DNA from: Glutamicibacter sp. PS
GTDB lineage: Bacteria; Actinomycetota; Actinomycetes; Actinomycetales; Micrococcaceae
Assembly (NCBI GenBank): GCA_031317595.1
Contig: JANCMB010000001.1
Location: forward strand, 1,358,971-1,422,970
DNA: 64,000 nucleotides
Direction: 5' to 3'
A program made the translations under genes and the position numbers. Below are positions 1 through 64,000 of this stretch, piece by piece (position 1 is the first letter of the stretch; the number at the start of each line of letters is the position of its first letter). The notes under the pieces were generated by a model that had not been told where the DNA came from, ran no database searches, and saw only the letters and a program-made list of their open reading frames with translations.

Positions 1-515
1 TTGGTTCTGGTGAGCGAAATCCAGCGGACACGCGACATGGGGCCAACCTGCGGAACGCTGGCGCCGGTGAGCAAGCACAGCAGCACAAGTACCACCACAT
101 TGGGTTCGGTGAAGGTCGTTTCGAAAAAGGCCATGCCCGCCAGCAGGGCGGTGTTCAGAATAGCGGCGATCAGCAGTACCGGCCGCTGGCCTAGACGGTC
201 GGCCAGATATCCAATGGTTGGTCCGCCCACGGCCGAGCCAATACCAACCATGGCGGCCGAAAGACCGCCCAGTGCATAGGAACCGGTGGTTGCGGTCACC
301 AGTGTCATCGAACCGATGGTCAACATGGCCAACGGAAGGCGGGCGAAGAAGGCCAGCGGCAAGTATAGGCCACCAACCAGAGGGATCAGTCCCGCGTAGC
401 CGACAGAGGAATTCGAGGGTGCGCTCGAATCACCCGAGCGTGAATCCAGGGTCAACAAATCTCCAAAGATCGATTTGCGCGTCGTCCCGCACCCCCCGAC
501 GCGCCCGTGGCCCAT
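1..515 (-). CDS. MFS transporter, N-terminal part (truncated by window edge)
   Basis: The reverse strand is open from an ATG at 513-515 to the window edge. It encodes the N-terminal part of a major facilitator permease: a short hydrophilic leader, hydrophobic helices, then a GYLADRLGQRPVLL stretch that matches the MFS loop 2-3 signature (G-x-x-x-D-R-x-G-R/Q). The ATG has GAGG five bases upstream. A TTG at 453-455 with GGAG five bases upstream is an alternative start. The gene follows sbcC on the same strand after about 105 bp. The substrate cannot be inferred because the C-terminal part is missing. Confidence 0.72.
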   Translation of the reverse strand, partial: MGHGRVGGCGTTRKSIFGDLLTLDSRSGDSSAPSNSSVGYAGLIPLVGGLYLPLAFFARLPLAMLTIGSMTLVTATTGSYALGGLSAAMVGIGSAVGGPTIGYLADRLGQRPVLLIAAILNTALLAGMAFFETTFTEPNVVVLVLLCLLTGASVPQVGPMSRVRWISLTRT

Positions 516-619
516 GCACGCCTCATGGCGCTAGTTCCATTGAGCCATGCCGGGCGGGCTTTGTCTATTATCAAGGCCACTTTGACCGGGCACTGTGGCC
601 AAGCTCGCCCCGCTACCGG

Positions 620-3600
620 CTATGGGCCGAGCGGATCGTAGGCAATGCGCGAGCCATGTTGGGTCTTATGGACCGTCACCCGCTGTGCAATGCGTTGCTT
701 CATGTCACTAACGTGCGAGACCACTCCGACCGAGCGACCGCCAGAGCGCAAATCTTCGAGCGCCCCCATCACCTGATCCAGCGTGTCCGTGTCTAAGGAT
801 CCAAAGCCCTCGTCGACAAACAGCGTCTGCATGTCAATTGCACCGCTGTGCTGAGTAATGACATCGGCCAGTCCGAGCGCCAGCGCCAGTGAAGCCATGA
901 AAGTCTCCCCGCCGGAGAGTGTCTGCGTGGCCCGCGGTTTCATCGTCCAGGCGTCGTGCACCACAAGTCCCAACCCGGACTTGGCATTGCCGCGCGCCCG
1001 GTCATCATGGCGCAACTCATAGCGGTTGGAAGTCATCACCTTCAGGCGCTCCGTGGCGGCCACTGCGACCTCTTCCAACCGGGCCGCCAACACGTAGGTG
1101 CGCAGGGTCATTTTCAGCCGGTTCTCCCCCTGACCGCGCATGACCTCGGCCAAAGCCTTCAAACGCCGATAGCTGGCAAAAAGGTCGCCATACTCCGCAC
1201 GCAGGGCAGCCAACTCATCGCGCTGCGCGTCGAGCCGTTCCAGGCGACTGCGAGACACGGCCAAGCGTTCGCTGGCCAGTTCATAGGCTCGCTCGGCCTC
1301 GTCCACTGCTTCTTCCGCCGCGGCGCACTGCGATTCACCGGGCGCCTGCCCTCCATCGGCACGCAGCGCCGCGGCCAGTTGTACTTCTGCGGACTCGGCC
1401 AGTGTCGCAAGCCGGGCCGCGCGCTGCTCCGCGGCATGCACGAGCCGCTCGCGCTCGGCACGTTGGTTCTGTTCCAAGAGCGCAGCCGTATGGTCGGCGT
1501 CCGTGGCGAAACCTGCGGCGTTACGCTGCGTCTCCCATTCCTCGGCGCTCTGCTCCAGCCGCCCGCTGGCCGTCTTGAGGGCACGCTGTGTCTCGAGGAC
1601 CAGATCGGTGCGCTCCACCCGTCGAGCAAGCTCGGTGACCAGTTCCGTCAACGAATCATAACTACCGCGAAGCGTGGCGATGCGCTGTTCGAGTAGCGTG
1701 CGGCGTTCGGTACCAGCGCGCAGCTTTTCACGTTCGGCGCTTAGTTCGACGGTGATTTCGTTCTGCCGTTGCTGAGCCTTGCCCTGCTGCGCGTCAAGTG
1801 CCGAGAGCCTTTTGAGCCGGTCCTTGACCTGTTGCAGCGCGGCCTTAGCGTCTTTGAGGTGCTGTTCCCGCTCGGTCAAAGCCGCAGTGGCTGCGGCAAG
1901 ATCTACGGATTCCGTGGCGGACACGGCCGACTGATAATTCGTCTCTGCCTTTTCAAAGGCCGCCAGCGCGCGTTGCTCTGTAGCGCGGCGCTGTTCGGTG
2001 GCCTGCTCGAGCTCGGCCAGTCGGTCCTCGTCGATCAGCTCCGGCTCGGTCTGTGCACTACGTGCCGGCGCGGGGTGTTCGGTGGCACCACACACCATGC
2101 ACGGTTCGCCGGCACGTAGCTGCTGGGCCAGCCGTAATGCGCTCTGCGACAAATGTAGTTGCCAAGCCGTGGCATGCTCCTTAGCGGCAGTAGCCGTTTC
2201 CGAGCGCGCCTCGACGAGCGCTTCGTGGGAGGCCAGCCGGCGTTCGCGAATCTTTTCGCGCTCTTTGACTTTCTTGAGCAATTCGCCGGCCTCCTGAAAG
2301 GCCACGGTAGCCTCATGAACAGCACCGCTGGCGGACACCTCGTCGAGGTCTTCGACCTCTAACTCCTGGCGGCTCGCGGCGAGGTTCTCGATCTGCGACT
2401 GCTGCGTGACCAGTTCTGCGTCCAATTGCTCTATCCGCGTCGACTGCTCCGCAAGTGAAACGTGTAAGTCTGTCAGCTCGCGTTCTTCGGGGACGGCGGC
2501 GCGGGCCGTGGCCAGTTGTTCCCGTAGCACGTCGAGGTGAGCCGGCAGCGCTTCGAGGTCCGGGGCACCGTCGGCGCGGCGCGGTAGTTCACGCAGGTCC
2601 TCCGCCTCGCACAGTGCCGTATTCGCCGCCGTTGACGCCTGCTCTTGTTGGGCACGGGCCTGTTCCTGCTGGCGAAGGTAGGCGGTGATTCGTTGGGCTT
2701 TCGCATCAAGCTCCAAGGCTTGCCGTGCCTGCTCAGTCTCGGGGCGGCTCTCCCTGTTGGTGACCTGTAGCCCCTCAAATTCCTCGAGCTTGGCAAAGGC
2801 GGTCACCTGCTCAGTCAATTGCCGTTGCGCGGCGCGTGCCTTTTGCCGCTCGGTGTCACGAGCTTGCCGTGCGATCCCTAACTCGTCGATCACGGCGTGA
2901 ATTCGGGGACGCAATGCGTTGTAACGAGCTTCTGCCTCGGTGGCCGCGATCTCCTCGGGGCTTTGCGGCATGGTTTCGCCAAGAAATTCGTGGGCCTCCC
3001 GGAGCAAAGCGCCAGCCCGGGTTTCCAGCTGAGTCTCCGCGGTTTCGAAAGCGCGGCGTTCATCGGTGTAGCGTCTGGCGAATTCTTCTTCGATTCCCGC
3101 ATAGTCGCTGGTGTCGAACAGGTCCGCCAAGAGCGCTTCACGGTCTGTGTCCTTGGCCCGTAGAAAGTCCGCGAAGCCTCCTTGGGGCAGCATAATCACC
3201 TTGGTGAATTGGTCTCGGCTCAACCCGAGAGCACCGCCGAGCAGCTGTCCAACTTCATCATTGCGCGTGGAGAGCACCTGCCAGTGTCCGTCGACTCGTT
3301 CCCGCAACGTGCTGGAAGCCTTCTGCTCCACAAAACCGCTCTTGGCACGGGAACTGGGACGCATCCATGCCGGGGCGCGGGTCACCTCGAAGCGGCGTCG
3401 CCCCACGGAGAATTCACAACTTACCTCGGGAGCGTCGTGGGCGGCGGCATGGTCGGAGCGGATCTGTCGGTTGCCTTGGCGAGCGCCCGGAAGAGAGCCG
3501 TAGATGGCAAAGCATATGGCGTCGAGAATGCTGGACTTGCCGGCCCCGGTGGGCCCGTCAAGCAAGAAGAGGCCCGAAGATGCCAGCGCGTCGAAGTCGA

Positions 3601-3658
3601 TGGTCTCGGTCCCGGCAAAGGGGCCGAAGGCCTGTAGCCGCAATCGGTGTAGTTTCAT
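620..3658 (-). CDS. sbcC: Exonuclease SbcC, ATPase subunit of the SbcCD (Mre11-Rad50-like) complex
   Basis: This is the 1012-residue ATPase and coiled-coil subunit of SbcCD, which opens hairpins and protein-blocked DNA ends. The Walker A motif GPTGAGKS is at residues 35-42. Long Glu/Ala/Arg-rich coiled coils flank a CMVC zinc hook near residue 520. The ABC signature LSGGE is near residue 914 and the Walker B/D-loop LFVDEGFGSLD near 945. Length and domain order are normal for actinobacterial SbcC. Its ATG overlaps the sbcD stop in an ATGA, so the two subunits are translationally coupled. Confidence 0.95.
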   Translation of the reverse strand: MKLHRLRLQAFGPFAGTETIDFDALASSGLFLLDGPTGAGKSSILDAICFAIYGSLPGARQGNRQIRSDHAAAHDAPEVSCEFSVGRRRFEVTRAPAWMRPSSRAKSGFVEQKASSTLRERVDGHWQVLSTRNDEVGQLLGGALGLSRDQFTKVIMLPQGGFADFLRAKDTDREALLADLFDTSDYAGIEEEFARRYTDERRAFETAETQLETRAGALLREAHEFLGETMPQSPEEIAATEAEARYNALRPRIHAVIDELGIARQARDTERQKARAAQRQLTEQVTAFAKLEEFEGLQVTNRESRPETEQARQALELDAKAQRITAYLRQQEQARAQQEQASTAANTALCEAEDLRELPRRADGAPDLEALPAHLDVLREQLATARAAVPEERELTDLHVSLAEQSTRIEQLDAELVTQQSQIENLAASRQELEVEDLDEVSASGAVHEATVAFQEAGELLKKVKEREKIRERRLASHEALVEARSETATAAKEHATAWQLHLSQSALRLAQQLRAGEPCMVCGATEHPAPARSAQTEPELIDEDRLAELEQATEQRRATEQRALAAFEKAETNYQSAVSATESVDLAAATAALTEREQHLKDAKAALQQVKDRLKRLSALDAQQGKAQQRQNEITVELSAEREKLRAGTERRTLLEQRIATLRGSYDSLTELVTELARRVERTDLVLETQRALKTASGRLEQSAEEWETQRNAAGFATDADHTAALLEQNQRAERERLVHAAEQRAARLATLAESAEVQLAAALRADGGQAPGESQCAAAEEAVDEAERAYELASERLAVSRSRLERLDAQRDELAALRAEYGDLFASYRRLKALAEVMRGQGENRLKMTLRTYVLAARLEEVAVAATERLKVMTSNRYELRHDDRARGNAKSGLGLVVHDAWTMKPRATQTLSGGETFMASLALALGLADVITQHSGAIDMQTLFVDEGFGSLDTDTLDQVMGALEDLRSGGRSVGVVSHVSDMKQRIAQRVTVHKTQHGSRIAYDPLGP

Positions 3659-4821
3659 GCGCTGACCCTTCCTTCACGTACCCGCTTGAGCACATCATCG
3701 ATGATATGTGCCTCGTCCTCATCCACCGGGCGTTCGCGGACATGCTCGACAAAGTCCGCACAGACTTCGGCGGTGCTTTTGGCCCGCGCTAGGCGTTGAG
3801 CGTAGCTTGGGTGGGCTTCGGTTTCCGCACCCTCGGGAGCGAAGGCAAGCACCAACGTGTCGGGGAAGCGTTCACGTAACCGGGTCATCGCTTCGGCAGG
3901 TCGCTGCGCATCGGTCAGCGTCACCTGGCACCATGCCTGCTCGGCCCAGCCTAGGTCCGGGTCGGCCAGCAACTGTTCGAGTTGACCCCGCAGGACCGCC
4001 AGGGCCCGCGGGACCGGTAACTCGAGTTCTTTAACTCCCGCCACGCCACTGGCATCGGTCTCCACCAGGAGCACCGACTTACGATGCCGTGCTTCGGAGA
4101 ACGAATAAGCCAGCGGTGAACCGCTGTAGCGCACATGCTCGTGCAACCGTTGCTTACCGTGCAGGTGCCCCAGGGCCGCGTAATCGAAACCTGCGAAGAG
4201 GTCAGCGGCCACAACATCTAGATTTCCGGTGCTCAAGGCCCGCTCGGAGTCACATCCCACACCGCCGGCTGCGAAAAGGTGCGCCAGCACCACACTATGC
4301 ACCGGAGCAGCAGCCTTAGCGCATAGGTCGTTATGCGCACTCTGTACTCGCTCGAGGGCCGCAGCCACCACCGCCTGGTGGTTCGGTTCCTCGACCTCGA
4401 GCTCCTCCATCACCATGCGTGGTTCCAAATAGGGCACACCATAGATCGCGACCTGGTGATCGGTTGCGGAAAGTACCACCGGCTGCACCATGCGTTGCAG
4501 ATCGGTCACCACATGGACGTCGGCGGCGTCCAATAATTCGGCGGCAAACCCAAGCCGCGCGGCCGAATCGTGGTTGCCACTACTGAGCACAATCCGCGCT
4601 CCGGTGGCCCGCAGCTGTCCCAGCGCCCAATTAAACAGCCGCACCGCATCCACATGCGGCAGCGCCCGGTCATAGATATCCCCGGCCACCAACACCGCGT
4701 CCACCCGGTGTTCGCGGACCAGGTCGATCATCGCCTGCAAGACCTGACGTTGTTCGTTCAGTAGCGAGGCGCCATGGAAGGTGCGGCCCAGGTGCCAGTC
4801 GGAAGTGTGCAACAAACGCAT
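3655..4821 (-). CDS. sbcD: Exonuclease SbcD, nuclease subunit of SbcCD
   Basis: This encodes the calcineurin-like phosphoesterase (Mre11-type) nuclease of SbcCD. Metal-binding motifs are D8-x-H10 (SDWH), G-D48 (AGDIYD) and N83-H84 (SGNHD), followed later by HLFAAGG and GHLHG. I start it at the ATG at 4819-4821, which gives the family-typical MRLLHTSDWHLGR and 388 residues; GGGAG lies just upstream. An in-frame upstream extension lacks family similarity. The gene is first in the sbcDC pair and divergent from the gene starting at 4874, so the short gap must hold both promoters. Confidence 0.95.
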   Translation of the reverse strand: MRLLHTSDWHLGRTFHGASLLNEQRQVLQAMIDLVREHRVDAVLVAGDIYDRALPHVDAVRLFNWALGQLRATGARIVLSSGNHDSAARLGFAAELLDAADVHVVTDLQRMVQPVVLSATDHQVAIYGVPYLEPRMVMEELEVEEPNHQAVVAAALERVQSAHNDLCAKAAAPVHSVVLAHLFAAGGVGCDSERALSTGNLDVVAADLFAGFDYAALGHLHGKQRLHEHVRYSGSPLAYSFSEARHRKSVLLVETDASGVAGVKELELPVPRALAVLRGQLEQLLADPDLGWAEQAWCQVTLTDAQRPAEAMTRLRERFPDTLVLAFAPEGAETEAHPSYAQRLARAKSTAEVCADFVEHVRERPVDEDEAHIIDDVLKRVREGRVSA

Positions 4822-4860
4822 AACTCCCACCCTATGCAATGCGCGCGACGCTTTGCGCAC

Positions 4861-4866
4861 TACAAT
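4861..4866 (+). promoter_or_regulatory. Predicted -10 element for a leaderless transcript
   Basis: TACAAT lies seven bases upstream of the GTG at 4874. Actinobacteria make many leaderless mRNAs, and this spacing would put +1 on the start codon. No good -35 box is visible in this 52-bp divergent region. Prediction only. Confidence 0.35.
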
Positions 4867-4873
4867 GTGGACT

Positions 4874-5794
4874 GTGAATGAAAGCGGAGCTCCCACGTTA
4901 TTGCCCGAGAACTACTCCGATAAGGTGTTCGCCATCCTGTTGGGCCTGGCCGATGGGGCCACACATGCCCGCGAGGACGAGGAACCCGGCGCCACCGAAA
5001 TCCTGAACCTCTATCTGGCCGACGGTCTGCTCGAAGCCTTGGAATGGGCCAACGACGGCGTCGCCAGCGACGAGGCAGCCTGCCTGTGGCTCGCCGCGCT
5101 ACGCGGCTACCGCTTCCTCACCGGAAGCTTTCCCGAGGGTGCCCCGGAACCTCAAGATCGCTGGTTGGACACCGAACTGGCCGCCACCGACTTCGATCAC
5201 CCGCCGCTACCGGGTGACCCACTGACGCTTGCCGGGCTGAACCATGCGGATATGGGCTTGGCCGCACGACCGACCGGCCCGGGCGCCGACTCCACCGGCG
5301 TCCTGCCGCGAGCCGCCGTGGTGGCCTTGCTCGCCCGCGTTCCGGAGACCACCACCACGTCGCTGGCCCGCTCGGCCGCCTACCTCACCCATGACGCCGA
5401 CGCGGCGGCCACCTGCGTGGCGGCGGCGCTGATTATGCGCTCCGCACTCGAGTCCGGCGCACAGGCGGCAGAGACCTGGCCAAGCCTGCTGGAAGGCACC
5501 AGCGGTCCCGCCGCTGCGGCGCTGGCCCAGACCGTCAGCTCCGTCAGCGCCGTGTTGGAGCTACCGGCCACCGAAGCCTATGCCAGCTACTTCGGTGAGC
5601 GGGTGAGCGAAGAAGACGCCGAGACGGATGAAGACCCACAGACCGTCGAGCCGCGCGACCCGGAGGCCGACGCCTACGCGGTAGCCCTGCTGGCCGCGGT
5701 CTACGGTTCGGACGTCATCGGCGAGCGCCCAGCCTCCTCGCTGGACGCAGCCATCTCATTGCTCCACGATCGTTGGATGGACCTGATCGCCTAG
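4874..5794 (+). CDS. Degenerate ADP-ribosylglycohydrolase-like protein
   Basis: The 306-residue alpha-helical protein resembles the ADP-ribosylglycohydrolase (DraG) fold. The N-terminus (KVFAILLGLADGA) resembles the family glycine-rich opening. The middle (SLARSAAYLTHDADAAATCVAAALIMRSAL) looks like the family TH-D-x-x-A-x-x-A helix, and the end (AYAVALLAAVYGSDVIGERP) like the C-terminal A-x-x-A-x-x-G-x-x-G element. The acidic metal-binding motifs of active enzymes are not evident, so activity is doubtful. I chose the GTG at 4874 because a TACAAT -10-like hexamer at 4861-4866 would place transcription on or near that codon (leaderless). An in-frame ATG at 4865 overlaps the hexamer. The gene is divergent from sbcDC. 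Confidence 0.6.
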   Translation: MNESGAPTLLPENYSDKVFAILLGLADGATHAREDEEPGATEILNLYLADGLLEALEWANDGVASDEAACLWLAALRGYRFLTGSFPEGAPEPQDRWLDTELAATDFDHPPLPGDPLTLAGLNHADMGLAARPTGPGADSTGVLPRAAVVALLARVPETTTTSLARSAAYLTHDADAAATCVAAALIMRSALESGAQAAETWPSLLEGTSGPAAAALAQTVSSVSAVLELPATEAYASYFGERVSEEDAETDEDPQTVEPRDPEADAYAVALLAAVYGSDVIGERPASSLDAAISLLHDRWMDLIA

Positions 5795-5834
5795 TCGAAC
5801 GTGTTCATGCCTCGGCCACCGATGCTGAGGAGCT

Positions 5835-5874
5835 AACCCCCGGGCGGTGCCTGCTAAGCCTCGCCCGGGGGTTT
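5835..5874 (+). terminator. Intrinsic-type terminator after the ADP-ribosylglycohydrolase-like gene
   Basis: A perfect inverted repeat has arms AACCCCCGGGCG and CGCCCGGGGGTT around a 15-nt loop and ends in a short T stretch. It sits 40 bp after the stop at 5794 and before the sigma-factor gene. Confidence 0.8.
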
Positions 5875-5962
5875 CCATATTCCAATGTTGCAGCTCGCCA
5901 GCAGATGGTGAATTCGTCACGACAATCTTGGAACCATTGGCTGGGAGCGGACATTACCTAGT

Positions 5963-6577
5963 ATGAGCAGCGCTGAATTAAGTAGCGATAGTTCGCTACT
6001 AGAAGCGGCCCGAGAAGGGCATGGTGAAAGCTTCGCCGTGCTTTTTGACCGACATCGTGGCCGAGTATTTCGGCACGTAATTCATGTCGTGCGTGATCCG
6101 GACATCGCGGACGAGATTACCGCCATGGTGTTTTATGAGGCATGGCGTCGCAACGGATCCATTCGAGTAGTCGATGGTTCCATCGTCGCTTGGTTGCTTC
6201 TGACCGCGAACTACACGATCAAGAACGTCACGCGGCAACAGCGCCGTTACGCCACCTTTCTCGCGCATCTTCCCGCACCCGAACATGTCAGGGATGTCGC
6301 CAATGAAGTCGTTGACGACGATGCCCTAACCACCGAACGGCAACACATCAGACAGGCCTTCGGCAGGCTTAAGGCGACCCACCGCAATGTACTAACGCTA
6401 TGCGTGCTGGAAGAATTCAGCACTCGAGATGCCGCCAGCGCGCTACAGGTGGCCGAAGGCACCGTAAAGTCCCGACTCTCACGCGCCAAAGAAACCCTGC
6501 GCAAACACTACGTCGCTCAATCCAATACGGGCACGAGTGAACGAAACTGCGCGCTGTCCGAAGGGAGGGCACAATGA
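5963..6577 (+). CDS. ECF-type RNA polymerase sigma factor
   Basis: This is a 204-residue sigma-70 family protein with only regions 2 and 4. Region 2 is about residues 20-95 (SFAVLFDRHRGRVFRHVIHVVRDPDIADEITAMVFYEAWRR). Region 4 is about 130-190 and holds the helix-turn-helix (CVLEEFSTRDAASALQVAEGTVKSRLSRAKETLRKHY). The stop overlaps the next start in an ATGA, so it is co-translated with the membrane protein that follows. The upstream region contains GGAAC at 5930-5934, which resembles an ECF -35 element and would be consistent with autoregulation. No canonical zinc-binding anti-sigma is present. Confidence 0.88.
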   Translation: MSSAELSSDSSLLEAAREGHGESFAVLFDRHRGRVFRHVIHVVRDPDIADEITAMVFYEAWRRNGSIRVVDGSIVAWLLLTANYTIKNVTRQQRRYATFLAHLPAPEHVRDVANEVVDDDALTTERQHIRQAFGRLKATHRNVLTLCVLEEFSTRDAASALQVAEGTVKSRLSRAKETLRKHYVAQSNTGTSERNCALSEGRAQ

Positions 6578-7482
6578 CTTCGCCCAAAATGGATCCGGGC
6601 CGGGCCCGTGAGGCCCGCGCCCAATTGATTCATATGGTTCACGCCGGCACGATGGGTCACGCGACCACGAAACGACCGCGTCTGCGACGCACGGGCGTGG
6701 CCGTCGGTTCGCTCGTATCCGTCAGTGTGGTGGCAGTGATGGCTCAACTAAATATCACCGCCGCCCAGGCTCACCACACCCTACAAAGATTGGCCGACAT
6801 TTCGATCAGTAATTCCGATCAAAAATGGCCAGGTAAGGATGAGTACCTCAAGATCGGCCGACACACATGGGGAGGCCACTGCGTCGTTGATGTAGAAACA
6901 GGAGCCCAAGAGTGCAATAGTTCGGCGCGGGTCTCGACCTTCCTTTATATTCCCGGCGACCCCGACAATGAGTGGGTGCTCGAGGGAGACAATGAAATGT
7001 TTCCGCAGACCAACTTCATTGAACGGGCCATCGACGGACAATTCGGTGACACACCCGGGCCTGACTACCAAGACATGATCGATCATGCGACGTCGGGGGC
7101 GACGCTCTACGCCTACGTGAATGCGACCTATAGCGGGGCCTCAGCGTCACGCGCGGAGAGCAACTTTGTCAGGCTTACCGACGCGCTGGGCTCCGAGCAG
7201 CTTCCGGCGGAGAAACGAGCGATGTTTTACGCGGCACTTACCCATGTTTCGGGCGTCAGCATCGAGCGAGGCGTCAAAACACATGATGGCAAGGTAGGCA
7301 TCGCCATCGGACGAAACGAACTTCTGCGTCACGGGATACGCCAGGAAATCATTGTTTCCCCGGACAGCGGTCAGGTCATCGGCTCTCGTCAGATCTCATC
7401 GACGGCCATCATGGGGGTTGGACCCAACGAGATTATTAGTTCCTCCACGGTGGATCGCTCGATCGTCGACGCCGCACCGTAA
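6574..7482 (+). CDS. CU044_5270-type membrane-anchored protein, likely sigma-factor partner
   Basis: The 302-residue protein has a basic cytoplasmic N-terminus (residues 1-43), one membrane helix near 44-66, and a large extracytoplasmic domain. The domain C-terminus (MFYAALTHVSGVSIERGVKTHDGKVGIAIGRNE...EIIVSPDSGQVIGSRQIS) matches the pattern of CU044_5270-like actinobacterial proteins, which are habitually encoded after ECF sigma genes. ATGA coupling to the sigma gene supports a functional pair. Acting as an anti-sigma or signal sensor is an inference; no known anti-sigma domain is visible in the short N-terminus. Confidence 0.65.
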   Translation: MTSPKMDPGRAREARAQLIHMVHAGTMGHATTKRPRLRRTGVAVGSLVSVSVVAVMAQLNITAAQAHHTLQRLADISISNSDQKWPGKDEYLKIGRHTWGGHCVVDVETGAQECNSSARVSTFLYIPGDPDNEWVLEGDNEMFPQTNFIERAIDGQFGDTPGPDYQDMIDHATSGATLYAYVNATYSGASASRAESNFVRLTDALGSEQLPAEKRAMFYAALTHVSGVSIERGVKTHDGKVGIAIGRNELLRHGIRQEIIVSPDSGQVIGSRQISSTAIMGVGPNEIISSSTVDRSIVDAAP

Positions 7483-7502
7483 GTATGCCGTGCAATGCAG
7501 AA

Positions 7503-7934
7503 TCAGCGTTCTTCGGGTTCCAACACCGCATGTACTTGCTCTTTCGGCACGAGTAGTTCGGCTACTTCGCGTCGCTGTGCCTCGTCGACCTCGGATTCCC
7601 AGAGGTCGGTGAGTAGGGACCGTACCACTCCCCCGAAATCCGACCACCGCTCCCACGCCCCGGACTCGTCTTCGGCGTTCCAAAGCTCGAAGGTACCATC
7701 GCCTCGAGAGAAAACTGTCGTGGTCGTCCCGGTCATCCAGAGCGGCAGCATGTCATCCGCCCCGGTGGCGCGAAGTACCGCGGAGGTAGGGTCATCACCG
7801 CTCAGGTCAACGTCGTCCGCGTGCAAATCCAGTGCCGGGTGTATCGCGGCCCCGCCATGAAGCGCGAGACTCACCACGGCTTCAGGCAATCCGCGTTCCC
7901 GTATTCGGCGTGCCAGTTCGTCAGTGGTGTCCAT
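7503..7934 (-). CDS. Small acidic protein of unknown function, possibly SUKH/SMI1-like
   Basis: The roughly 143-residue acidic protein is convergent with the gene ending at 7482. An ATG three codons upstream (7943) is an alternative start. The segment LPLWMTGTTTTVFSRGDGTFELWNAEDE followed by a W-x-x-F-x-x-x-V-R-x-L-L element vaguely resembles SMI1/KNR4 (SUKH) proteins, many of which are toxin immunity proteins. No toxin gene is adjacent. The family call is a weak impression and the gene is otherwise unrecognised. Confidence 0.5.
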   Translation of the reverse strand: MDTTDELARRIRERGLPEAVVSLALHGGAAIHPALDLHADDVDLSGDDPTSAVLRATGADDMLPLWMTGTTTTVFSRGDGTFELWNAEDESGAWERWSDFGGVVRSLLTDLWESEVDEAQRREVAELLVPKEQVHAVLEPEER

Positions 7935-8091
7935 TGCACACATCGTGCCACATTCCTTGAGTTTTGCTTCTACGGTCCGAATCGGATGTGTTTCCTGCTG
8001 ATGGTTAGAGCAACCTCTTGGCCTACGCAGTGAGTCGAGCTTCAGGCACCTCAGAGAGACGAAGCAACACTAAACCGATCCTCACGCTAAG

Positions 8092-8430
8092 CTACCAGGC
8101 TCTGCCACGAAGGTTGCTGTGCCCCCGCGGCCATGTATCAGTGTGAGACTCTATCGGGAGAATCAATAGCGGCTGCCCCGGTGCGTCCCATGCTGGCTCG
8201 CTGTCTCTTCCGATGCTGGACTCGCTCGCCCTAGTCCGATGCCAGCCACTTGCCTTATAGAAGGGAACCAGCTCTTCACGACAGCCTGAGTAGCCAAAGG
8301 ACATTCCGCCAGACTCGAGCATACTCCGCATCGCATGTCCTAAACGCTGCACGCCGGGTCTCTCCCGCGAGCGATTTCATCGACTAGAACCCCCACAGAC
8401 CACTGCGATATCCAAAGTCATGCCTCCGTC
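8092..8430 (-). pseudogene. Decayed GNAT acetyltransferase remnant
   Basis: Residues from 8352 to 8092 read LGHAMRSMLESGGMSFGYSGCREELVPFYKASGWHRTR...GQPLLILPIE. This fits the C-terminal half of AAC(2')-like GNAT enzymes (C-R-E-E-x-x-P-F-Y-x-x-x-G-W). Upstream pieces continue in other frames: MTLDIAVVCGG from an ATG at 8428-8430, then GVLVDEIARGRDPACSV after a frameshift near a GGGGG run, with stops interrupting. No intact acetyl-CoA-binding loop or full-length frame remains, so this looks like a broken gene. A short expressed C-terminal ORF cannot be excluded. Confidence 0.5.
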
Positions 8431-8488
8431 ACTGAGGCAATGCTACCGCCAACGAGCGAAGCACGGATCGGCGATGCGACGTAAGCCG

Positions 8489-8995
8489 TCAGTCACCGAC
8501 GGTGCCGTCAATTAGCTCGCGCAAGATGTCCGCGTGGCCTGCATGCCGGCCGGTCTCCAAGATTACGTGCAAATACATCCAGCGTAACGTCATCTCACTG
8601 CCCGGCGGTGCGTAGTCGAGGCTGTGCTGGGCGGCGATCTCGCGGGAGCGCTCGCACGCCGCTTGGTAGGCGGCAATGACGTCTTCAAGCCTCTCGTTCG
8701 GATCCAGGCGCAGGTCGGCTTCCGGGTCTGCTTCGGTCCACGGCGGCGTGGGCAGCTCCTCGTCGGGGATCTGCCCGATTTGCCGGGCGAATCCACCCAA
8801 TTCCACCCACCGTAGGTGCTTGATCAGCCCTCCGATGCTGGTTCCCGTCGGCACCGGGCTACTTCGGGCGTCCTCCTCCGACAGCCCACGCGCCTTGCGC
8901 ACGACGGCCTCGCGCAGATAATCAAGGAACGTATCGAGCTGCTCGCGCTCGCTGGATCCGACCACGCTTCCGAGGATTTCGCCGGGTCTACTCAT
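8489..8995 (-). CDS. DinB-like DUF664 protein (putative mycothiol-dependent metalloenzyme)
   Basis: The 168-residue four-helix-bundle protein has the DUF664 pattern: EREQLDTFLDYLREAVVRKARGLSEEDARSSPVPTGTSIGGLIKHLRWVE near the N-terminus and LHVILETGRHAGHADILRELIDG near the C-terminus. The three conserved histidines (in KHLRWVE, LHVILE and HAGHAD) are in place for a DinB-type metal site. Related proteins in actinobacteria act as mycothiol- or bacillithiol-dependent transferases; the substrate here is unknown. It stands alone between two poorly coding stretches. Confidence 0.85.
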   Translation of the reverse strand: MSRPGEILGSVVGSSEREQLDTFLDYLREAVVRKARGLSEEDARSSPVPTGTSIGGLIKHLRWVELGGFARQIGQIPDEELPTPPWTEADPEADLRLDPNERLEDVIAAYQAACERSREIAAQHSLDYAPPGSEMTLRWMYLHVILETGRHAGHADILRELIDGTVGD

Positions 8996-9476
8996 GGCCC
9001 CAAGGTAGCATGTAGGTCGTCCTCGAACCAGAGACTATGTGGGCTCTTCGCAGTCACAGGTGAGCGTAGAGCCCAATGGGCCCTGGACGCCGCTGCGCCG
9101 ACACCGGAGTATCACTCTCACATCGACAACGTGCAGTTTGATGGCGTCCACTAGCACATTTGGCGGCGCACACGGTGTGGCCTGGAAACATGGCCGCCGC
9201 GCGCTCCAAAAACGCCTCCGCGGTACCCCGTCGGCTTCCGCAATCAGACGAACTACATCGCCGAACCACGACTCGAGACAGGCGACTTCCATGCCCTTCT
9301 ACACCCTCGGTTGCACAGAGCGGGTTTCCCACGGGTATCCACCGACGCGACGCGCGAGCTGCATCGCAGTAGGAGAATCTCAGCAGCGAATGGCGCACGC
9401 CGGATCAGAGGCTACATTGATCATCGCGCATGCGCTCAAAAATGCTTGGTCGCGGTACGAACCCCGGGCCAGAACG
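8996..9476. other. About 480 bp without a recognisable gene
   Basis: Open frames exist on both strands (for example minus 9035-9292 and 9054-9398) but none shows family-like sequence, a convincing ribosome-binding site or consistent third-position GC bias. Neither terminators nor repeats stand out. It may be eroded sequence continuous with the decayed stretch at 7.9-8.5 kb. Confidence 0.5.
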
Positions 9477-10478
9477 TTATGCTCCGGCGGAGAAACCGTC
9501 GACGAGCTGCATAAACTCGCCCTCGGAGATGACCGATACGCGCTGGCCGGATTCACGCAAACGCAAGACATGCTTGGCCTTGTTGGTCAGTCGGCCGTTG
9601 GCCAAGTCTTCGGGCACGAACCCATCGCCCACCACAAGCGCGGTCGTCGCGCGGGTCACCCGCGAGGCGGTGGTTGCTCCATGCGCGGCGGCCCACGACT
9701 TCGCGGTAGGCCGGGGCACCGCTAGATTTCCGGTAAACACCACGACCTGACCGTAAAGCGGGTGGCTCGGATCGGCCTGTTCGTTCGGGGTGGGGTTCTC
9801 CCCCTCCTGCGGCCAGTGGGTAAAGGCATCTCGTGGCGGGAGGTGATGTCCGTGGGCCAGCCACCCCTGAGCATCACGCAGTGCCCGTGACGGTGGGTCG
9901 CCCGGAGACCAAGAGCCCGAGGCAGCAATGGGAACCTGATGCGCCTGCGCCACCTGCACAGCGGTATCGTGAGCGCCGCGTTCGGCCATATCGATAAGCG
10001 CCCAAGCACAGGCCTCGGCGTCTGCTAGGGCCTCGTGATGGTTCTCGATCGGGTGTCCGGCTTCTTCGGCTACGAAAGGTAGCGAGTAACTGGGCAGGTC
10101 GTAGACCTTGCGGGCTAGCTTCACGGTGCACAGGTGCTCGAGGCCCGGAACCATGACTTCGCTGGCTTCCGCGGCGGCGCGAATAACTCCGGTATCAAAT
10201 GCCGAGTTATGTGCCACGAGCAAGTCTTGTCCCACGAACTTCAGCAGGTCTGGAAGCCTGTCTCCGACGCGTGGTGCCTCGGAGACCATCTCTGGAGTGA
10301 TGTGGTGAATGGAAACATTGCGCGGATCGAAGTGATCGAATCCCGCCGGTGGACGCAGGAGCCACGAGACACGATCGACAATACGACCACCGCGTACCTT
10401 GAGTAGTCCCACCGAGCAGGCGGAGCCGATAAACCCGTTTGCCGTTTCGAAATCGATTGCCGTGAAGTCCAATGCCAC
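9477..10478 (-). CDS. DnaQ-like (DEDDh) 3'-5' exonuclease fused to a BRCT domain
   Basis: The 333-residue protein starts with an epsilon-type exonuclease. Exo I is D9-F-E11 (AIDFETAN), Exo II centres on D95 (HNSAFDTG), and Exo III has H148 and D153 (HHEALADAEA), so the DEDDh set is complete. A linker of about 70 residues leads to a BRCT domain from about residue 245 (LYGQVVVFTGNLAVPRPTAKSWAAAHGATTASRVTRATTALVVGD). The architecture suits a stand-alone proofreading or repair nuclease. The gene is monocistronic, behind the hairpin at 10492-10528. Confidence 0.9.
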   Translation of the reverse strand: MALDFTAIDFETANGFIGSACSVGLLKVRGGRIVDRVSWLLRPPAGFDHFDPRNVSIHHITPEMVSEAPRVGDRLPDLLKFVGQDLLVAHNSAFDTGVIRAAAEASEVMVPGLEHLCTVKLARKVYDLPSYSLPFVAEEAGHPIENHHEALADAEACAWALIDMAERGAHDTAVQVAQAHQVPIAASGSWSPGDPPSRALRDAQGWLAHGHHLPPRDAFTHWPQEGENPTPNEQADPSHPLYGQVVVFTGNLAVPRPTAKSWAAAHGATTASRVTRATTALVVGDGFVPEDLANGRLTNKAKHVLRLRESGQRVSVISEGEFMQLVDGFSAGA

Positions 10479-10491
10479 GGCTGATAGTCTA

Positions 10492-10528
10492 CTGCCCCGA
10501 ACGGACCTTAGAGATCCGTTCGGGGCAG
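10492..10528. terminator. 14-bp perfect hairpin between the ABC exporter operon and the exonuclease gene
   Basis: The arms CTGCCCCGAACGGA and TCCGTTCGGGGCAG pair perfectly around a 9-nt loop. It lies downstream of the minus-strand ABC operon and 14 bp upstream of the exonuclease start. No U-tract follows on either strand, so it may be a U-less terminator, a 5'-UTR hairpin or an operator. Confidence 0.6.
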
Positions 10529-10595
10529 AGTGTGCCTTATCCCATGCGGATCGGCCAGAGATTTCCGGCCAAAATTAGGCATTTGACGATATTGC

Positions 10596-11291
10596 TCAGG
10601 CGGTCGCTCGGCGCAGGGTCAGATAGGAGCTGCCCGCCATCGCCACGGCTGCGACGGCGCCCCAGAGCGTCACCCCTGCAGCGGTCCAACTCAATGCCCA
10701 GCTCCAGAAGGTTGGCCAGAAGTTACCGAAGGTAAACAGGGCGATGATCCCAAGAAGCACCAGCCCAAGGCCAATAAAGAATACGAGCATGCCCGTGCTG
10801 CGCCACCTCATGTAGATCGTCGCAATCAAGAAGCCGACCATGAAGAGCAAAACCATCAGCACGAAGTAGAACATGATCTGGACGAACCAATTGTTATCGG
10901 CAATCCACTGCAGTGCGAAGAATTGCCCGTCGACCCACCAGCCGCCGGTCGCAACTTCGACCAGACCCATCAGGTAATAAAACACGGACAGGGCCAGCGC
11001 GCAGAGTGCGAACAGACCCAGGGTCCCCAGGTAAAAGGTCCGGCGAGAGACGCTCATGGCCATCGAGAACGGAAAGGTCAAGGTAAGCGCTTGAATCCCT
11101 AGGGCCAAGAAGTACCACATCGGGGCCTGGGCCCCGCCGCCGTAGAGTACGCCGTCACCACCTGCTCGTCGGACCAGTAGCCAGATGGCGAGGGTAAATG
11201 CGAAGCTTGCGACCAAGATGAGTAGCGGAATGCCAATAAAGGTCCACTTGTTGATCAGCTGCATACGCGCAACCTTGATGATGCGGTTCAT
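10596..11291 (-). CDS. ABC transporter permease of a YtrA-controlled exporter
   Basis: The 231-residue integral membrane protein has about six predicted helices (IGIPLLILVASFAFTLAIWLL; MWYFLALGIQALTLTFPFSMAMSV; TLGLFALCALALSVFYYLMGLV; WFVQIMFYFVLMVLLFMVGFLIATI; and two more). It is the membrane half of an export-type ABC transporter. Its ATG overlaps the stop of the ATPase gene (ATGA at 11288-11291). It lacks periplasmic-binding features; the substrate is unknown, but GntR/YtrA-linked exporters often respond to cell-wall stress. Confidence 0.85.
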   Translation of the reverse strand: MNRIIKVARMQLINKWTFIGIPLLILVASFAFTLAIWLLVRRAGGDGVLYGGGAQAPMWYFLALGIQALTLTFPFSMAMSVSRRTFYLGTLGLFALCALALSVFYYLMGLVEVATGGWWVDGQFFALQWIADNNWFVQIMFYFVLMVLLFMVGFLIATIYMRWRSTGMLVFFIGLGLVLLGIIALFTFGNFWPTFWSWALSWTAAGVTLWGAVAAVAMAGSSYLTLRRATA

Positions 11292-12205
11292 TTGCGGGCC
11301 TCCTGTTCACCGGCGGGGACAAGTGTTTCGACACGACTCAGGGTGCTGCGCACCACGAGTTGCTGAAGGGATACCGGGCTCAGTTCCAGCCCGAGGGCGA
11401 GTGCTTTGTCGCGCTCGCTGCTACTAAGACGGGCCCGAATGCTGGTGCTGGCCAAAGATCCTAGGGCGTCGCGGTGTATCACCGGATAGCCGCTGATGAA
11501 TTCCTCGACGCGCTCCGCGCTTCCTGTTACCGTGACCGCCGATCCGCGCAGTTCTTCGGCATCATCGTCAACGACGATGCGGCCTTGGTCGATGACGATC
11601 ACATGTTCGAGGAGGTTAGCCACCTCATCGATTAGGTGGCTGGAAAGCACGATGGTGCGCGGATACTCCGCGAAGTCTTCAACGAGCCGGTCGTAGAAAA
11701 TCTGTCGTGCAACCGCGTCCAGCCCCAAATAGGGTTCGTCAAAGAAGGTGACCTCGGCCCGCGACGCCATCCCGATAATGACGCCTACTGCGGATAGTTG
11801 ACCACGAGACAGTTTCTTGATTCGGCGTTTTACCGGAAGGTTGAATGCGGCGATGAGATCTTGCGCAAGCTCCTCGTTCCAGTTCTCGAAAAAGAGCGCG
11901 GCTGCCTTGAAGGCCTGATGGGCGCGAAAGTCGTCTGGGTACTTCTGAGATTCACGAATGAAACAGATACGCGACAAGGTCGCATCGTGTTCAAAAGGGT
12001 TGTGTCCGAAGATTTCAGCTTCACCACTATCGGCGAAGTTTTGTCCGGTAAGGATGGACATCAACGTGGTTTTACCGGCTCCGTTGCGTCCCAACAAGCC
12101 GTACATACGGTTGGGAAGCAACTCCAAATTGACGTTGTCCAGTGCCCGGACGTCTTTGTAGGTCTTGCTCAGCGCTCGGGTGGCGATGGCGGGTGTAATG
12201 GTCAT
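11288..12205 (-). CDS. ABC transporter ATP-binding protein
   Basis: The 305-residue nucleotide-binding subunit pairs with the permease encoded downstream. Walker A is GRNGAGKT (residues 39-46), Walker B is VTFFDEPYLGLDA, and the H-loop is IVLSSHLIDEV. The signature is unusual (LSRGQ where LSGGQ is standard), as seen in many YtrB-like ATPases. A C-terminal region of about 80 residues beyond the core is typical of exporter ATPases. It is the second gene of the GntR-ATPase-permease operon. Confidence 0.9.
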   Translation of the reverse strand: MTITPAIATRALSKTYKDVRALDNVNLELLPNRMYGLLGRNGAGKTTLMSILTGQNFADSGEAEIFGHNPFEHDATLSRICFIRESQKYPDDFRAHQAFKAAALFFENWNEELAQDLIAAFNLPVKRRIKKLSRGQLSAVGVIIGMASRAEVTFFDEPYLGLDAVARQIFYDRLVEDFAEYPRTIVLSSHLIDEVANLLEHVIVIDQGRIVVDDDAEELRGSAVTVTGSAERVEEFISGYPVIHRDALGSLASTSIRARLSSSERDKALALGLELSPVSLQQLVVRSTLSRVETLVPAGEQEARK

Positions 12206-12239
12206 GGCTCAGTCCTGACTGTGCTTGGTCCTCCCGGTG

Positions 12240-12599
12240 TTAGCTGGACGCACCGGTCTTGATCATGGCAATGAGTTCGTCGAGGCCGATGCCTAATTTG
12301 GAAGCTTCGGCCGTCAACGGCGCAATGTACTGCTGGGCGAATTCTTCGCGGCGCTTCTGGCGCAGTCTTTGTGGCGCTCCTTGCGCTACAAACATGCCGA
12401 TGCCCCGCTTCTTATACAGCAGCCCGTCCTCCACCAAGCGATTAATTCCTTTCGCTGCGGTGGCCGGATTTATCCGGTAAAAGGCTGCAAATTCATTGGT
12501 GGACGGTACCTGGGACTCTTCAGCCAGAACACCGGAGACGATGTCATTCTCAATCCGCTCCGCGATCTGAATGAAGATCGGCTTGGAATCATCGATCAC
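12240..12599 (-). CDS. GntR-family regulator, YtrA subfamily
   Basis: The 119-residue protein has a GntR winged helix at about residues 8-75 (PIFIQIAERIENDIVSGVLAEESQVPSTNEFAAFYRINPATAAKGINRLVEDGLLYKKRGIGMFV) and only a short C-terminal dimerisation tail, the hallmark of YtrA-type members. It heads the ABC exporter operon (34 bp before the ATPase start), and is therefore the likely autorepressor. A probable operator lies 28-44 bp upstream of its start. Confidence 0.92.
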   Translation of the reverse strand: MIDDSKPIFIQIAERIENDIVSGVLAEESQVPSTNEFAAFYRINPATAAKGINRLVEDGLLYKKRGIGMFVAQGAPQRLRQKRREEFAQQYIAPLTAEASKLGIGLDELIAMIKTGASS

Positions 12600-12626
12600 C
12601 CCGACCCCTTTCCAAGCTCGGACCCC

Positions 12627-12643
12627 CTAACTGGCCTAGTTAG
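12627..12643. promoter_or_regulatory. Predicted YtrA-type operator
   Basis: The arms CTAACT and AGTTAG form a perfect inverted repeat with a 5-bp spacer, and further copies of GTTAG lie alongside at 12646-12652. Position and A/T-rich ACTA-TAGT character fit the operators used by YtrA-subfamily GntR repressors. Prediction from sequence only. Confidence 0.5.
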
Positions 12644-12794
12644 TGGGTTAGTTACTCATGTAATTAACCATAGAGGCAAAGAACCGGCGCGTCAAGGATT
12701 CATGTCCTCCGATCTTCGAGGCTCGGATAATGCCGTAAAATTGAGGCGTTTGCCGACCGCACGATGGCGAACTCGCTGCACCTGAAAGGCCTTC

Positions 12795-14024
12795 ATGCCC
12801 ACCGACACACGTCCCGCGCAAACGGATCAAACCGCCGAACGCTATGCCCGAAAGGCCGTCTTTGCCGCCGCTATCGGCTATGGACTCGACGGATTCGACC
12901 TCCTGATCCTCTCCTTCGCCCTGACGGGCATCACCGCCAGTTTCGGGCTCAGCGACCCGCAGGCCGGTTCACTGGCCACCTTGACTCTGCTCGGCGCGGT
13001 ACTCGGTGGTGTGGTGTTCGGTGTGTTGGCCGATCGCTTTGGACGGGTCAAGATCCTGACCTATTCGGTGCTGATCTTCGCGGTATTCACCGGCCTGTCC
13101 GCCGTGGCCACCGGCTACTGGGACTTGGCCACCTACCGGTTCATCGCCGGCATCGGCATCGGCGGTGAATTCGGCATCGGCATGACGCTGGCCGCGGAGG
13201 CGGTTCCGGCACGTTGGCGTGCCCGTGCCACCAGTTGGGTAGGCATCGGCTTCCAATTTGGCGTGCTAGCCGCGGCCCTACTATCGGCTCCGGTGATTGC
13301 ACTCTTCGGTTGGCGCGGGCTCTTCGTGATCGGCGCGTTGCCGGCGGTATACGCAATGATCGTGCGCCGCGGGGTGCGTGAACCGGAGCGCTTCACCCAG
13401 TCCGAGGGGCCGAGCCCGACCTTACGCCAATCGCTGGCACCCCTGATCAATACCCGGGCGGCGCGACGCACGTCGCTAGCGATGGTGGTGCTGACCAGCG
13501 TGCAAAACTTCGGTTACTTCGGCATCATGACCTGGCTACCAAGCTACCTAGCCAAGCGCTATGAGATGACATTGACCGGCTCGAGCCTATGGACGGCCGT
13601 CACGGTAGCCGGCATGATGCTTGGCATCATCCTCTTCGGTCAGCTCGCCGACCGGGTGTCACGCCGTGCCGCCTTCTGGACCTTCCAGATCGGTGCCGCA
13701 CTTTCGGTACTGATTTACTCGCAGATTTCTGACCCGACCTGGCTGCTGGCCGCCGGCTTCGTGATGGGCGCCTTTGCCAACGGCACGCTCGGCGGCTATG
13801 GGGCGCTGCTGGCCGAACTCTACCCCACCCACGCCCGAGCCACCGCCCAGAACGTGCTGTTCAATATTGGGCGCGGTGTGGGTGGGTTCGCCCCACTGGT
13901 CATTGCGCTCCTGGCCGGATCCTTTGGTTTCGGTGCGGCGCTCGGCATGTTGCCGGTGATTTACCTGCTGGGCTTCGCCGCCATGTTCCTCATCCCAGAA
14001 CGTCGCGGCGCCGAACTTAGCTAG
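12795..14024 (+). CDS. MFS permease, acid:H+ symporter-like
   Basis: The 409-residue permease has twelve predicted helices. The DGFDLLILSFAL motif in helix 1 and GVLADRFGRVKIL after helix 2 are typical of the aromatic-acid:H+ symporter and sialate/lactate symporter branches. RFIAGIGIGGEFGIGMTLAAEAVPARWRA matches the helix 4-5 signature. An AAAGG ribosome-binding site precedes the ATG. The gene is alone on the plus strand and faces rdgB across a terminator. No catabolic genes adjoin it, so the substrate is unresolved. Confidence 0.85.
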   Translation: MPTDTRPAQTDQTAERYARKAVFAAAIGYGLDGFDLLILSFALTGITASFGLSDPQAGSLATLTLLGAVLGGVVFGVLADRFGRVKILTYSVLIFAVFTGLSAVATGYWDLATYRFIAGIGIGGEFGIGMTLAAEAVPARWRARATSWVGIGFQFGVLAAALLSAPVIALFGWRGLFVIGALPAVYAMIVRRGVREPERFTQSEGPSPTLRQSLAPLINTRAARRTSLAMVVLTSVQNFGYFGIMTWLPSYLAKRYEMTLTGSSLWTAVTVAGMMLGIILFGQLADRVSRRAAFWTFQIGAALSVLIYSQISDPTWLLAAGFVMGAFANGTLGGYGALLAELYPTHARATAQNVLFNIGRGVGGFAPLVIALLAGSFGFGAALGMLPVIYLLGFAAMFLIPERRGAELS

Positions 14025-14044
14025 GCTCCCCCGCTGCCAAAAAT

Positions 14045-14087
14045 CACAGGCCGCCAACAGTCAGAAAGTGACTGTCGGCGGCCTGTG
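14045..14087. terminator. Bidirectional terminator between the MFS gene and rdgB
   Basis: Nineteen-base arms (CACAGGCCGCC.. / ..GGCGGCCTGTG) pair with one mismatch around a 5-nt loop, in the convergent gap. Confidence 0.85.
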
Positions 14088-14101
14088 TTAATCGGTGCCT
14101 A

Positions 14102-14746
14102 CTAGTTCTGCGAGCGAGTCTTCAGTTCGGCGCTGACCGCCTCGATCACGGCTGGTAGCAGTGCGGCGAAGGCACGCGCCCGATGCGACATCGCGTTCTT
14201 CTCTTCCGGGGTGTGCTCGGCCATGGTCCTGCCCGCTCCTTCGGGTTCGAAGATCGGGTCATAGCCAAAGCCGTGCTCGCCGGCACGCTCGGTGCGCAAG
14301 ACTCCGGGCACCTTGCCCAATTCAACATGCTCGGTTCCGGCCGGTGTGGCTAGTGCCGCGGCGCAAACGAAGGCGGCGGCGCGGTGCTCGGCCGCAATGT
14401 CGCCGAGCTGCCCGAGCAACAGGTCGATATTTGCCTCGTCATCCCCATGCCGTCCGGACCAGCGGGCCGAGAAGATTCCCGGCGCCCCGCCGAGCACCTC
14501 AACGCTCAATCCCGAGTCGTCGGCGAGCGCAATCAGCCCGGTGTGTGCGGCGATTTCACGGGCCTTTTTCAAGGCATTGCCCTCGAAGGTCACCTGATCT
14601 TCAACGGGGTCCGGCGCACCGGCGCTGGCCGCGTCGATGACCTGCGTATCGACATCCAGTCCCGGTACCTTGCCGCGTAGCAGATCGCGTAGCTCACGCA
14701 GCTTGCCGGCGTTGCGGCTGGCCAGTACGAGAACCGGGGCGCTCAT
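14102..14746 (-). CDS. rdgB: XTP/dITP diphosphatase (non-canonical purine NTP pyrophosphatase)
   Basis: The 214-residue Ham1/RdgB enzyme hydrolyses dITP, XTP and ITP to monophosphates and so keeps deaminated purines out of nucleic acids. The N-terminal [11 protein letters not shown] motif, the central [23 protein letters not shown] and the [12 protein letters not shown] motif are diagnostic. It overlaps the upstream RNase PH gene by an ATGA at 14743-14746, the common rph-rdgB order in actinobacteria. Confidence 0.95.
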
Positions 14747-15477
14747 GCGCCAACCTTCAAGGTCTCGGCCTGAATTTGGGCCAGCTCGCTGGTCCCGATC
14801 AGCGCGAGGTCCAGTAGCGAGTCCAGTTCGGCGCGCTTGAAGGGCACACCTTCGGCGGTGCCCTGCACCTCAACGAAGTCACCGGAACCGGTCACCACGA
14901 CGTTCATGTCGGTTTCGGCCCGCACGTCCTCCTCGTAGGGAAGATCCAACATGGGCGTGCCGTCGATGATGCCCACGGAGATGGCGGCCACCGAATCGGT
15001 GAGTACCTGCAGTCCGGCCTTGATAATGCCCTGGGTCCGCGCCCATTCGATGGCTTCGGCCAAGGCGACGTAGGCGCCGGTAATGGCCGCGGTGCGGGTA
15101 CCACCGTCGGCCTGCAGCACGTCGCAGTCCAACACGATGGTGTTTTCGCCCAGGGCGTTGGTGTCAACTACGGCACGAAGCGAACGGCCGATGAGACGGG
15201 AGATTTCGTGGGTACGACCCGACAGTTTGCCCTTGACTGCTTCGCGGGAGTTGCGGGTGTTGGTGGCACGCGGCAGCATGGCATATTCGGCGGTGACCCA
15301 GCCGGTGCCCTGACCCTTGAGCCAGCGCGGCACGCCTTCGGTGAAAGACGCGGTGCACAGCACCCGGGTGTTGCCAAATTCGATCAGTGCGGAGCCCTCT
15401 GCCTGAGCGGACCAACCGCGGGTAATGGTGATATCTCGAAGTTGCGCGGCGCTACGGCCGTCGGCGCGTACAGTCAT
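14743..15477 (-). CDS. rph: Ribonuclease PH
   Basis: This is a phosphorolytic 3'-5' exoribonuclease that trims tRNA 3' ends. Family motifs include [19 protein letters not shown] at the N-terminus, [34 protein letters not shown] in the middle and [34 protein letters not shown] near the end. I place the start at the ATG at 15475-15477 (244 residues) because AGGA lies eight bases upstream and MTVRADGR fits the family. In-frame codons further upstream lack a suitable site. It is coupled to rdgB. Confidence 0.95.
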
Positions 15478-15540
15478 GGTTTCCATCCTATCGGCAGGCC
15501 ACACTATTCAGCCAAGCGGCCGTGGGGCTAGGGTGAGCCT

Positions 15541-16260
15541 ATGCAGACGCTCACTCAACGGGCGCTGGGACTACTGGTGCTACGAGTCTTTCTGATTGCC
15601 TTGTCGATGCGCCTCGCCGCCCTACTCTTTGGCGAGGCGATGATCATGCTTGGGGCCTTGTTCCTGTTGCCGGTGAACCTTGTGACCTGGCTTGTGGTGC
15701 GGCGCTTCGCCCGGGCGGAGCACGCACCGATCTCATTTCGTCCGGGCCGGAGTTGGCCCCGTGAACTGCTCTGGGCGCTGTTGTGGCTCGCGCTCTTCTC
15801 CGTGGCTTTCGCCGCCGTGATCAACGTGACCGTATTCCTGCTCACTGGAGATCTCAGTACCGGGTTCGCGGAGATTTTTGCGGTCCCGGAGCCCGACCTG
15901 TCCCCCGGACTCCTGCTCGCACTGGGTCTTGCCACGCTGGTGACCTATGGGCTGTTTAATGCACCGGTGGAAGAGGCCTTGTACCGTGGCTACGCGCAAT
16001 CCCGGCTCGGCAGGGCGCGCGGTATCTGGGTACCCTCGTTCTTCTTCGGGGTGCAGCATACGTTCTTTGCCCCCACGCTGCCCGGGGCCATCGTCTACGG
16101 GGCGGCCTTTTTCGTCTGGGGACTACTCTCGGCCTGGGTGGTTGCTCGTCAAGGTCGACTGCTCCCGGTGATGCTCACCCACCTGTTCGTCAACCTCGGC
16201 TCGACCATCCCGGCCGTGGTGCTCCCGGCGCTAATGCTGGCCGGGGTGCCGCTGGACTAA
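15541..16260 (+). CDS. CPBP-family intramembrane metalloprotease
   Basis: The 239-residue membrane protein has about seven hydrophobic segments. The CPBP (Abi/CAAX-protease-like) motifs are present: E144-E145-A-L-Y-R149 in helix 4, F-x-x-x-H at H173 (FFFGVQHTFF), and H214 in VMLTHLFVN. The key glutamates, arginine and histidines are intact. Bacterial members process peptides or act in stress and bacteriocin immunity; the substrate here is not evident. It is divergent from rph and convergent with the metallo-hydrolase gene. Confidence 0.88.
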   Translation: MQTLTQRALGLLVLRVFLIALSMRLAALLFGEAMIMLGALFLLPVNLVTWLVVRRFARAEHAPISFRPGRSWPRELLWALLWLALFSVAFAAVINVTVFLLTGDLSTGFAEIFAVPEPDLSPGLLLALGLATLVTYGLFNAPVEEALYRGYAQSRLGRARGIWVPSFFFGVQHTFFAPTLPGAIVYGAAFFVWGLLSAWVVARQGRLLPVMLTHLFVNLGSTIPAVVLPALMLAGVPLD

Positions 16261-16267
16261 CGCGCGC

Positions 16268-17209
16268 CTACTTCTTGCGCTTGAGGATCGGGAACTTACG
16301 CACCTTGGTGTAATCGATGGTCGGCATTGAACCGGTGGGCGATTTGATGTAGTCGGTGCCCACGTCCCCCTTGTAGAACTGCGGGGGTTTGACTTCCTTA
16401 CGCGTGCCCGAATAGACGCCGTAGGTCACGCCCGACACCGCGACCGCAATGTCGCCGTCGTAGGTTTCCTTGGCTTCCTCGACCATTTTAGTGATGGAGG
16501 TCCACACCGGAATGTGGGTCAGCAGCAGGCGCTCGGCGCCAGCCTCGGTGGCCATCTGCCCGGCGCGTTTACCGGTCAGGTGCACCCCTTCGATGTGATC
16601 GTCGCGTCCCTCTTCGAACGCGGCCTCACAGAGGAACATATCCGAATCGCGAGCGGCCTCCACCAAACCCTCACAGGTATCGGTATCGCCGGAATACGTC
16701 AGAATACTGGTCAGTTCCTCACCCTCCGGTCCCGGCTCGCGGGCCTCGACGCGCAGTGCGTAGGCCTCTTCGATGGGATGGCGCACCGGATACGGGGTGA
16801 TGGTGAAGGGTCCAACCTGTACCGGTTGCCGCGAGGCCCAGGACTTGAAGTGGTAGTCCTTGCGCATGGTGTCGCCCTCGGGCAGACCGTAGGCGGTCTC
16901 AATACGTTTCGCGGTGGCCTGTGGTCCGTGCACCAGCATCCGGTCGCGGCCCCACCCCTCGGGGTCCCAACGGATGGCCACATGCATCCCGCACAAATCC
17001 ATGCAGTGATCCGGATGCAGATGCGAGATCATGATCCCGTCAATGTCCTTTAGATCCGTATAGCGCTGCAGCACACCGAGTGCGCCGGAGCCCAGATCCA
17101 ACAGAATCTTCCAGTCGCGGGTGCCGTCGAAAGCGGTCACCAAATAGCATGAGGCCGGCGAGCCCGGACCCGGGAAGGAACCGGTACACCCGATTATGGT
17201 CAGCTTCAT
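16268..17209 (-). CDS. MBL-fold metallo-hydrolase, RNase Z / cyclic-phosphodiesterase-like
   Basis: The 313-residue metallo-beta-lactamase-fold protein has the HLHPDH metal motif at residues 63-68, further conserved histidines ([17 protein letters not shown]) and a [12 protein letters not shown] motif as in ElaC-like hydrolases. In Micrococcales it commonly follows murI and is annotated as an MBL-fold hydrolase related to the mycobacterial cyclic-nucleotide phosphodiesterase. It overlaps murI by an ATGA at 17206-17209. The substrate remains inferred. Confidence 0.88.
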
Positions 17210-18129
17210 TGGTTACTCGCTTTCGAGGCGGCAATCATCTGCGGGGTCACCCGGGCAATTGCCCCGGTGGGATACCTCGCTGCTACGTTGTCCACGTGAC
17301 GCACCTGATGGACTTCGGGGCCCAGAAAGCGTCGCGCCAGTATCTCAAAGCTATCAGCGTTGCCGGTAGCGAGAAATTCGTGACGCGCCGGTTCGCCGTC
17401 GTCACGCAGCAGTCCGTGGCCGGTGAGCGCCTTGAAGGTGTCCTTCGCGGTTTCCTCCGCACTGGACACCAGCGTGACCGCGTCGCCCATCACATAGGAG
17501 ATCACACCAGTCAGCAGCGGGTAGTGGGTGCAACCGAGAATCAGGGTGTCCACCCCGGCGGCTTGGAGCGGTGCCAAATATTCGCGGGCCACCTCGAGCA
17601 GTTCGGCGCCGGCGGTAATTCCAGATTCGACGAATTCTACGAACCGTGGGCACGCCGCGGCCGTAATCTCAAGGTTCGGGGCCGCCGCGAAGGCGTCCTC
17701 ATAGGCGCGCGAGCCCACGGTGGCTTCGGTACCGATCAAGCCGATCTTGCCGTTTTTAGTGGCGGCCACGGCGCGGCGCACCGCCGGTTGGATCACTTCG
17801 ATCACCGGGATCCCGTAGCCGGCCGTGTAGCGTTCCCGGGCGTCGCGCAGCACCGCCGAGGAGGCCGAGTTGCAGGCAATGACCAGCGCCTTCACCCCGG
17901 CGTCGACCAGCTCATCCATCACCCCAAGGGCGTTGGCACGCACCTGGGCGATGGGCAAGGGACCGTAGGGAGAATTTTTTGTGTCGCCCACGTAGATCAG
18001 CGATTCGCCGGGCAACTGGTCGATGATGGCTCGGGCTACGGTCAGCCCGCCGACCCCGGAATCGAAGATGCCGACGGGCGTGTTTTGCTCCGGGGTGCTG
18101 GCCGGGGCGGTGGCAAAGCGGGAGGGCAT
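17206..18129 (-). CDS. murI: Glutamate racemase
   Basis: The enzyme supplies D-glutamate for peptidoglycan. The 307-residue protein has the substrate-binding [17 protein letters not shown] motif and the two catalytic cysteines C86 (VIACNSASS) and C200 (LGCTHYPLL). About 17 extra residues precede the conserved core. It lies directly after the DUF2017 gene and is ATGA-coupled to the metallo-hydrolase gene, in a clpS-DUF2017-murI-MBL cluster. Confidence 0.96.
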
Positions 18130-18711
18130 TTACGCCTGCTCATTCAGTAGGGCGGACATCAAACTGTCCTGTAGCCAGGAGACCAGGTTGTAGACCAACG
18201 CCAGGTAGTCCTCTTGGGTCTGGACTTCGGCGGCGTCGAGCACCTGCCCGATACGTTCGGCATCGGCTTCATCCTCGATCTCCAGCCGGGTCGCCAACAC
18301 CAGGCGAACGTCGTTAAGCGCCTGGGCGAAGCGGGTGGCCTGAGCGGTATCGACAAAGTGCACCTTCTCGGATTCGAGCAGCAACTGCCCCTCGCGTAGC
18401 CGCCCGAGTTTTTCGCTGAGCAGGTCGGCCTCGGTCAGCCGACGAAATTCGGCCGCCAACTCGGGGTCTTGACTCGCGTCGGGGAGCAACCGGTGCACGG
18501 CCGGGTCGGAGGGAACCGGTAGCTGAGCGTCGCTTGGACGCATCCCCGTCAACGCGTAGAGCGGGTCCACCTCATCATCGAGGGCGTGGACCTCTTGGCG
18601 CCCGGTGAGCAGTTCGATCACGTCACCGAAGAGCTTGCCCAGCAGGGCACGTTCGGCCGAGGGCAGCGACCCGGCGATGCCGCGGGCGGTATATCTAAAG
18701 CCTGTGGCCAC
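18130..18711 (-). CDS. DUF2017 family protein
   Basis: The 193-residue acidic helical protein is encoded between clpS and murI, the usual place for DUF2017 in actinobacteria. Features are an N-terminal FRYTARGIAGSLPSAERALLGKLFGDVIELL, a central LYALTGMRPSDAQLPVPSDPAVHRLLPDA, and a C-terminal Asp/Glu-rich DVRLVLATRLEIEDEADAE helix. The function is unknown. Persistent linkage to clpS suggests a role in proteolysis or envelope maintenance, which is inference only. Confidence 0.85.
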   Translation of the reverse strand: MATGFRYTARGIAGSLPSAERALLGKLFGDVIELLTGRQEVHALDDEVDPLYALTGMRPSDAQLPVPSDPAVHRLLPDASQDPELAAEFRRLTEADLLSEKLGRLREGQLLLESEKVHFVDTAQATRFAQALNDVRLVLATRLEIEDEADAERIGQVLDAAEVQTQEDYLALVYNLVSWLQDSLMSALLNEQA

Positions 18712-18715
18712 GGGC

Positions 18716-19000
18716 CTAGACCTCCTGGGTCATGGTGGCCTGCAACCCGAAACCATGCATGGCATGCACGTCGGACTCGATCTTTTCCTTCGAACCGCTA
18801 CGCACCACGCAATGCCCGTCCTGATGCACGCACATCATCAGGTGTTCGGCCTTCTCCCGGGTAAAGCCGAAATAGGAACGGAACACATAGGACACGTAAC
18901 TCATCAGGTTCACCGGATCGTTCCACACGATCAGGCGCCAGGACTTTTCCTGCACCACCTGTGATTCGGTCTGTTCATACACGTCGGGCATTACGGTCAT
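18716..19000 (-). CDS. clpS: ATP-dependent Clp protease adaptor ClpS
   Basis: The 94-residue adaptor delivers N-degron substrates to ClpCP. The core NDPVNLMSYVSYVFRSYFGFTREKAEHLMMCVHQDGHCVVRSGSKEKIESDVHAMHGFGLQATM contains the N-D-P/T-V-N motif and the acidic substrate pocket. A second ATG at 18991 is also possible. It is first in the clpS-DUF2017-murI-MBL cluster and divergent from pncB. Confidence 0.95.
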   Translation of the reverse strand: MTVMPDVYEQTESQVVQEKSWRLIVWNDPVNLMSYVSYVFRSYFGFTREKAEHLMMCVHQDGHCVVRSGSKEKIESDVHAMHGFGLQATMTQEV

Positions 19001-19071
19001 AACTTCATTTTACGCTCCCACGGCCCCAATAAGCGTGCCGCAGCGCGCAATATCACCATCCGGGCCGTGAC

Positions 19072-19086
19072 GTTATACAGTAAAAC
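19072..19086. promoter_or_regulatory. 15-bp palindrome upstream of pncB, possible NAD/niacin operator
   Basis: GTTATACAGTAAAAC is a palindrome around its central A with one mismatched pair. It lies 36 bp upstream of the pncB ATG, in the clpS-pncB divergent gap, and overlaps a TATACA -10-like sequence. Niacin salvage genes are often repressed by NrtR or NiaR, but I cannot assign which factor would bind. Confidence 0.45.
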
Positions 19087-19121
19087 TCGATTCACCTACC
19101 TCCCACCTTTGGAGCGCCTCG

Positions 19122-20420
19122 ATGCTCACGAGCCTATTCACCGATCACTACGAGCTGACCATGTTGCAGGCGGCGCTGGCCTCGGGGGCCGCTCACCGCC
19201 CCAGCGTGTTCGAGGCTTTCGCCCGACGCCTGCCCGAGGGCCGCCGCTACGGAGTGGTGGCCGGCACCGGCCGCCTGCTCGAGGGATTGCGCGATTTCCA
19301 TTTCGACGACGAGTCGCTGCGCTTCCTCTCCGACACCAAGGTCGTGGACAAGGCCACCATCTCCTATCTGGAGAATTTCCGTTTCAGCGGCACCATCACC
19401 GGCTACGCCGAAGGTGAACTGTATTTCCCGAATTCGCCGGTGCTCACCGTGCAGTCCACCTTCGCCGAGGCCTGCGTGATCGAAACCTACCTGCTTTCGA
19501 TCCTGAACCACGATTCGGCGATCGCCTCGGCCGCCTCACGCATGATCGCCTCCGCCTCGGGACGCCCCTGCATTGAAATGGGCTCGCGTCGCACCCACGA
19601 GGAATCCGCCGTGGCCGCCGCCCGTGCCGCGGTGATTGCCGGGTTCAGCTCCACCTCCAATCTGGAGGCCGGCAGCCGCTATGGGCTGAAAACCCTGGGC
19701 ACCTCCGCGCACTCCTTCACGCTGCTACATGACACCGAGGCCGATGCCTTCGCCGCCCAGGTCGCCTCGCTGGGCCGCGGCACCACCTTGTTAGTGGATA
19801 CCTACGATGTGGAACGCGGGGTGCGCACCGCCGTCGAGGTCGCCGGTCCCGAGCTCGGCGCCGTCCGGCTCGACTCGGGCGATCTGGTGCAACAGGCCAC
19901 CTGGGTGCGTGAGTTGCTCGACGACCTAGGCAACTGGAACACCAAGATCACCGTGACGAGCGACCTGGACGAATACGCCATCGCCGCGTTGGCCAGCGCC
20001 CCGGTGGACGCCTACGGTGTGGGCACCGCACTGGTGACCGGGTCCGGGCACCCCACCGCGTCGATGGTCTACAAGCTGGTCGCGCGGCACGATGCGCAGG
20101 GTAACTGGGTGCCGGTCGCCAAGGCCGCCACCAATAAGGCCAGCGTCGGCGGGCGTAAGCGCGGCTTCCGCCAGCTCAATGAGCGCGGCCGTGCGGTGAC
20201 CGAAGTGGTCACCCTCAACGACGTGGACCCACAGGTCGATGCTCGGGCGCTCACCGTGCCGCTAGTGGTCGACGGGGAGATCGATGCCCGCTATGTGGGG
20301 GCCGAAGGCGTGCGCCTGGCGGCGCAACGGCACCACGACTCGATTCAGGAGCTACCGGGCGAGGCCAGGAAGCTCCAACGCGGCGAACCGGTAATTCCCA
20401 CCGAATTCATGGAAAACTAG
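19122..20420 (+). CDS. pncB: Nicotinate phosphoribosyltransferase
   Basis: The 432-residue enzyme converts nicotinate and PRPP to NaMN in the Preiss-Handler pathway. Evidence is the N-terminal TDHYELTMLQAAL motif, the MGSRRTHEESAVAAARAAVIAGFSSTSNLEA substrate loop, GTSAHSF with the phosphorylated histidine, and LVDTYDVERGV with VRLDSGDL for the phosphoribosyl site. GGAG lies seven bases upstream of the ATG. It is followed by the nicotinamidase gene, so the two form a nicotinamide-to-NaMN salvage unit. Confidence 0.96.
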   Translation: MLTSLFTDHYELTMLQAALASGAAHRPSVFEAFARRLPEGRRYGVVAGTGRLLEGLRDFHFDDESLRFLSDTKVVDKATISYLENFRFSGTITGYAEGELYFPNSPVLTVQSTFAEACVIETYLLSILNHDSAIASAASRMIASASGRPCIEMGSRRTHEESAVAAARAAVIAGFSSTSNLEAGSRYGLKTLGTSAHSFTLLHDTEADAFAAQVASLGRGTTLLVDTYDVERGVRTAVEVAGPELGAVRLDSGDLVQQATWVRELLDDLGNWNTKITVTSDLDEYAIAALASAPVDAYGVGTALVTGSGHPTASMVYKLVARHDAQGNWVPVAKAATNKASVGGRKRGFRQLNERGRAVTEVVTLNDVDPQVDARALTVPLVVDGEIDARYVGAEGVRLAAQRHHDSIQELPGEARKLQRGEPVIPTEFMEN

Positions 20421-20483
20421 CGCACACTGGTGCCCAGCACCGCTAGCCTGTAGCGTCACCATCGGCCCGAAGGGAGCCAAGAG

Positions 20484-21077
20484 ATGAGCAACGCCCTGAT
20501 CATCGTGGATGTGCAGCCGGACTTTTGCGAGAACGGCGCACTGCCGGTCACCGGTGGAGAAATGGTGGCCTCCGCCATCGCCTCGGACGTCGAATCCAGG
20601 CGCTCACACTATGCGGCGATCATCACCACCCAAGACTGGCATATCGACCCAGGAGAGCACTTCTCCTCCACCCCGGATTTTGTCGATTCGTGGCCGGTGC
20701 ACTGTGTTGCCGGCACCCCGGGTGCCGAACTGCACCCGGCGATCGCAGACCTTCCGGTAGATGCCCACTTCGCTAAGGGACGCTTCACCGCAGCCTACTC
20801 GGGATTCGAGGCCCGTGAAATGCTCGCCCAGGCTCCCAAGGACGACGAATCCGGGGCGCTCCTAGGCGACTGGTTGCGCGCGCACGGCATCACCTCGGTC
20901 GATGTGGTGGGGCTGGCCGCGGATCACTGCGTGCGCGCCACAGCCCTGGACGCCGCCTCGCAGGGCTTTCACACCACCGTGATCGCCCCGTTGACCGCGG
21001 CGGTCTCGCGGGAGCATATGCCGCATGTCCACGACGAACTACGCGCCGCGGGGGTCACCGTACTCACCCTCGGCTAA
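20484..21077 (+). CDS. pncA: Nicotinamidase
   Basis: The 197-residue isochorismatase-fold enzyme deamidates nicotinamide to nicotinate for pncB. The catalytic triad is D9 (VDVQPDF), K98 (FAKGRF) and C149 (AADHCVRATALDA). Likely metal ligands are D51, H53, H59 and H73 (TQDWHIDPGEHF; WPVHC). AGGGAG lies about eight bases upstream of the ATG. The gene is 63 bp behind pncB and ends in a strong terminator. Confidence 0.95.
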   Translation: MSNALIIVDVQPDFCENGALPVTGGEMVASAIASDVESRRSHYAAIITTQDWHIDPGEHFSSTPDFVDSWPVHCVAGTPGAELHPAIADLPVDAHFAKGRFTAAYSGFEAREMLAQAPKDDESGALLGDWLRAHGITSVDVVGLAADHCVRATALDAASQGFHTTVIAPLTAAVSREHMPHVHDELRAAGVTVLTLG

Positions 21078-21093
21078 CTCACCGCAAACCGCA

Positions 21094-21142
21094 GAGAACC
21101 GGCCCGGACGCACCCTGCAGGGGTGCGTCCGGGCCGGTTCTC
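21094..21142. terminator. Bidirectional terminator with 22-bp perfect arms
   Basis: The arms 21094-21115 and 21121-21142 are perfectly complementary (GAGAACCGGCCC.. / ..GGGCCGGTTCTC) around a 5-nt loop, between the convergent pncA and BCCT genes. Confidence 0.88.
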
Positions 21143-21169
21143 AGTGCAAAGGGCTGGATGAGCCTGCGA

Positions 21170-23110
21170 CTATTTTTCGCCCACGGTCAGCGAAGCGTCG
21201 CCGGAGGCGGTGTGCTCCGGATTCTGCTCATGTTCGTGCTGAATCTTGCCCGGCTGCAGGGTGCGGGTGATATCCCCCGGCTTGACTAGATCGATCTCCC
21301 CGGTGGCCTGCAGATACCACTCGGTCAATTGCGGGTCCTCGGTATGTAGCCCGGCCCCGGCTCCCTCTTCCTTATCCACCGCGGTGGCGTTGAAGACGAA
21401 GTCATCGCCGTAGTCCTCGATGCCACGGCGGATACCCTGGGCGATGGCCGCGTGGGCGAACTTGGCCCGCAGGATATAGGGGTCGGTGCGCAGATCCCGC
21501 CACCAGGCCACGATAATCCCCATCACCACGAAGGCGAAGGGCAGCGCCGAAACAACCATCAGCGACTGCAGGCCGCTGAGCCCCTCCTCACCACCGGCCA
21601 GCAGCAGCGAGGCGGCGGTCAAGCCCAACAACAGGCCCCACACCACGGTGACCCATCGCGAGGGTTCGGGCCGGCCACGCTGGGACATCGAGGCCATCAC
21701 GATCGAGGCCGAGTCGGCCGAGGTGATGAAGAAGACCACGATGGAGACCAGCGCGATAATGGACAGCACGGTACTACCGGGCAAGTTATCGAGCAGGGCG
21801 AAGAGCATGGCCTGCGGCGAACCGGCATCGCTGATGCTCTGACCGGTCATCTCCATCCACATCGACGTACCGCCGAAAATGGAGAACCAGAAGAAACACA
21901 CCAGGGCCGGGACAATGATGACCACGGTGACAAATTCACGCAGCGTGCGGCCGCGCGAAATCTTGGCGATAAACAGCCCGACGAACGGCGTCCAGGTCAC
22001 CCACCACGCCCAGTAGTAGGTAGTCCAGCCGCCCATAAACTCGGCGGCCTCGGGACTCTGATTCGGGTTGCGCATCAACATGGTAAACAAGTCGCCGAAG
22101 AAGGCGGCCATCCCTGCGGGCATGAAGTTCAATAGGTACAGCGTCGGGCCGACCAGGAAGATAAACAGCGCCAGCAGCCCGGCCAACACCATATTCAGAT
22201 TCGACAGCGCACGGATGCCGCGCTTGACCCCGGAGACGGCCGAGAGGATGAACATAACGGTCAGCAGGGTGATGGCACCAATGAGGAAGGCGTTGCCCAC
22301 CGGGCCGGCCCCGGTGACGACCTCGTAGCCGCGCCCGATCTGCAGCGCTCCGATACCCAGGGAGATCGCGGTGCCAAAGAGGGTGACGAGGATGGCAAAA
22401 ATATCGATGGTCGCCCCGATCGGACCATGGGTGCGACGCCCAAAAATCGGCTCGAAGATCGAAGAGATCAGCGGCGGGCGTCCACGACGGTAGGCGCTAT
22501 AGGCGATGGCCCCGCCCACCAGCGCGTAGTAGGCCCACGCGATCGGGCCCCAGTGCAGCATGGTTTGCGCCATAGCATCGTGCATGGCGTCCGGGGTTCC
22601 GGCCGTTGACTCGAAACCATAGGGCGGGTTCTGGAAATACACCAGCGGCTCGTAGGGACCATAGAACAGCAGACCAATGCCAATACCGGCCGAAAACAGC
22701 ATCGCCACCCACGAAACGGTGGAGAACTCGGGTTTTTCCTCATCCGCGCCCAGGCGGATCCCGCCGGTGCGTGAGTACCCGACGATGAGCATGAACACCG
22801 CGATGGCCACCGAGAGCAGCCCGAACATCCATCCAAAATTCGTGGTCACCCAGGACAGGGCGATCCCACCGACGCTGGAGACCGAGTCCGGGGCGAAGAC
22901 GGCCCAGAGAATGACCGCGAGGATCAGCGCCCCGGAGAGGGCAAAGACGAGCTTATTGGTCCGAAAGTCTTGGCGGGTCGATTCGACCCCGATTCCTGGG
23001 ATCAGGGCCGGGTGCACCAAGCCGGGTTGCGTAAATTCCTTGAGCAGCTTGCGCATCGGGGGGCGACTGCGCGCCGTGGCTTGCTCCTGGGGTTCGTTAT
23101 TCTCTGCCAT
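21170..23110 (-). CDS. BCCT-family carnitine/betaine/choline transporter
   Basis: The 646-residue protein has twelve predicted membrane helices and hydrophilic tails of about 50 residues N-terminal and 110 residues C-terminal. The Trp-rich segment GGWTTYYWAWWVTWTPFVGLFIAKISRGRTLREF is the BCCT signature in helix 8, and ISRGRTIREF-type continuation is intact. BCCT carriers move quaternary ammonium compounds with Na+ or H+ or by exchange. Its position 58 bp behind the carnitine-degradation genes on the same strand suggests L-carnitine uptake. The substrate is inferred from context. Confidence 0.9.
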   Translation of the reverse strand: MAENNEPQEQATARSRPPMRKLLKEFTQPGLVHPALIPGIGVESTRQDFRTNKLVFALSGALILAVILWAVFAPDSVSSVGGIALSWVTTNFGWMFGLLSVAIAVFMLIVGYSRTGGIRLGADEEKPEFSTVSWVAMLFSAGIGIGLLFYGPYEPLVYFQNPPYGFESTAGTPDAMHDAMAQTMLHWGPIAWAYYALVGGAIAYSAYRRGRPPLISSIFEPIFGRRTHGPIGATIDIFAILVTLFGTAISLGIGALQIGRGYEVVTGAGPVGNAFLIGAITLLTVMFILSAVSGVKRGIRALSNLNMVLAGLLALFIFLVGPTLYLLNFMPAGMAAFFGDLFTMLMRNPNQSPEAAEFMGGWTTYYWAWWVTWTPFVGLFIAKISRGRTLREFVTVVIIVPALVCFFWFSIFGGTSMWMEMTGQSISDAGSPQAMLFALLDNLPGSTVLSIIALVSIVVFFITSADSASIVMASMSQRGRPEPSRWVTVVWGLLLGLTAASLLLAGGEEGLSGLQSLMVVSALPFAFVVMGIIVAWWRDLRTDPYILRAKFAHAAIAQGIRRGIEDYGDDFVFNATAVDKEEGAGAGLHTEDPQLTEWYLQATGEIDLVKPGDITRTLQPGKIQHEHEQNPEHTASGDASLTVGEK

Positions 23111-23168
23111 ATCTGTTCACCTGAGTTCGCGTTCTGTCACTGAGCTAGCACCTTTGGGGACGGATCGA

Positions 23169-23624
23169 TCACCCGACCCGTCGACCACACCAGCTCGGCG
23201 GATCGGCCGCGGCCCGCCGCGCGGCATCTTGGGCGGCGTCCGGCAGGGCCACGCTCCGTCCCGACTGCTGCTCGACGTGGAGCCCGAGGATCTCCTCGGT
23301 GGCCACCAGCTCCTCGCCGCGATACATCTCATGGGCCAGGTGCACCTTCTTCTCCCCGTGTCCGGTCAGCACGGTGCGAACCGTGAGACTCTGGCCCAGG
23401 CTGACCTCCGCGAGGTAGCGCACATGCGCCTCCACGGTATACAGCGAACACCTCGTACGTTGCCGGTAGTCGGCGTCCAGCCCCAGTCGGTCCATCGCCG
23501 CATCGGTGGCAAAACCGAAGACCAGCACATAGTAGGCCTCGGACATATGGCCGTTGTAGTCGATCCACGACTCGTCGACGACGGTCGCATAATCGCTGAA
23601 GACGCTTTCGGATGCTAGGTTCAT
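23169..23624 (-). CDS. cdhB: Hot-dog thioesterase, probable betainyl-CoA thioesterase (CdhB-like)
   Basis: The 151-residue hot-dog enzyme carries the WIDYNGHMSEAYYVLVF motif with the catalytic-aspartate region of 4-hydroxybenzoyl-CoA thioesterases. Its ATG overlaps the stop of the dehydrogenase gene (ATGA at 23621-23624). In the characterised carnitine pathway CdhC forms betainyl-CoA and CdhB hydrolyses it to glycine betaine and CoA. In several Proteobacteria the thioesterase is fused to the dehydrogenase; here it is a separate protein. Specificity is inferred from the operon. Confidence 0.8.
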   Translation of the reverse strand: MNLASESVFSDYATVVDESWIDYNGHMSEAYYVLVFGFATDAAMDRLGLDADYRQRTRCSLYTVEAHVRYLAEVSLGQSLTVRTVLTGHGEKKVHLAHEMYRGEELVATEEILGLHVEQQSGRSVALPDAAQDAARRAAADPPSWCGRRVG

Positions 23625-24568
23625 CGCTGTCCCCCGGCCAGTTTGCGGATCGCCACGATCCCCGCGTCGCGTTCGGCGACCAGGTCGGCGAAGCTACGTT
23701 CCCCGGCGGCCAAGTCACAACCGGCCACCACGGCATCACGCAGCTGCCCGGTCAGTTCCGGGGCGAGCAACCGGGTCCACGGTGACTTCAGCGAGGGACC
23801 AAAATGATCAAGCATATGGGCCATGCCGCCCTCGCCACCGGCTAAGTGGAAGGTGAGCATCGGGCCGTGCATCGGCCAACGCAAGCCGGGACCGTCGGTG
23901 ATCGAACGGTCAATCTGCTCGACGGTCGCCTCGCCCTGATCAATCATGTGAAGCGCCTCGCGCCAGAGCGCCTCCTGTAGCCGGTTCGCGATGAACCCGG
24001 GCACCTCGCGCTCCATCAGGATCACCGACTTGCCGATCAGCTCGTAGAACTCCGCCGCCCAGCGCACGGCGGCCGGGTCGGTCAGCTCCCCGCCGACCAC
24101 CTCCACCAGCGGAATCAGGTACGGCGGGTTAAAGGGGTGCCCGACCACGAAACGCTCCGGATGCACCAGATTCACCGCCATCTCGGTCATCGGGTAGCCC
24201 GAGGTCGAGGAACCGATGACGACGTCGGGTGCGGTGAGCTCATCGAGCTCGGCGAAGAGCTCGCGTTTGAGTTGCAGATTCTCCGGGGCGGATTCCTGCA
24301 CGAACCCGGCATCGGCCACCGCCTCGGCGAGATCACGGTGCACCGTAAAGGCACTCTTGTCGGCACCTTCGACCATGTCGAGCTCGGCCAACGCCGGCCA
24401 GGCCGCGTCGATGAGTCGACCAAGTTTCTCCGCTGCATCTTCGGCCGGATCCCAGACCTTCACCCGGTAGCCGCGGGCCAGGAAGTATGCGGCCCAGCCG
24501 CCGCCGATGGTACCGGCACCGACGCAGGCGATGGTGTCGATGCTCGAGGCCGAACGTAGCGCGGTCAT
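23621..24568 (-). CDS. cdhA: L-carnitine dehydrogenase (3-hydroxyacyl-CoA dehydrogenase family, CdhA-like)
   Basis: The 315-residue NAD-dependent enzyme oxidises L-carnitine to 3-dehydrocarnitine. The Rossmann motif G17-A-G-T-I-G22 follows [62 protein letters not shown] is the family catalytic region with the conserved H-P-F-N-P-P, and [24 protein letters not shown] is the C-terminal dimer domain. An acyl-CoA-dehydrogenase role is less likely given the adjacent BKACE and thioesterase genes. It is ATGA-coupled on both sides. Confidence 0.85.
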
Positions 24569-25470
24569 GAGGCGTCTCCGGTCGGGAGCTGTACCTTGAG
24601 GTTGAGGATCTCACGGGCCTCGGCCGGGGTGGCCACCTGCGCACCGAGGTTTTCGATGATGCTCACGGCCCGGTCGGTCAGCTGCGCATTGGTGGCCTTC
24701 ACTCCCTTGGACAGATACAGGTTATCTTCCAGCCCGACCCGCGCATGCCCACCGGCGAGTACGGATTGTGCGACCCAAGGCAATTGGTTGGCGCCAATGG
24801 CGAAAGAGGTAAATTCGGCCCCCTTGGGGAGCAATTGCACCATGGCTTGTAACAACCCTGCATCGACCGGCGCTCCATAAGGGATGCCCATGCACAGCTG
24901 GTACAGCGGCGGCGGATCGATCAGGCCCTCCTGCACCATCACGTTGGCGAACCACAGATTGCCGGTGTCGAAGATTTCAAGTTCCGGGCGCACACCCAAT
25001 TCCTGAATGCGGGCCGCACCCTCGCGCAACATATCTGGGGTGGAAACATAGAGATTACTCCCCTCGCCGAAGTTCAACGACCCACAGTCGAGGGTGCAGA
25101 TTTCGGGAAGCAATTGCTCCACATGCGGCAACCGCTCGAGGCCGCTGACCAGATCGGTGCCCGGAAGGTGCGTCGTGGGATGATGCGGGTCGATGACCAG
25201 ATCCCCGCCCATCCCGGCGGTCAGGTTCAACACCGGGTCAACCTCGGCGGCGCGGACCCGTTCGACGACCTCGCGGTAATACTCCACCTTGCGCGAGCCG
25301 AGCTTCGATTCCGGGTCACGGACGTGGATATGCACCACCGAGGCGCCGGCGCGGGCGGCGGCGATCGCGTCATTGGCGATCTCCTCCGGCGTGACCGGCA
25401 CGAATTCGCTTTTTCCGGTGGTGTCCCCTGCCCCGGTGACGGCACAGGTCAAAATGACTTTTCGGTTCAT
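24565..25470 (-). CDS. cdhC: BKACE-family 3-dehydrocarnitine cleavage enzyme (CdhC-like)
   Basis: The 301-residue TIM-barrel enzyme belongs to the beta-keto acid cleavage (BKACE, formerly DUF849) family. In carnitine degradation it reacts 3-dehydrocarnitine with acetyl-CoA to give acetoacetate and betainyl-CoA. The zinc ligands sit in [11 protein letters not shown] (H47, H49), and [25 protein letters not shown] is the family mid-region. [29 protein letters not shown] is the C-terminal signature. ATGA overlaps link it to the regulator upstream and the dehydrogenase downstream. Confidence 0.87.
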
Positions 25471-26405
25471 GGTTCGGCTCCATTCCGCAAGGAGGTCGGC
25501 AAATGGTGGTCGGTGGGTAAGGAGGTCGTCCAGCGCGCTTCGGCTCGTGAGCCTTGCACGGCAAGGCAGCGGCGTAAGTAGTCCTGCAGTCCGCGAGCCA
25601 TGGCCGGAGCCTCGATCACATGGGTCAGCACCTTGATGCCATAGCCATCAACCAGCGAGGTCAGTTCGGTGGCCATGGCTTCGGCGTCCCCGGCCCGGAA
25701 CAGTCCTTGCCGTTGCCCGTCCTCGATGGTGCTGCGCACGGTAGCGACCCACCGCGCATAGCTCTCGAGATATGCCGGGTTACGTCGCCCATCCACGGTG
25801 ATCTTGTTCCAGGTCTGCAACCAGATGGACCATTCCATTTCGGCGGTGTGCCCATCGGGAGACTGCAGTTCGAGCAATCGGGTCAGCCGCTCGGCCGGGT
25901 CGCTGACATCACTCAGCCAGGCAACCTGCCGGTCGTAGGCCAGCTTGACCGAGTACGCCATGGCCGCGGTGTGAAGATCCTGCTTGGTCGGGAAATAATA
26001 GTGCACGGTCGCGCTCGATACCCCGGCTTCGGCGGCGATATCGACGATCCGCACCGACTCGAAACCCTGCTCGGCGAAAAGGCGCCAGGCCGCTTCGGTG
26101 ATTTTGCGATGCTTTAACTTCTGATCAGCCGAGCGCGAGGGATGCCCGGAACTGGGCGTCGCCGGCGGATCCGCGGAGACGGCCGAGGATTGCTCGCCCA
26201 TAATCCAGCTGACCGTCACTCCGGTGGCCATCGCCAGACGCAACAGCTCGTCGGCCGTAAAGCGTCGCAGTCCCTTGAGTGACTTAGATAGCTTGGTTTC
26301 TTCGATATCCGCCTGCGTGGCGATGTCACGTTGCGAGCTTCCGCTCTTCTTGATGGCAAGGCGCACTCGGTCGGCGAGCGCACTACCGGTCAACGTCGTT
26401 GGCAT
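25467..26405 (-). CDS. Dual-domain XRE-TetR transcriptional regulator of the carnitine operon
   Basis: The protein (312 residues from the ATG at 26403-26405) has two DNA-binding domains. An XRE/Cro-type helix-turn-helix covers about residues 8-70 ([41 protein letters not shown]). After a Ser/Pro-rich linker (71-95) comes a TetR helix-turn-helix at about 99-145 ([43 protein letters not shown]) and a BetI-like ligand domain. It is the first gene of the operon, its stop overlapping the cdhC ATG, so autoregulation is expected. A GTG/ATG-initiated extension to 26441 would run into the operator and is less likely. Confidence 0.85.
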
Positions 26406-26434
26406 GACAGCCAGCCTAGGCGCGGTTCGCGCAG

Positions 26435-26471
26435 ATCGCAAGTTTTTTGATGCTTAGTCAAAAATTGCGAT
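26435..26471. promoter_or_regulatory. 37-bp nested inverted repeat, predicted operator of the carnitine operon
   Basis: The outer arms ATCGCAA (26435-26441) and TTGCGAT (26465-26471) enclose the inner arms TTTTTGA (26444-26450) and TCAAAAA (26458-26464) around a 7-bp centre. On the minus strand it includes TTGACT, a good -35 element, so a bound repressor would block RNA polymerase. Two arm sets fit a regulator with two DNA-binding domains. Confidence 0.65.
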
Positions 26472-26516
26472 TTTGTGAGGCCGATCGCAGGCCCATTGAG
26501 TCGTTAACGCAGAACA

Positions 26517-26551
26517 CCCCCGAAGGCGACCGGTTCGGTCACCTTCGGGGG
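26517..26551 (-). terminator. Terminator of the helicase gene
   Basis: The arms CCCCCGAAGG and CCTTCGGGGG continue inward as GACCG/CGGTC with one mismatch, forming a stem of about 16 bp just after the helicase stop at 26570. It also separates the helicase from the carnitine operon promoter. Confidence 0.8.
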
Positions 26552-26569
26552 CATTCTGATGCGGGCTGA

Positions 26570-28336
26570 CTACTTACGTCCTACAAACCAATCTTGGAGC
26601 TTATCGATGCGTGCCTGTAGTTGTTCGGCCGTGGCCTGCGGCACCGCTGGGCCGCCACAGACGCTGCGCAACTTATTGTGTACCTGGCCGTGGGGCATAC
26701 CGGTCCGTGCGGCCCAGGCCGACACATTTTTGGACAGCTTGGTGCGCAGGTCCATCATCCGTCGGTGATCCGATACCGGTTCCGGCTTCGAGGCTCCCTT
26801 GCTGATCTGCTTGCTCTGTTGCTGCCGCAACAGCTCGGAGACCTGTTCGGTATCGAGCAAGCCGGGGATGCCCAAGAATCCCAGCTCTTCCTCACTACCC
26901 AGTTCGGCACCGGTGCCGAATTCGCCACCGTCAAAGAGCACACGGTCAAAGGATGCCTGCGAGTTGAGCGCTTCGAACTTATTGCGCACTAACTCATCGC
27001 TAGCCTTATCTTCCTTATTCGCCGCCTCGATCAGGGAATCGTCGAGCCCATCCTCGGTCTTCTCCCCCTCACGATCCAGTGCGTGGTCACGTTCGACCTC
27101 CATCTCGTTGGCCAAGGCCATCAAGATCGGCACCGACGGAAGGAACACGCTGGCCACTTCGCCGCGCTTACGGCTACGCACGAAGCGGCCCACGGCCTGA
27201 GCGAAGAACAACGGGGTTGACGTCGAGGTAGCGTAGACGCCCACACAGAGCCGCGGCACGTCCACGCCTTCGGACACCATACGCACCGCAACCATCCAGC
27301 GCGCGTCGGATTCGGAGAATTCGTCGATCTTCTCCGAGGCCTTGGGGTCGTCGGAGAGAATCGTGGTGACCTTCTCCCCGCAGATCGCCTCGAGCTGCGC
27401 CGCGTAGCCGCGCGCATCTTCATGGTCGGTGGCAATCACCAGGCCGCCGGCGTCCTTAACGCTTCGGCGCACCTCGGACAGACGCCGATCGGCAGCCCGC
27501 AACACCGAGGGGATCCAGTCACCGGCCGGGTCGAGCGCGGTGCGCCAAGCATGCGCGGTGACATCCTTGGTGAACCCGGCACCGAGATTGGCTTCCATTT
27601 CCTCGCCGGCCGAGGTCCGCCAGCGCATATTTCCCGAGTAGGCCATGAATAGCACCGGACGCACCACGTGATCGGCGAGGGCGTTGCCATAGCCGTAGGT
27701 GTAATCCGCCTTCGAGCGGCGAATGCCATCTCCCTCATCCACGTAGTTCACAAACGGGATGGGAGCCGCGTCCGAGCGGAATGGAGTACCGGTGAGCGCC
27801 AGGCGCCGAGTGGCCGGTTCGAAGGCCTCGCGAATACCATCGCCCCAGCTCAGGGCGTCACCGGCGTGGTGCACCTCGTCCATGATCACAAGGGTGCGGG
27901 CCGCTTCGGTTTTGGCTCGGTGCACCGCGGGTTTCAGGGCGACCTGTGCATAGGTCACCACGACACCCAAGTAATGATCGCCGTGGCGACCATCGGAGTT
28001 TTTGTAGTTCGGGTCCAACGCGAGGCCCACGCGGGCCGCCGCATCGGCCCACTGCTTCTTCAGGTGGTCGGTGGGGGCCACCACGATCATTCGGTTGATC
28101 TTCTTCGAGTCAACCAGCACCTTGGCCAGACGTAGCGCGAAGGTCGTCTTACCGGCGCCGGGGGTCGCCACGGCCATGAAGTCCTTCGGTTCGGTATCGA
28201 AGTACTTAGCCAATGCCTCGGCCTGCCAGGCGCGAAGTTTCGGGCCGGTACCCCAGGCCGCTCGTTCTGGGTATGCGACCGGAAGCTTATCTTCTAGTGG
28301 AAGTTTGTCACCTAAGTCGAATAGTGTTTCGGTCAT
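26570..28336 (-). CDS. DEAD/DEAH-box (SF2, restriction-like) helicase
   Basis: The 588-residue helicase has motif I TPGAGKTT (58-65), motif II DEVH (LVIMDEVHHAGD), motif III LTGTPFRSD, and motif VI QAVGRFVRSRKRGEVASVFLPSVP. It resembles the XPB/type III restriction-like SF2 group found in nearly all actinobacteria next to DUF3039. The C-terminal 150 residues hold acidic and Gln-rich stretches and a small domain ending in KLQDWFVGRK. No methylase, nuclease or other restriction partner adjoins it. A genome-maintenance role is plausible but unproven. Confidence 0.85.
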   Translation of the reverse strand: MTETLFDLGDKLPLEDKLPVAYPERAAWGTGPKLRAWQAEALAKYFDTEPKDFMAVATPGAGKTTFALRLAKVLVDSKKINRMIVVAPTDHLKKQWADAAARVGLALDPNYKNSDGRHGDHYLGVVVTYAQVALKPAVHRAKTEAARTLVIMDEVHHAGDALSWGDGIREAFEPATRRLALTGTPFRSDAAPIPFVNYVDEGDGIRRSKADYTYGYGNALADHVVRPVLFMAYSGNMRWRTSAGEEMEANLGAGFTKDVTAHAWRTALDPAGDWIPSVLRAADRRLSEVRRSVKDAGGLVIATDHEDARGYAAQLEAICGEKVTTILSDDPKASEKIDEFSESDARWMVAVRMVSEGVDVPRLCVGVYATSTSTPLFFAQAVGRFVRSRKRGEVASVFLPSVPILMALANEMEVERDHALDREGEKTEDGLDDSLIEAANKEDKASDELVRNKFEALNSQASFDRVLFDGGEFGTGAELGSEEELGFLGIPGLLDTEQVSELLRQQQSKQISKGASKPEPVSDHRRMMDLRTKLSKNVSAWAARTGMPHGQVHNKLRSVCGGPAVPQATAEQLQARIDKLQDWFVGRK

Positions 28337-28371
28337 CTAGCCCCTCCCGGAAAACCTGCGTGGATACCTAA

Positions 28372-28626
28372 TTACTCGCCCATCATGGACTCGTAGATTT
28401 CCTTGCATTCCGGGCAGACGGGGAACTTTTTCGGGTCGCGGCCGGGCACCCATACCTTGCCGCACAGGGCGATGACGGGGTCGCCGGAGAGGGCCGACTC
28501 CATGATTTTTTCTTTCCGCACGTAGTGCGCAAAACGCTCATGATCGCCCGGTTCAACGGTTTCCCGCGTCTCGGTGCGTTCGATGGTTGCCGTGCCGCCG
28601 CGTGTTTCTTCAGACTCTTCGACCAT
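28372..28626 (-). CDS. DUF3039 zinc-binding protein
   Basis: The 84-residue protein fits DUF3039: an acidic, Thr/Glu-rich N-terminus, then HERFAHYVRKEKIMESALSGDPVIALCGKVWVPGRDPKKFPVCPECKEIYESM. C55, C71 and C74 with a nearby histidine could form a zinc site. It is 35 bp upstream of the helicase gene on the same strand, a conserved pairing in actinobacteria. Function is unknown. Confidence 0.85.
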   Translation of the reverse strand: MVEESEETRGGTATIERTETRETVEPGDHERFAHYVRKEKIMESALSGDPVIALCGKVWVPGRDPKKFPVCPECKEIYESMMGE

Positions 28627-28720
28627 GCAGTCAATTCTAGTACGGACGACCCCACATGCGGGGCCAGTCTTGCTGGGAGCTTCTGCACAACGTGACCCGC
28701 CGCGCCGCTCAAAATCAGCG

Positions 28721-28758
28721 AAAAACCCGCGGATTCATCTCTGAATCCGCGGGTTTTT
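28721..28758. terminator. Terminator with 17-bp perfect stem after the ABC exporter operon
   Basis: The arms 28721-28737 and 28742-28758 (AAAAACCCGCGGATTCA and its complement) flank a 4-nt loop. The A/T-rich outer ends give a U-run in either direction, making this one of the few canonical intrinsic terminators in the window. Confidence 0.92.
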
Positions 28759-28775
28759 GACTATCGGACAACGCG

Positions 28776-30344
28776 CTACTTATTAAGCATCACGGCCTGC
28801 ATGAGTTCGGGTTGGCGCTGCTCGAACCAGCGACCGCCCCAGACCATGCCGGCAAAGAGTAACCCGGCCCCGTAGATGAGCGCGAGGGCCAGCGTCAGGG
28901 CCCCGAGCATCGTCGAGTGCTGGGCCAGCCCGAAGGCAAAGGGAATGATCACCGGCACCAATAGCAGCCCCATCAAAGCGAAGGTACCCAGCTGGGTCAC
29001 TGCCACACGCATGCCATTTCCTGGCGGGGTTTTCATCGGGTTATCCCCGGGCAGCGGCACCGAGTAGGTATAGCGCGCGGACACTACGGAAGACACCGCG
29101 AAACCCACCAGAAGGGCGGCCAGCGATAAGCCTAGATCGCCCACCACACGCCAGCTCTGTCCGGACAGCAGCCCGGGCAGGATCCCCGCGGCCAGAATCG
29201 GAAAAATTGAGATGAGTCCGACGGCCAGAACGCGGCCGGCGCGGTCGGCACGCCCGCTCACCCCGGTGAGCACATGCAGCGCGAACGCCGTGTTGTCGTA
29301 GGAAATATCGGCGGAAATAGAAAAGCCCAAGAGCACGCCGATTATCGGGCCGACCAGGAACATCAGGGTGAAGTTACCGGTCTGCGTGCCCATGAAGTAG
29401 AACAGGACCGGCAGCAAGGGCACCATGATCACGCTGATGGCGTAGCGAGGGTCGCGGAACCAATAGGTGAGGCAGCGTGCCGCCACCGCCCCGGTCGGGG
29501 TACTCGGCAACCATTTGAAGAAACCGAGTCCCTTCGCGGCCGCCGCCTTATTCTGCGGTGGCGGGGCAATCACCGCCGCGCTCGTGGCGCGCACCAACAG
29601 CCAGACCAACCCCGCGAGGTAGAGCAGTCCGAGTCCAATATGGACCAGACCGCTACTGGCGAAGCTCTGCTCAAGCACGCTACCGGGCACGGCCCCAAAG
29701 GTGCCGAAGGGGGTGTAGCTAAGCACCTCGGTGACCGGACCGATCCAGCTGCCGGCCTGTTCCCCGGCCTGCGCCACGAGGTTGATAATGGGCCCAAGCA
29801 TAATCAATACGGTAAAGAGCAACCCGAAGCTGATCTCCCTAAAACGGCGCTTCGAGCGCAGGGTAGTCGCCACGATGGTGAGATATTGGCAGGCCAGAAT
29901 CGCCATTACGGCGGTAGCCAGATTCGTCAGCAGCGCCACGGCAAAGGCCCCGGCATTCAGCCGCCAGAGCACCGAGAAGCACAGCATCGCGACGACGGTC
30001 AGCAGAGCCGGCACGGAAATGAAACCGGCCAGGATCAGTCCCGGCGAGAGCTTTTTCGACGGAATACCAAAGTGCACGAAACGCGCCGGTTCGAGGGTCA
30101 GATCGACGCCCGTCAGTAGCGGCGGGATGATCGCCCAGCCCAGCACCACGACCGAGGAAACCAACACCGAGATCGGCGTCAGCCATGAGCCCTGATCGGC
30201 GACGAACCATGCAGCAACTATTAGCAGGGCCACCAAACCCAGTGCGTAGAGCCCACCGACGATCACGCCGACGAGCTGCCACGGACTACGGCGAAACCCG
30301 TTGGCCAGCAGCCGCAGTTTCAGCCTTAGGATGTGCGCAACCAC
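28776..30344 (-). CDS. ABC transporter permease
   Basis: The large export-type permease has 522 residues and about twelve hydrophobic segments (for example LVGVIVGGLYALGLVALLIVAAWFV and NFTLMFLVGPIIGVLLGFSISADI). I start it at the GTG at 30342-30344 because GGGGAGGGG lies about six bases upstream and the protein then opens VVAHILRLKLRLLANGFRRSPWQ, usual for this family. It overlaps the ATPase gene by 19 bp. Substrate unknown. Confidence 0.82.
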   Translation of the reverse strand: MVAHILRLKLRLLANGFRRSPWQLVGVIVGGLYALGLVALLIVAAWFVADQGSWLTPISVLVSSVVVLGWAIIPPLLTGVDLTLEPARFVHFGIPSKKLSPGLILAGFISVPALLTVVAMLCFSVLWRLNAGAFAVALLTNLATAVMAILACQYLTIVATTLRSKRRFREISFGLLFTVLIMLGPIINLVAQAGEQAGSWIGPVTEVLSYTPFGTFGAVPGSVLEQSFASSGLVHIGLGLLYLAGLVWLLVRATSAAVIAPPPQNKAAAAKGLGFFKWLPSTPTGAVAARCLTYWFRDPRYAISVIMVPLLPVLFYFMGTQTGNFTLMFLVGPIIGVLLGFSISADISYDNTAFALHVLTGVSGRADRAGRVLAVGLISIFPILAAGILPGLLSGQSWRVVGDLGLSLAALLVGFAVSSVVSARYTYSVPLPGDNPMKTPPGNGMRVAVTQLGTFALMGLLLVPVIIPFAFGLAQHSTMLGALTLALALIYGAGLLFAGMVWGGRWFEQRQPELMQAVMLNK

Positions 30345-31084
30345 GAGAGCCCCTCCCCGGTACCGCGGCCGCCGACCAGCTCGACGAAGCGTTCCTCGAG
30401 CGTTGAACCGGCGCGCACCTCGTCCACCGTGCCCGAGGCCTTGAGCACACCACCATCGATGACCGCCACATGGGTACACATGCGCTGCACCAAGTCCATC
30501 ACGTGGGAGGAGACGATTACGGTGCCGCCATAGGCGACATAGTCGGCGAGGATATCGCGGATATTTGCCGCCGAGACCGGATCGACCGCCTCGAAGGGTT
30601 CGTCGAGCACCAGCAGCTTCGGGGAATGAATCATGGCGGTGGCAAGTGCGATCTTCTTGGTCATACCGGCCGAGTAGTCGACGACGAGCTTATCCGCGTC
30701 GTTCGTCAGATCCATCACGCGCAGCAGGTCTTCGGTGCGTTCGGCCACTTCCTGCTGGGCCATGCCGCGCAGCAGGCCCGAATAGGTCACCAGCTGGCGT
30801 CCGGAGAGCCGGTCAAACTGGCGAACTCCGTCGGCCAGTACGCCCAGGGTGGATTTAGCCGCACTGGGATCGGCCCAGATATCCACGCCATTGACCAGTG
30901 CGGTGCCCGCATCGGGTCGGAGCAGACCGGTGGCCATAGAAAGCATCGTCGTCTTACCTGCCCCGTTCGGGCCTACGAGGCCAAACATGGAGCCGACCGG
31001 AACGGTCAGGCTCACGTTATTGACCGCGACCTTTGCCCCAAATTGTTTCGAGAGATTGCTGACCTGCAGCGCAACGGTAGTCAT
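30326..31084 (-). CDS. ABC transporter ATP-binding protein
   Basis: The 252-residue nucleotide-binding subunit has Walker A GPNGAGKT at residues 38-45. The signature region is degenerate (VVDYSAGMTKKIALATAMIHSPKLLVLDEPFEAVDP, with YSAGM in place of LSGGQ). The H-loop is IVSSHVMDLV. It forms a two-gene exporter with the overlapping permease gene downstream. The unusual signature is typical of this exporter branch (CcmA/NatA-like). Confidence 0.9.
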   Translation of the reverse strand: MTTVALQVSNLSKQFGAKVAVNNVSLTVPVGSMFGLVGPNGAGKTTMLSMATGLLRPDAGTALVNGVDIWADPSAAKSTLGVLADGVRQFDRLSGRQLVTYSGLLRGMAQQEVAERTEDLLRVMDLTNDADKLVVDYSAGMTKKIALATAMIHSPKLLVLDEPFEAVDPVSAANIRDILADYVAYGGTVIVSSHVMDLVQRMCTHVAVIDGGVLKASGTVDEVRAGSTLEERFVELVGGRGTGEGLSWLRTS

Positions 31085-31209
31085 GCCTCGAGCCTAACAA
31101 CCCTCCATGGCCCGGTTCATCATCCTTTGGAGTTAATCTTGGCACGTTACGTTTCAACCTGCGCCAGGCCCCGAGCACCAGCCCCACCAGTTGATGTGAT
31201 GGTTAAACG

Positions 31210-31253
31210 GCCTGCGGCCCGACTCATCGCTAAGGATGAATCGGGCCGCAGGC
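31210..31253 (-). terminator. Terminator after the thioredoxin-fold/TPR gene
   Basis: Thirteen-base perfect arms GCCTGCGGCCCGA and TCGGGCCGCAGGC with an 18-nt loop containing a small CATC/GATG stem lie 32 bp past the stop at 31285. Confidence 0.8.
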
Positions 31254-31284
31254 AACGGTGATGGCTCGGGCCTCACGGTGCTAC

Positions 31285-32199
31285 TTAGAACAGCACCCGG
31301 GCCAGTTTCTGGCGTGAGGCGGCCACGCGTTCATCGGAGTTGCCCACCACGGCGTACAGTTCGATCAGGCGGCGACGCACGCGTTCGCGATCATCATCGG
31401 CCAGCGTAGCGATCAGCGAGACCAGCCGGGCAAAAGCGTCCTCGACATGTCCGCCCACCACGTCAAGATCGGCCACGTTCAACTGAGCGGTGATATCTTG
31501 CGGGTTAGCCGCCGCGGCGGCGCGCGCCTCATTCAGGTCCAGGTTCGCGGTGCGCGAGAGCAGGCGCACCTGATACACGCCCACCTGGGCTTCGTGGTCA
31601 TTGGGCTTCTCGTTCAAGGCCTGCAAGTAGGCGGCCTCGGCGGCAGCGTAGTCACCCTCGTCAATCGCGTCGATGGCCTTCTGGTGCAGCGGCGGCAGTT
31701 CCGCTTCGGCCGCGGCCTCGCCCTGGCCCAAGGGTGGAATGGTCCCGCCGGGCATCCCCTGCTGGGCGGCCAACTCGAGGAGCTGATCGAGCACCTGAGA
31801 AATCTGCTCATCACTGGCCGGTCCTTGGAACAACGGCACCGGCTGGCCCTTGACCAGGGCCACGGTGAGCGGCACCTGCTGTGCCTGGAAGGCCTGGACA
31901 ATCCCCTGCTGCGCTTCGGCGTCCACCAAACCAAGGGCGAAGGCACCACCGCGGGCATCGACCAGACGACGCAGCGAAGCATCCAACTGCACCGAGGCCT
32001 GCACGCGCGGCACCCCGAGAGAAATCAGCACCGGCACCTGGGCCGACAGGCTGACAAACTGCTGGAAATTCGCTTCGGTCAGTTCGATGCACCAGCTGGC
32101 ACCGGACTGCCCCTCGTTCTGAGCCGTGTTTGAGGCGGCCTGCGCCACCGCGGAAAGATCCACGGCCCCGCGGGCTGATGGAATATGTGGTTCAGTCAT
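31285..32199 (-). CDS. Thioredoxin-fold/TPR protein (YbbN/CnoX-like)
   Basis: The 304-residue cytoplasmic protein has an N-terminal thioredoxin-like domain (about 35-145), an Ala/Gln-rich linker, and a TPR region (about 170-300; HQKAIDAIDEGDYAAAEAAYLQALNEKPNDHEAQVGVYQVRLL). The redox C-x-x-C is absent: the site reads SLGVPRVQA. CnoX/YbbN proteins are holdases that work with chaperonins and translation factors, so a co-chaperone role is plausible. The gene lies 18 bp behind the large membrane-protein gene. Confidence 0.82.
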   Translation of the reverse strand: MTEPHIPSARGAVDLSAVAQAASNTAQNEGQSGASWCIELTEANFQQFVSLSAQVPVLISLGVPRVQASVQLDASLRRLVDARGGAFALGLVDAEAQQGIVQAFQAQQVPLTVALVKGQPVPLFQGPASDEQISQVLDQLLELAAQQGMPGGTIPPLGQGEAAAEAELPPLHQKAIDAIDEGDYAAAEAAYLQALNEKPNDHEAQVGVYQVRLLSRTANLDLNEARAAAAANPQDITAQLNVADLDVVGGHVEDAFARLVSLIATLADDDRERVRRRLIELYAVVGNSDERVAASRQKLARVLF

Positions 32200-32217
32200 T
32201 GGTAAACCTCGTTTCTG

Positions 32218-33966
32218 CTAGTCGTCGGCCTGTTTCGCGCCCAGCAAGGTCACTTCACCGGCGATCAGCGAGATCTTCTGGTCGCTATCGGCCGCCGGAA
32301 TGTAGAACATCACCGGGGTGGCGTAGCTGACTTCAACCGCCTTATTGGAGGTGGAAGATCCCAGCAAGGCCTTGGTCAGGTCGTTGACCACATCCAGCAC
32401 GTCGGCGTCCTCACCGCGGCTGAAGGTGACCTTCTCGTTGATACGCGCCGTTACCAGGGCCCCGCCATCCGGGGTGGAGATGACGCTGGTGTCCTTCTCG
32501 TTGACCGAGGTCTTACGCTCGATCTTGGCTTCGTCGCGGTTCTTATCTTCGTCCTTCTGCTTAGCATGCAGCTGCTCGATGAGCGCGGACTTTTCGAACT
32601 GATCCTTCTCCTTGGCCTTCTCATCGCCCATCACCTTGGCTAGAGCCTTGGCCGCATCCTTCGGCGTGGTCTTCAGCCCCTCGGCATCGGCTTCGAGCTG
32701 CTTCACCGACGGATCGCCCACGGCAATGCCTGGGAAGGTGGAGTTCGGCAACATCTTGGCCGCGAAGACGACCTTGTAGTTTGCCCGGGCGTTATCCTGC
32801 TGCAGGGTCAGTGCGGTGGGCAGGGTGTTAGCATCCTGATCCTTGGCGGTTACCACGGTGATGCGACGCGGGAACTTCACCTCGCTGGCGTTGGGTACCG
32901 CGGCGGAACGGACCACCGAGGTTTCCACCGGGATCAGCTTCTCGGCGCCCTTGATCTTATCCTTCAGGATCTTGTAGCGGGTGTCGCGAATGGATTTGAA
33001 CGCGCCGGCGGCACGCCATCCCAGACGGTCCGAATCGTGCTTGTCATCGGCCGCGCCGATCTGCTTCTGCACATCCTTGAGCAGACGGGTCAGCTGTTCT
33101 TCGGTCACCACCGGGTAGGCGAGAGACTCGGCGTCCGTGCTCGCGGCGTCCTTCGAGGACTCGGACTCGGTGGCCTGCTCCGACTTCTGCTCCGATTCCT
33201 TCGCCGTTTCCGAGGCCTTAGCCTCGTCGGATGTGGCCGGCTCGGATTCCATGGAGGATTCGGTCGGGCTCATGGGTAGCGAAACCGCGCCGGTGCCCAG
33301 TGCCAGTACAGCGGCCAGGGCCACCGAGAACTGCGCCGGAGACTTGGCCGGGGTCTTCTTGGTGTTACCGCGCACCGCGAGCAGGGCGGCACCCAATACG
33401 AGCAGCAACGCACCGATGATGATCAGCGGCAGAGCCCACGGCATGGCGTCGTCGTTGTCATAGGTAATGGAGATGTCTACGGGCGCCGGCTTCTTTCCAT
33501 CGGCGGCCAACAGCAGGGACCACTGGCCGTCATCCGGAGCGGTCCAGCGGTAGGTCATGGTGCCATCGGCCTTCTGCGAGTCGAAGAAGATGTCATCGCC
33601 AGCCGGGTTCGGCACCTCCTTCTTCCCGTCGGTGTAGTCGGCCTGCAGGCTGGCATTAGCCCGATCGATCCCCTCGAGGGTGACGTGCGCGGCGTCGTCC
33701 ACCCAGGCCTGAACCTCGGCAGAGCGTGCCAGCGAGGCAGTGAATTCGCCCTCACCCTTAATAACCAGCTCCACCGGCGCAAGATGTGCGTCGTTGATCG
33801 TTGGTTCGATCACGGTCAGCGGCGCTTCGTCGGAGAACTGCGGCATTGAAGCCGTCACGGTCTCCGGCGGCGCCCAAAAGGTCTTCTGCCCGATGCCGAC
33901 AATCAGGGCCGCGACCCCGAGCAGCATCGCGATCACTGAGATAATTTTTCGCACGGCTCCACCCAT
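32218..33966 (-). CDS. Large membrane-anchored protein of unknown function with acidic linker
   Basis: The 582-residue protein has a membrane helix near residues 8-27, an extracytoplasmic beta-rich domain (about 28-173), a hairpin of two helices (176-199 and 212-231), a Ser/Glu/Lys/Ala-rich low-complexity linker (232-281), then a large soluble domain (about 285-580; YPVVTEEQLTRLLKDVQKQI... and KISLIAGEVTLLGAKQ). The order matches a conserved Micrococcales protein adjacent to YbbN-like genes, sometimes labelled glycosyltransferase although I see no glycosyltransferase motif. Function unknown. Confidence 0.75.
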   Translation of the reverse strand: MGGAVRKIISVIAMLLGVAALIVGIGQKTFWAPPETVTASMPQFSDEAPLTVIEPTINDAHLAPVELVIKGEGEFTASLARSAEVQAWVDDAAHVTLEGIDRANASLQADYTDGKKEVPNPAGDDIFFDSQKADGTMTYRWTAPDDGQWSLLLAADGKKPAPVDISITYDNDDAMPWALPLIIIGALLLVLGAALLAVRGNTKKTPAKSPAQFSVALAAVLALGTGAVSLPMSPTESSMESEPATSDEAKASETAKESEQKSEQATESESSKDAASTDAESLAYPVVTEEQLTRLLKDVQKQIGAADDKHDSDRLGWRAAGAFKSIRDTRYKILKDKIKGAEKLIPVETSVVRSAAVPNASEVKFPRRITVVTAKDQDANTLPTALTLQQDNARANYKVVFAAKMLPNSTFPGIAVGDPSVKQLEADAEGLKTTPKDAAKALAKVMGDEKAKEKDQFEKSALIEQLHAKQKDEDKNRDEAKIERKTSVNEKDTSVISTPDGGALVTARINEKVTFSRGEDADVLDVVNDLTKALLGSSTSNKAVEVSYATPVMFYIPAADSDQKISLIAGEVTLLGAKQADD

Positions 33967-34028
33967 TCGCCTATGGTCTTCGCTTTTCTAATCCCCAGTC
34001 TAACGAGTGCCGCCAAAACGTGGTTCCC

Positions 34029-34062
34029 GCAACCCGGTGTGAGCCTGCTCAATCCGGGTTGC
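34029..34062 (+). promoter_or_regulatory. Hairpin immediately upstream of the AI-2E permease ribosome-binding site
   Basis: GCAACCCGG (34029-34037) and CCGGGTTGC (34054-34062) pair perfectly around a 16-nt loop, and GGAGGGG begins three bases later. Because the neighbour on the left is transcribed away, this is not its terminator. It may be a 5'-UTR regulatory hairpin or an operator. Confidence 0.45.
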
Positions 34063-34072
34063 CGGAGGGGAT

Positions 34073-35350
34073 ATGCTCAACACTATGGAGCGCAACACCC
34101 CCAGTGACCCCCTCGAACCGCAACCCGAGGCCACCGACGAGCAGGTCGAGCCACAGGGGAAGCCCGGGGTTGAAGCCGAGCCGCACCCGAACCCGAACAG
34201 AGTCTTGCCCCAGCGCATGACGCGGGCGATGCGGCGGCTACTGCGCGGATCCCCCGAACCGGATATCCCCGAACACCCGCTCAGCGGCGAAGAAAACCCG
34301 CAGTTCGAACCGCTCTCGGCCCTGCATCCGGTTGCCATTGGTTTTCTGGGCACGCTCGGAGTGGGCATCGCGCTGGGCGGCTTCTACCTGCTGACCAACG
34401 TCGGACAATTGGTCACCTGGATATCGGTGGCGCTGTTCATCGCCCTAGGACTGGACCCGGTGGTGCGCTTTTTGATGCGTCGCGGGCTGGGTCGACCGGC
34501 GGCCGTGGTGGTTACCATGGTTGGGCTGTTCGCGCTCTTCGGCGGCTTCATGGCGCTGATCATTCCGATGCTGATTACCCAGATCACCCAGTTCATCGAC
34601 GACGCCCCGGAGATCGTGTCCAACTTCGTGAATAGCGAGTGGGTGCATAATCTCGATAACCAATTTGGGCTCTCCGAACGAGTGACCACCGAGGTGGATA
34701 AGTTCTTCGGTGACTCCGGGGCCGTGACCCAGCTCTTCGGCGGCGTGCTTGGCGTCTCGCAGACGGTGGCGCAGTCCATGTTCGGTGTGCTGATCGTGCT
34801 GGTGCTGGCCGTATACTTTCTGGCCTCGTTGCCCTCGATCAATCACTTTGCCCTGCGTCTGGCCCCGAACTCCAAGCGCAAGCGCGTCGATCAGTTGTTG
34901 ACTCGCATCACCCGATCGGTGGGTAACTACGTGATGGGGCAGGCCAGCGTGGCCGGACTCAACGCCTTGGTGGCGATGACGCTGATGCTGATTCTTAAGG
35001 TGCCCTTTGCCGCGCTGCTCACCGCCGCGGTGGCGGTGCTGGCCTTCATCCCGATGGTGGGCGCAGTAATTGCCGGGGTGCTGGTCACCCTGGTGAGCTT
35101 CTCGCTGGGCTGGCAGAGCGCGCTGGTCTACGCACTGTGCTACTTCGGCTACCTACAGATCGAGTCCTACGTGTTGGCTCCGCGCATTATGAACCGTGCG
35201 GTCTCGGTCCCCGGTGCGGTCGCGGTGATCTCGGTGATCGCCGGTGGTTCGCTGATGGGGATCACCGGTGCGCTGATGGCCATCCCGGTGGCCGCCTCGG
35301 CGATGATGCTCGTGCAAGAAATCTTCATCGCCCGGCAAGACCGCCGCTAA
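34073..35350 (+). CDS. AI-2E family transporter (PerM-like)
   Basis: The 425-residue membrane protein has a hydrophilic, Pro/Glu-rich N-terminus of about 85 residues, then about eight helices. The family features are GLDPVVRFLMRRGLGRPAAVVV, the central soluble stretch, MGQASVAGLNALVAMTLMLILKVPFAALLTAAVAVLAFIPMVGAVIAGVLVTL, and the tail NRAVSVPGAVAVISVIAGGSLMGITGALMAIPVAASAMMLV. GGAGGGG precedes the ATG. AI-2E members include autoinducer-2 exporters and Na+(Li+)/H+ antiporters; substrate unknown here. The 3' end overlaps the opposite gene by 4 bp. Confidence 0.9.
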   Translation: MLNTMERNTPSDPLEPQPEATDEQVEPQGKPGVEAEPHPNPNRVLPQRMTRAMRRLLRGSPEPDIPEHPLSGEENPQFEPLSALHPVAIGFLGTLGVGIALGGFYLLTNVGQLVTWISVALFIALGLDPVVRFLMRRGLGRPAAVVVTMVGLFALFGGFMALIIPMLITQITQFIDDAPEIVSNFVNSEWVHNLDNQFGLSERVTTEVDKFFGDSGAVTQLFGGVLGVSQTVAQSMFGVLIVLVLAVYFLASLPSINHFALRLAPNSKRKRVDQLLTRITRSVGNYVMGQASVAGLNALVAMTLMLILKVPFAALLTAAVAVLAFIPMVGAVIAGVLVTLVSFSLGWQSALVYALCYFGYLQIESYVLAPRIMNRAVSVPGAVAVISVIAGGSLMGITGALMAIPVAASAMMLVQEIFIARQDRR

Positions 35351-35691
35351 TACCGATAGGAACGAATCTTCCAGCAGTGCTCATGCCAGTGCCGGCGCGA
35401 ATTCGCCGCGGCCTCATCCCCCGACCAGTGATCGGCCCGCCAGGCCACCACGTGCCCAACGCCGGGGGTGATGGTGCGGTGACAGCCCGGGCAGGTGTAA
35501 TTTTTCACCGCATTCGCCCCGGCGATCTTGCGCACATGCCACTGCCCGTCCGGGGCATCCTGTAGCCGGACCACCCCATAGCGGGCGGCCTGGATCCAGT
35601 CTTCTTCGGGTTCCTGCTCCCATGCCCCGCGCCCGGAGCCACCCCGGTGGTTCGATCCGCGGCGGCGCTTAGGACGGTTGTTGCGTGGCAT
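35347..35691 (-). CDS. Small basic zinc-finger-like protein of unknown function
   Basis: The roughly 114-residue protein has a basic Arg/Gly/Asn-rich N-terminus ([22 protein letters not shown]) and a C-terminal zinc-finger or treble-clef-like module: C-P-G-C-H ([11 protein letters not shown]), then H (GVGHVV) and HWHEHCW. Starts at 35703 or 35718 are possible. Homologues are often labelled ATP/GTP-binding protein without clear basis. It is divergent from nucS by about 60 bp, so a nucleic-acid role is plausible but unproven. Its end overlaps the AI-2E gene by 4 bp. Confidence 0.65.
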
Positions 35692-35752
35692 GCCATTAAT
35701 CATGCCGCACCGGGGCACGCCGGAGCCAACCGAAGACGGTAAAGTGGTGCGG

Positions 35753-36448
35753 GTGCGTTTAGTGGTTGCGAAATGTTCTGTAGATTATGTGGGCCGTTTG
35801 CGAGCCCATCTGCCCCTGGCTACCCGCCTGATCATGCATAAGGCCGACGGCTCGGTGCTGATTCACTCCGACGGCGGCAGTTATAAGCCGTTGAACTGGA
35901 TGAATCCCCCACTGACGCTGCGCACCCTCGAGGTCGACGAGGACGCCGCGGCACTGGGCATCACCGAAATCTGGCAAGTCTCCAGCGCTAAAAGCGATGA
36001 CACGTTGACCATTAACTTCCACGGTGTCGAACACGACTCCGCCCACGAACTGGGCACCGACCCGGGGTTGATCAAGGACGGCGTGGAAGCCGACCTGCAG
36101 CGTCTGCTCGCCGAACAGATCGAGCTGCTCGGCGATGGGCACACCCTGGTGCGCCGCGAGTACATGACGGCGATCGGTCCGGTGGATATTCTGGCCCGCG
36201 ATGCGGCCGGGGCGACGGTGGCCGTGGAACTCAAGCGCCGCGGCGATATCGACGGCGTCGAACAACTGACCCGTTACCTCGAGCTGCTCAATCGCGACCC
36301 GCTGCTCAAACCCGTGCGGGGAATCTTCGCCGCCCAGCAGATCAAACCGCAGGCGCGCACGCTGGCCGAGGACCGCGGCATCCGTTGCCTGGTACTGGAC
36401 TACGATGCGATGCGCGGCGTCGATGACTCGGCGGGCCGCCTCTTCTAG
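35753..36448 (+). CDS. nucS: Mismatch-specific endonuclease NucS (EndoMS)
   Basis: NucS cuts both strands at G-T and related mismatches and replaces MutS/MutL in most actinobacteria. From the GTG at 35753 the 231-residue protein starts [16 protein letters not shown] as in the family. The N-terminal DNA-binding domain holds [10 protein letters not shown]. The C-terminal nuclease has D145 (GPVDILARD) and E159-x-K161 ([10 protein letters not shown]), and the final GRLF resembles the beta-clamp-binding tail. In-frame codons upstream of 35753 do not resemble NucS. It is co-directional with nagA. Confidence 0.95.
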
Positions 36449-36457
36449 ACTTGGGGT

Positions 36458-37687
36458 ATGAACACAGCCCAGCGCACGGTCATCTTTGCCACCCTCGTTT
36501 CTGACGGGCAGCGCATCACCGAGGGCGCGTTGGCGCTCGAGGGCGATCGCATCAGCTTCGCCGGCACCCGCGATGACTTCGCCGCCCTTGAGGATGCGGC
36601 AAGTTACACCGACTATCCGGTGCCCGAGGGCACCATCATCACCCCGGGGCTGGTGGATCTGCACTGCCACGGGGCCATCGGGGCGGACTTCCCGGCTCCC
36701 GAGCCCGAGGCGGTGGGCAAGGCCATCGACTTCTTGCACCGCTCGGGTACCACCACGCTGCTCGGCTCGCTGGTCACCGCCGAACCGGCGCTCATGGTGC
36801 AGGCCGCCGAGACGCTGGCCGACTTCTGCGAGGACGGACTGCTGGCCGGTATTCACTCCGAGGGCCCCTTCCTCTCCGCCGCGCGTTGCGGCGCCCAAGA
36901 CCCCCGCTTCCTCAGCGACCCGGATCCGGAGTTCGTCGACGAGCTGGTGATGGCCGCCCGCGGCAATCTGCGCACCATGACCTACGCCCCGGAGCTAGCC
37001 GGTAGTGAGGACCTGCTCGAACAGCTGATCTCCCACGGGGTGGTGCCCTCGCTGGGGCACACCGACGCCAGCGCCGCGCAAACGCTCGACTCGCTGAACT
37101 TCGCCCGCGAGCAGCTGGCCAGCGCCGGTGTGGATGGTTTCACCGAGCGCCCGACCGTCACCCACCTGTTCAACGGCATGCCGCCGTTGCATCACCGCGC
37201 CCCGGGCCCGGTGGCCGCCTGCCTGCAGCTGGCGGCTCGTGGCCAGGCCGTGGTGGAGTTGATCGCCGACGGCGTGCATCTGGATCCGTACACCGTGCAG
37301 TGGGTCTTCTCCACGGTTCGCTCCCCCAATATTCTGCTGGTCACCGATTCGATGGCCGCCGCCGGGCTCGCCGACGGAAAGTACAGCCTCGGCCCGCAGC
37401 AGGTACAGGTCAAGGACGGTCAGGCCCGGCTACTCTCCGACGGTTCCCTGGCCGGTGGAACGGCCACGCTGCTGCAGGTGGTGCGGGGCACCGTGGCCGC
37501 TGGGGTGCCGCTGGAACACGCCATTCTCTCGGCCACGAGCGTGCCGGCCACGCTGATCGGCCTGGCCGATGAGGTCGGCTCGTTGCATCACGGCTTCGCC
37601 GCCAACCTGTTGCTACTCGACGAGCACCTGAACCTGCAGCAGGTGTTCCGCCAGGGTGAGCTGCTCCCCGCCCCGGTCACGGCCTAG
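36458..37687 (+). CDS. nagA: N-acetylglucosamine-6-phosphate deacetylase
   Basis: The 409-residue amidohydrolase converts GlcNAc-6-P to GlcN-6-P and acetate in amino-sugar recycling. The metal-binding motif H69-C-H71 (GLVDLHCHGA), HSEGPFLS, GHTDASAA, THLFNGMPPLHHR and the catalytic-aspartate motif VTDSMAAAGL are all present. It begins 9 bp after nucS, so the two are probably co-transcribed although unrelated. No nagB or phosphotransferase genes are present here. Confidence 0.95.
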   Translation: MNTAQRTVIFATLVSDGQRITEGALALEGDRISFAGTRDDFAALEDAASYTDYPVPEGTIITPGLVDLHCHGAIGADFPAPEPEAVGKAIDFLHRSGTTTLLGSLVTAEPALMVQAAETLADFCEDGLLAGIHSEGPFLSAARCGAQDPRFLSDPDPEFVDELVMAARGNLRTMTYAPELAGSEDLLEQLISHGVVPSLGHTDASAAQTLDSLNFAREQLASAGVDGFTERPTVTHLFNGMPPLHHRAPGPVAACLQLAARGQAVVELIADGVHLDPYTVQWVFSTVRSPNILLVTDSMAAAGLADGKYSLGPQQVQVKDGQARLLSDGSLAGGTATLLQVVRGTVAAGVPLEHAILSATSVPATLIGLADEVGSLHHGFAANLLLLDEHLNLQQVFRQGELLPAPVTA

Positions 37688-37703
37688 GCGCCCGCGGGTA
37701 CGC

Positions 37704-37750
37704 AAAATCCCCCGCACCTCCCGAAAACCTCGGGTGGTACGGGGGATTTT
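37704..37750. terminator. Bidirectional terminator between nagA and the DUF2550 gene
   Basis: The outer arms AAAATCCCCCG and CGGGGGATTTT pair perfectly with an imperfect inner stem, giving a T-run in both directions, in the convergent gap. Confidence 0.88.
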
Positions 37751-37764
37751 ATGCCCTGCGGGTA

Positions 37765-38193
37765 CTAGATATGCCAGTTGCCGGCGATCGGACCGGCCTC
37801 GAGCCACGCGGAAAAACCCGTGTAGTCGCGGTAGTCCATGGCCAGCAACAACTCCTGCCCGTCTCGGGTGAGTTGCACGACGATGAATCCGGGCGGTAAC
37901 TGCCCGACCTCCTGGTCGTTGGGCTGTCGCCAGCCGGAAATATCCAACCCGCGGCGTTCGAGCATAAATCTCGGCTGCGGGGAGATCGAGAAAAACCGCA
38001 GCAGATCCACATGCGCCCTGCCATAACGGCCGATGACCAACATCCAACGCCCCTTGGGCGTTTTGATGGAGGCATCGAAGGTGCCCAGGGTGCGTCGCAA
38101 TTGATAGCGACGCACCGCCATGGCACCAAAGAACGCGACGATGCCGGCGCAAACCAGCAGCGCGATGAGAACTGGTGCGGTGATCTCGATCAA
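37765..38193 (-). CDS. DUF2550 membrane-anchored protein
   Basis: The 142-residue protein has one N-terminal helix (about 5-27) and a conserved soluble domain (RYQLRRTLGTFDASIKTPKGRWMLVIGRYGRAHVDLLRFFSISPQPRFMLERRGLDISGWRQP). DUF2550 is consistently encoded behind atpC in actinobacteria. It lies 8 bp behind atpC here and probably ends the ATP synthase transcript. Function unknown. Confidence 0.9.
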   Translation of the reverse strand: MIEITAPVLIALLVCAGIVAFFGAMAVRRYQLRRTLGTFDASIKTPKGRWMLVIGRYGRAHVDLLRFFSISPQPRFMLERRGLDISGWRQPNDQEVGQLPPGFIVVQLTRDGQELLLAMDYRDYTGFSAWLEAGPIAGNWHI

Positions 38194-38201
38194 TGCCGGG
38201 C

Positions 38202-38471
38202 CTACGCTGCGTTAGCAACCACAGCGTTGTCGGCCACGATCACCACGCGATCCGAATCGACGGAGATGAAACCGCCGTCGATCTGCACGGTGAAACGGGA
38301 CTCGGACACCGGGTCGATCTCCAGGTCCCCAGCGGCGAGCACGGATAGCGTCGGAATGTGACCGGGCAGAATACCGATCTCTCCGTCCACCGAGCGTGCC
38401 TTGACCAGTTTCGCGTCGCCGGCCCACACGAAGTGGTCGGCGGCCACGATTTCGACCTTTAGCTCGGCCAT
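38202..38471 (-). CDS. atpC: F1Fo ATP synthase epsilon subunit
   Basis: The 89-residue epsilon subunit begins MAELKVEIVAADHFVWAGDAKLV at the ATG at 38469-38471. The beta-sandwich motif GEIGILPGHIPTLSVLAAGDLEI is typical. The C-terminal helical hairpin seen in longer epsilons is missing, as in many actinobacteria. It starts 4 bp after atpD. Epsilon links rotation between gamma and the c-ring and can inhibit ATP hydrolysis. Confidence 0.95.
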   Translation of the reverse strand: MAELKVEIVAADHFVWAGDAKLVKARSVDGEIGILPGHIPTLSVLAAGDLEIDPVSESRFTVQIDGGFISVDSDRVVIVADNAVVANAA

Positions 38472-38475
38472 GCTA

Positions 38476-40852
<2,377 letters not shown>

Positions 40853-40886
40853 GTATGTCCTTTCCTTATTCCCTACGCGATGTGGC

Positions 40887-40912
40887 GCTGCGGCCCGTTG
40901 CCGGGCCGCAGC
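40887..40912 (-). other. Intercistronic hairpin atpA-atpG
   Basis: GCTGCGGCCCG (40887-40897) and CGGGCCGCAGC (40902-40912) form a perfect 11-bp stem with a TTGC loop in the 81-bp gap. No U-tract follows, so it is more likely a processing or stability element than a full terminator. Confidence 0.7.
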
Positions 40913-40933
40913 CCACTAGCGTGAAGGAAAATG

Positions 40934-42571
<1,638 letters not shown>

Positions 42572-42653
42572 CTGCAGTCCCTGCTCTCCTAAATTGTGAT
42601 CCGCTCACGGCGGATCGAATGTGAATGAAGTCTGTGGTGGTCCCGGCGCGGCC

Positions 42654-42675
42654 AGGACTTCGGAATCGAAGTCCT
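42654..42675 (-). other. Intercistronic hairpin atpH-atpA
   Basis: AGGACTTCG and CGAAGTCCT form a perfect 9-bp stem around GAAT, overlapping the atpH stop codon. A smaller stem (GATCCGC/GCGGATC, 42598-42616) lies nearer to atpA. The 102-bp gap holds nothing else recognisable. Confidence 0.65.
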
Positions 42676-43486
42676 AGCCGGCCAGGGCGCGGCGCACCTC
42701 GGCCACGCGAGCGGCCACGGAAGCGTCGACAACCTCGTCGCCAACCTTAATGACCAGACCGCCTACGAGCTTGGGATCAACGATTGCGTTGATCTTCAGC
42801 TCGCGGGAGTAGAGCTTGTTCAGCCCGGCACCCAGACGCTCAAGCTGAGCGTCGGAGAGCTTCACGCTACTGGCCACCTCGGCGATCCAGCGCTGCTGGC
42901 GCTTAGCGACCAGCTGCACGAAACGCTCCACCAGGTTCAGCGGCTTCATCCCGCGAGGGTTGGCCACCGCCTGGCCGATGAGCAGCTGCGCACCGCGCGT
43001 GGCGCCCGGCACAAGCTTCAGTGCCAGTTCCGTCTTGGCCTGGGCCGGAGCCTGTGCATCGTCCAACGCACGCTGCAGTTCGTGGCTCGCACGCACTACC
43101 TCGATGAAGGAGAACAGGTCCTGTTCCAGCTGAGCCAACGATGATGCGCCGTCGGTCTGCTCGGCCACCGCGGCAACCGAAGTCACCGCCAGCGTCTCCA
43201 GCGCATCGCTAATGTCGCGTTCCGAGCTCCAGCGGGTGGAAGCCAACTGTGCGACGGTGTCCTCGGCATCGGCCGAGACCTTGCCGCGCAGCAACTGCGC
43301 CAACAGCGCAGCCTTCTCGTCGGCTTCACGGGCCGGATCAGTCAATGCGCGGCGTAGACCGGCGTTTGCATCCAGTACTTCCAGGACCGCGAACAGTTCC
43401 TTCGGCAACTCCAGAGATGCGGTGGCCAACTTGGGTTCAATGAACTCCAAGGCCCTTGCCAATGACTCGCTCGTTACACTTGCCAT
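42674..43486 (-). CDS. atpH: F1Fo ATP synthase delta subunit
   Basis: The 270-residue delta subunit is long for the family (about 180), as is usual in actinobacteria. The C-terminal OSCP signature KLYSRELKINAIVDPKLVGGLVIKVGDEVVDASVAARVAEVRRAL is clear. It joins the peripheral stalk to F1. Its ATG overlaps the atpF stop by one base (TAATG). Confidence 0.95.
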   Translation of the reverse strand: MASVTSESLARALEFIEPKLATASLELPKELFAVLEVLDANAGLRRALTDPAREADEKAALLAQLLRGKVSADAEDTVAQLASTRWSSERDISDALETLAVTSVAAVAEQTDGASSLAQLEQDLFSFIEVVRASHELQRALDDAQAPAQAKTELALKLVPGATRGAQLLIGQAVANPRGMKPLNLVERFVQLVAKRQQRWIAEVASSVKLSDAQLERLGAGLNKLYSRELKINAIVDPKLVGGLVIKVGDEVVDASVAARVAEVRRALAG

Positions 43487-44046
43487 TAGTTCGATGCACC
43501 TGCGTTCTGCTGGGCTTCCAAATCGTTCAGGAACTTGTCAACCACGCGCTGGGCACGGGCGTCGTCCTGCAGAGCTTCGTCAACAATCTTGCTAGCCAAT
43601 TCGGTGGCCAAGGTGCCAACATCGCTACGCAACGACGCCAGTGCGGCGGAGCGCTCGGCGTCGATCTGGCGGTGAGCCTGCTCGGTGATACGAGCTGCCT
43701 CGTCGCCTGCCTTGGTCTTCAGATCGGCAAGGATCTGTGCACCTTCGCTACGTGCTTCCTCACGAATGCGGTTAGCCTCGGTGCGTGCTTCCAGAAGCTG
43801 AGCCTTGTACTGAGCCAAGGTCTCCTCTGCTTCCTTCTGTGCAGCCTCAGCCTTCTCCAAACCGCCTTCGATCGCGGTGACGCGATCTTCGTAGGACTGC
43901 TCGAACTTCGGAGCAATCACCTTGACGACGATGAAGAGCAGCAACGCGAAGCCGACGCCCGTGACGAGAATTTCCCACGGGTTCGGCAACAACGGGTTAA
44001 CTGATTCGCCCGCAGCGAGGATGAAGTCAGTGCTGTTCATTCTCAC
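43486..44046 (-). CDS. atpF: F1Fo ATP synthase subunit b
   Basis: The 186-residue stator subunit has one N-terminal membrane helix (about 28-47, WEILVTGVGFALLLFIVVKVIAPKFEQ) and a long charged coiled coil with Ala/Glu heptads. The family element GLEKAEAAQKEAEETLAQYKAQLLEARTEANRIREEAR is intact. Confidence 0.96.
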   Translation of the reverse strand: MRMNSTDFILAAGESVNPLLPNPWEILVTGVGFALLLFIVVKVIAPKFEQSYEDRVTAIEGGLEKAEAAQKEAEETLAQYKAQLLEARTEANRIREEARSEGAQILADLKTKAGDEAARITEQAHRQIDAERSAALASLRSDVGTLATELASKIVDEALQDDARAQRVVDKFLNDLEAQQNAGASN

Positions 44047-44123
44047 TATTCCTTATCTACTAGTTTTCGCTTGATGTATGGGCCTCGCGATAGTGGCGAG
44101 GCCACTACAAACTCGCGAAAAGA

Positions 44124-44336
44124 CTAGGCGCCGATGACGAAGGCGAAAACCAGGCCCAGGATGGCCAGTGCTTCGGCCAGTGCGAAGCCGAGCATGGCGA
44201 TCGGCTGCAGGATGCGCTGTGCTTCCGGCTGACGAGCCACGCCGTTGATGTAAGCGGCGAAGATCAGGCCCACGCCGATTGCCGAACCGATAGCAGCCAG
44301 GCCGTAGCCGATCATGTTCAAGGAGCCGTGCAACAT
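44124..44336 (-). CDS. atpE: F1Fo ATP synthase subunit c
   Basis: The 70-residue proteolipid forms the rotor ring. Two helices flank the polar loop ARQPE (34-38), and E55 ([10 protein letters not shown]) is the proton-binding carboxylate. The Na+-binding glutamine and serine/threonine pattern is absent, so the ring should be proton-driven. AGGA lies upstream of the start. It is preceded by a hairpin and separated from atpF by 77 bp. Confidence 0.97.
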
Positions 44337-44386
44337 GTGATTATGTTCCTTTCAAGATACCGATGGTCTCGGTAGGTTGTGAGGTA

Positions 44387-44409
44387 TTCCCTTTGGTGGC
44401 CAAGGGGAA
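44387..44409 (-). other. Intercistronic hairpin atpB-atpE
   Basis: TTCCCTTTGG and CCAAGGGGAA pair with one G-T around a 3-nt loop between the atpB stop and atpE start. It could stabilise the downstream atpE message, which must be translated about ten times more than its neighbours. Confidence 0.55.
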
Positions 44410-44440
44410 ATTCTTTGAATGGTCGAAGAAGAGTTGGCCT

Positions 44441-45253
44441 CTAGTGGGCGTCGGCTTCAATCGCGCCCTGGATGTAGATCGCGGTCAGCAGGGCGAAAAC
44501 GAATGCCTGCAGCACCATGATCAAAAGTTCCAGGAAGTACATGGCGACCGAACCGACGATGACCAGAACACCCAAGCCGTTCATGGCAAGGTTTTCCTGC
44601 ATCACAATCAGGTAACGCGCGCCTGCGGCGGCGAGCATCACGATCATGTGGCCGGCCAGCATCGTTGCCATCAAACGCAGCGAGTGCGTCAGCGGGCGAA
44701 CGATGAAGTTGGAAATGAACTCCAGCGGAATCATCAACGGCATGATCCAGCCCGGGACGCCCGAAGGCATCACCATGAGCTTGAAGAACTTGATGCCGTG
44801 GTTCTTCAGACCCACAGCGATCCAGGTGCCGTAAATGATGATGGCCATCGCGTATGCAGAACCGGCGTGTGAGAACGACGGCAGCTGCAGGAACGGGATC
44901 GCCCCGAAGAGGTTGTTCAGCAGGATGAAGAAGAAGGTGGCGAACAGCAGTGGAATCCACGGGCGGAAGTTCTTCTCACCGATAATGTCTCGACCGATGC
45001 CATTACGCACGAAGGCGTAGCCGGACTCGGCGAGGAACTGCATCTTGCCTGGAACCAGCTTCGGGTTCTTGATGGCCGCGGTGAAGAACCAGGTGATCAA
45101 CACGATCGACAGCACGATCATGAGCATCTGCTTGCCGAAACCGGTGCCGTACTCCGCCATCCACGGGAAGAGATCCGGAAGGTGGGTGTCGGACACGGTC
45201 GGCGGAACGAATCCGCCTTCTTCTGAGGCCATTGGGAGCGCAAACGCGATCAA
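44441..45253 (-). CDS. atpB: F1Fo ATP synthase subunit a
   Basis: The proton-channel subunit has about six helices, with the essential arginine in LTHSLRLMATMLAGH. I start it at the TTG at 45251-45253 (270 residues, LIAFALPMASEEGGFVPPT...), because AGAGGA lies seven bases upstream and the family in this group begins MIALALP. The ATG at 45230-45232 is an alternative but lacks a ribosome-binding site. About 259 bp upstream of the TTG hold no gene. Confidence 0.95.
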   Translation of the reverse strand: MIAFALPMASEEGGFVPPTVSDTHLPDLFPWMAEYGTGFGKQMLMIVLSIVLITWFFTAAIKNPKLVPGKMQFLAESGYAFVRNGIGRDIIGEKNFRPWIPLLFATFFFILLNNLFGAIPFLQLPSFSHAGSAYAMAIIIYGTWIAVGLKNHGIKFFKLMVMPSGVPGWIMPLMIPLEFISNFIVRPLTHSLRLMATMLAGHMIVMLAAAGARYLIVMQENLAMNGLGVLVIVGSVAMYFLELLIMVLQAFVFALLTAIYIQGAIEADAH

Positions 45254-45512
45254 CGCGCTGTCCTCTCTGCAGTAACGGTCACGGGCAAAAGGCGGTGACT
45301 GGCGGTAACTGCCCCTCACCGTGTGAAGTAAAGATCATTCGGGCATCAGCGCGTCAGCACAGGGTATCGACGCTGATGAGACACCGGCCGGCGGCTGGTA
45401 TCCCACGCCGTCGAACCCGCCGGTCATCCGCAGTGGCGGAGGACCGGAAATGACCCAACGTAAGCCTATCAAACTCACAGCTTCGCTAATGACATAATCC
45501 GTCGACGAAGCA

Positions 45513-45947
45513 CTAGTCCTCGTGGTAAATCGCCAAACGGGTTTTCATGAAGGCGCGAATCTCTCCGGCCTGCCAGGCCACCAAGCTAATAGCGGCGCCC
45601 AACACGAAACCCTGACGATCGACCCAACCGGGCAAACCCAGGTTAAGTAACACGAAGGCCAGGCCGAAAACCTTGAGCACGAAGACCGCCAAAAACGCGG
45701 GCATGGCCCACGAACGACGGATGCGCCCAGCGATCTCGGCCACCAGAATTCCCAGCGCAAAGAACCCGACTACGACCCCGGCCGCCAACGCCCCACTGAA
45801 TGCATACTGCAGGTCCGCCACCAGCCAAGAAATCAGGAAAAAACCGGCGGTGGCAATACTTGCGTAGACCAATGAGGTGCCGAGAATCGGGAGCCATATG
45901 GATTCGGGGGCGCTCGCGGCGGTCAAGCGGTTGGAATTGGCTTTCAC
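45513..45947 (-). CDS. AtpI-like four-helix membrane protein
   Basis: The roughly 144-residue protein from a GTG at 45945-45947 (GAGGGTG upstream) has four hydrophobic segments (LGTSLVYASIATAGFFLISWLVA; GALAAGVVVGFFALGILVAEIAG; AMPAFLAVFVLKVFGLAFVLLNLGL; VLGAAISLVAWQAGEIRAF). Its position before atpB matches AtpI, a c-ring assembly or Mg2+-related protein. Family assignment rests on position and topology. Confidence 0.7.
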   Translation of the reverse strand: MKANSNRLTAASAPESIWLPILGTSLVYASIATAGFFLISWLVADLQYAFSGALAAGVVVGFFALGILVAEIAGRIRRSWAMPAFLAVFVLKVFGLAFVLLNLGLPGWVDRQGFVLGAAISLVAWQAGEIRAFMKTRLAIYHED

Positions 45948-46064
45948 TAATTCACCCTCGCCTTTATGCCTCGACCGCCCGGTGCTAGGAACCATGCGGA
46001 GTTGATGATCGACTTCCCCAGCGCGCTGCATACGGGTGTACACAACGAACTAGGTATCACTTGA

Positions 46065-46093
46065 ATTCTACACGAGATAGAAACCACTTGCAG
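46065..46093 (-). promoter_or_regulatory. Predicted promoter of the atp operon
   Basis: On the minus strand TAGAAT (46065-46070) lies 17 bases downstream of CTGCAA (46088-46093), a plausible -10/-35 pair about 120 bp upstream of the AtpI-like start. Prediction only. Confidence 0.35.
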
Positions 46094-46101
46094 ACGTGCG
46101 A

Positions 46102-47229
46102 CTACTCCGCACGCCCGGTGCGTTTATCGCGAAGTTGCAGCGCGCGGCGACGCACCAACGGCCACCAGGTTAAAAGACCGACACCAAGACCCAAAAGCAG
46201 GCATAGCGGGATCAAAAGGGTCAGCGGAATGAAGGCCACGAGCACCACGGTGAGCGCCACAAAAATCGCCCACAAGTAGAGCAACAACACGCTTTTACGC
46301 ACCGAATGCCCTTGCGCGAGCATCTTGTGGTGGATGTGTTTCGAGTCGGGAGCAAAAGGCGAGCGCCGCTTGCTCAACCGGCGGATCACCGACAGTCCCA
46401 GGTCCAGCACCGGGAGGAAGACGATCACCGCCGGTAGCACGATGGGCATATAGGCTGGCACATTGCGGAATCGGTACGCCTCAATGCCCTGCACATCGCC
46501 GGTCACGGCAATGGTCGCCACCGAGAGCACCAGGCCGATGCCCAGCACCCCGGACTCCCCCATGAAAATGTTCGCCGGGTTGAAGTTATGTGGCAAGAAC
46601 CCGAGGCATGCTCCGAGCAGCAGCGCACAGATCAGCGCCGAAAAGTTTGCGTAATCTTCGGCATTGACGTGCGTGGCCAGCACATAGGAGTAGAGGAAGA
46701 ACGTCGCGGCACCAATGGCCGCCAGCCCGGCGGCAAGCCCGTCTAGGCCGTCGGAAAAATTCACCGCGTTCATGGTCATCACGATCAGCAAGATCGTGAT
46801 ACTTGCCTGCACCCAAAACTGCTCAATCTGCCACGAGCCCACCGGCAGTGCCTGGATGACAATGCCGTGGGCGACGATGATCCCGGCGATCGCGATCTGC
46901 CCGCCGAGCTTGATCCACCATTTCAGGTCCATCAGGTCATCGGCCAGGCCCAGAATACACACGGCCACGAGCGCTAGGCCGACGCCGCGGATGGCATCGG
47001 TGGACTCGTAGACGGCGGAGAAAAACCTTAGGTAACTGGCCAGCCACAGCCCGGCACCGAGCGCCGCGATAATGCCCAGGCCGCCGAATTTCACGATCGG
47101 TGCGGTATGCACGTCACGATCGCGCAGCTGTTGGCCCGCGGTAAACCGTTCGCCCACCGACCTGACCACCGGGGTCAGCAAGTAGCTGACCGCGAAGCTA
47201 AAGGCGATCAGCAGGACATAGAGTCTCAT
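46102..47229 (-). CDS. wecA: Undecaprenyl-phosphate GlcNAc-1-phosphate transferase (WecA/MraY family)
   Basis: The 375-residue polytopic enzyme attaches a sugar-1-phosphate to undecaprenyl phosphate and starts wall-polymer synthesis. Family motifs are LGLADDLMDLKWW (metal-binding aspartates), NAVNFSDGLDGLAAG, and SGVLGIGLVLS; the cytoplasmic loop ends HIHHKMLAQGHS. Ten to eleven helices are predicted. It is ATGA-coupled to the tsaC-like gene and is the usual gene before atpI in Micrococcales. Confidence 0.92.
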   Translation of the reverse strand: MRLYVLLIAFSFAVSYLLTPVVRSVGERFTAGQQLRDRDVHTAPIVKFGGLGIIAALGAGLWLASYLRFFSAVYESTDAIRGVGLALVAVCILGLADDLMDLKWWIKLGGQIAIAGIIVAHGIVIQALPVGSWQIEQFWVQASITILLIVMTMNAVNFSDGLDGLAAGLAAIGAATFFLYSYVLATHVNAEDYANFSALICALLLGACLGFLPHNFNPANIFMGESGVLGIGLVLSVATIAVTGDVQGIEAYRFRNVPAYMPIVLPAVIVFLPVLDLGLSVIRRLSKRRSPFAPDSKHIHHKMLAQGHSVRKSVLLLYLWAIFVALTVVLVAFIPLTLLIPLCLLLGLGVGLLTWWPLVRRRALQLRDKRTGRAE

Positions 47230-47906
47230 GCGCCAGCGGTTTCGGGCTCTTCGCCAAGGTCTAGCAGGTCGGGCACGACCTCGCGTAACTGCTCGAGGCT
47301 CAACGCTCCGGCGCGCACCAGACGCAGCCGTTCACCGGTGGCGTCGACGATGCTCGACGGTGCCGCATCCGGGTGCAGGCCGCGCGCTCCCCCGTCGAGA
47401 TAGACATCCACACTGTCGCCGAGCTGTTCGCGGGCTTCGTCGACGGTGATTGCCGCCGGCTGACCGGATCGATTCGCCGAGGAGACCGCCAGTGGACCGG
47501 TGTGGCGTAGCAACTCCAGCGCCACGGCATCATCGGGCACACGCAACGCCACGGTGCCCTTGGTCTCCCCCAGGTCCCAGGTCAGCGAGGGCTGGGCATG
47601 CAAAATCAGGGTCAGTGCCCCGGGCCAAAACTCCTCCGCCAGCGCACGAGCCGCCTCGGGAATGTCGCGGGCCAAGCCGTCCATGGTGGCGCTTTGCGAG
47701 ATGAGCACCGGCGGTGGCATAGTGCGTGAACGGCCCTTGGCCGCCAGCAGCATCGCGACGGCCTGCGGACTGAAGGCGTCGGCACCGATGCCGTAGACGG
47801 TGTCGGTGGGCAACACGATGCACCGCTTCTCGGCGAGGGCGTCACGCGCGGCGGCCAGGGAGGCCTCGCGACCGGATTCTTCGCTGACATCAAATCGAGT
47901 ACTCAC
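47226..47906 (-). CDS. tsaC: L-threonylcarbamoyladenylate synthase
   Basis: The 226-residue YrdC/Sua5-type enzyme makes threonylcarbamoyl-AMP for t6A37 in tRNA. KRCIVLPTDTVYGIGADAFSPQAVAMLLAAKGRS contains the ATP/threonine pocket residues. FWPGALTLILHAQ and VALRVPDDAVALELLRHTGPLAVSSANRSGQPAA follow. It lacks the C-terminal Sua5 domain. It lies 20 bp behind prmC and couples to wecA. Confidence 0.95.
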   Translation of the reverse strand: MSTRFDVSEESGREASLAAARDALAEKRCIVLPTDTVYGIGADAFSPQAVAMLLAAKGRSRTMPPPVLISQSATMDGLARDIPEAARALAEEFWPGALTLILHAQPSLTWDLGETKGTVALRVPDDAVALELLRHTGPLAVSSANRSGQPAAITVDEAREQLGDSVDVYLDGGARGLHPDAAPSSIVDATGERLRLVRAGALSLEQLREVVPDLLDLGEEPETAGA

Positions 47907-47926
47907 GTTGCTTATTCTTTCATGCG

Positions 47927-48787
47927 CTACTCGGGCTTGCGGCCACTGGTGGCCCGTGCCCGCTGGGTTAAATCTTCGTGGCCACGCACCGCGGTGAAAC
48001 CGGCCCGCAACAACATCTCGGCGGCGCTGCGTTGCTGCACCTCGGCGTGTTCCATCACAAACAGCCCCCCGGGCCGCAGCAGACGCAGTGCCTGCGCGGT
48101 GATGGCCCGCGGAATCTGCAGCCCATCCTCGCCCAACCCGTAAAGGGCCATCTGCGGGTCGTGCAAATGCACCTCGACCTCGCGCGGCACCGCTCCGGGC
48201 GGAATATAGGGCGGGTTACTGATCACCAGATCCATGCCGCCCTCGAGCTCAGCCGGCAGCTGCGTGGCATCGGTGTGCAGCACCTGCACGCCATGCGGCT
48301 CGCAATTTTGCCGGGTGTAGGAAATCGCCGCGTCGGATAGCTCCACCGCCCACACCTGCGCGGCGGGCAACTCGCTGGCCAGCGCCGCGGCGATGGCCCC
48401 GGAGCCGGAGCACAGATCGATGCATCGCGGTGCGCTCAACGCGGCCTGACGCAGGAAATCCAAGCCCACCTGCACCACGGTTTCGGTCTCCGGGCGGGGA
48501 ATGAACACGCCCGGGCCCACCGCCAGCTCCAAATAGCGGAAGGCGGCGCGCCCGGTCAGGTGCTGCAGCGGGACCCGTTCGGCACGGCGGCGCACCAGCT
48601 GCTCGAAGAGTTCGACGTCGGCATCCGGCAACTGGGTTCCGTGCAGGGCCGCGAGCTCCAGCTCGGAGGACTCCATGCGTGTGGCGAAGCAGAGTAGGAT
48701 GCGGGCGTCGACGGCCGGGCTGGGCACCCCGGCCGCCGCCAGCGTGGTGCTGGCCGCGCGGCGCAAGGCCGCGATCGATCGGTCCAT
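47927..48787 (-). CDS. prmC: Release-factor glutamine N5-methyltransferase
   Basis: The 286-residue PrmC/HemK methylates the GGQ glutamine of the release factors. The SAM motif is IDLCSGSGAIAAALASELP and the catalytic NPPY is in LVISNPPYIPPG. The N-terminal domain (about 1-85) binds RF; FIPRPETE is the hinge. It starts 7 bp after prfA, its substrate gene. Confidence 0.95.
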   Translation of the reverse strand: MDRSIAALRRAASTTLAAAGVPSPAVDARILLCFATRMESSELELAALHGTQLPDADVELFEQLVRRRAERVPLQHLTGRAAFRYLELAVGPGVFIPRPETETVVQVGLDFLRQAALSAPRCIDLCSGSGAIAAALASELPAAQVWAVELSDAAISYTRQNCEPHGVQVLHTDATQLPAELEGGMDLVISNPPYIPPGAVPREVEVHLHDPQMALYGLGEDGLQIPRAITAQALRLLRPGGLFVMEHAEVQQRSAAEMLLRAGFTAVRGHEDLTQRARATSGRKPE

Positions 48788-48794
48788 GCCGTGT

Positions 48795-49874
48795 TTAGTG
48801 CTGCTCGCCGAGGGCCGCGAGGCGCTCTTCCTCGTCCATGGCGATGCACGAGTCGATCACCGGCTGCAGTTCACCGTTCATCACCGCATCCAAGTTATAG
48901 GCCTTGTAGCCGGTGCGGTGATCGGCGATGCGGTTTTCCGGGAAGTTGTAGGTGCGGATGCGCTCGGAGCGGTCCATGGTGCGGATCTGGCTGGCGCGCT
49001 GGGCCGAGTTCTCCGCATCCACCTGCTCCTGCTGGTAGGCCAGCAGACGCGAACGCAGCACGCGCATGGCGGCTTCACGGTTCTGGATCTGCGACTTCTC
49101 GTTCTGCATCGCCACCACGATGCCGGTGGGCAAGTGGGTAATGCGTACCGCGGAGTCGGTGGTGTTCACCGACTGGCCACCGGGACCCGAGGAACGGTAC
49201 ACGTCGATCTTCAGATCGTTCTGGTGGATCTCAATTTCCTCGGGCTCGTCCACCTCGGGCAGCACCAGCACGCCGGCGGCCGAGGTGTGAATACGTCCCT
49301 GAGATTCGGTCACCGGCACGCGCTGCACACGGTGCACGCCACCTTCGAACTTCAGCTGGGCGTACACGCCTTCGGCCGGGTCGTTCGAGGAGCCCTTGAT
49401 GGCCACCTGAGCGTCCTTGTAACCGCCGAGATCGGACTCGTTGTAGGAGATCATTTCGACCTTCCAGCCCTTGGTTTCGGCAAAACGCGTGTACATGCGC
49501 AACAGGTCCGCGGCGAACAGCGCCGCCTCGTCGCCGCCTTCGCCGCCCTTGACCTCGAGGATCACGTTGCGGCCGTCGTTTTCGTCGCGCGGAATCAGCA
49601 GGCGGCGCAGGCGCTCCTCGAGCTGCGGCAACGCCGCGGTCAGGGTTTCGACCTCCTCGGCAAAGTCCGGGTCCTCGTCGGCCATTTCACGGGCCGCTTC
49701 AAGGTCCTCGGAGCTCTGCTTCCACCGGTTGTAGGCGTCGACAATGCCGTTGAGCTGTGCGGAGCGGCGCCCGAGCTTACGCGCCAGCGCCTGGTCGGCG
49801 TACACCGCGGGGTCGGAGAGCTGCTGCTGGATGCTGGCGTGCTCCTCGAGCAAGGGCTTGACGGATTCGAACAT
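48795..49874 (-). CDS. prfA: Peptide chain release factor 1
   Basis: The 359-residue RF1 decodes UAA and UAG. The GGQ motif ([20 protein letters not shown]) is near residue 233 and the codon-recognition loop P-V-T is in [18 protein letters not shown]. The N-terminal coiled domain is normal. It is encoded 155 bp after rho and upstream of prmC. Confidence 0.97.
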
Positions 49875-49964
49875 GGTGGAGGTCTTCCTTCGATATGTGC
49901 GCGAACGCGCGCAATAGTCGCGCGCTTAATAAAGTCTAGTTCCAACCGCTGATTGCGCGTCGAA

Positions 49965-50013
49965 GGCGCCCGGTTCCTGGCTGGGTCTGTGCCCATCTCA
50001 GGTACCGGGCGCC
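49965..50013 (-). terminator. Hairpin after rho
   Basis: GGCGCCCGGT and ACCGGGCGCC are perfect arms around a 29-nt loop that holds further complementary pieces, in the rho-prfA gap. There is no U-run, so it may give only partial termination. Confidence 0.65.
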
Positions 50014-50029
50014 GTCGCGCATCGGGTTG

Positions 50030-52177
50030 CTAGTCCTTGGCCGGAGTGGTCTTATTCACCAGCATCAGGAACTCGGCGTTGGATTCGGTTTCACGAATCT
50101 TGCCGGTCAGGATTTCCAGGGCCTGCTGCGGATCCAGCCCGGAGAGCATGCGACGCAGACGCCACATGATGCGCACCTCGTCGGCGCTCATCAGCTGCTC
50201 TTCACGGCGGGTCGAGGACTCGTTGACGTCGACGGCCGGGAAGATACGCTTGTCGGCCAGCTTGCGGCTCAGGCGCAGCTCCATGTTGCCGGTGCCCTTG
50301 AACTCCTCGAAGATTACCTCGTCCATCTTCGAACCGGTCTCCACTAGGGCGGTGGCCAGAATGGTCAGCGAGCCACCGTTTTCGATGTTGCGGGCGGCAC
50401 CGAAGAAGCGCTTCGGCGGGTACAGCGCGGCCGAGTCCACACCGCCGGAGAGGATGCGGCCCGAGGCCGGGGCGGCCAGGTTGTAGGCGCGGCCTAGGCG
50501 GGTCATCGAATCCAGCAGCACCACAACGTCCATGCCCATTTCCACCAGGCGCTTGGCGCGTTCGATGGCCAGTTCGGCCACCGTGGTGTGGTCGTCGGCC
50601 GGACGGTCGAAGGTCGAGGCGATAACCTCACCCTTGACGGTGCGCTGCATGTCGGTGACTTCCTCGGGACGTTCGTCCACGAGCACCATCATCAGGTGCA
50701 CTTCCGGGTTGTTGGTGGTGATGGCCTGCGCGATGGACTGCAGGATCTGAGTCTTACCGGCCTTCGGCGGGGAGACGATCAGGCCACGCTGGCCCTTACC
50801 GATCGGGGCCACTAGGTCGATCACGCGCGGGCCGACCTTCTTCGGGTCGGTCTCCAGGCGCAGACGCTCCTGTGGGTAGAGCGGCACGAGCTTGTTGAAC
50901 TCGACGCGCTCCTTGTTGTCCTCCGGGGTCTTCCCGTTGACGCTGGTCAGCTGCACCAGTGCGTTGAACTTCTGACGCGGGTTCGGGGTTTCCCCCTCGC
51001 GCGGGGCACGTACGGCACCGACGATGGCATCGCCCTTGCGCAGGTTGTACTTCTTGACCTGGCCCAAGGTGACGTAGATGTCGTTCTGGCCGGGCAGGTA
51101 GCCGGAGGTACGCACGAAGGCGTAGTTTTCCAGCACGTCCAAAATACCGGCGACCGGCAGCAACACGTCGTTCTCGTTCAGTTGCGGCTCGTCGTTATCT
51201 TCACGACGGTTGCGGCGGTTGCGGTTACGGTCGTTGCGATCATTGCGGTCGTTACGATCGTTCCGGTCGCGGTTGCGCTCGCGGCGGTTGCGGTTACGGT
51301 CGTTGCGATCCCCACGATCATTACGATCGTTGCGCTCGCCACGATCCTCGCGGTCACCGCGCTCGTTACGATCACCGCGATCGTTCCGGTCATTACGATC
51401 ACCGCGCTCGCTGCGGTCACCACGCTCGTTGCGCTCGGAGCGCTCGCTACGCTCCTCGGCATCCTGCTTGTCCTCACCGGCGTCCGCACGGTTGGACTCG
51501 GAACGCTCACGACGGTTGTTGCGTTCACGGCGGTTGCCGCGCTCGCGACGCTCGCTGCGCTCCTCGCCCTGAGTTTCGTTGTTCCCGCGCTCTGCGGAGT
51601 CCTCCGCCTCGTTCTGCACGGTGGTTTCGGCTTCGGCCTTCTTGCCGCGGCCGCCGCTGCGGCGTGCCTTTGCGGTGGACTTGGCCTCGTCCTCGACTGG
51701 CTGTTCGGCCGGTGCCTCGGTCGCGGCAGGTGCCTCGGCGGCAACCTTGCCCGAATCGGTGGCGCGGCGCGAACCGCGACGGGCGCGGGCCGGAGCCTTG
51801 GTTTCGCCCTGATCGGCCGGGGCCTCGGCCGCAGCGGCCGCGACGGACTCGGCGGGCTGCTCGGCCTTCGAAGCGCGGCTGCGGCTGGACTTGCGCTTTG
51901 GTTCGGCCGGAGCTTCCGCGTTGTCGGTCTCGGCCTTCGGTGCGGACTTGGCGGACGCCTTCGCGCCGGCCTTCGAGTCCTTGGCGACGGCCTCCCCGCG
52001 CTGATGTGCACTGATGGTGGCGACCAGATCGGCCTTGCGCATGCGCGAACCGCCGGTAATGCCAAGCTGGGAGGCGAGCTGCTGCAACTGCGTCATCTTC
52101 AAAGATGCCAGTCCGGAGCCCTTGGGGGTTGAAGTCTTGTTGTCCACGCCTTCGACGAGGCTCGTGGTTTCGGTCAC
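50030..52177 (-). CDS. rho: Transcription termination factor Rho with long repeat-rich N-terminus
   Basis: The 715-residue Rho (E. coli about 419) has a Rho_N domain (about 20-60), a Lys/Ala/Glu- then Arg-rich insertion (about 65-335), an RNA-binding cold-shock domain (about 340-410; GILDVLENYAFVRTSGYLPGQNDIYV) and the RecA-like ATPase. Walker A is SPPKAGKT near residue 470; the Q- and R-loops are intact. Residues about 249-329 are runs of R-N-D, G-D-R and N-R-R. High-GC actinobacterial Rho proteins carry such insertions, linked to RNA binding at varied sites. Confidence 0.97.
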   Translation of the reverse strand: MTETTSLVEGVDNKTSTPKGSGLASLKMTQLQQLASQLGITGGSRMRKADLVATISAHQRGEAVAKDSKAGAKASAKSAPKAETDNAEAPAEPKRKSSRSRASKAEQPAESVAAAAAEAPADQGETKAPARARRGSRRATDSGKVAAEAPAATEAPAEQPVEDEAKSTAKARRSGGRGKKAEAETTVQNEAEDSAERGNNETQGEERSERRERGNRRERNNRRERSESNRADAGEDKQDAEERSERSERNERGDRSERGDRNDRNDRGDRNERGDREDRGERNDRNDRGDRNDRNRNRRERNRDRNDRNDRNDRNDRNRNRRNRREDNDEPQLNENDVLLPVAGILDVLENYAFVRTSGYLPGQNDIYVTLGQVKKYNLRKGDAIVGAVRAPREGETPNPRQKFNALVQLTSVNGKTPEDNKERVEFNKLVPLYPQERLRLETDPKKVGPRVIDLVAPIGKGQRGLIVSPPKAGKTQILQSIAQAITTNNPEVHLMMVLVDERPEEVTDMQRTVKGEVIASTFDRPADDHTTVAELAIERAKRLVEMGMDVVVLLDSMTRLGRAYNLAAPASGRILSGGVDSAALYPPKRFFGAARNIENGGSLTILATALVETGSKMDEVIFEEFKGTGNMELRLSRKLADKRIFPAVDVNESSTRREEQLMSADEVRIMWRLRRMLSGLDPQQALEILTGKIRETESNAEFLMLVNKTTPAKD

Positions 52178-52509
52178 GAATGTTCCTTCTGACTCGTTTC
52201 GATGAACCGGTGATCCGGTTCTTGTGCCGTTAAACGGTGGCCACCGGCCGGCAGATATCCGACGCGACGACCCGCACGTACCGCCATTGAGACGAGCATG
52301 GCGGCACTGGGATGTGAAAGATTCGACAACTCGATGGCACGAGGCTGTGCACTAATAAGGGATGTCGAGATGCTGTGCGCCAGGGGAAACATCCGAAAGG
52401 CTGTACGAGCGCTGCGTGAACTTCCCACGCATCATCGCTTGCCTTGGCGCGGACCGACGAAAACCATCAACGGTCGCTGGAACCTGAGTCCTTCGGACTG
52501 CTCGAAGCG
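52178..52509 (-). other. 332-bp rho leader with two hairpins
   Basis: This gap between thrB and rho has no recognisable gene. Near the rho start are GAACCGG-TGAT-CCGGTTC (52204-52221) and the 12-bp palindrome CGGTGGCCACCG (52235-52246). Rho genes are commonly autoregulated through long leaders, so this may be the control region. No convincing promoter was found. Confidence 0.5.
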
Positions 52510-53457
52510 CTACAGCACCTCTACTGTAACACCGTTGCGCGCCAGTGCGGGAATTTCTATGCGCCAATTTACCGGGTTCCCCGAGGCCTCGAGCTGTTCG
52601 GCGTAGCCCTCGATGAGCTGCTGGGCGCGGTCTTCGTCGGCCTCGGTCGACACCAACGTCAGCACGGTCGGTCCGGCACCGGAGACCACCGCCGCCAATC
52701 CGGCCTCGCGCAGACGTCGAATCAGCTCGGCCGATTCGGGCATCGCCTCGGCCCGGTAATCCTGGTGCAGGTAGTCCCGGGTACCGGCCAACAGGTGCTG
52801 TGGGGCGTGGCCGATGGCATGCACCAGCAGGCCGGTGGCGGCCGAATTTGCCGCGGCACGGGAGTGATCGATCTGCTCTGGCAGCACCGAACGCGCCGCA
52901 TGGGTCGAAAGCCCCGTGGAGGGAATGGCCAGCACCGCACGCACCGCCGAGTGCACCGGCAGCGGCACGGCGGAGAATTCTCCGTCGTCGAGGCTGGCGG
53001 AAATGCTCAGGCCACCGAACACCGCCGGGGCCACATTATCCGGGTGCCCCTCCCAGGCGGCCGCGGCCTGGAACACCGCCTGCGCTCCCCCGCGCAGGGC
53101 CGGTGGCAGCAGGGCGTCGGCCGCGGCATAGGCCGCGACGATCGCGGCGGCCGAGGACCCCATCCCGCGAGCATGCGGAATGTTGTTGGTGGCCTCAAGC
53201 CGCACGCCCACCGGCTCCACGCCACGCTCCGCCCAGTACTCGCGCATTTTGGCCACGATCAGGTGGCTCTCATCGCGCGGCAGACTCTCGGCGCCCTCAC
53301 CGTGCACCACCACCTCGGTGTGCTCCGCGGTGCTAACCAGCAGTTCGTCGCGGTAATCCAGGGCCAGCCCGAAGGAATCGAAGCCCGGCCCAAGGTTGGC
53401 GCTGGTGGCCGGCGGGCAAATACGAAGGTGCTGGCCCAAAGCGATCGTGGCGCTCAT
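52510..53457 (-). CDS. thrB: Homoserine kinase
   Basis: The roughly 315-residue GHMP kinase phosphorylates homoserine. RICPPATSANLGPGFDSFGLALD is motif 1, and PHARGMGSSAAAIVAAYAAADALLP is the phosphate-binding loop. The motif-3 pattern AVVSGAGPTVLTL is near the C-terminus. Start is the ATG at 53455-53457; a TTG three codons earlier is possible. It follows thrC by about 108 bp. Confidence 0.95.
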   Translation of the reverse strand: MSATIALGQHLRICPPATSANLGPGFDSFGLALDYRDELLVSTAEHTEVVVHGEGAESLPRDESHLIVAKMREYWAERGVEPVGVRLEATNNIPHARGMGSSAAAIVAAYAAADALLPPALRGGAQAVFQAAAAWEGHPDNVAPAVFGGLSISASLDDGEFSAVPLPVHSAVRAVLAIPSTGLSTHAARSVLPEQIDHSRAAANSAATGLLVHAIGHAPQHLLAGTRDYLHQDYRAEAMPESAELIRRLREAGLAAVVSGAGPTVLTLVSTEADEDRAQQLIEGYAEQLEASGNPVNWRIEIPALARNGVTVEVL

Positions 53458-53521
53458 AAGATGCAAGGCTCCTCGGCTGCGGGTGCGCTGGTGGGCGCAC
53501 GGTGATAAATGGGGATAAACG

Positions 53522-53549
53522 TTCGGCCGGGCCCGCGGGCCCGGCCGAA
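53522..53549 (-). terminator. 28-bp perfect palindrome between thrC and thrB
   Basis: TTCGGCCGGGCCCG is followed directly by its exact reverse complement. In RNA it folds into a very stable GC hairpin 17 bp past the thrC stop. It may attenuate thrB or protect the thrC 3' end. Confidence 0.6.
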
Positions 53550-53565
53550 TGGTCTTCGACGTGGG

Positions 53566-54663
53566 TTACAGACCCAGCGCCGCGGCGACCTCGACGACGT
53601 CGAAGGGCACCTTGGTCGGTTCAACCGCCGACCCATCAAGGTTCTTCAGGGCCCAGTTGGGGTCCTTCAGGCCGTGGCCGGTAACGGTGATGACGATCTT
53701 CTTTCCGCTGGGCACATCCCCGGCGGCGTGGTGCTTGAGCAGTCCGGCGACACCGGCGGCGGAGGCCGGTTCGACGAACACGCCCTCCTTGGAGGACAGC
53801 CAGCGGTGTGCGGCGAGGATTTCCTCGTCGGTGACCGAGTCGATCAAGCCACCGGACTCGTCACGCGCCGCCTCGGCCTGCTCCCAGCTGGCCGGGTTGC
53901 CGATGCGGATGGCGGTGGCGATCGTGTCGGGCTCGGTGATCGGGTGACCGGCCACGATCGGGGCGGCACCGGCGGCCTGGAAGCCCCACATCACCGGGGT
54001 CTTGGTGGCTACCGGGGCAAGTACCTCACCGGCCTGATTGGTGTATTCGGAGGCGTACTCCTTATAACCCTTCCAGTACGCGGTGATATTACCGGCGTTA
54101 CCCACCGGCAGCAGGTGGTAGTCCGGGGCGTCGCCCAAGAAGTCCACGACCTCGAAGGAGCCGGTCTTCTGCCCCTCGATACGGGCCGGGTTCACCGAGT
54201 TCACCAGGAACACCGGGTAGTTTTCGCTCAGCTTGCGGGCCACCTCGAGGCAGTTATCGAAGTTGCCATCCACCTGCAAAATATCCGCGCCGTGCGCCAC
54301 GGCTTGGGAGAGCTTGCCCATGGAGATCTTGCCGTCGGGCACCAACACCGCACACTTGAGCCCGGCCTGGGTGGCGTAGGCCGCGGCCGAAGCCGAGGTG
54401 TTACCGGTGGAAGCACACACCACGGCCTTGGCCCCGGCGGCCACCGCCGCGGTCATCGCCATGGTCATCCCGCGGTCCTTGAAGGACCCGGTCGGGTTCA
54501 TCCCCTCGACCTTCAGGTACACCTCGTTGCCGGTCAATTTCGACAGCGCCGGTGCGAACACCAACGGGGTGCCGCCCTCGCCGAGGGTGACGACCTGGGT
54601 GTTCTCGTCGACCGGCAGACGGTCGGCATATTCGCGGATTACGCCGCGCCACTGGTGAGCCAT
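53566..54663 (-). CDS. thrC: Threonine synthase
   Basis: The 365-residue PLP enzyme turns O-phosphohomoserine into threonine. The PLP lysine K62 lies in [11 protein letters not shown], and the phosphate loop is [20 protein letters not shown] lies eight bases before the ATG at 54661-54663, and the gene starts one base after the hom stop. It is of the short, fold-type II class usual in actinobacteria. Confidence 0.96.
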
Positions 54664-54664
54664 G

Positions 54665-55954
54665 CTAGTTTCCTTCAACTCGCAGTACGGACTGAACTTC
54701 TAAGACCGCGTCCAGCTCCTGCAGGGCAGCCACCGTGGACTGCAATGCCGCTTCGGAGGCCTCATGGGTGAGAATGCGTAGCTGGGCACCCGACTTCTCG
54801 GCGCTCACCTGCTGGTTCATGGCTTCGATCGAGATCTCGTGGCTGCCGAAGACGTCGGCGATACGCGCCAGCACACCCGGCTCGTCGGAGACCGAAAGGC
54901 CGATCCAGTAGCGGGTGGTGATCTGCGTGAAGTCCAGCATGGTGGCCGACTGCGCCTGCGAGGAGGCCGGCAGCGGGCCGCCGGAGACCACGCGGCGGGC
55001 CACGGCCACCACATCGCCCATCACGGCGCTGGCGGTCGGGGCGCCACCGGCACCGGCACCGTAGAACATCAGGTCGCCGGCGTTTTCCGCCTCGACGAAG
55101 ACCGCGTTGAAGGCCTCGTGCACGCTGGCCAACGGGTGCGAACGCTTAATCAGGGCCGGGTAGACGCGCACCGAGATGCCGGCCTCGGACTTCTGCGCAA
55201 TGGCCAGCAGCTTAATGACATAGCCGGCTGCGGCCGCGGCCGAGACGTCCTCCGCGGTGATCTCGGTGATGCCCTCGGTGTGCACCTGGTCGGAGGAGAC
55301 GTTGGTGTGGAAGGCCAGCGAGGCCAAGATCGCAGCCTTTGCCGCCGCATCATGACCGCCGACGTCGGCCGTGGGATCGGCCTCGGCATAGCCTAGCGCC
55401 TGGGCCTGGGCCAGCACGTCATCGAACTGGGCGCCGGTGGAATCCATCGCGTCGAGGATGAAGTTGGTGGTGCCGTTGACGATGCCCATCACCTTGGTGA
55501 TCTGGTCGCCGGACAGCGAATCGGCGATGGGACGCAGAATCGGGATGGCCCCGGCCACCGCGGCCTCATAGCGCAGCTGCGCGTCGTTCTGTTCGGCCAG
55601 TTCGGCCAGGGCGGCGCCCTCGGCGGCGATCAACGCCTTGTTGCCGGTGACCACCGAGGCGCCGCGGCGCAGGGCGGCGGCGATGTAATCCCCGGCCGGC
55701 TGCAGGCCACCGAGCAGCTCGATCACCACATCAGCGCGTTCGATCAGCCCATGGGCGTCGGTGGTCAGCAGCTCGGGCGGCAACTGAACATCGCGGGGGG
55801 CGCCAATATTGCGCACCGCCACGCCAATCAGTTCCAGGTTCGCGCCGGCGCGGGTGGCCAGCTCCTCGCGCTGCTCACGCAGGATCCGGGCCACCTGGGC
55901 ACCGACGGTGCCGCAACCCAGCAAGGCAATTTTCAGGCTTTTTTCGCCGCTCAT
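54665..55954 (-). CDS. hom: Homoserine dehydrogenase
   Basis: The 429-residue enzyme reduces aspartate semialdehyde to homoserine. The Rossmann motif is G13-C-G-T-V-G18. The catalytic domain includes [16 protein letters not shown] and [15 protein letters not shown]. The C-terminal ACT domain (about 350-428; [34 protein letters not shown]) likely mediates threonine feedback. It overlaps lysA by ATGA and precedes thrC. Confidence 0.96.
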
Positions 55955-57375
55955 TTAACTCCCATGTCGCGGGCCAACAAATCGGATTCGGTCTCCCTGC
56001 GCACGATCAGACGTGCTTGCCCCTCGCGCACGGCCACCACCGGCGGACGGGTCAGGTAGTTGTAGTTGCTCGACAGCGCCCAACAATAGGCGCCGGTCCC
56101 CGGCACGGCCAGCAGGTCGCCCGCGCTCACGTCGGCCGGCAGGTAGGCATCCTTCACGACTATGTCACCCGACTCGCAGTGCTTGCCAACTACGCGAGAA
56201 ATAATCGGCTCCGCGTCCGTCATACGGGAGGCCAAGGCCACCGAATACTGCGCGTCGTACAGCACCGGTCGGGCGTTATCGCTCATGCCGCCGTCGACGG
56301 CCACATACCGCCGCGGATGCAGGTTCCCGGCCGCGTCCTCGACCTGCACATCCTTGCGCACCCCCACCTCATAGAGGGTGAAGGTCGACGGTCCGACGAT
56401 CGCGCGCCCCGGCTCGATGGAGATCCGCGGGACGGCCAGCTCGAGCTCGGCGCAGCGCGCGGCCACCACGGCGGCCATCTGCTCGGCCAGCAGGCTCGGC
56501 GTCGAAGGGGTGTCCACCGACGTATAGGCGATGCCGTAGCCGCCGCCCAGATCCAACTCGGGCAACTGCACGCCATAGGTGTCACGCACCCAGCCCAAAA
56601 CCCCGAGCATGGTGCGTGCGGCCATGGCGAAACCGTCGGCCTCAAAAATCTGCGAACCGATGTGCGCATGCAGGCCCAGCAGCTCGATCCACTCATGCCC
56701 CAACGCAAAGTCGATGGCCGCATGCGCCGGAATGACTCCATCGGGCCCGGACAGGATCGACAGGCCGAACTTCTGGTCCTCATGGGCGGTGGCGATGGCC
56801 TCATGGGTTGAGGCGTGCACCCCCGGGGTCAGCCGCAGCATCACCTTGGCGCGCCGCTGAAGCCCGGTGGCCAGCCGGCCCACCCGTTCAAGCTCGTCGA
56901 GGGAGTCGACGACGATGCGTCCGACGCCCAACTCGATGGCCCGCGTGATTTCCGCGGCCGACTTGTTATTCCCGTGCAGCGACAGCAGCTCACCGGGCAC
57001 TCCGGCGGCCTGCGCCACGGCCAACTCCCCGCCGGAACAGGTATCCAAACGCAGCCCCTCGGCCACCACCCAGCGGGCCACCTGAGTGCAGAGGAAGGCC
57101 TTGCCGGCGTAGTACACGTCGACCCCGCCGCAGAGGTCGGCGAATGCCGCATCGAAGGCCGCCTTGAAATCCGCGGCACGCGAGCGGAAATCCTGCTCAT
57201 CCATGACGAATAGCGGGGTGCCGAATTCGCGGGCCAACTCGCTGACCGGCAGCCCGGACACGGTCAGCTCGCCACCGCTATCGCGCGCGACCGACGCGGC
57301 CCACGCCGCCTGGCCCAGCTCATTGGGGTCCTGCGGGTAGTCCAACCACTGCGGGGCTAATGCACTGCGCGCCAT
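55951..57375 (-). CDS. lysA: Diaminopimelate decarboxylase
   Basis: The 474-residue PLP enzyme makes lysine from meso-diaminopimelate. The PLP lysine is K92 (DVYYAGKAFL), the HAHIGSQI motif and GGGYGIAY follow, and ESGD near the C-terminus (HCESGDIVVKDAYLP) gives the active-site cysteine and glutamate. The start is the ATG at 57373-57375 with GGAGAAG inside the argS end. It is co-transcribed with argS, hom and thrC. Confidence 0.96.
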   Translation of the reverse strand: MARSALAPQWLDYPQDPNELGQAAWAASVARDSGGELTVSGLPVSELAREFGTPLFVMDEQDFRSRAADFKAAFDAAFADLCGGVDVYYAGKAFLCTQVARWVVAEGLRLDTCSGGELAVAQAAGVPGELLSLHGNNKSAAEITRAIELGVGRIVVDSLDELERVGRLATGLQRRAKVMLRLTPGVHASTHEAIATAHEDQKFGLSILSGPDGVIPAHAAIDFALGHEWIELLGLHAHIGSQIFEADGFAMAARTMLGVLGWVRDTYGVQLPELDLGGGYGIAYTSVDTPSTPSLLAEQMAAVVAARCAELELAVPRISIEPGRAIVGPSTFTLYEVGVRKDVQVEDAAGNLHPRRYVAVDGGMSDNARPVLYDAQYSVALASRMTDAEPIISRVVGKHCESGDIVVKDAYLPADVSAGDLLAVPGTGAYCWALSSNYNYLTRPPVVAVREGQARLIVRRETESDLLARDMGVK

Positions 57376-57377
57376 CG

Positions 57378-59021
57378 CTACATCTTCTCCGGGGCGCTCA
57401 CGCCCAGCAGGCCCAGCCCGTTGGCCAGCACCTGGCTGGTGGCGTCGTTGAGCCACAGCCGGGTCGAGTGCTCCGCGGTGACCTGGGTATCCTCGCCCAC
57501 CGGGGTGATGCGGGTGGCGGCGTACCAGGAGTGGTAGGCGGCGGCGACCTGCTCCAGGTAGCGGGCAATGCGGTGCGGTTCACGCGATTCGGCGGCACCG
57601 GCGACCACCGAGGGCAGCTGACCGAGCACGGCCAACAGGTCATTCTCCGTGGCGTGGGTCAGCAAGCTGGCGTCGAACTCACCACGGGTCACACCCTTGG
57701 CCTCGGCCTGCCGCGCGGCGGCCCGTGAACGTGCGTGTGCGTACTGCACGTAGTACACCGGGTTGTCGTTGCTGTTCTTCCTCAGCTGCTCCGGATCCAG
57801 CGCGATCGGCGAATCGGCCGGGTAGCGGGCCAGCGAATAGCGCAGCGCGTCGGCCCCGATCCACTCGATCAGGTCGCGCAGCTCGATGATATTGCCCGCA
57901 CGCTTGGACAGCTTCGCGCCGTTGACGCTGATCAGCTGGCCGATGAGCACCTCAATATTGTGCGACGGGTCATCGCCGGCGCAGGCGGCGATGGACTTCA
58001 GCCGGTTCACATATCCGTGGTGGTCGGCGCCCAGCAGGTAAATCTTCTGCTCGAAACCGCGGTCCTTCTTGGACAGGTAGTAGGCGGCGTCGGCGGCGAA
58101 GTAGGTCGGCTCCCCGTTGGCACGGATCATCACGCGATCCTTGTCATCACCGAAATCGGTGGTGCGCAGCCACACGGCGCCGGCGTCGTCGAACACATGG
58201 CCCTGTTCACGCAGACGCGCCACCGCGTCGTTGACCGCCCCGGCGTTGTGCAAGGTGGCCTCGGAGAAGTACACGTCGAAGCTCACCCCGAAGTCGGCCA
58301 GGGTCCGCTTAATGTCTGCCATCTGCGCGGCGTAGGCCAGCTCGCGGATCTGCGGTAGCGCGGTTTCCAGCGGCTCGTCCTTCAGCTGCGGGGCCTGCTC
58401 GAGGACGATATCGGCCAGTTCCTGGATGTACTCGCCCGGGTAGCCGCCCTCGGGCACCGGCAGCGAATGCATCCGGTTGTACACGCTGGTGGCAAACACG
58501 TTCATCTGGTTGCCGGCGTCGTTGATGTAATACTCGCTGGTCACCGCGGCACCCGAGGCGCGCAGCACGCGGGCGATCGCATCGCCCAGCGCGGCCCACC
58601 GGGTGTGCCCGATATGCAGCGGTCCGGTGGGGTTCGCCGAGACGAACTCCATGTTAATGACCTGGCCGTTCAGCGACTGGTTATGACCGTAGGCGCTACC
58701 AGCCTCGACGATGGTACGCGCCAGCTCGCCGGCGGCGGCGGCGTCGAGGGTGATGTTCAAGAAGCCCGGGCCGGCGATGTCCACGGAGCTCACCCCGGGG
58801 ACCTGGCTCAGCCGGGCGGAGAGCAACTGAGCGAAGTCGCGCGGCGCCATGCCGGCCTTTTTGCCCAGCTGCAGGGCGATGTTGGTGGCCCAGTCCCCGT
58901 GCTCGCGACTTTTCGGTCGCTCCACCCGCACGGTGTCGGGAAGGTCGACGGTGATCTCACCGGCGGCGACGGCCTCGGTAAGGCATGCGGATATGGCTGT
59001 GGAGAGTTCTTCTGGAGTCAC
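57378..59021 (-). CDS. argS: Arginyl-tRNA synthetase
   Basis: The 547-residue class I synthetase has the Add-1 N-terminal domain (1-110), the HIGH motif in NPTGPLHIGHTRWAALGD, an AKLSKRAGNIIELRDL KMSKS-equivalent, and the anticodon-binding DALR domain (from about 430). It heads the argS-lysA-hom-thrC-thrB run and sits close to the tRNA-Arg gene on the other strand. Confidence 0.97.
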   Translation of the reverse strand: MTPEELSTAISACLTEAVAAGEITVDLPDTVRVERPKSREHGDWATNIALQLGKKAGMAPRDFAQLLSARLSQVPGVSSVDIAGPGFLNITLDAAAAGELARTIVEAGSAYGHNQSLNGQVINMEFVSANPTGPLHIGHTRWAALGDAIARVLRASGAAVTSEYYINDAGNQMNVFATSVYNRMHSLPVPEGGYPGEYIQELADIVLEQAPQLKDEPLETALPQIRELAYAAQMADIKRTLADFGVSFDVYFSEATLHNAGAVNDAVARLREQGHVFDDAGAVWLRTTDFGDDKDRVMIRANGEPTYFAADAAYYLSKKDRGFEQKIYLLGADHHGYVNRLKSIAACAGDDPSHNIEVLIGQLISVNGAKLSKRAGNIIELRDLIEWIGADALRYSLARYPADSPIALDPEQLRKNSNDNPVYYVQYAHARSRAAARQAEAKGVTRGEFDASLLTHATENDLLAVLGQLPSVVAGAAESREPHRIARYLEQVAAAYHSWYAATRITPVGEDTQVTAEHSTRLWLNDATSQVLANGLGLLGVSAPEKM

Positions 59022-59168
59022 CGTTCAAGAATACCGAATGGTAGGGGTTATTCGACCACTTCATGACGTCAATCCGCTCACGTCAACGGCGGCGCCACGC
59101 AGCCCTCCGAGCCGATTGTGCCAACCGCCCCACCAGCTGATAAGCTCATATCCGTCGCACAGCGGCAT

Positions 59169-59241
59169 GCCTCCGTAGCTCAGTGGATAGAGCGTCTGTC
59201 TCCGGAACAGAAGGTCGAAGGTTCGATTCCTTTCGGGGGCA
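59169..59241 (+). tRNA. tRNA-Arg, anticodon CCG
   Basis: The 73-nt cloverleaf has acceptor arms GCCTCCG/CGGGGGC, D-arm AGCTCAGTGGATAGAGC, anticodon stem TCTGT/ACAGA with loop CTCCGGA (anticodon CCG, reads CGG), and T-arm GAAGG-TTCGATT-CCTTT. The discriminator is A and no CCA is encoded. A T-run follows. The upstream 59.0-59.17 kb contains no gene. Confidence 0.96.
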
Positions 59242-59355
59242 CTTTTTGTGCCCAAAATCCTCCCCTCGCCCGCCTACGGCCGGGCTGGTTGCCACTTCTC
59301 CACAGTTCGCCAGCGCCCGAGAAATTCATCTTTCACCCTCCCCTAGGATCGGGGC

Positions 59356-61038
59356 ATGGAATTTCACGCCATTGCCGGTGCCGTCGCGACTCTCCGCGAG
59401 GCCTGCACCGTGTCCAGCCCCGAGCTTGCGACGAGTCTGCTCGCCGAGCTCGACGAGCTCGCCCTGACTCTGGTGCAGCAGTGCGCCACGGCTGTCCAAT
59501 CACGTGAAGATCCCCGACTGCTACTGGCCCACGCCAAGCGCACCGAAGAACTTTACCGACGCTCAATTCGCGAACAGTTGCGCTGCGCCGCGGCGGCCGA
59601 ACTGAGCGCCGCCCACGCGCTGCCACCGGAAACCTACGACGAAATAGCCACGGGCACCTGCGAGTATCAAGTTACGGCCGAGCTGACCGGCGGGCGGTCT
59701 TGCTACCGGGACACCAGTGACCTGCTAGCCGGCTGGCTGAATATCGACTACTTCGAGGCGCGTACCCGCGTCGCGGACGCCCACCTGTTGGTAGCGCGCC
59801 CCACCATGGCTGGCACCGGCACGACGGCACGGTACAGCCAACTGGCCGAAAGCTTCGACGCCACGGATGTCGATCCCCGCGCCGTGCGTCAGGTCGCCCG
59901 CAAGCTCGCCAAAGCCGAAGGACCCGACCTAATCTCCGAGGGCACCCCGAGTGAACCGTGGATACGCTGCCCCGACGGCCGCACCGTGGAAGAGCGGGCC
60001 ACCGACCTGTTGCACAACGAAGACCCACGCACCGCCACCAAACAAATTTCAGAGCTCCTTCGGCAGCAGGCGCCGGAGCAACAGTCCGACCCCGAACTAG
60101 GGCTCTTTGCCCGGCCCACGCGCGGCGCGGTGCACGTATTCACGCTGCACACAACTGCCGCCGGCGCAGAACTGATTCGATCGGCCATGGCACAAGCGGA
60201 TAATCCGCGCACCCAGGCAGGCGCCGAGGCCCGCCGCCAGCGCACCGATTTAGCCACCGGGCACGAACCGGAGACGGCGGATGGGGACACACCCGCGTGG
60301 CTGAGCACCGATCAACCGGCCCCGGAGTGGGCCGGAGTGAACGACCCCTCCCCCAACCTCGGCACAACACCGGCCACTGCACCAGAACCCGCACCAGAAT
60401 CCGGAGTCACGGTGGCCGAACGCCGCCTGAACGCGGTGCTCGACAAATTAGGTGCGGTGCTCCCTGGGGCCCGCGAAGCCAACGAGCCAACAGAGCTGGC
60501 AACAGTCCCGGAGTTGGCCGCCCTGAGCGAGCCGTCGGCGACACCGCGGCGCATTGCCCCCGAAGTCATCGTGCATATCAACCTCGAAGATCTCACCAAC
60601 CTGGCCGATGGACGGGGAATCACCGCCCATGGGCTGACCGTCGGGCCCACAGATTTACGGCAGATGCTCTGCGAGGCCGAGGTAGTCCCCATGGTGCTCA
60701 ACGGTCGCGGTCAGGTGTTGGACGTGGGTCGAGCCCAACGGCTCTTCCCGCCGCCGATCAAAAAAGCCATCATCGCCCGCGACCGCGGCTGCATTGTCCC
60801 GGGCTGTACCGCGCCGGTCGAACACCTAGAGGCCCACCACTATAAGAAATCGTGGAAAGACGGCGGGCACACCACGGTCAGTAACGGGTGCGCACTGTGT
60901 AGCGCCCACCATCACGCGGTACATGCCGGCCACCTGCAGGTGATCGAACACGCGGGCCTGCCCCATGTGCTGCTCCCCGCCCATCAAGACCCCTTGCAGA
61001 TTCCCCGGCGTAATAACTACTGGCGGCAGGTCGCTTAA
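59356..61038 (+). CDS. DUF222/13E12-type HNH endonuclease
   Basis: The 560-residue protein has an N-terminal DUF222 helical domain (about 20-310) with a Pro/Glu-rich linker (about 300-400). It ends in an HNH nuclease: RDRGCIVPGCTAPVEHLEAHHYKKSWKDGGHTTVSNGCALCSAHHHAVHAG, with Zn cysteines and the HH and H residues. These 13E12-like genes are multi-copy and mobile-like in actinobacteria. It lies 114 bp behind tRNA-Arg. Function unknown; no target site or partner is evident. Confidence 0.9.
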   Translation: MEFHAIAGAVATLREACTVSSPELATSLLAELDELALTLVQQCATAVQSREDPRLLLAHAKRTEELYRRSIREQLRCAAAAELSAAHALPPETYDEIATGTCEYQVTAELTGGRSCYRDTSDLLAGWLNIDYFEARTRVADAHLLVARPTMAGTGTTARYSQLAESFDATDVDPRAVRQVARKLAKAEGPDLISEGTPSEPWIRCPDGRTVEERATDLLHNEDPRTATKQISELLRQQAPEQQSDPELGLFARPTRGAVHVFTLHTTAAGAELIRSAMAQADNPRTQAGAEARRQRTDLATGHEPETADGDTPAWLSTDQPAPEWAGVNDPSPNLGTTPATAPEPAPESGVTVAERRLNAVLDKLGAVLPGAREANEPTELATVPELAALSEPSATPRRIAPEVIVHINLEDLTNLADGRGITAHGLTVGPTDLRQMLCEAEVVPMVLNGRGQVLDVGRAQRLFPPPIKKAIIARDRGCIVPGCTAPVEHLEAHHYKKSWKDGGHTTVSNGCALCSAHHHAVHAGHLQVIEHAGLPHVLLPAHQDPLQIPRRNNYWRQVA

Positions 61039-61047
61039 CGGCGAAAC

Positions 61048-61084
61048 GCCACCGTCGGAAGCGAGTCTTGCTTCCGACGGCGGC
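61048..61084. terminator. Terminator between the HNH gene and the ABC importer
   Basis: GCCACCGTCGGAAGC and GCTTCCGACGGCGGC form a 15-bp stem with one mismatch around a 7-nt loop, in the convergent gap. Confidence 0.82.
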
Positions 61085-61136
61085 ATCTAACAGCCGTCCG
61101 GGCACCACAGAGGTTCATCTCAGGGGCTTCGCCGCT

Positions 61137-61928
61137 TTACTGCAGCATCGTGCGGTCATCGAGCTGAGCGCCCTTGATCTTCTCGAATTCGCCCAGCAGA
61201 CCCTTAACGGTCATCTTCGACTTGGCCTCGGCATCGAGGTCCAAGATGATCTGACCGTCGTGCATCATGATCAACCGCGTGCCGAGGGCCAAGGCCTGCT
61301 CCATATTGTGCGTCACCATCAAGGTGGTCAGCTGATGACGGTTCACGATCTCGTCGGTCAGCCGGGACACCAGGGCCGCACGCTGCGGATCCAGCGCGGC
61401 GGTGTGCTCGTCGAGCAGCAGGATTTTCGGCTGTGAGAAGGTCGCCATGAGGAGGCTCAGCGCCTGGCGCTGACCGCCGGAGAGCAGGCCGACCTTGGTC
61501 TTCAGTCGGTGTTCCAAGCCCAGCTCGAGGCTGGCAAGTTCATCGATGAACAGCTTGCGACGACGCGCTCCGACGCCGAGTCCGAGCCCGCGGAAGCGAC
61601 CGCGGGCGTAGGCCAGCGCCATATTCTCTTCGATGCTCATACTCGGTGCGGTACCCGCCATCGGGTCCTGAAAGACGCGGCCAATGTATTTGGCGCGCTG
61701 GTAGTCAGCCAGTTTGGTGACGTTCTTGCCGTCGATTCGCACCGCACCCACATCGGGCTGGAGCTTGCCGGCCACCATGTTCAACATGGTCGACTTGCCG
61801 GCACCGTTCGAACCGATAACGGTCACGAACTCCGCGGCACTAAGGTTCAGGTTGATTCCGCGCAGGGCCTTGCGCTCGTTGACGGTACCCGGGAAAAAGG
61901 TCCGCGAAAGATTGGAGATCTCAAGCAT
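61137..61928 (-). CDS. ABC transporter ATP-binding protein of ABC_sub_bind-type importer
   Basis: The 263-residue ATPase has Walker A GSNGAGKS (39-46), the signature LLSGGQRQALSLLMA and Walker B KILLLDEHTAALDP. The H-loop is TTLMVTHNMEQAL. It overlaps the permease gene by 8 bp. It energises the uptake system with the two genes upstream. Confidence 0.92.
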   Translation of the reverse strand: MLEISNLSRTFFPGTVNERKALRGINLNLSAAEFVTVIGSNGAGKSTMLNMVAGKLQPDVGAVRIDGKNVTKLADYQRAKYIGRVFQDPMAGTAPSMSIEENMALAYARGRFRGLGLGVGARRRKLFIDELASLELGLEHRLKTKVGLLSGGQRQALSLLMATFSQPKILLLDEHTAALDPQRAALVSRLTDEIVNRHQLTTLMVTHNMEQALALGTRLIMMHDGQIILDLDAEAKSKMTVKGLLGEFEKIKGAQLDDRTMLQ

Positions 61929-62841
61929 TGCTGCCCACCTCTTCCTTGGTCGGGGCGTCCTGCGGCTTATTGCCCTTGAAAGACTTGACCATCTTCTGGA
62001 ATCCCTTCCAGCGCGGTAGCAGCAGTGCCACGACCACCAGAATTGCGGAGATCAGCTTCATGTCGTTGACTTCCAGGCCGGCCATCAGCGCGAACTGGAT
62101 CACCAGGCGGTAGATCACGGCACCGAGGACGACGGCCAACGCGGCCAGCCAAATGTAGCGCTGGGTGAAGATGGCCTGACCGACGATGACCGAGGCCAGA
62201 CCGATCAAGATCAGACCAATGCCCATGCCAACATCGGCGAACCCTTGGTACTGGGCGATCAGTGCGCCTGAGAGCCCCACCAAACCGTTCGAGAGCGCCA
62301 AACCTAGTATCTTCTGGTTATCGGTGCTCACGCCGAAGGAACGAATCATCTGCTCGTTGTCACCGGTTGCACGCATGGCCATGCCGACCTCGGTGTGCAG
62401 GAACCACACGATAACTGCCACGAAAATCAGGCAGACGAGGAACAACACACCGATGGCCGGGCCGGAGCCGAGCCACCCGGCCTGACGCAGCGGGCTGATC
62501 AGGGTGTCTTCTCCCAGCAAGGGGACGTTGGCCTTGCCCATGATGCGCAGGTTAATCGAGTAGAGCGCGATCATGGTGAGGATACCGGCGAGCAGACCGT
62601 CAATCTTGCCCTTGGTGTGGAGCAGGCCGGTAATAACGCCGGCGATCATGCCGGCGAAGAAGGCCAGCGCGGTCGCTAGCCAGGGATTGACCCCGTTGAC
62701 GATGCTGACCGAGGCGACGGCCGCCCCGGTGGTGAAGCTACCATCGACGGTCAGGTCGGGAAAGTTAAGAATACGGAACGTCAGATAGACGCCTAGGGCC
62801 ATAATGGCGTAAATCAGGCCCAGTTCAACCGCTGTGATCAT
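61921..62841 (-). CDS. ABC transporter permease (branched-chain/TrpY-like)
   Basis: The 306-residue permease has about eight to nine helices. It resembles the LivH-type permeases of TrpXYZ-like importers: ALGVYLTFRILNFPDLTVDGSFTTGAAVASVSIVNG, GMAMRATGDNEQMIRSFGVSTDNQKILGLALSNGLVGLSGALIAQYQGFADVGMGIGLILIGLASVIVG. Located between substrate-binding and ATPase genes. Confidence 0.9.
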   Translation of the reverse strand: MITAVELGLIYAIMALGVYLTFRILNFPDLTVDGSFTTGAAVASVSIVNGVNPWLATALAFFAGMIAGVITGLLHTKGKIDGLLAGILTMIALYSINLRIMGKANVPLLGEDTLISPLRQAGWLGSGPAIGVLFLVCLIFVAVIVWFLHTEVGMAMRATGDNEQMIRSFGVSTDNQKILGLALSNGLVGLSGALIAQYQGFADVGMGIGLILIGLASVIVGQAIFTQRYIWLAALAVVLGAVIYRLVIQFALMAGLEVNDMKLISAILVVVALLLPRWKGFQKMVKSFKGNKPQDAPTKEEVGSNA

Positions 62842-62894
62842 GGTGGGATCCTTGCGTCGAGGAGGAAAAGATGCTGCGCTGTTGGGTCACGACA

Positions 62895-62928
62895 AAGGCG
62901 AGGCGACGTGCTTAGCTCGCCTCGCCTT
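62895..62928 (-). other. Hairpin between substrate-binding protein and permease genes
   Basis: AAGGCGAGGCGA and TCGCCTCGCCTT form a perfect 12-bp stem with a 10-nt loop, 22 bp after the binding-protein stop. Such hairpins commonly keep the binding-protein mRNA more abundant than the rest of the operon. Confidence 0.75.
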
Positions 62929-62950
62929 GATCGTCATCACCGTTCAGGGG

Positions 62951-63946
62951 TTAGTAGACCTCTGCGGCTTTCTCCTTCAGCTCGGCAGGAATATCAATTC
63001 CTACCTTCTTCGCGGCACCTTCGTTGATGTAAAGATCGACGTCGGTCAGGGTCTCCACCGGCATGGACTTAGCCTCGGCTTCACCCTTGAGCAGCTTGGC
63101 GGCCATGGCAGCGGTCTGCTTGCCCAGCTTCTCGTAGTTGATTCCATAGGTCGCGGTTGCACCACGTTCCACGGACTCACCGTCGGCGGCGATCACCGGC
63201 ACCTTCTTGGACTGCGCGGTTTGCAGCAGGCCTTCCAAGGCGGAAACCACAGCGTTGTCGGTTGGCACGTAGTAGGCGTCGACGTCCAGGGAATTCGCGG
63301 CCTGTTGAACCTCGCTAGGCGCCGAAATAGCGGCTTCCTTGATGCTCAACCCCAGTTCGGCGGCGGCTTCCTTAGCCCAGGTGACCTGGCTGGCGGAGTT
63401 CACCTCACCGGAGGAGTAGACGATGCCGACGTTCTGGGCATCTGGCGCAAGTTCCTTGAGCAACTGCAGCTGTTCCAGCACCGGGTTCTTATCCGAGGTA
63501 CCAGTGACGTTGCCACCCGGTGCCTCGAGCGAGTCGACCAGCTTGGCGGCAACCGGGTCGGTGACCGCGGAGAAGACCACGGGGATGTTGCTGATGGACT
63601 GTGCGGCGGCCTGTGCGGTCGGCGTGGCCACGGCCAGCACCAAATCCATATCCGAATCGGCGGCGAATTTACCGACGATGGAGGTGTTCGTGGCCTGGTC
63701 GGCCTGAGCGTTTGCGAAGTCGTACTCCACCGAGCCCGCGTCGTAACCGGCCTCGCTCATACCTTCTTTAAAGCCTGTGACTACGGCGTCCAGCGAAGGG
63801 TGCGAAACGTACTGGGCGATGCCGATCTTCACGGTCTCACCTTCCGGCACACCGCCCGACGAACCTCCGTCTTGACCGCAGGCGCTCAGTGCGAGCGCTC
63901 CCGCCGCGGCCAGAGCCGCGAATTTTGTCGCCATGAAACGCTTCAT
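62951..63946 (-). CDS. ABC transporter substrate-binding lipoprotein (ABC_sub_bind family)
   Basis: The 331-residue lipoprotein has a signal peptide ending LALSAC with the acylated C23. The two-lobed domain (VKIGIAQYVSHPSLDAVVTGFKEGMSEAGYDAGSVEYDFANAQADQATNTSIVGKFAADSDMDLVLAVATPTAQAAAQSISNIPVVFSAVTDP) is the ABC_sub_bind (PF04392) type. Family members bind tryptophan, tyrosine or purine-like ligands. Substrate not assignable. It heads the operon; only 54 bp of upstream DNA is in the window, with no clear promoter. Confidence 0.92.
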   Translation of the reverse strand: MKRFMATKFAALAAAGALALSACGQDGGSSGGVPEGETVKIGIAQYVSHPSLDAVVTGFKEGMSEAGYDAGSVEYDFANAQADQATNTSIVGKFAADSDMDLVLAVATPTAQAAAQSISNIPVVFSAVTDPVAAKLVDSLEAPGGNVTGTSDKNPVLEQLQLLKELAPDAQNVGIVYSSGEVNSASQVTWAKEAAAELGLSIKEAAISAPSEVQQAANSLDVDAYYVPTDNAVVSALEGLLQTAQSKKVPVIAADGESVERGATATYGINYEKLGKQTAAMAAKLLKGEAEAKSMPVETLTDVDLYINEGAAKKVGIDIPAELKEKAAEVY

Positions 63947-64000
63947 TGCTTTTCGTCCCTTTCACAAGTTCCCTGCGAGTAATGGCCACCGGCGGCACAT

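Follow-up and report, generated by a model that had tools for sequence, protein, structure and literature searches.

A carnitine-type operon in the window, by which we mean the whole 64,000-nucleotide stretch of Glutamicibacter sp. PS DNA analysed here, begins with a gene whose product appears to join an XRE helix-turn-helix to a complete TetR-type regulator. This raises the question of whether a single chain has two working DNA-binding heads and, if so, which DNA sequences they read. The genes concerned are as follows.

25467..26405, minus strand: XRE-TetR two-headed regulator, 312 aa, the operon's first gene
24565..25470, minus strand: beta-keto acid cleavage enzyme (BKACE, 315 bits)
23621..24568, minus strand: L-carnitine dehydrogenase-like protein (3HCDH_N; best NCBIfam match L-carnitine dehydrogenase at 326.9 bits, under the cut-off of 414)
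23169..23624, minus strand: hotdog thioesterase, resembling the C-terminal part of fused carnitine dehydrogenases (4HBT_2, 102.3 bits; NF005716 positions 349-475, under its cut-off)
21170..23110, minus strand: BCCT transporter for betaine, carnitine or choline (BCCT, 560.8 bits)

Overlaps of 4 nt join the regulator gene to the BKACE gene, the BKACE gene to the dehydrogenase gene and the dehydrogenase gene to the thioesterase gene, after which the BCCT gene follows. The enzymes correspond to the established route from carnitine through 3-dehydrocarnitine and betainyl-CoA to glycine betaine. A GC-rich hairpin (CCCCCGAAGG...CCTTCGGGGG, window positions 26517-26551) that looks terminator-like by eye separates the operon from the helicase-like gene upstream.

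The regulator's reading frame is uninterrupted from the ATG at 26405 to the end of the stop codon at 25467, and its 312 residues divide into the following parts.

26202..26387, minus strand: XRE (Cro/C1-type) helix-turn-helix head, residues 7-68 (from HTH_31, AlphaFold2 and conservation)
26130..26201, minus strand: flexible linker, residues 69-92 (pLDDT of about 50 over 71-90)
25971..26102, minus strand: TetR helix-turn-helix, residues 102-145 (TetR_N)
25563..25898, minus strand: BetI-type ligand and dimer domain, residues 170-281 (TetR_C_6)

The first-pass annotation had described an XRE head fused to a full TetR regulator with a BetI-like C-terminal half, and this description stands. Pfam profiles place both TetR parts above their cut-offs (TetR_N, 56.4 bits against 24; TetR_C_6, 63.1 bits against 27), and the C-terminal half has the all-helical TetR fold. 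Of the two heads of this protein, only the TetR head is recognized above a profile cut-off, as HTH_31 scores 26.2 bits over residues 10-64 of the XRE head, 0.8 bits under its cut-off of 27, and HTH_3 scores 18.1 bits over residues 15-68, under its cut-off of 23. When 38 XRE-TetR proteins were scanned singly, all matched TetR_N (E <= 1e-3) and TetR_C_6, and 37 also matched HTH_31 (E <= 1e-3; best 2.5e-10), so that the weak XRE score appears to be a peculiarity of this single sequence. AlphaFold2 folds the XRE head into five helices (residues 7-21, 25-31, 36-43, 51-61 and 65-68) with a mean pLDDT of 88-96 across residues 11-70, and places the low-confidence linker between it and a TetR body at 93-283. 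Conservation points the same way, with K38, L39, S40, L43, G45 and R47 of the XRE head and H135 and F138 of the TetR recognition region invariant in 38/38 XRE-TetR proteins. Used alone as a sequence query, the XRE head finds Protein Data Bank entry 4ICH at 1.4e-10, the next match being the ICEBs1 Xre regulator at 0.051; fold searches with the model returned TetR folds only among the matches listed. Profiles, model and relatives together support a single chain with two intact DNA-binding heads, encoded by the first gene of a carnitine-type operon. An amine cage specific to the fusion was considered and rejected, since W195, W199, Y216 and W219 are equally conserved in 24 TetR-only and 105 fused relatives.

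A mis-called start, a frameshift or an artificial joining of neighbouring genes, any of which would have undone this picture, can be set aside. Along with the intact frame, the same domain order recurs in relatives at 33-77% identity, which argues against a local frameshift or wrong start, and a start further upstream is unlikely because the -10 element TAGGCT sits 7 nt before the ATG in a leaderless layout repeated in relatives. Nor is the XRE head the oddity of a single strain, as relatives are found in Micrococcaceae, Nocardiopsis, Saccharopolyspora, Prauserella and Streptomyces. In a scan of named genomes we kept the best 80 of at least 413 relatives, a sample that is no census because it was ranked by similarity to the query; it comprises 66 XRE-TetR and 14 TetR-only loci. 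A BKACE gene is present at 58 of these 66 XRE-TetR loci (59 counting a fragment at L096) and at 0 of the 14 TetR-only loci; seven of the 66 are without it. In the class-level set, 28 of 394 genomes matched at E <= 1e-25, both heads being present in 19; in the family-level set, 43 of 395 matched at E <= 1e-30, counting TetR-only copies and one broken copy; and in the genus-level set, 3 of 18 matched, the source genome included. The broken copy (L013, in genome G033 of the same family) has an internal stop and lies in a 2.6-Mb genome. Among plasmids, the only match was one of 44 bp. In a tree of the TetR halves, 24 TetR-only rows form one group with support 97/74 (midpoint root); one locus treated as TetR-only there by the E-value limit, L086, is really XRE-TetR (E 1e-8) and was counted as fused when the aromatic residues were compared.

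We analysed 71 regions upstream of XRE-TetR genes, namely those of the window, L009-L012 and the 66 named loci, the other XRE-TetR loci of the class-level set lying outside this collection. Two regions were kept out of the motif counts, L015 because it comes from the genome of L045 and L128 because it was taken as identical to L043, and L013 is in no motif set. Close relatives are among the 71, for example several Streptomyces globisporus-like strains, and the regions are not independent. A de novo count of 7-letter words, made over 72 regions with the duplicate L015 included, is the unbiased part of the motif evidence: ATCGCAA occurs in 47 regions and ATCAGTC in 34, with 2.8 expected for each. 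These most enriched words belong to two palindromes, a TetR-like one, TGACTGATNNATCAGTCA (motif A), and an XRE-like one, TTGCGATTNTCGCAA (motif B). At least 12 of 16 motif A positions are matched in 52/71 XRE-TetR regions and at least 11 of 14 motif B positions in 66/71, with both motifs in 47/71; because the consensus was drawn from the regions being scored, these counts measure enrichment and are no independent test. Dinucleotide shuffles gave 7/1420 for motif A and 19/1420 for motif B, and random windows of the same loci gave 2/643 and 3/643.

The relatives that lack the XRE head separate the two motifs. Motif A precedes 14/14 TetR-only genes and motif B 0/14, so motif A is common to fused and unfused relatives and motif B accompanies the XRE head. 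Likewise, TTGCGA or TCGCAA is found in 48/71 XRE-TetR regions versus 0/14 TetR-only regions, and the broader TTGCGR/YCGCAA in 63/71 versus 2/14 (once each), at a mean per region of 2.25 versus 0.14, with 0.33 in shuffles. Five genomes of one other family (L182-L186) served as a second control; they carry BKACE-dehydrogenase-thioesterase operons with carnitine dehydrogenases at 66-69% identity, and have no XRE-TetR match at E <= 1e-25. In these fusion-free operons motif B precedes BKACE in 0/5 cases (best 9/14 within 1 kb), and neither TTGCGA nor TCGCAA occurs within 1 kb upstream of BKACE; the nearest upstream TTGCGA is 1.7 kb away in one, and there is none upstream in the 12-kb stretches of the other four. 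Motif B thus seems to track the fused regulator and not the pathway. Because the TetR-only rows form one tree group and the control operons come from one family, the contrast between fused and TetR-only genes, and with it the link of XRE head to motif B, may rest on single evolutionary events. One of the control operons (L183) has a motif A-like site (14/16) at about -52 before BKACE, which would suit a TetR-only regulator. At L051, L055, L056, L058, L059, L061-L064, L066-L069 and L071 the BCCT gene is divergent from the regulator gene with motif A nearby, so motif A may control the transporter there too. Two TetR-only loci, L093 and L107 (Kutzneria and Amycolatopsis), adjoin an opposite-strand gene with ATP-grasp and Succ_CoA_lig domains (acyl-CoA ligase-like), with copies of motif A in between, an arrangement that represents a regulon other than carnitine.

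One possible explanation for motif B is that the XRE head plays no part in reading TTGCGA, which would be no more than a -35 element or would be bound by another regulator of carnitine genes. We consider this unlikely, even though TTGCGA does stand at the -35 position, 16-18 bp from TANNNT, and the contrast with TetR-only relatives could reflect the single event mentioned above. Motif A, which begins 52-189 bp ahead of the gene (sites with at least 12 matches), is flanked by half-sites as well. TTGCGA/TCGCAA is missing upstream of all 14 TetR-only relatives, and motif B upstream of all five fusion-free carnitine operons. The seven XRE-TetR loci without BKACE keep motif A in 7 cases and motif B in 5.

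The position of the half-sites relative to motif A suggests a nested arrangement. Motif A has TTGCG or CGCAA no more than 12 bp away in 42/60 regions (motif A at 11 or more), and on both sides in 20/60, against a shuffle expectation of 4.5% for any flanking half-site and 0 for both sides, and against 0/14 in TetR-only relatives. A recount with slightly different limits gave 43/60 flanked and 21/60 on both sides, with 0/37 sites in TetR-only relatives; 17/60 motif A sites lack a neighbouring half-site. Among the two-sided forms TTGCG-A-CGCAA is the most frequent (13/60), in seven cases with 31 bp from start to start, or about three helical turns. Half-site orientation varies, with TTGCG-A-TTGCG in 7/60. 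Across 394 genomes, a strict version of the nested pattern has a single hit, before the XRE-TetR gene of G388; since the remaining 18 of the 19 XRE-TetR genes in this set go undetected, the pattern is specific and not sensitive. The suggestion made from the window alone, that a two-headed regulator could bind a nested or asymmetric site, is supported by these composite layouts, which precede fused genes and are absent from TetR-only relatives.

Since this protein design co-occurs with a matching two-part DNA site before the gene, it is most likely that both heads act together in reading a single site. An alternative is that one head alone works on DNA, either the XRE head as reader with the TetR helix-turn-helix as a ligand-sensing scaffold, or the reverse. 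At the thresholds used, 19/71 regions have motif B without motif A and 5/71 have motif A without motif B, as such a division of labour might produce; the invariance of the residues listed above in both recognition regions and the 47 regions that hold both motifs make it improbable, somewhat more so than the promoter-element explanation.

The window itself has a version of this arrangement before the regulator gene, with the following predicted elements.

26465..26471, minus strand: distal XRE-type half-site ATCGCAA of a putative composite operator (invariant in the window, L009, L124 and L125)
26444..26464, minus strand: inner inverted repeat TTTTTGA-CTAAGCA-TCAAAAA, putative TetR-head site (7/7 arm bases pair)
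26435..26441, minus strand: proximal XRE-type half-site TTGCGAT, holding the -35 element TTGCGA (invariant in the same four loci; TTGCGA-17-TAGGCT)
26413..26418, minus strand: -10 hexamer TAGGCT, 7 nt before the ATG, with a predicted leaderless transcript (from promoter spacing)

In minus-strand order the site runs ATCGCAA (26471-26465), TTTTTGACTAAGCATCAAAAA (26464-26444), AC and TTGCGAT (26441-26435). Pairing of the inner repeat has a shuffle p of 0.002, for a palindrome that was chosen by eye before scoring. When the window, L009, L124 and L125 are aligned, the invariant letters are those of both arms, TGAC, TCA and, in the -10 element, the TA and the final T; much else drifts. The window site does not fit motif A (8/16, with a null mean of 9.2) and reaches motif B barely at the limit (11/14); on its sequence, the inner repeat is read as a diverged version of the central palindrome. 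Its arms point outward, whereas those in Streptomyces point inward. With 17 bp between TTGCGA and TAGGCT and 7 nt between TAGGCT and the ATG, the operon is predicted to give a leaderless transcript beginning with the ATG; the 7-nt spacing is shared by L009, L123-L126, L131 and L141.

We also inspected 31 loci from the window's own family, its MAG and Cryobacterium (L045), a set that shares seven loci with the 71 (the window, L009-L012, L043 and L045). A layout of half-site, spacer and TTGC promoter is present at 26 of the 31, and five gave no composite. The spacer is palindromic at p <= 0.05 in only 8 of the 26 composite loci. In 21 of the 26 the -35 TTGC is completed by TCGCAA or GCGCAA into a contiguous XRE-type palindrome (strings read by eye); among the 26 composite loci inspected, this palindrome is absent from the window's clade (the window, L009 and L124-L126). 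A scan of the source genome for ATCGCAA-N15..30-TTGCGAT found three places, namely the predicted operator, L151 inside an ORF, and L149. A wider regulon of the composite site in this genome was set aside on these grounds.

The reading that best accounts for these observations, to which we give a probability of roughly 0.7, is that the protein is an autoregulated repressor of the carnitine operon, responsive to a quaternary amine, whose two heads read a composite operator. A TetR-type dimer would bear an XRE head on each N-terminus through the flexible linker of about 24 residues. We infer that the TetR heads would read the central palindrome, which is TGACTGATNNATCAGTCA in most relatives and TTTTTGA-N7-TCAAAAA in the window, and that the XRE heads would read the TTGCGA half-sites flanking it, or the contiguous palindrome TTGCGATTNTCGCAA on the -35 box. 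The window's parts would then make up one 37-bp composite operator, with the -35 element contained in the proximal XRE half-site. In TetR-DNA complexes the N-termini lie at the outer edges; here they would lie at the outer edges of the inner repeat, from where the XRE heads could extend to the arms on their linkers. A flexible linker would also permit half-site orientation to vary between clades. Bound regulator would exclude RNA polymerase, because the proximal arm holds the -35 box. A trimethylammonium compound of the carnitine pathway would occupy the BetI-like pocket and, by distorting the TetR heads, free the site, inducing the operon together with the regulator's own gene. It is improbable that the XRE head instead serves protein-protein contacts (in oligomers or with RNA polymerase) and that the regulator is an activator, as the Pseudomonas carnitine regulator CdhR is (PMC5806209). 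The predicted operator covers the window's -35 box, which favours steric repression, and proteins of the BetI type in the TetR family are mostly repressors.

More tentatively, at odds a little short of even, the homodimer would present four heads of two unrelated kinds to a nested operator, with the TetR heads at the centre and the XRE half-sites about three helical turns apart; the XRE pair would also close on the contiguous -35 palindrome, and the regulator may shuttle between, or bridge, nested and promoter sites under the control of carnitine. In most TetR repressors described, each chain has a single DNA-reading head. Here a head from another family has been added and the operator differs accordingly, motif A being shared by fused and unfused relatives and motif B going with the fused ones. 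The family would offer a natural experiment in which a regulator and its operator gained a new half together. It also supplies predicted operators for the carnitine operon across many actinobacteria and points to a modular amine sensor for use in synthetic biology.

The closest solved homologue is 4ICH from Saccharomonospora viridis, which matches residues 10-276 (E 5.6e-67). Because the match spans these residues, the 4ICH chain is also XRE-TetR; because its 193 modelled residues (entry numbering 93-285) align only to 94-283 of the model, its XRE head is unseen, and a mobile head would explain that absence. The S. viridis protein (4ICH, 4KWA, 4JNN and 4NEL) was deposited as a putative TetR regulator, with only the TetR part modelled in 4ICH. 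By analogy, the ligands of the sister entries support a pocket for small amines: choline in 4KWA, an amine given with an incomplete name (N,N-dimethylmethanam...) in 4NEL, and benzamidine in 4JNN. No carnitine-bound entry was among the matches listed, and the titles listed for these four entry codes included no paper on the S. viridis regulator. The supposition that the architecture has no published example holds in part: no description of an XRE-TetR regulator was found among the matches listed from the openly licensed PMC literature, but the architecture is not unseen before, being widespread in Actinomycetes and represented in the Protein Data Bank by the homologous chain 4ICH since 2013.

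Among characterized regulators, the choline-responsive TetR repressor BetI has the BetI-type C-terminal domain in common and perhaps a similar ligand class. BetI has one DNA-binding domain, and the protein studied here scores 60 bits against a cut-off of 201.3 for the BetI equivalog TIGR03384 (NCBIfam). The likeness to CdhR of Pseudomonas aeruginosa is one of function, as CdhR governs the catabolism of carnitine to glycine betaine; it is an activator of the GATase-1-like subfamily of the AraC family and acts on GGTCGC repeats (PMC5806209), whereas the present regulator is XRE-TetR, with neither an AraC helix-turn-helix nor a GATase-like domain among its 16 Pfam matches up to E 1. Higher-order binding by XRE proteins is described for the Xre-RES complex of P. 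putida (PMC12204516). The nearest TetR protein with two helix-turn-helices that we found is Mce3R of Mycobacterium tuberculosis, a TetR-type chain whose two non-identical helix-turn-helices read one non-palindromic site (PMC11667970). Mce3R consists of two fused TetR units, whereas the regulator described here has a single TetR_N stretch and joins an XRE head to one TetR unit.
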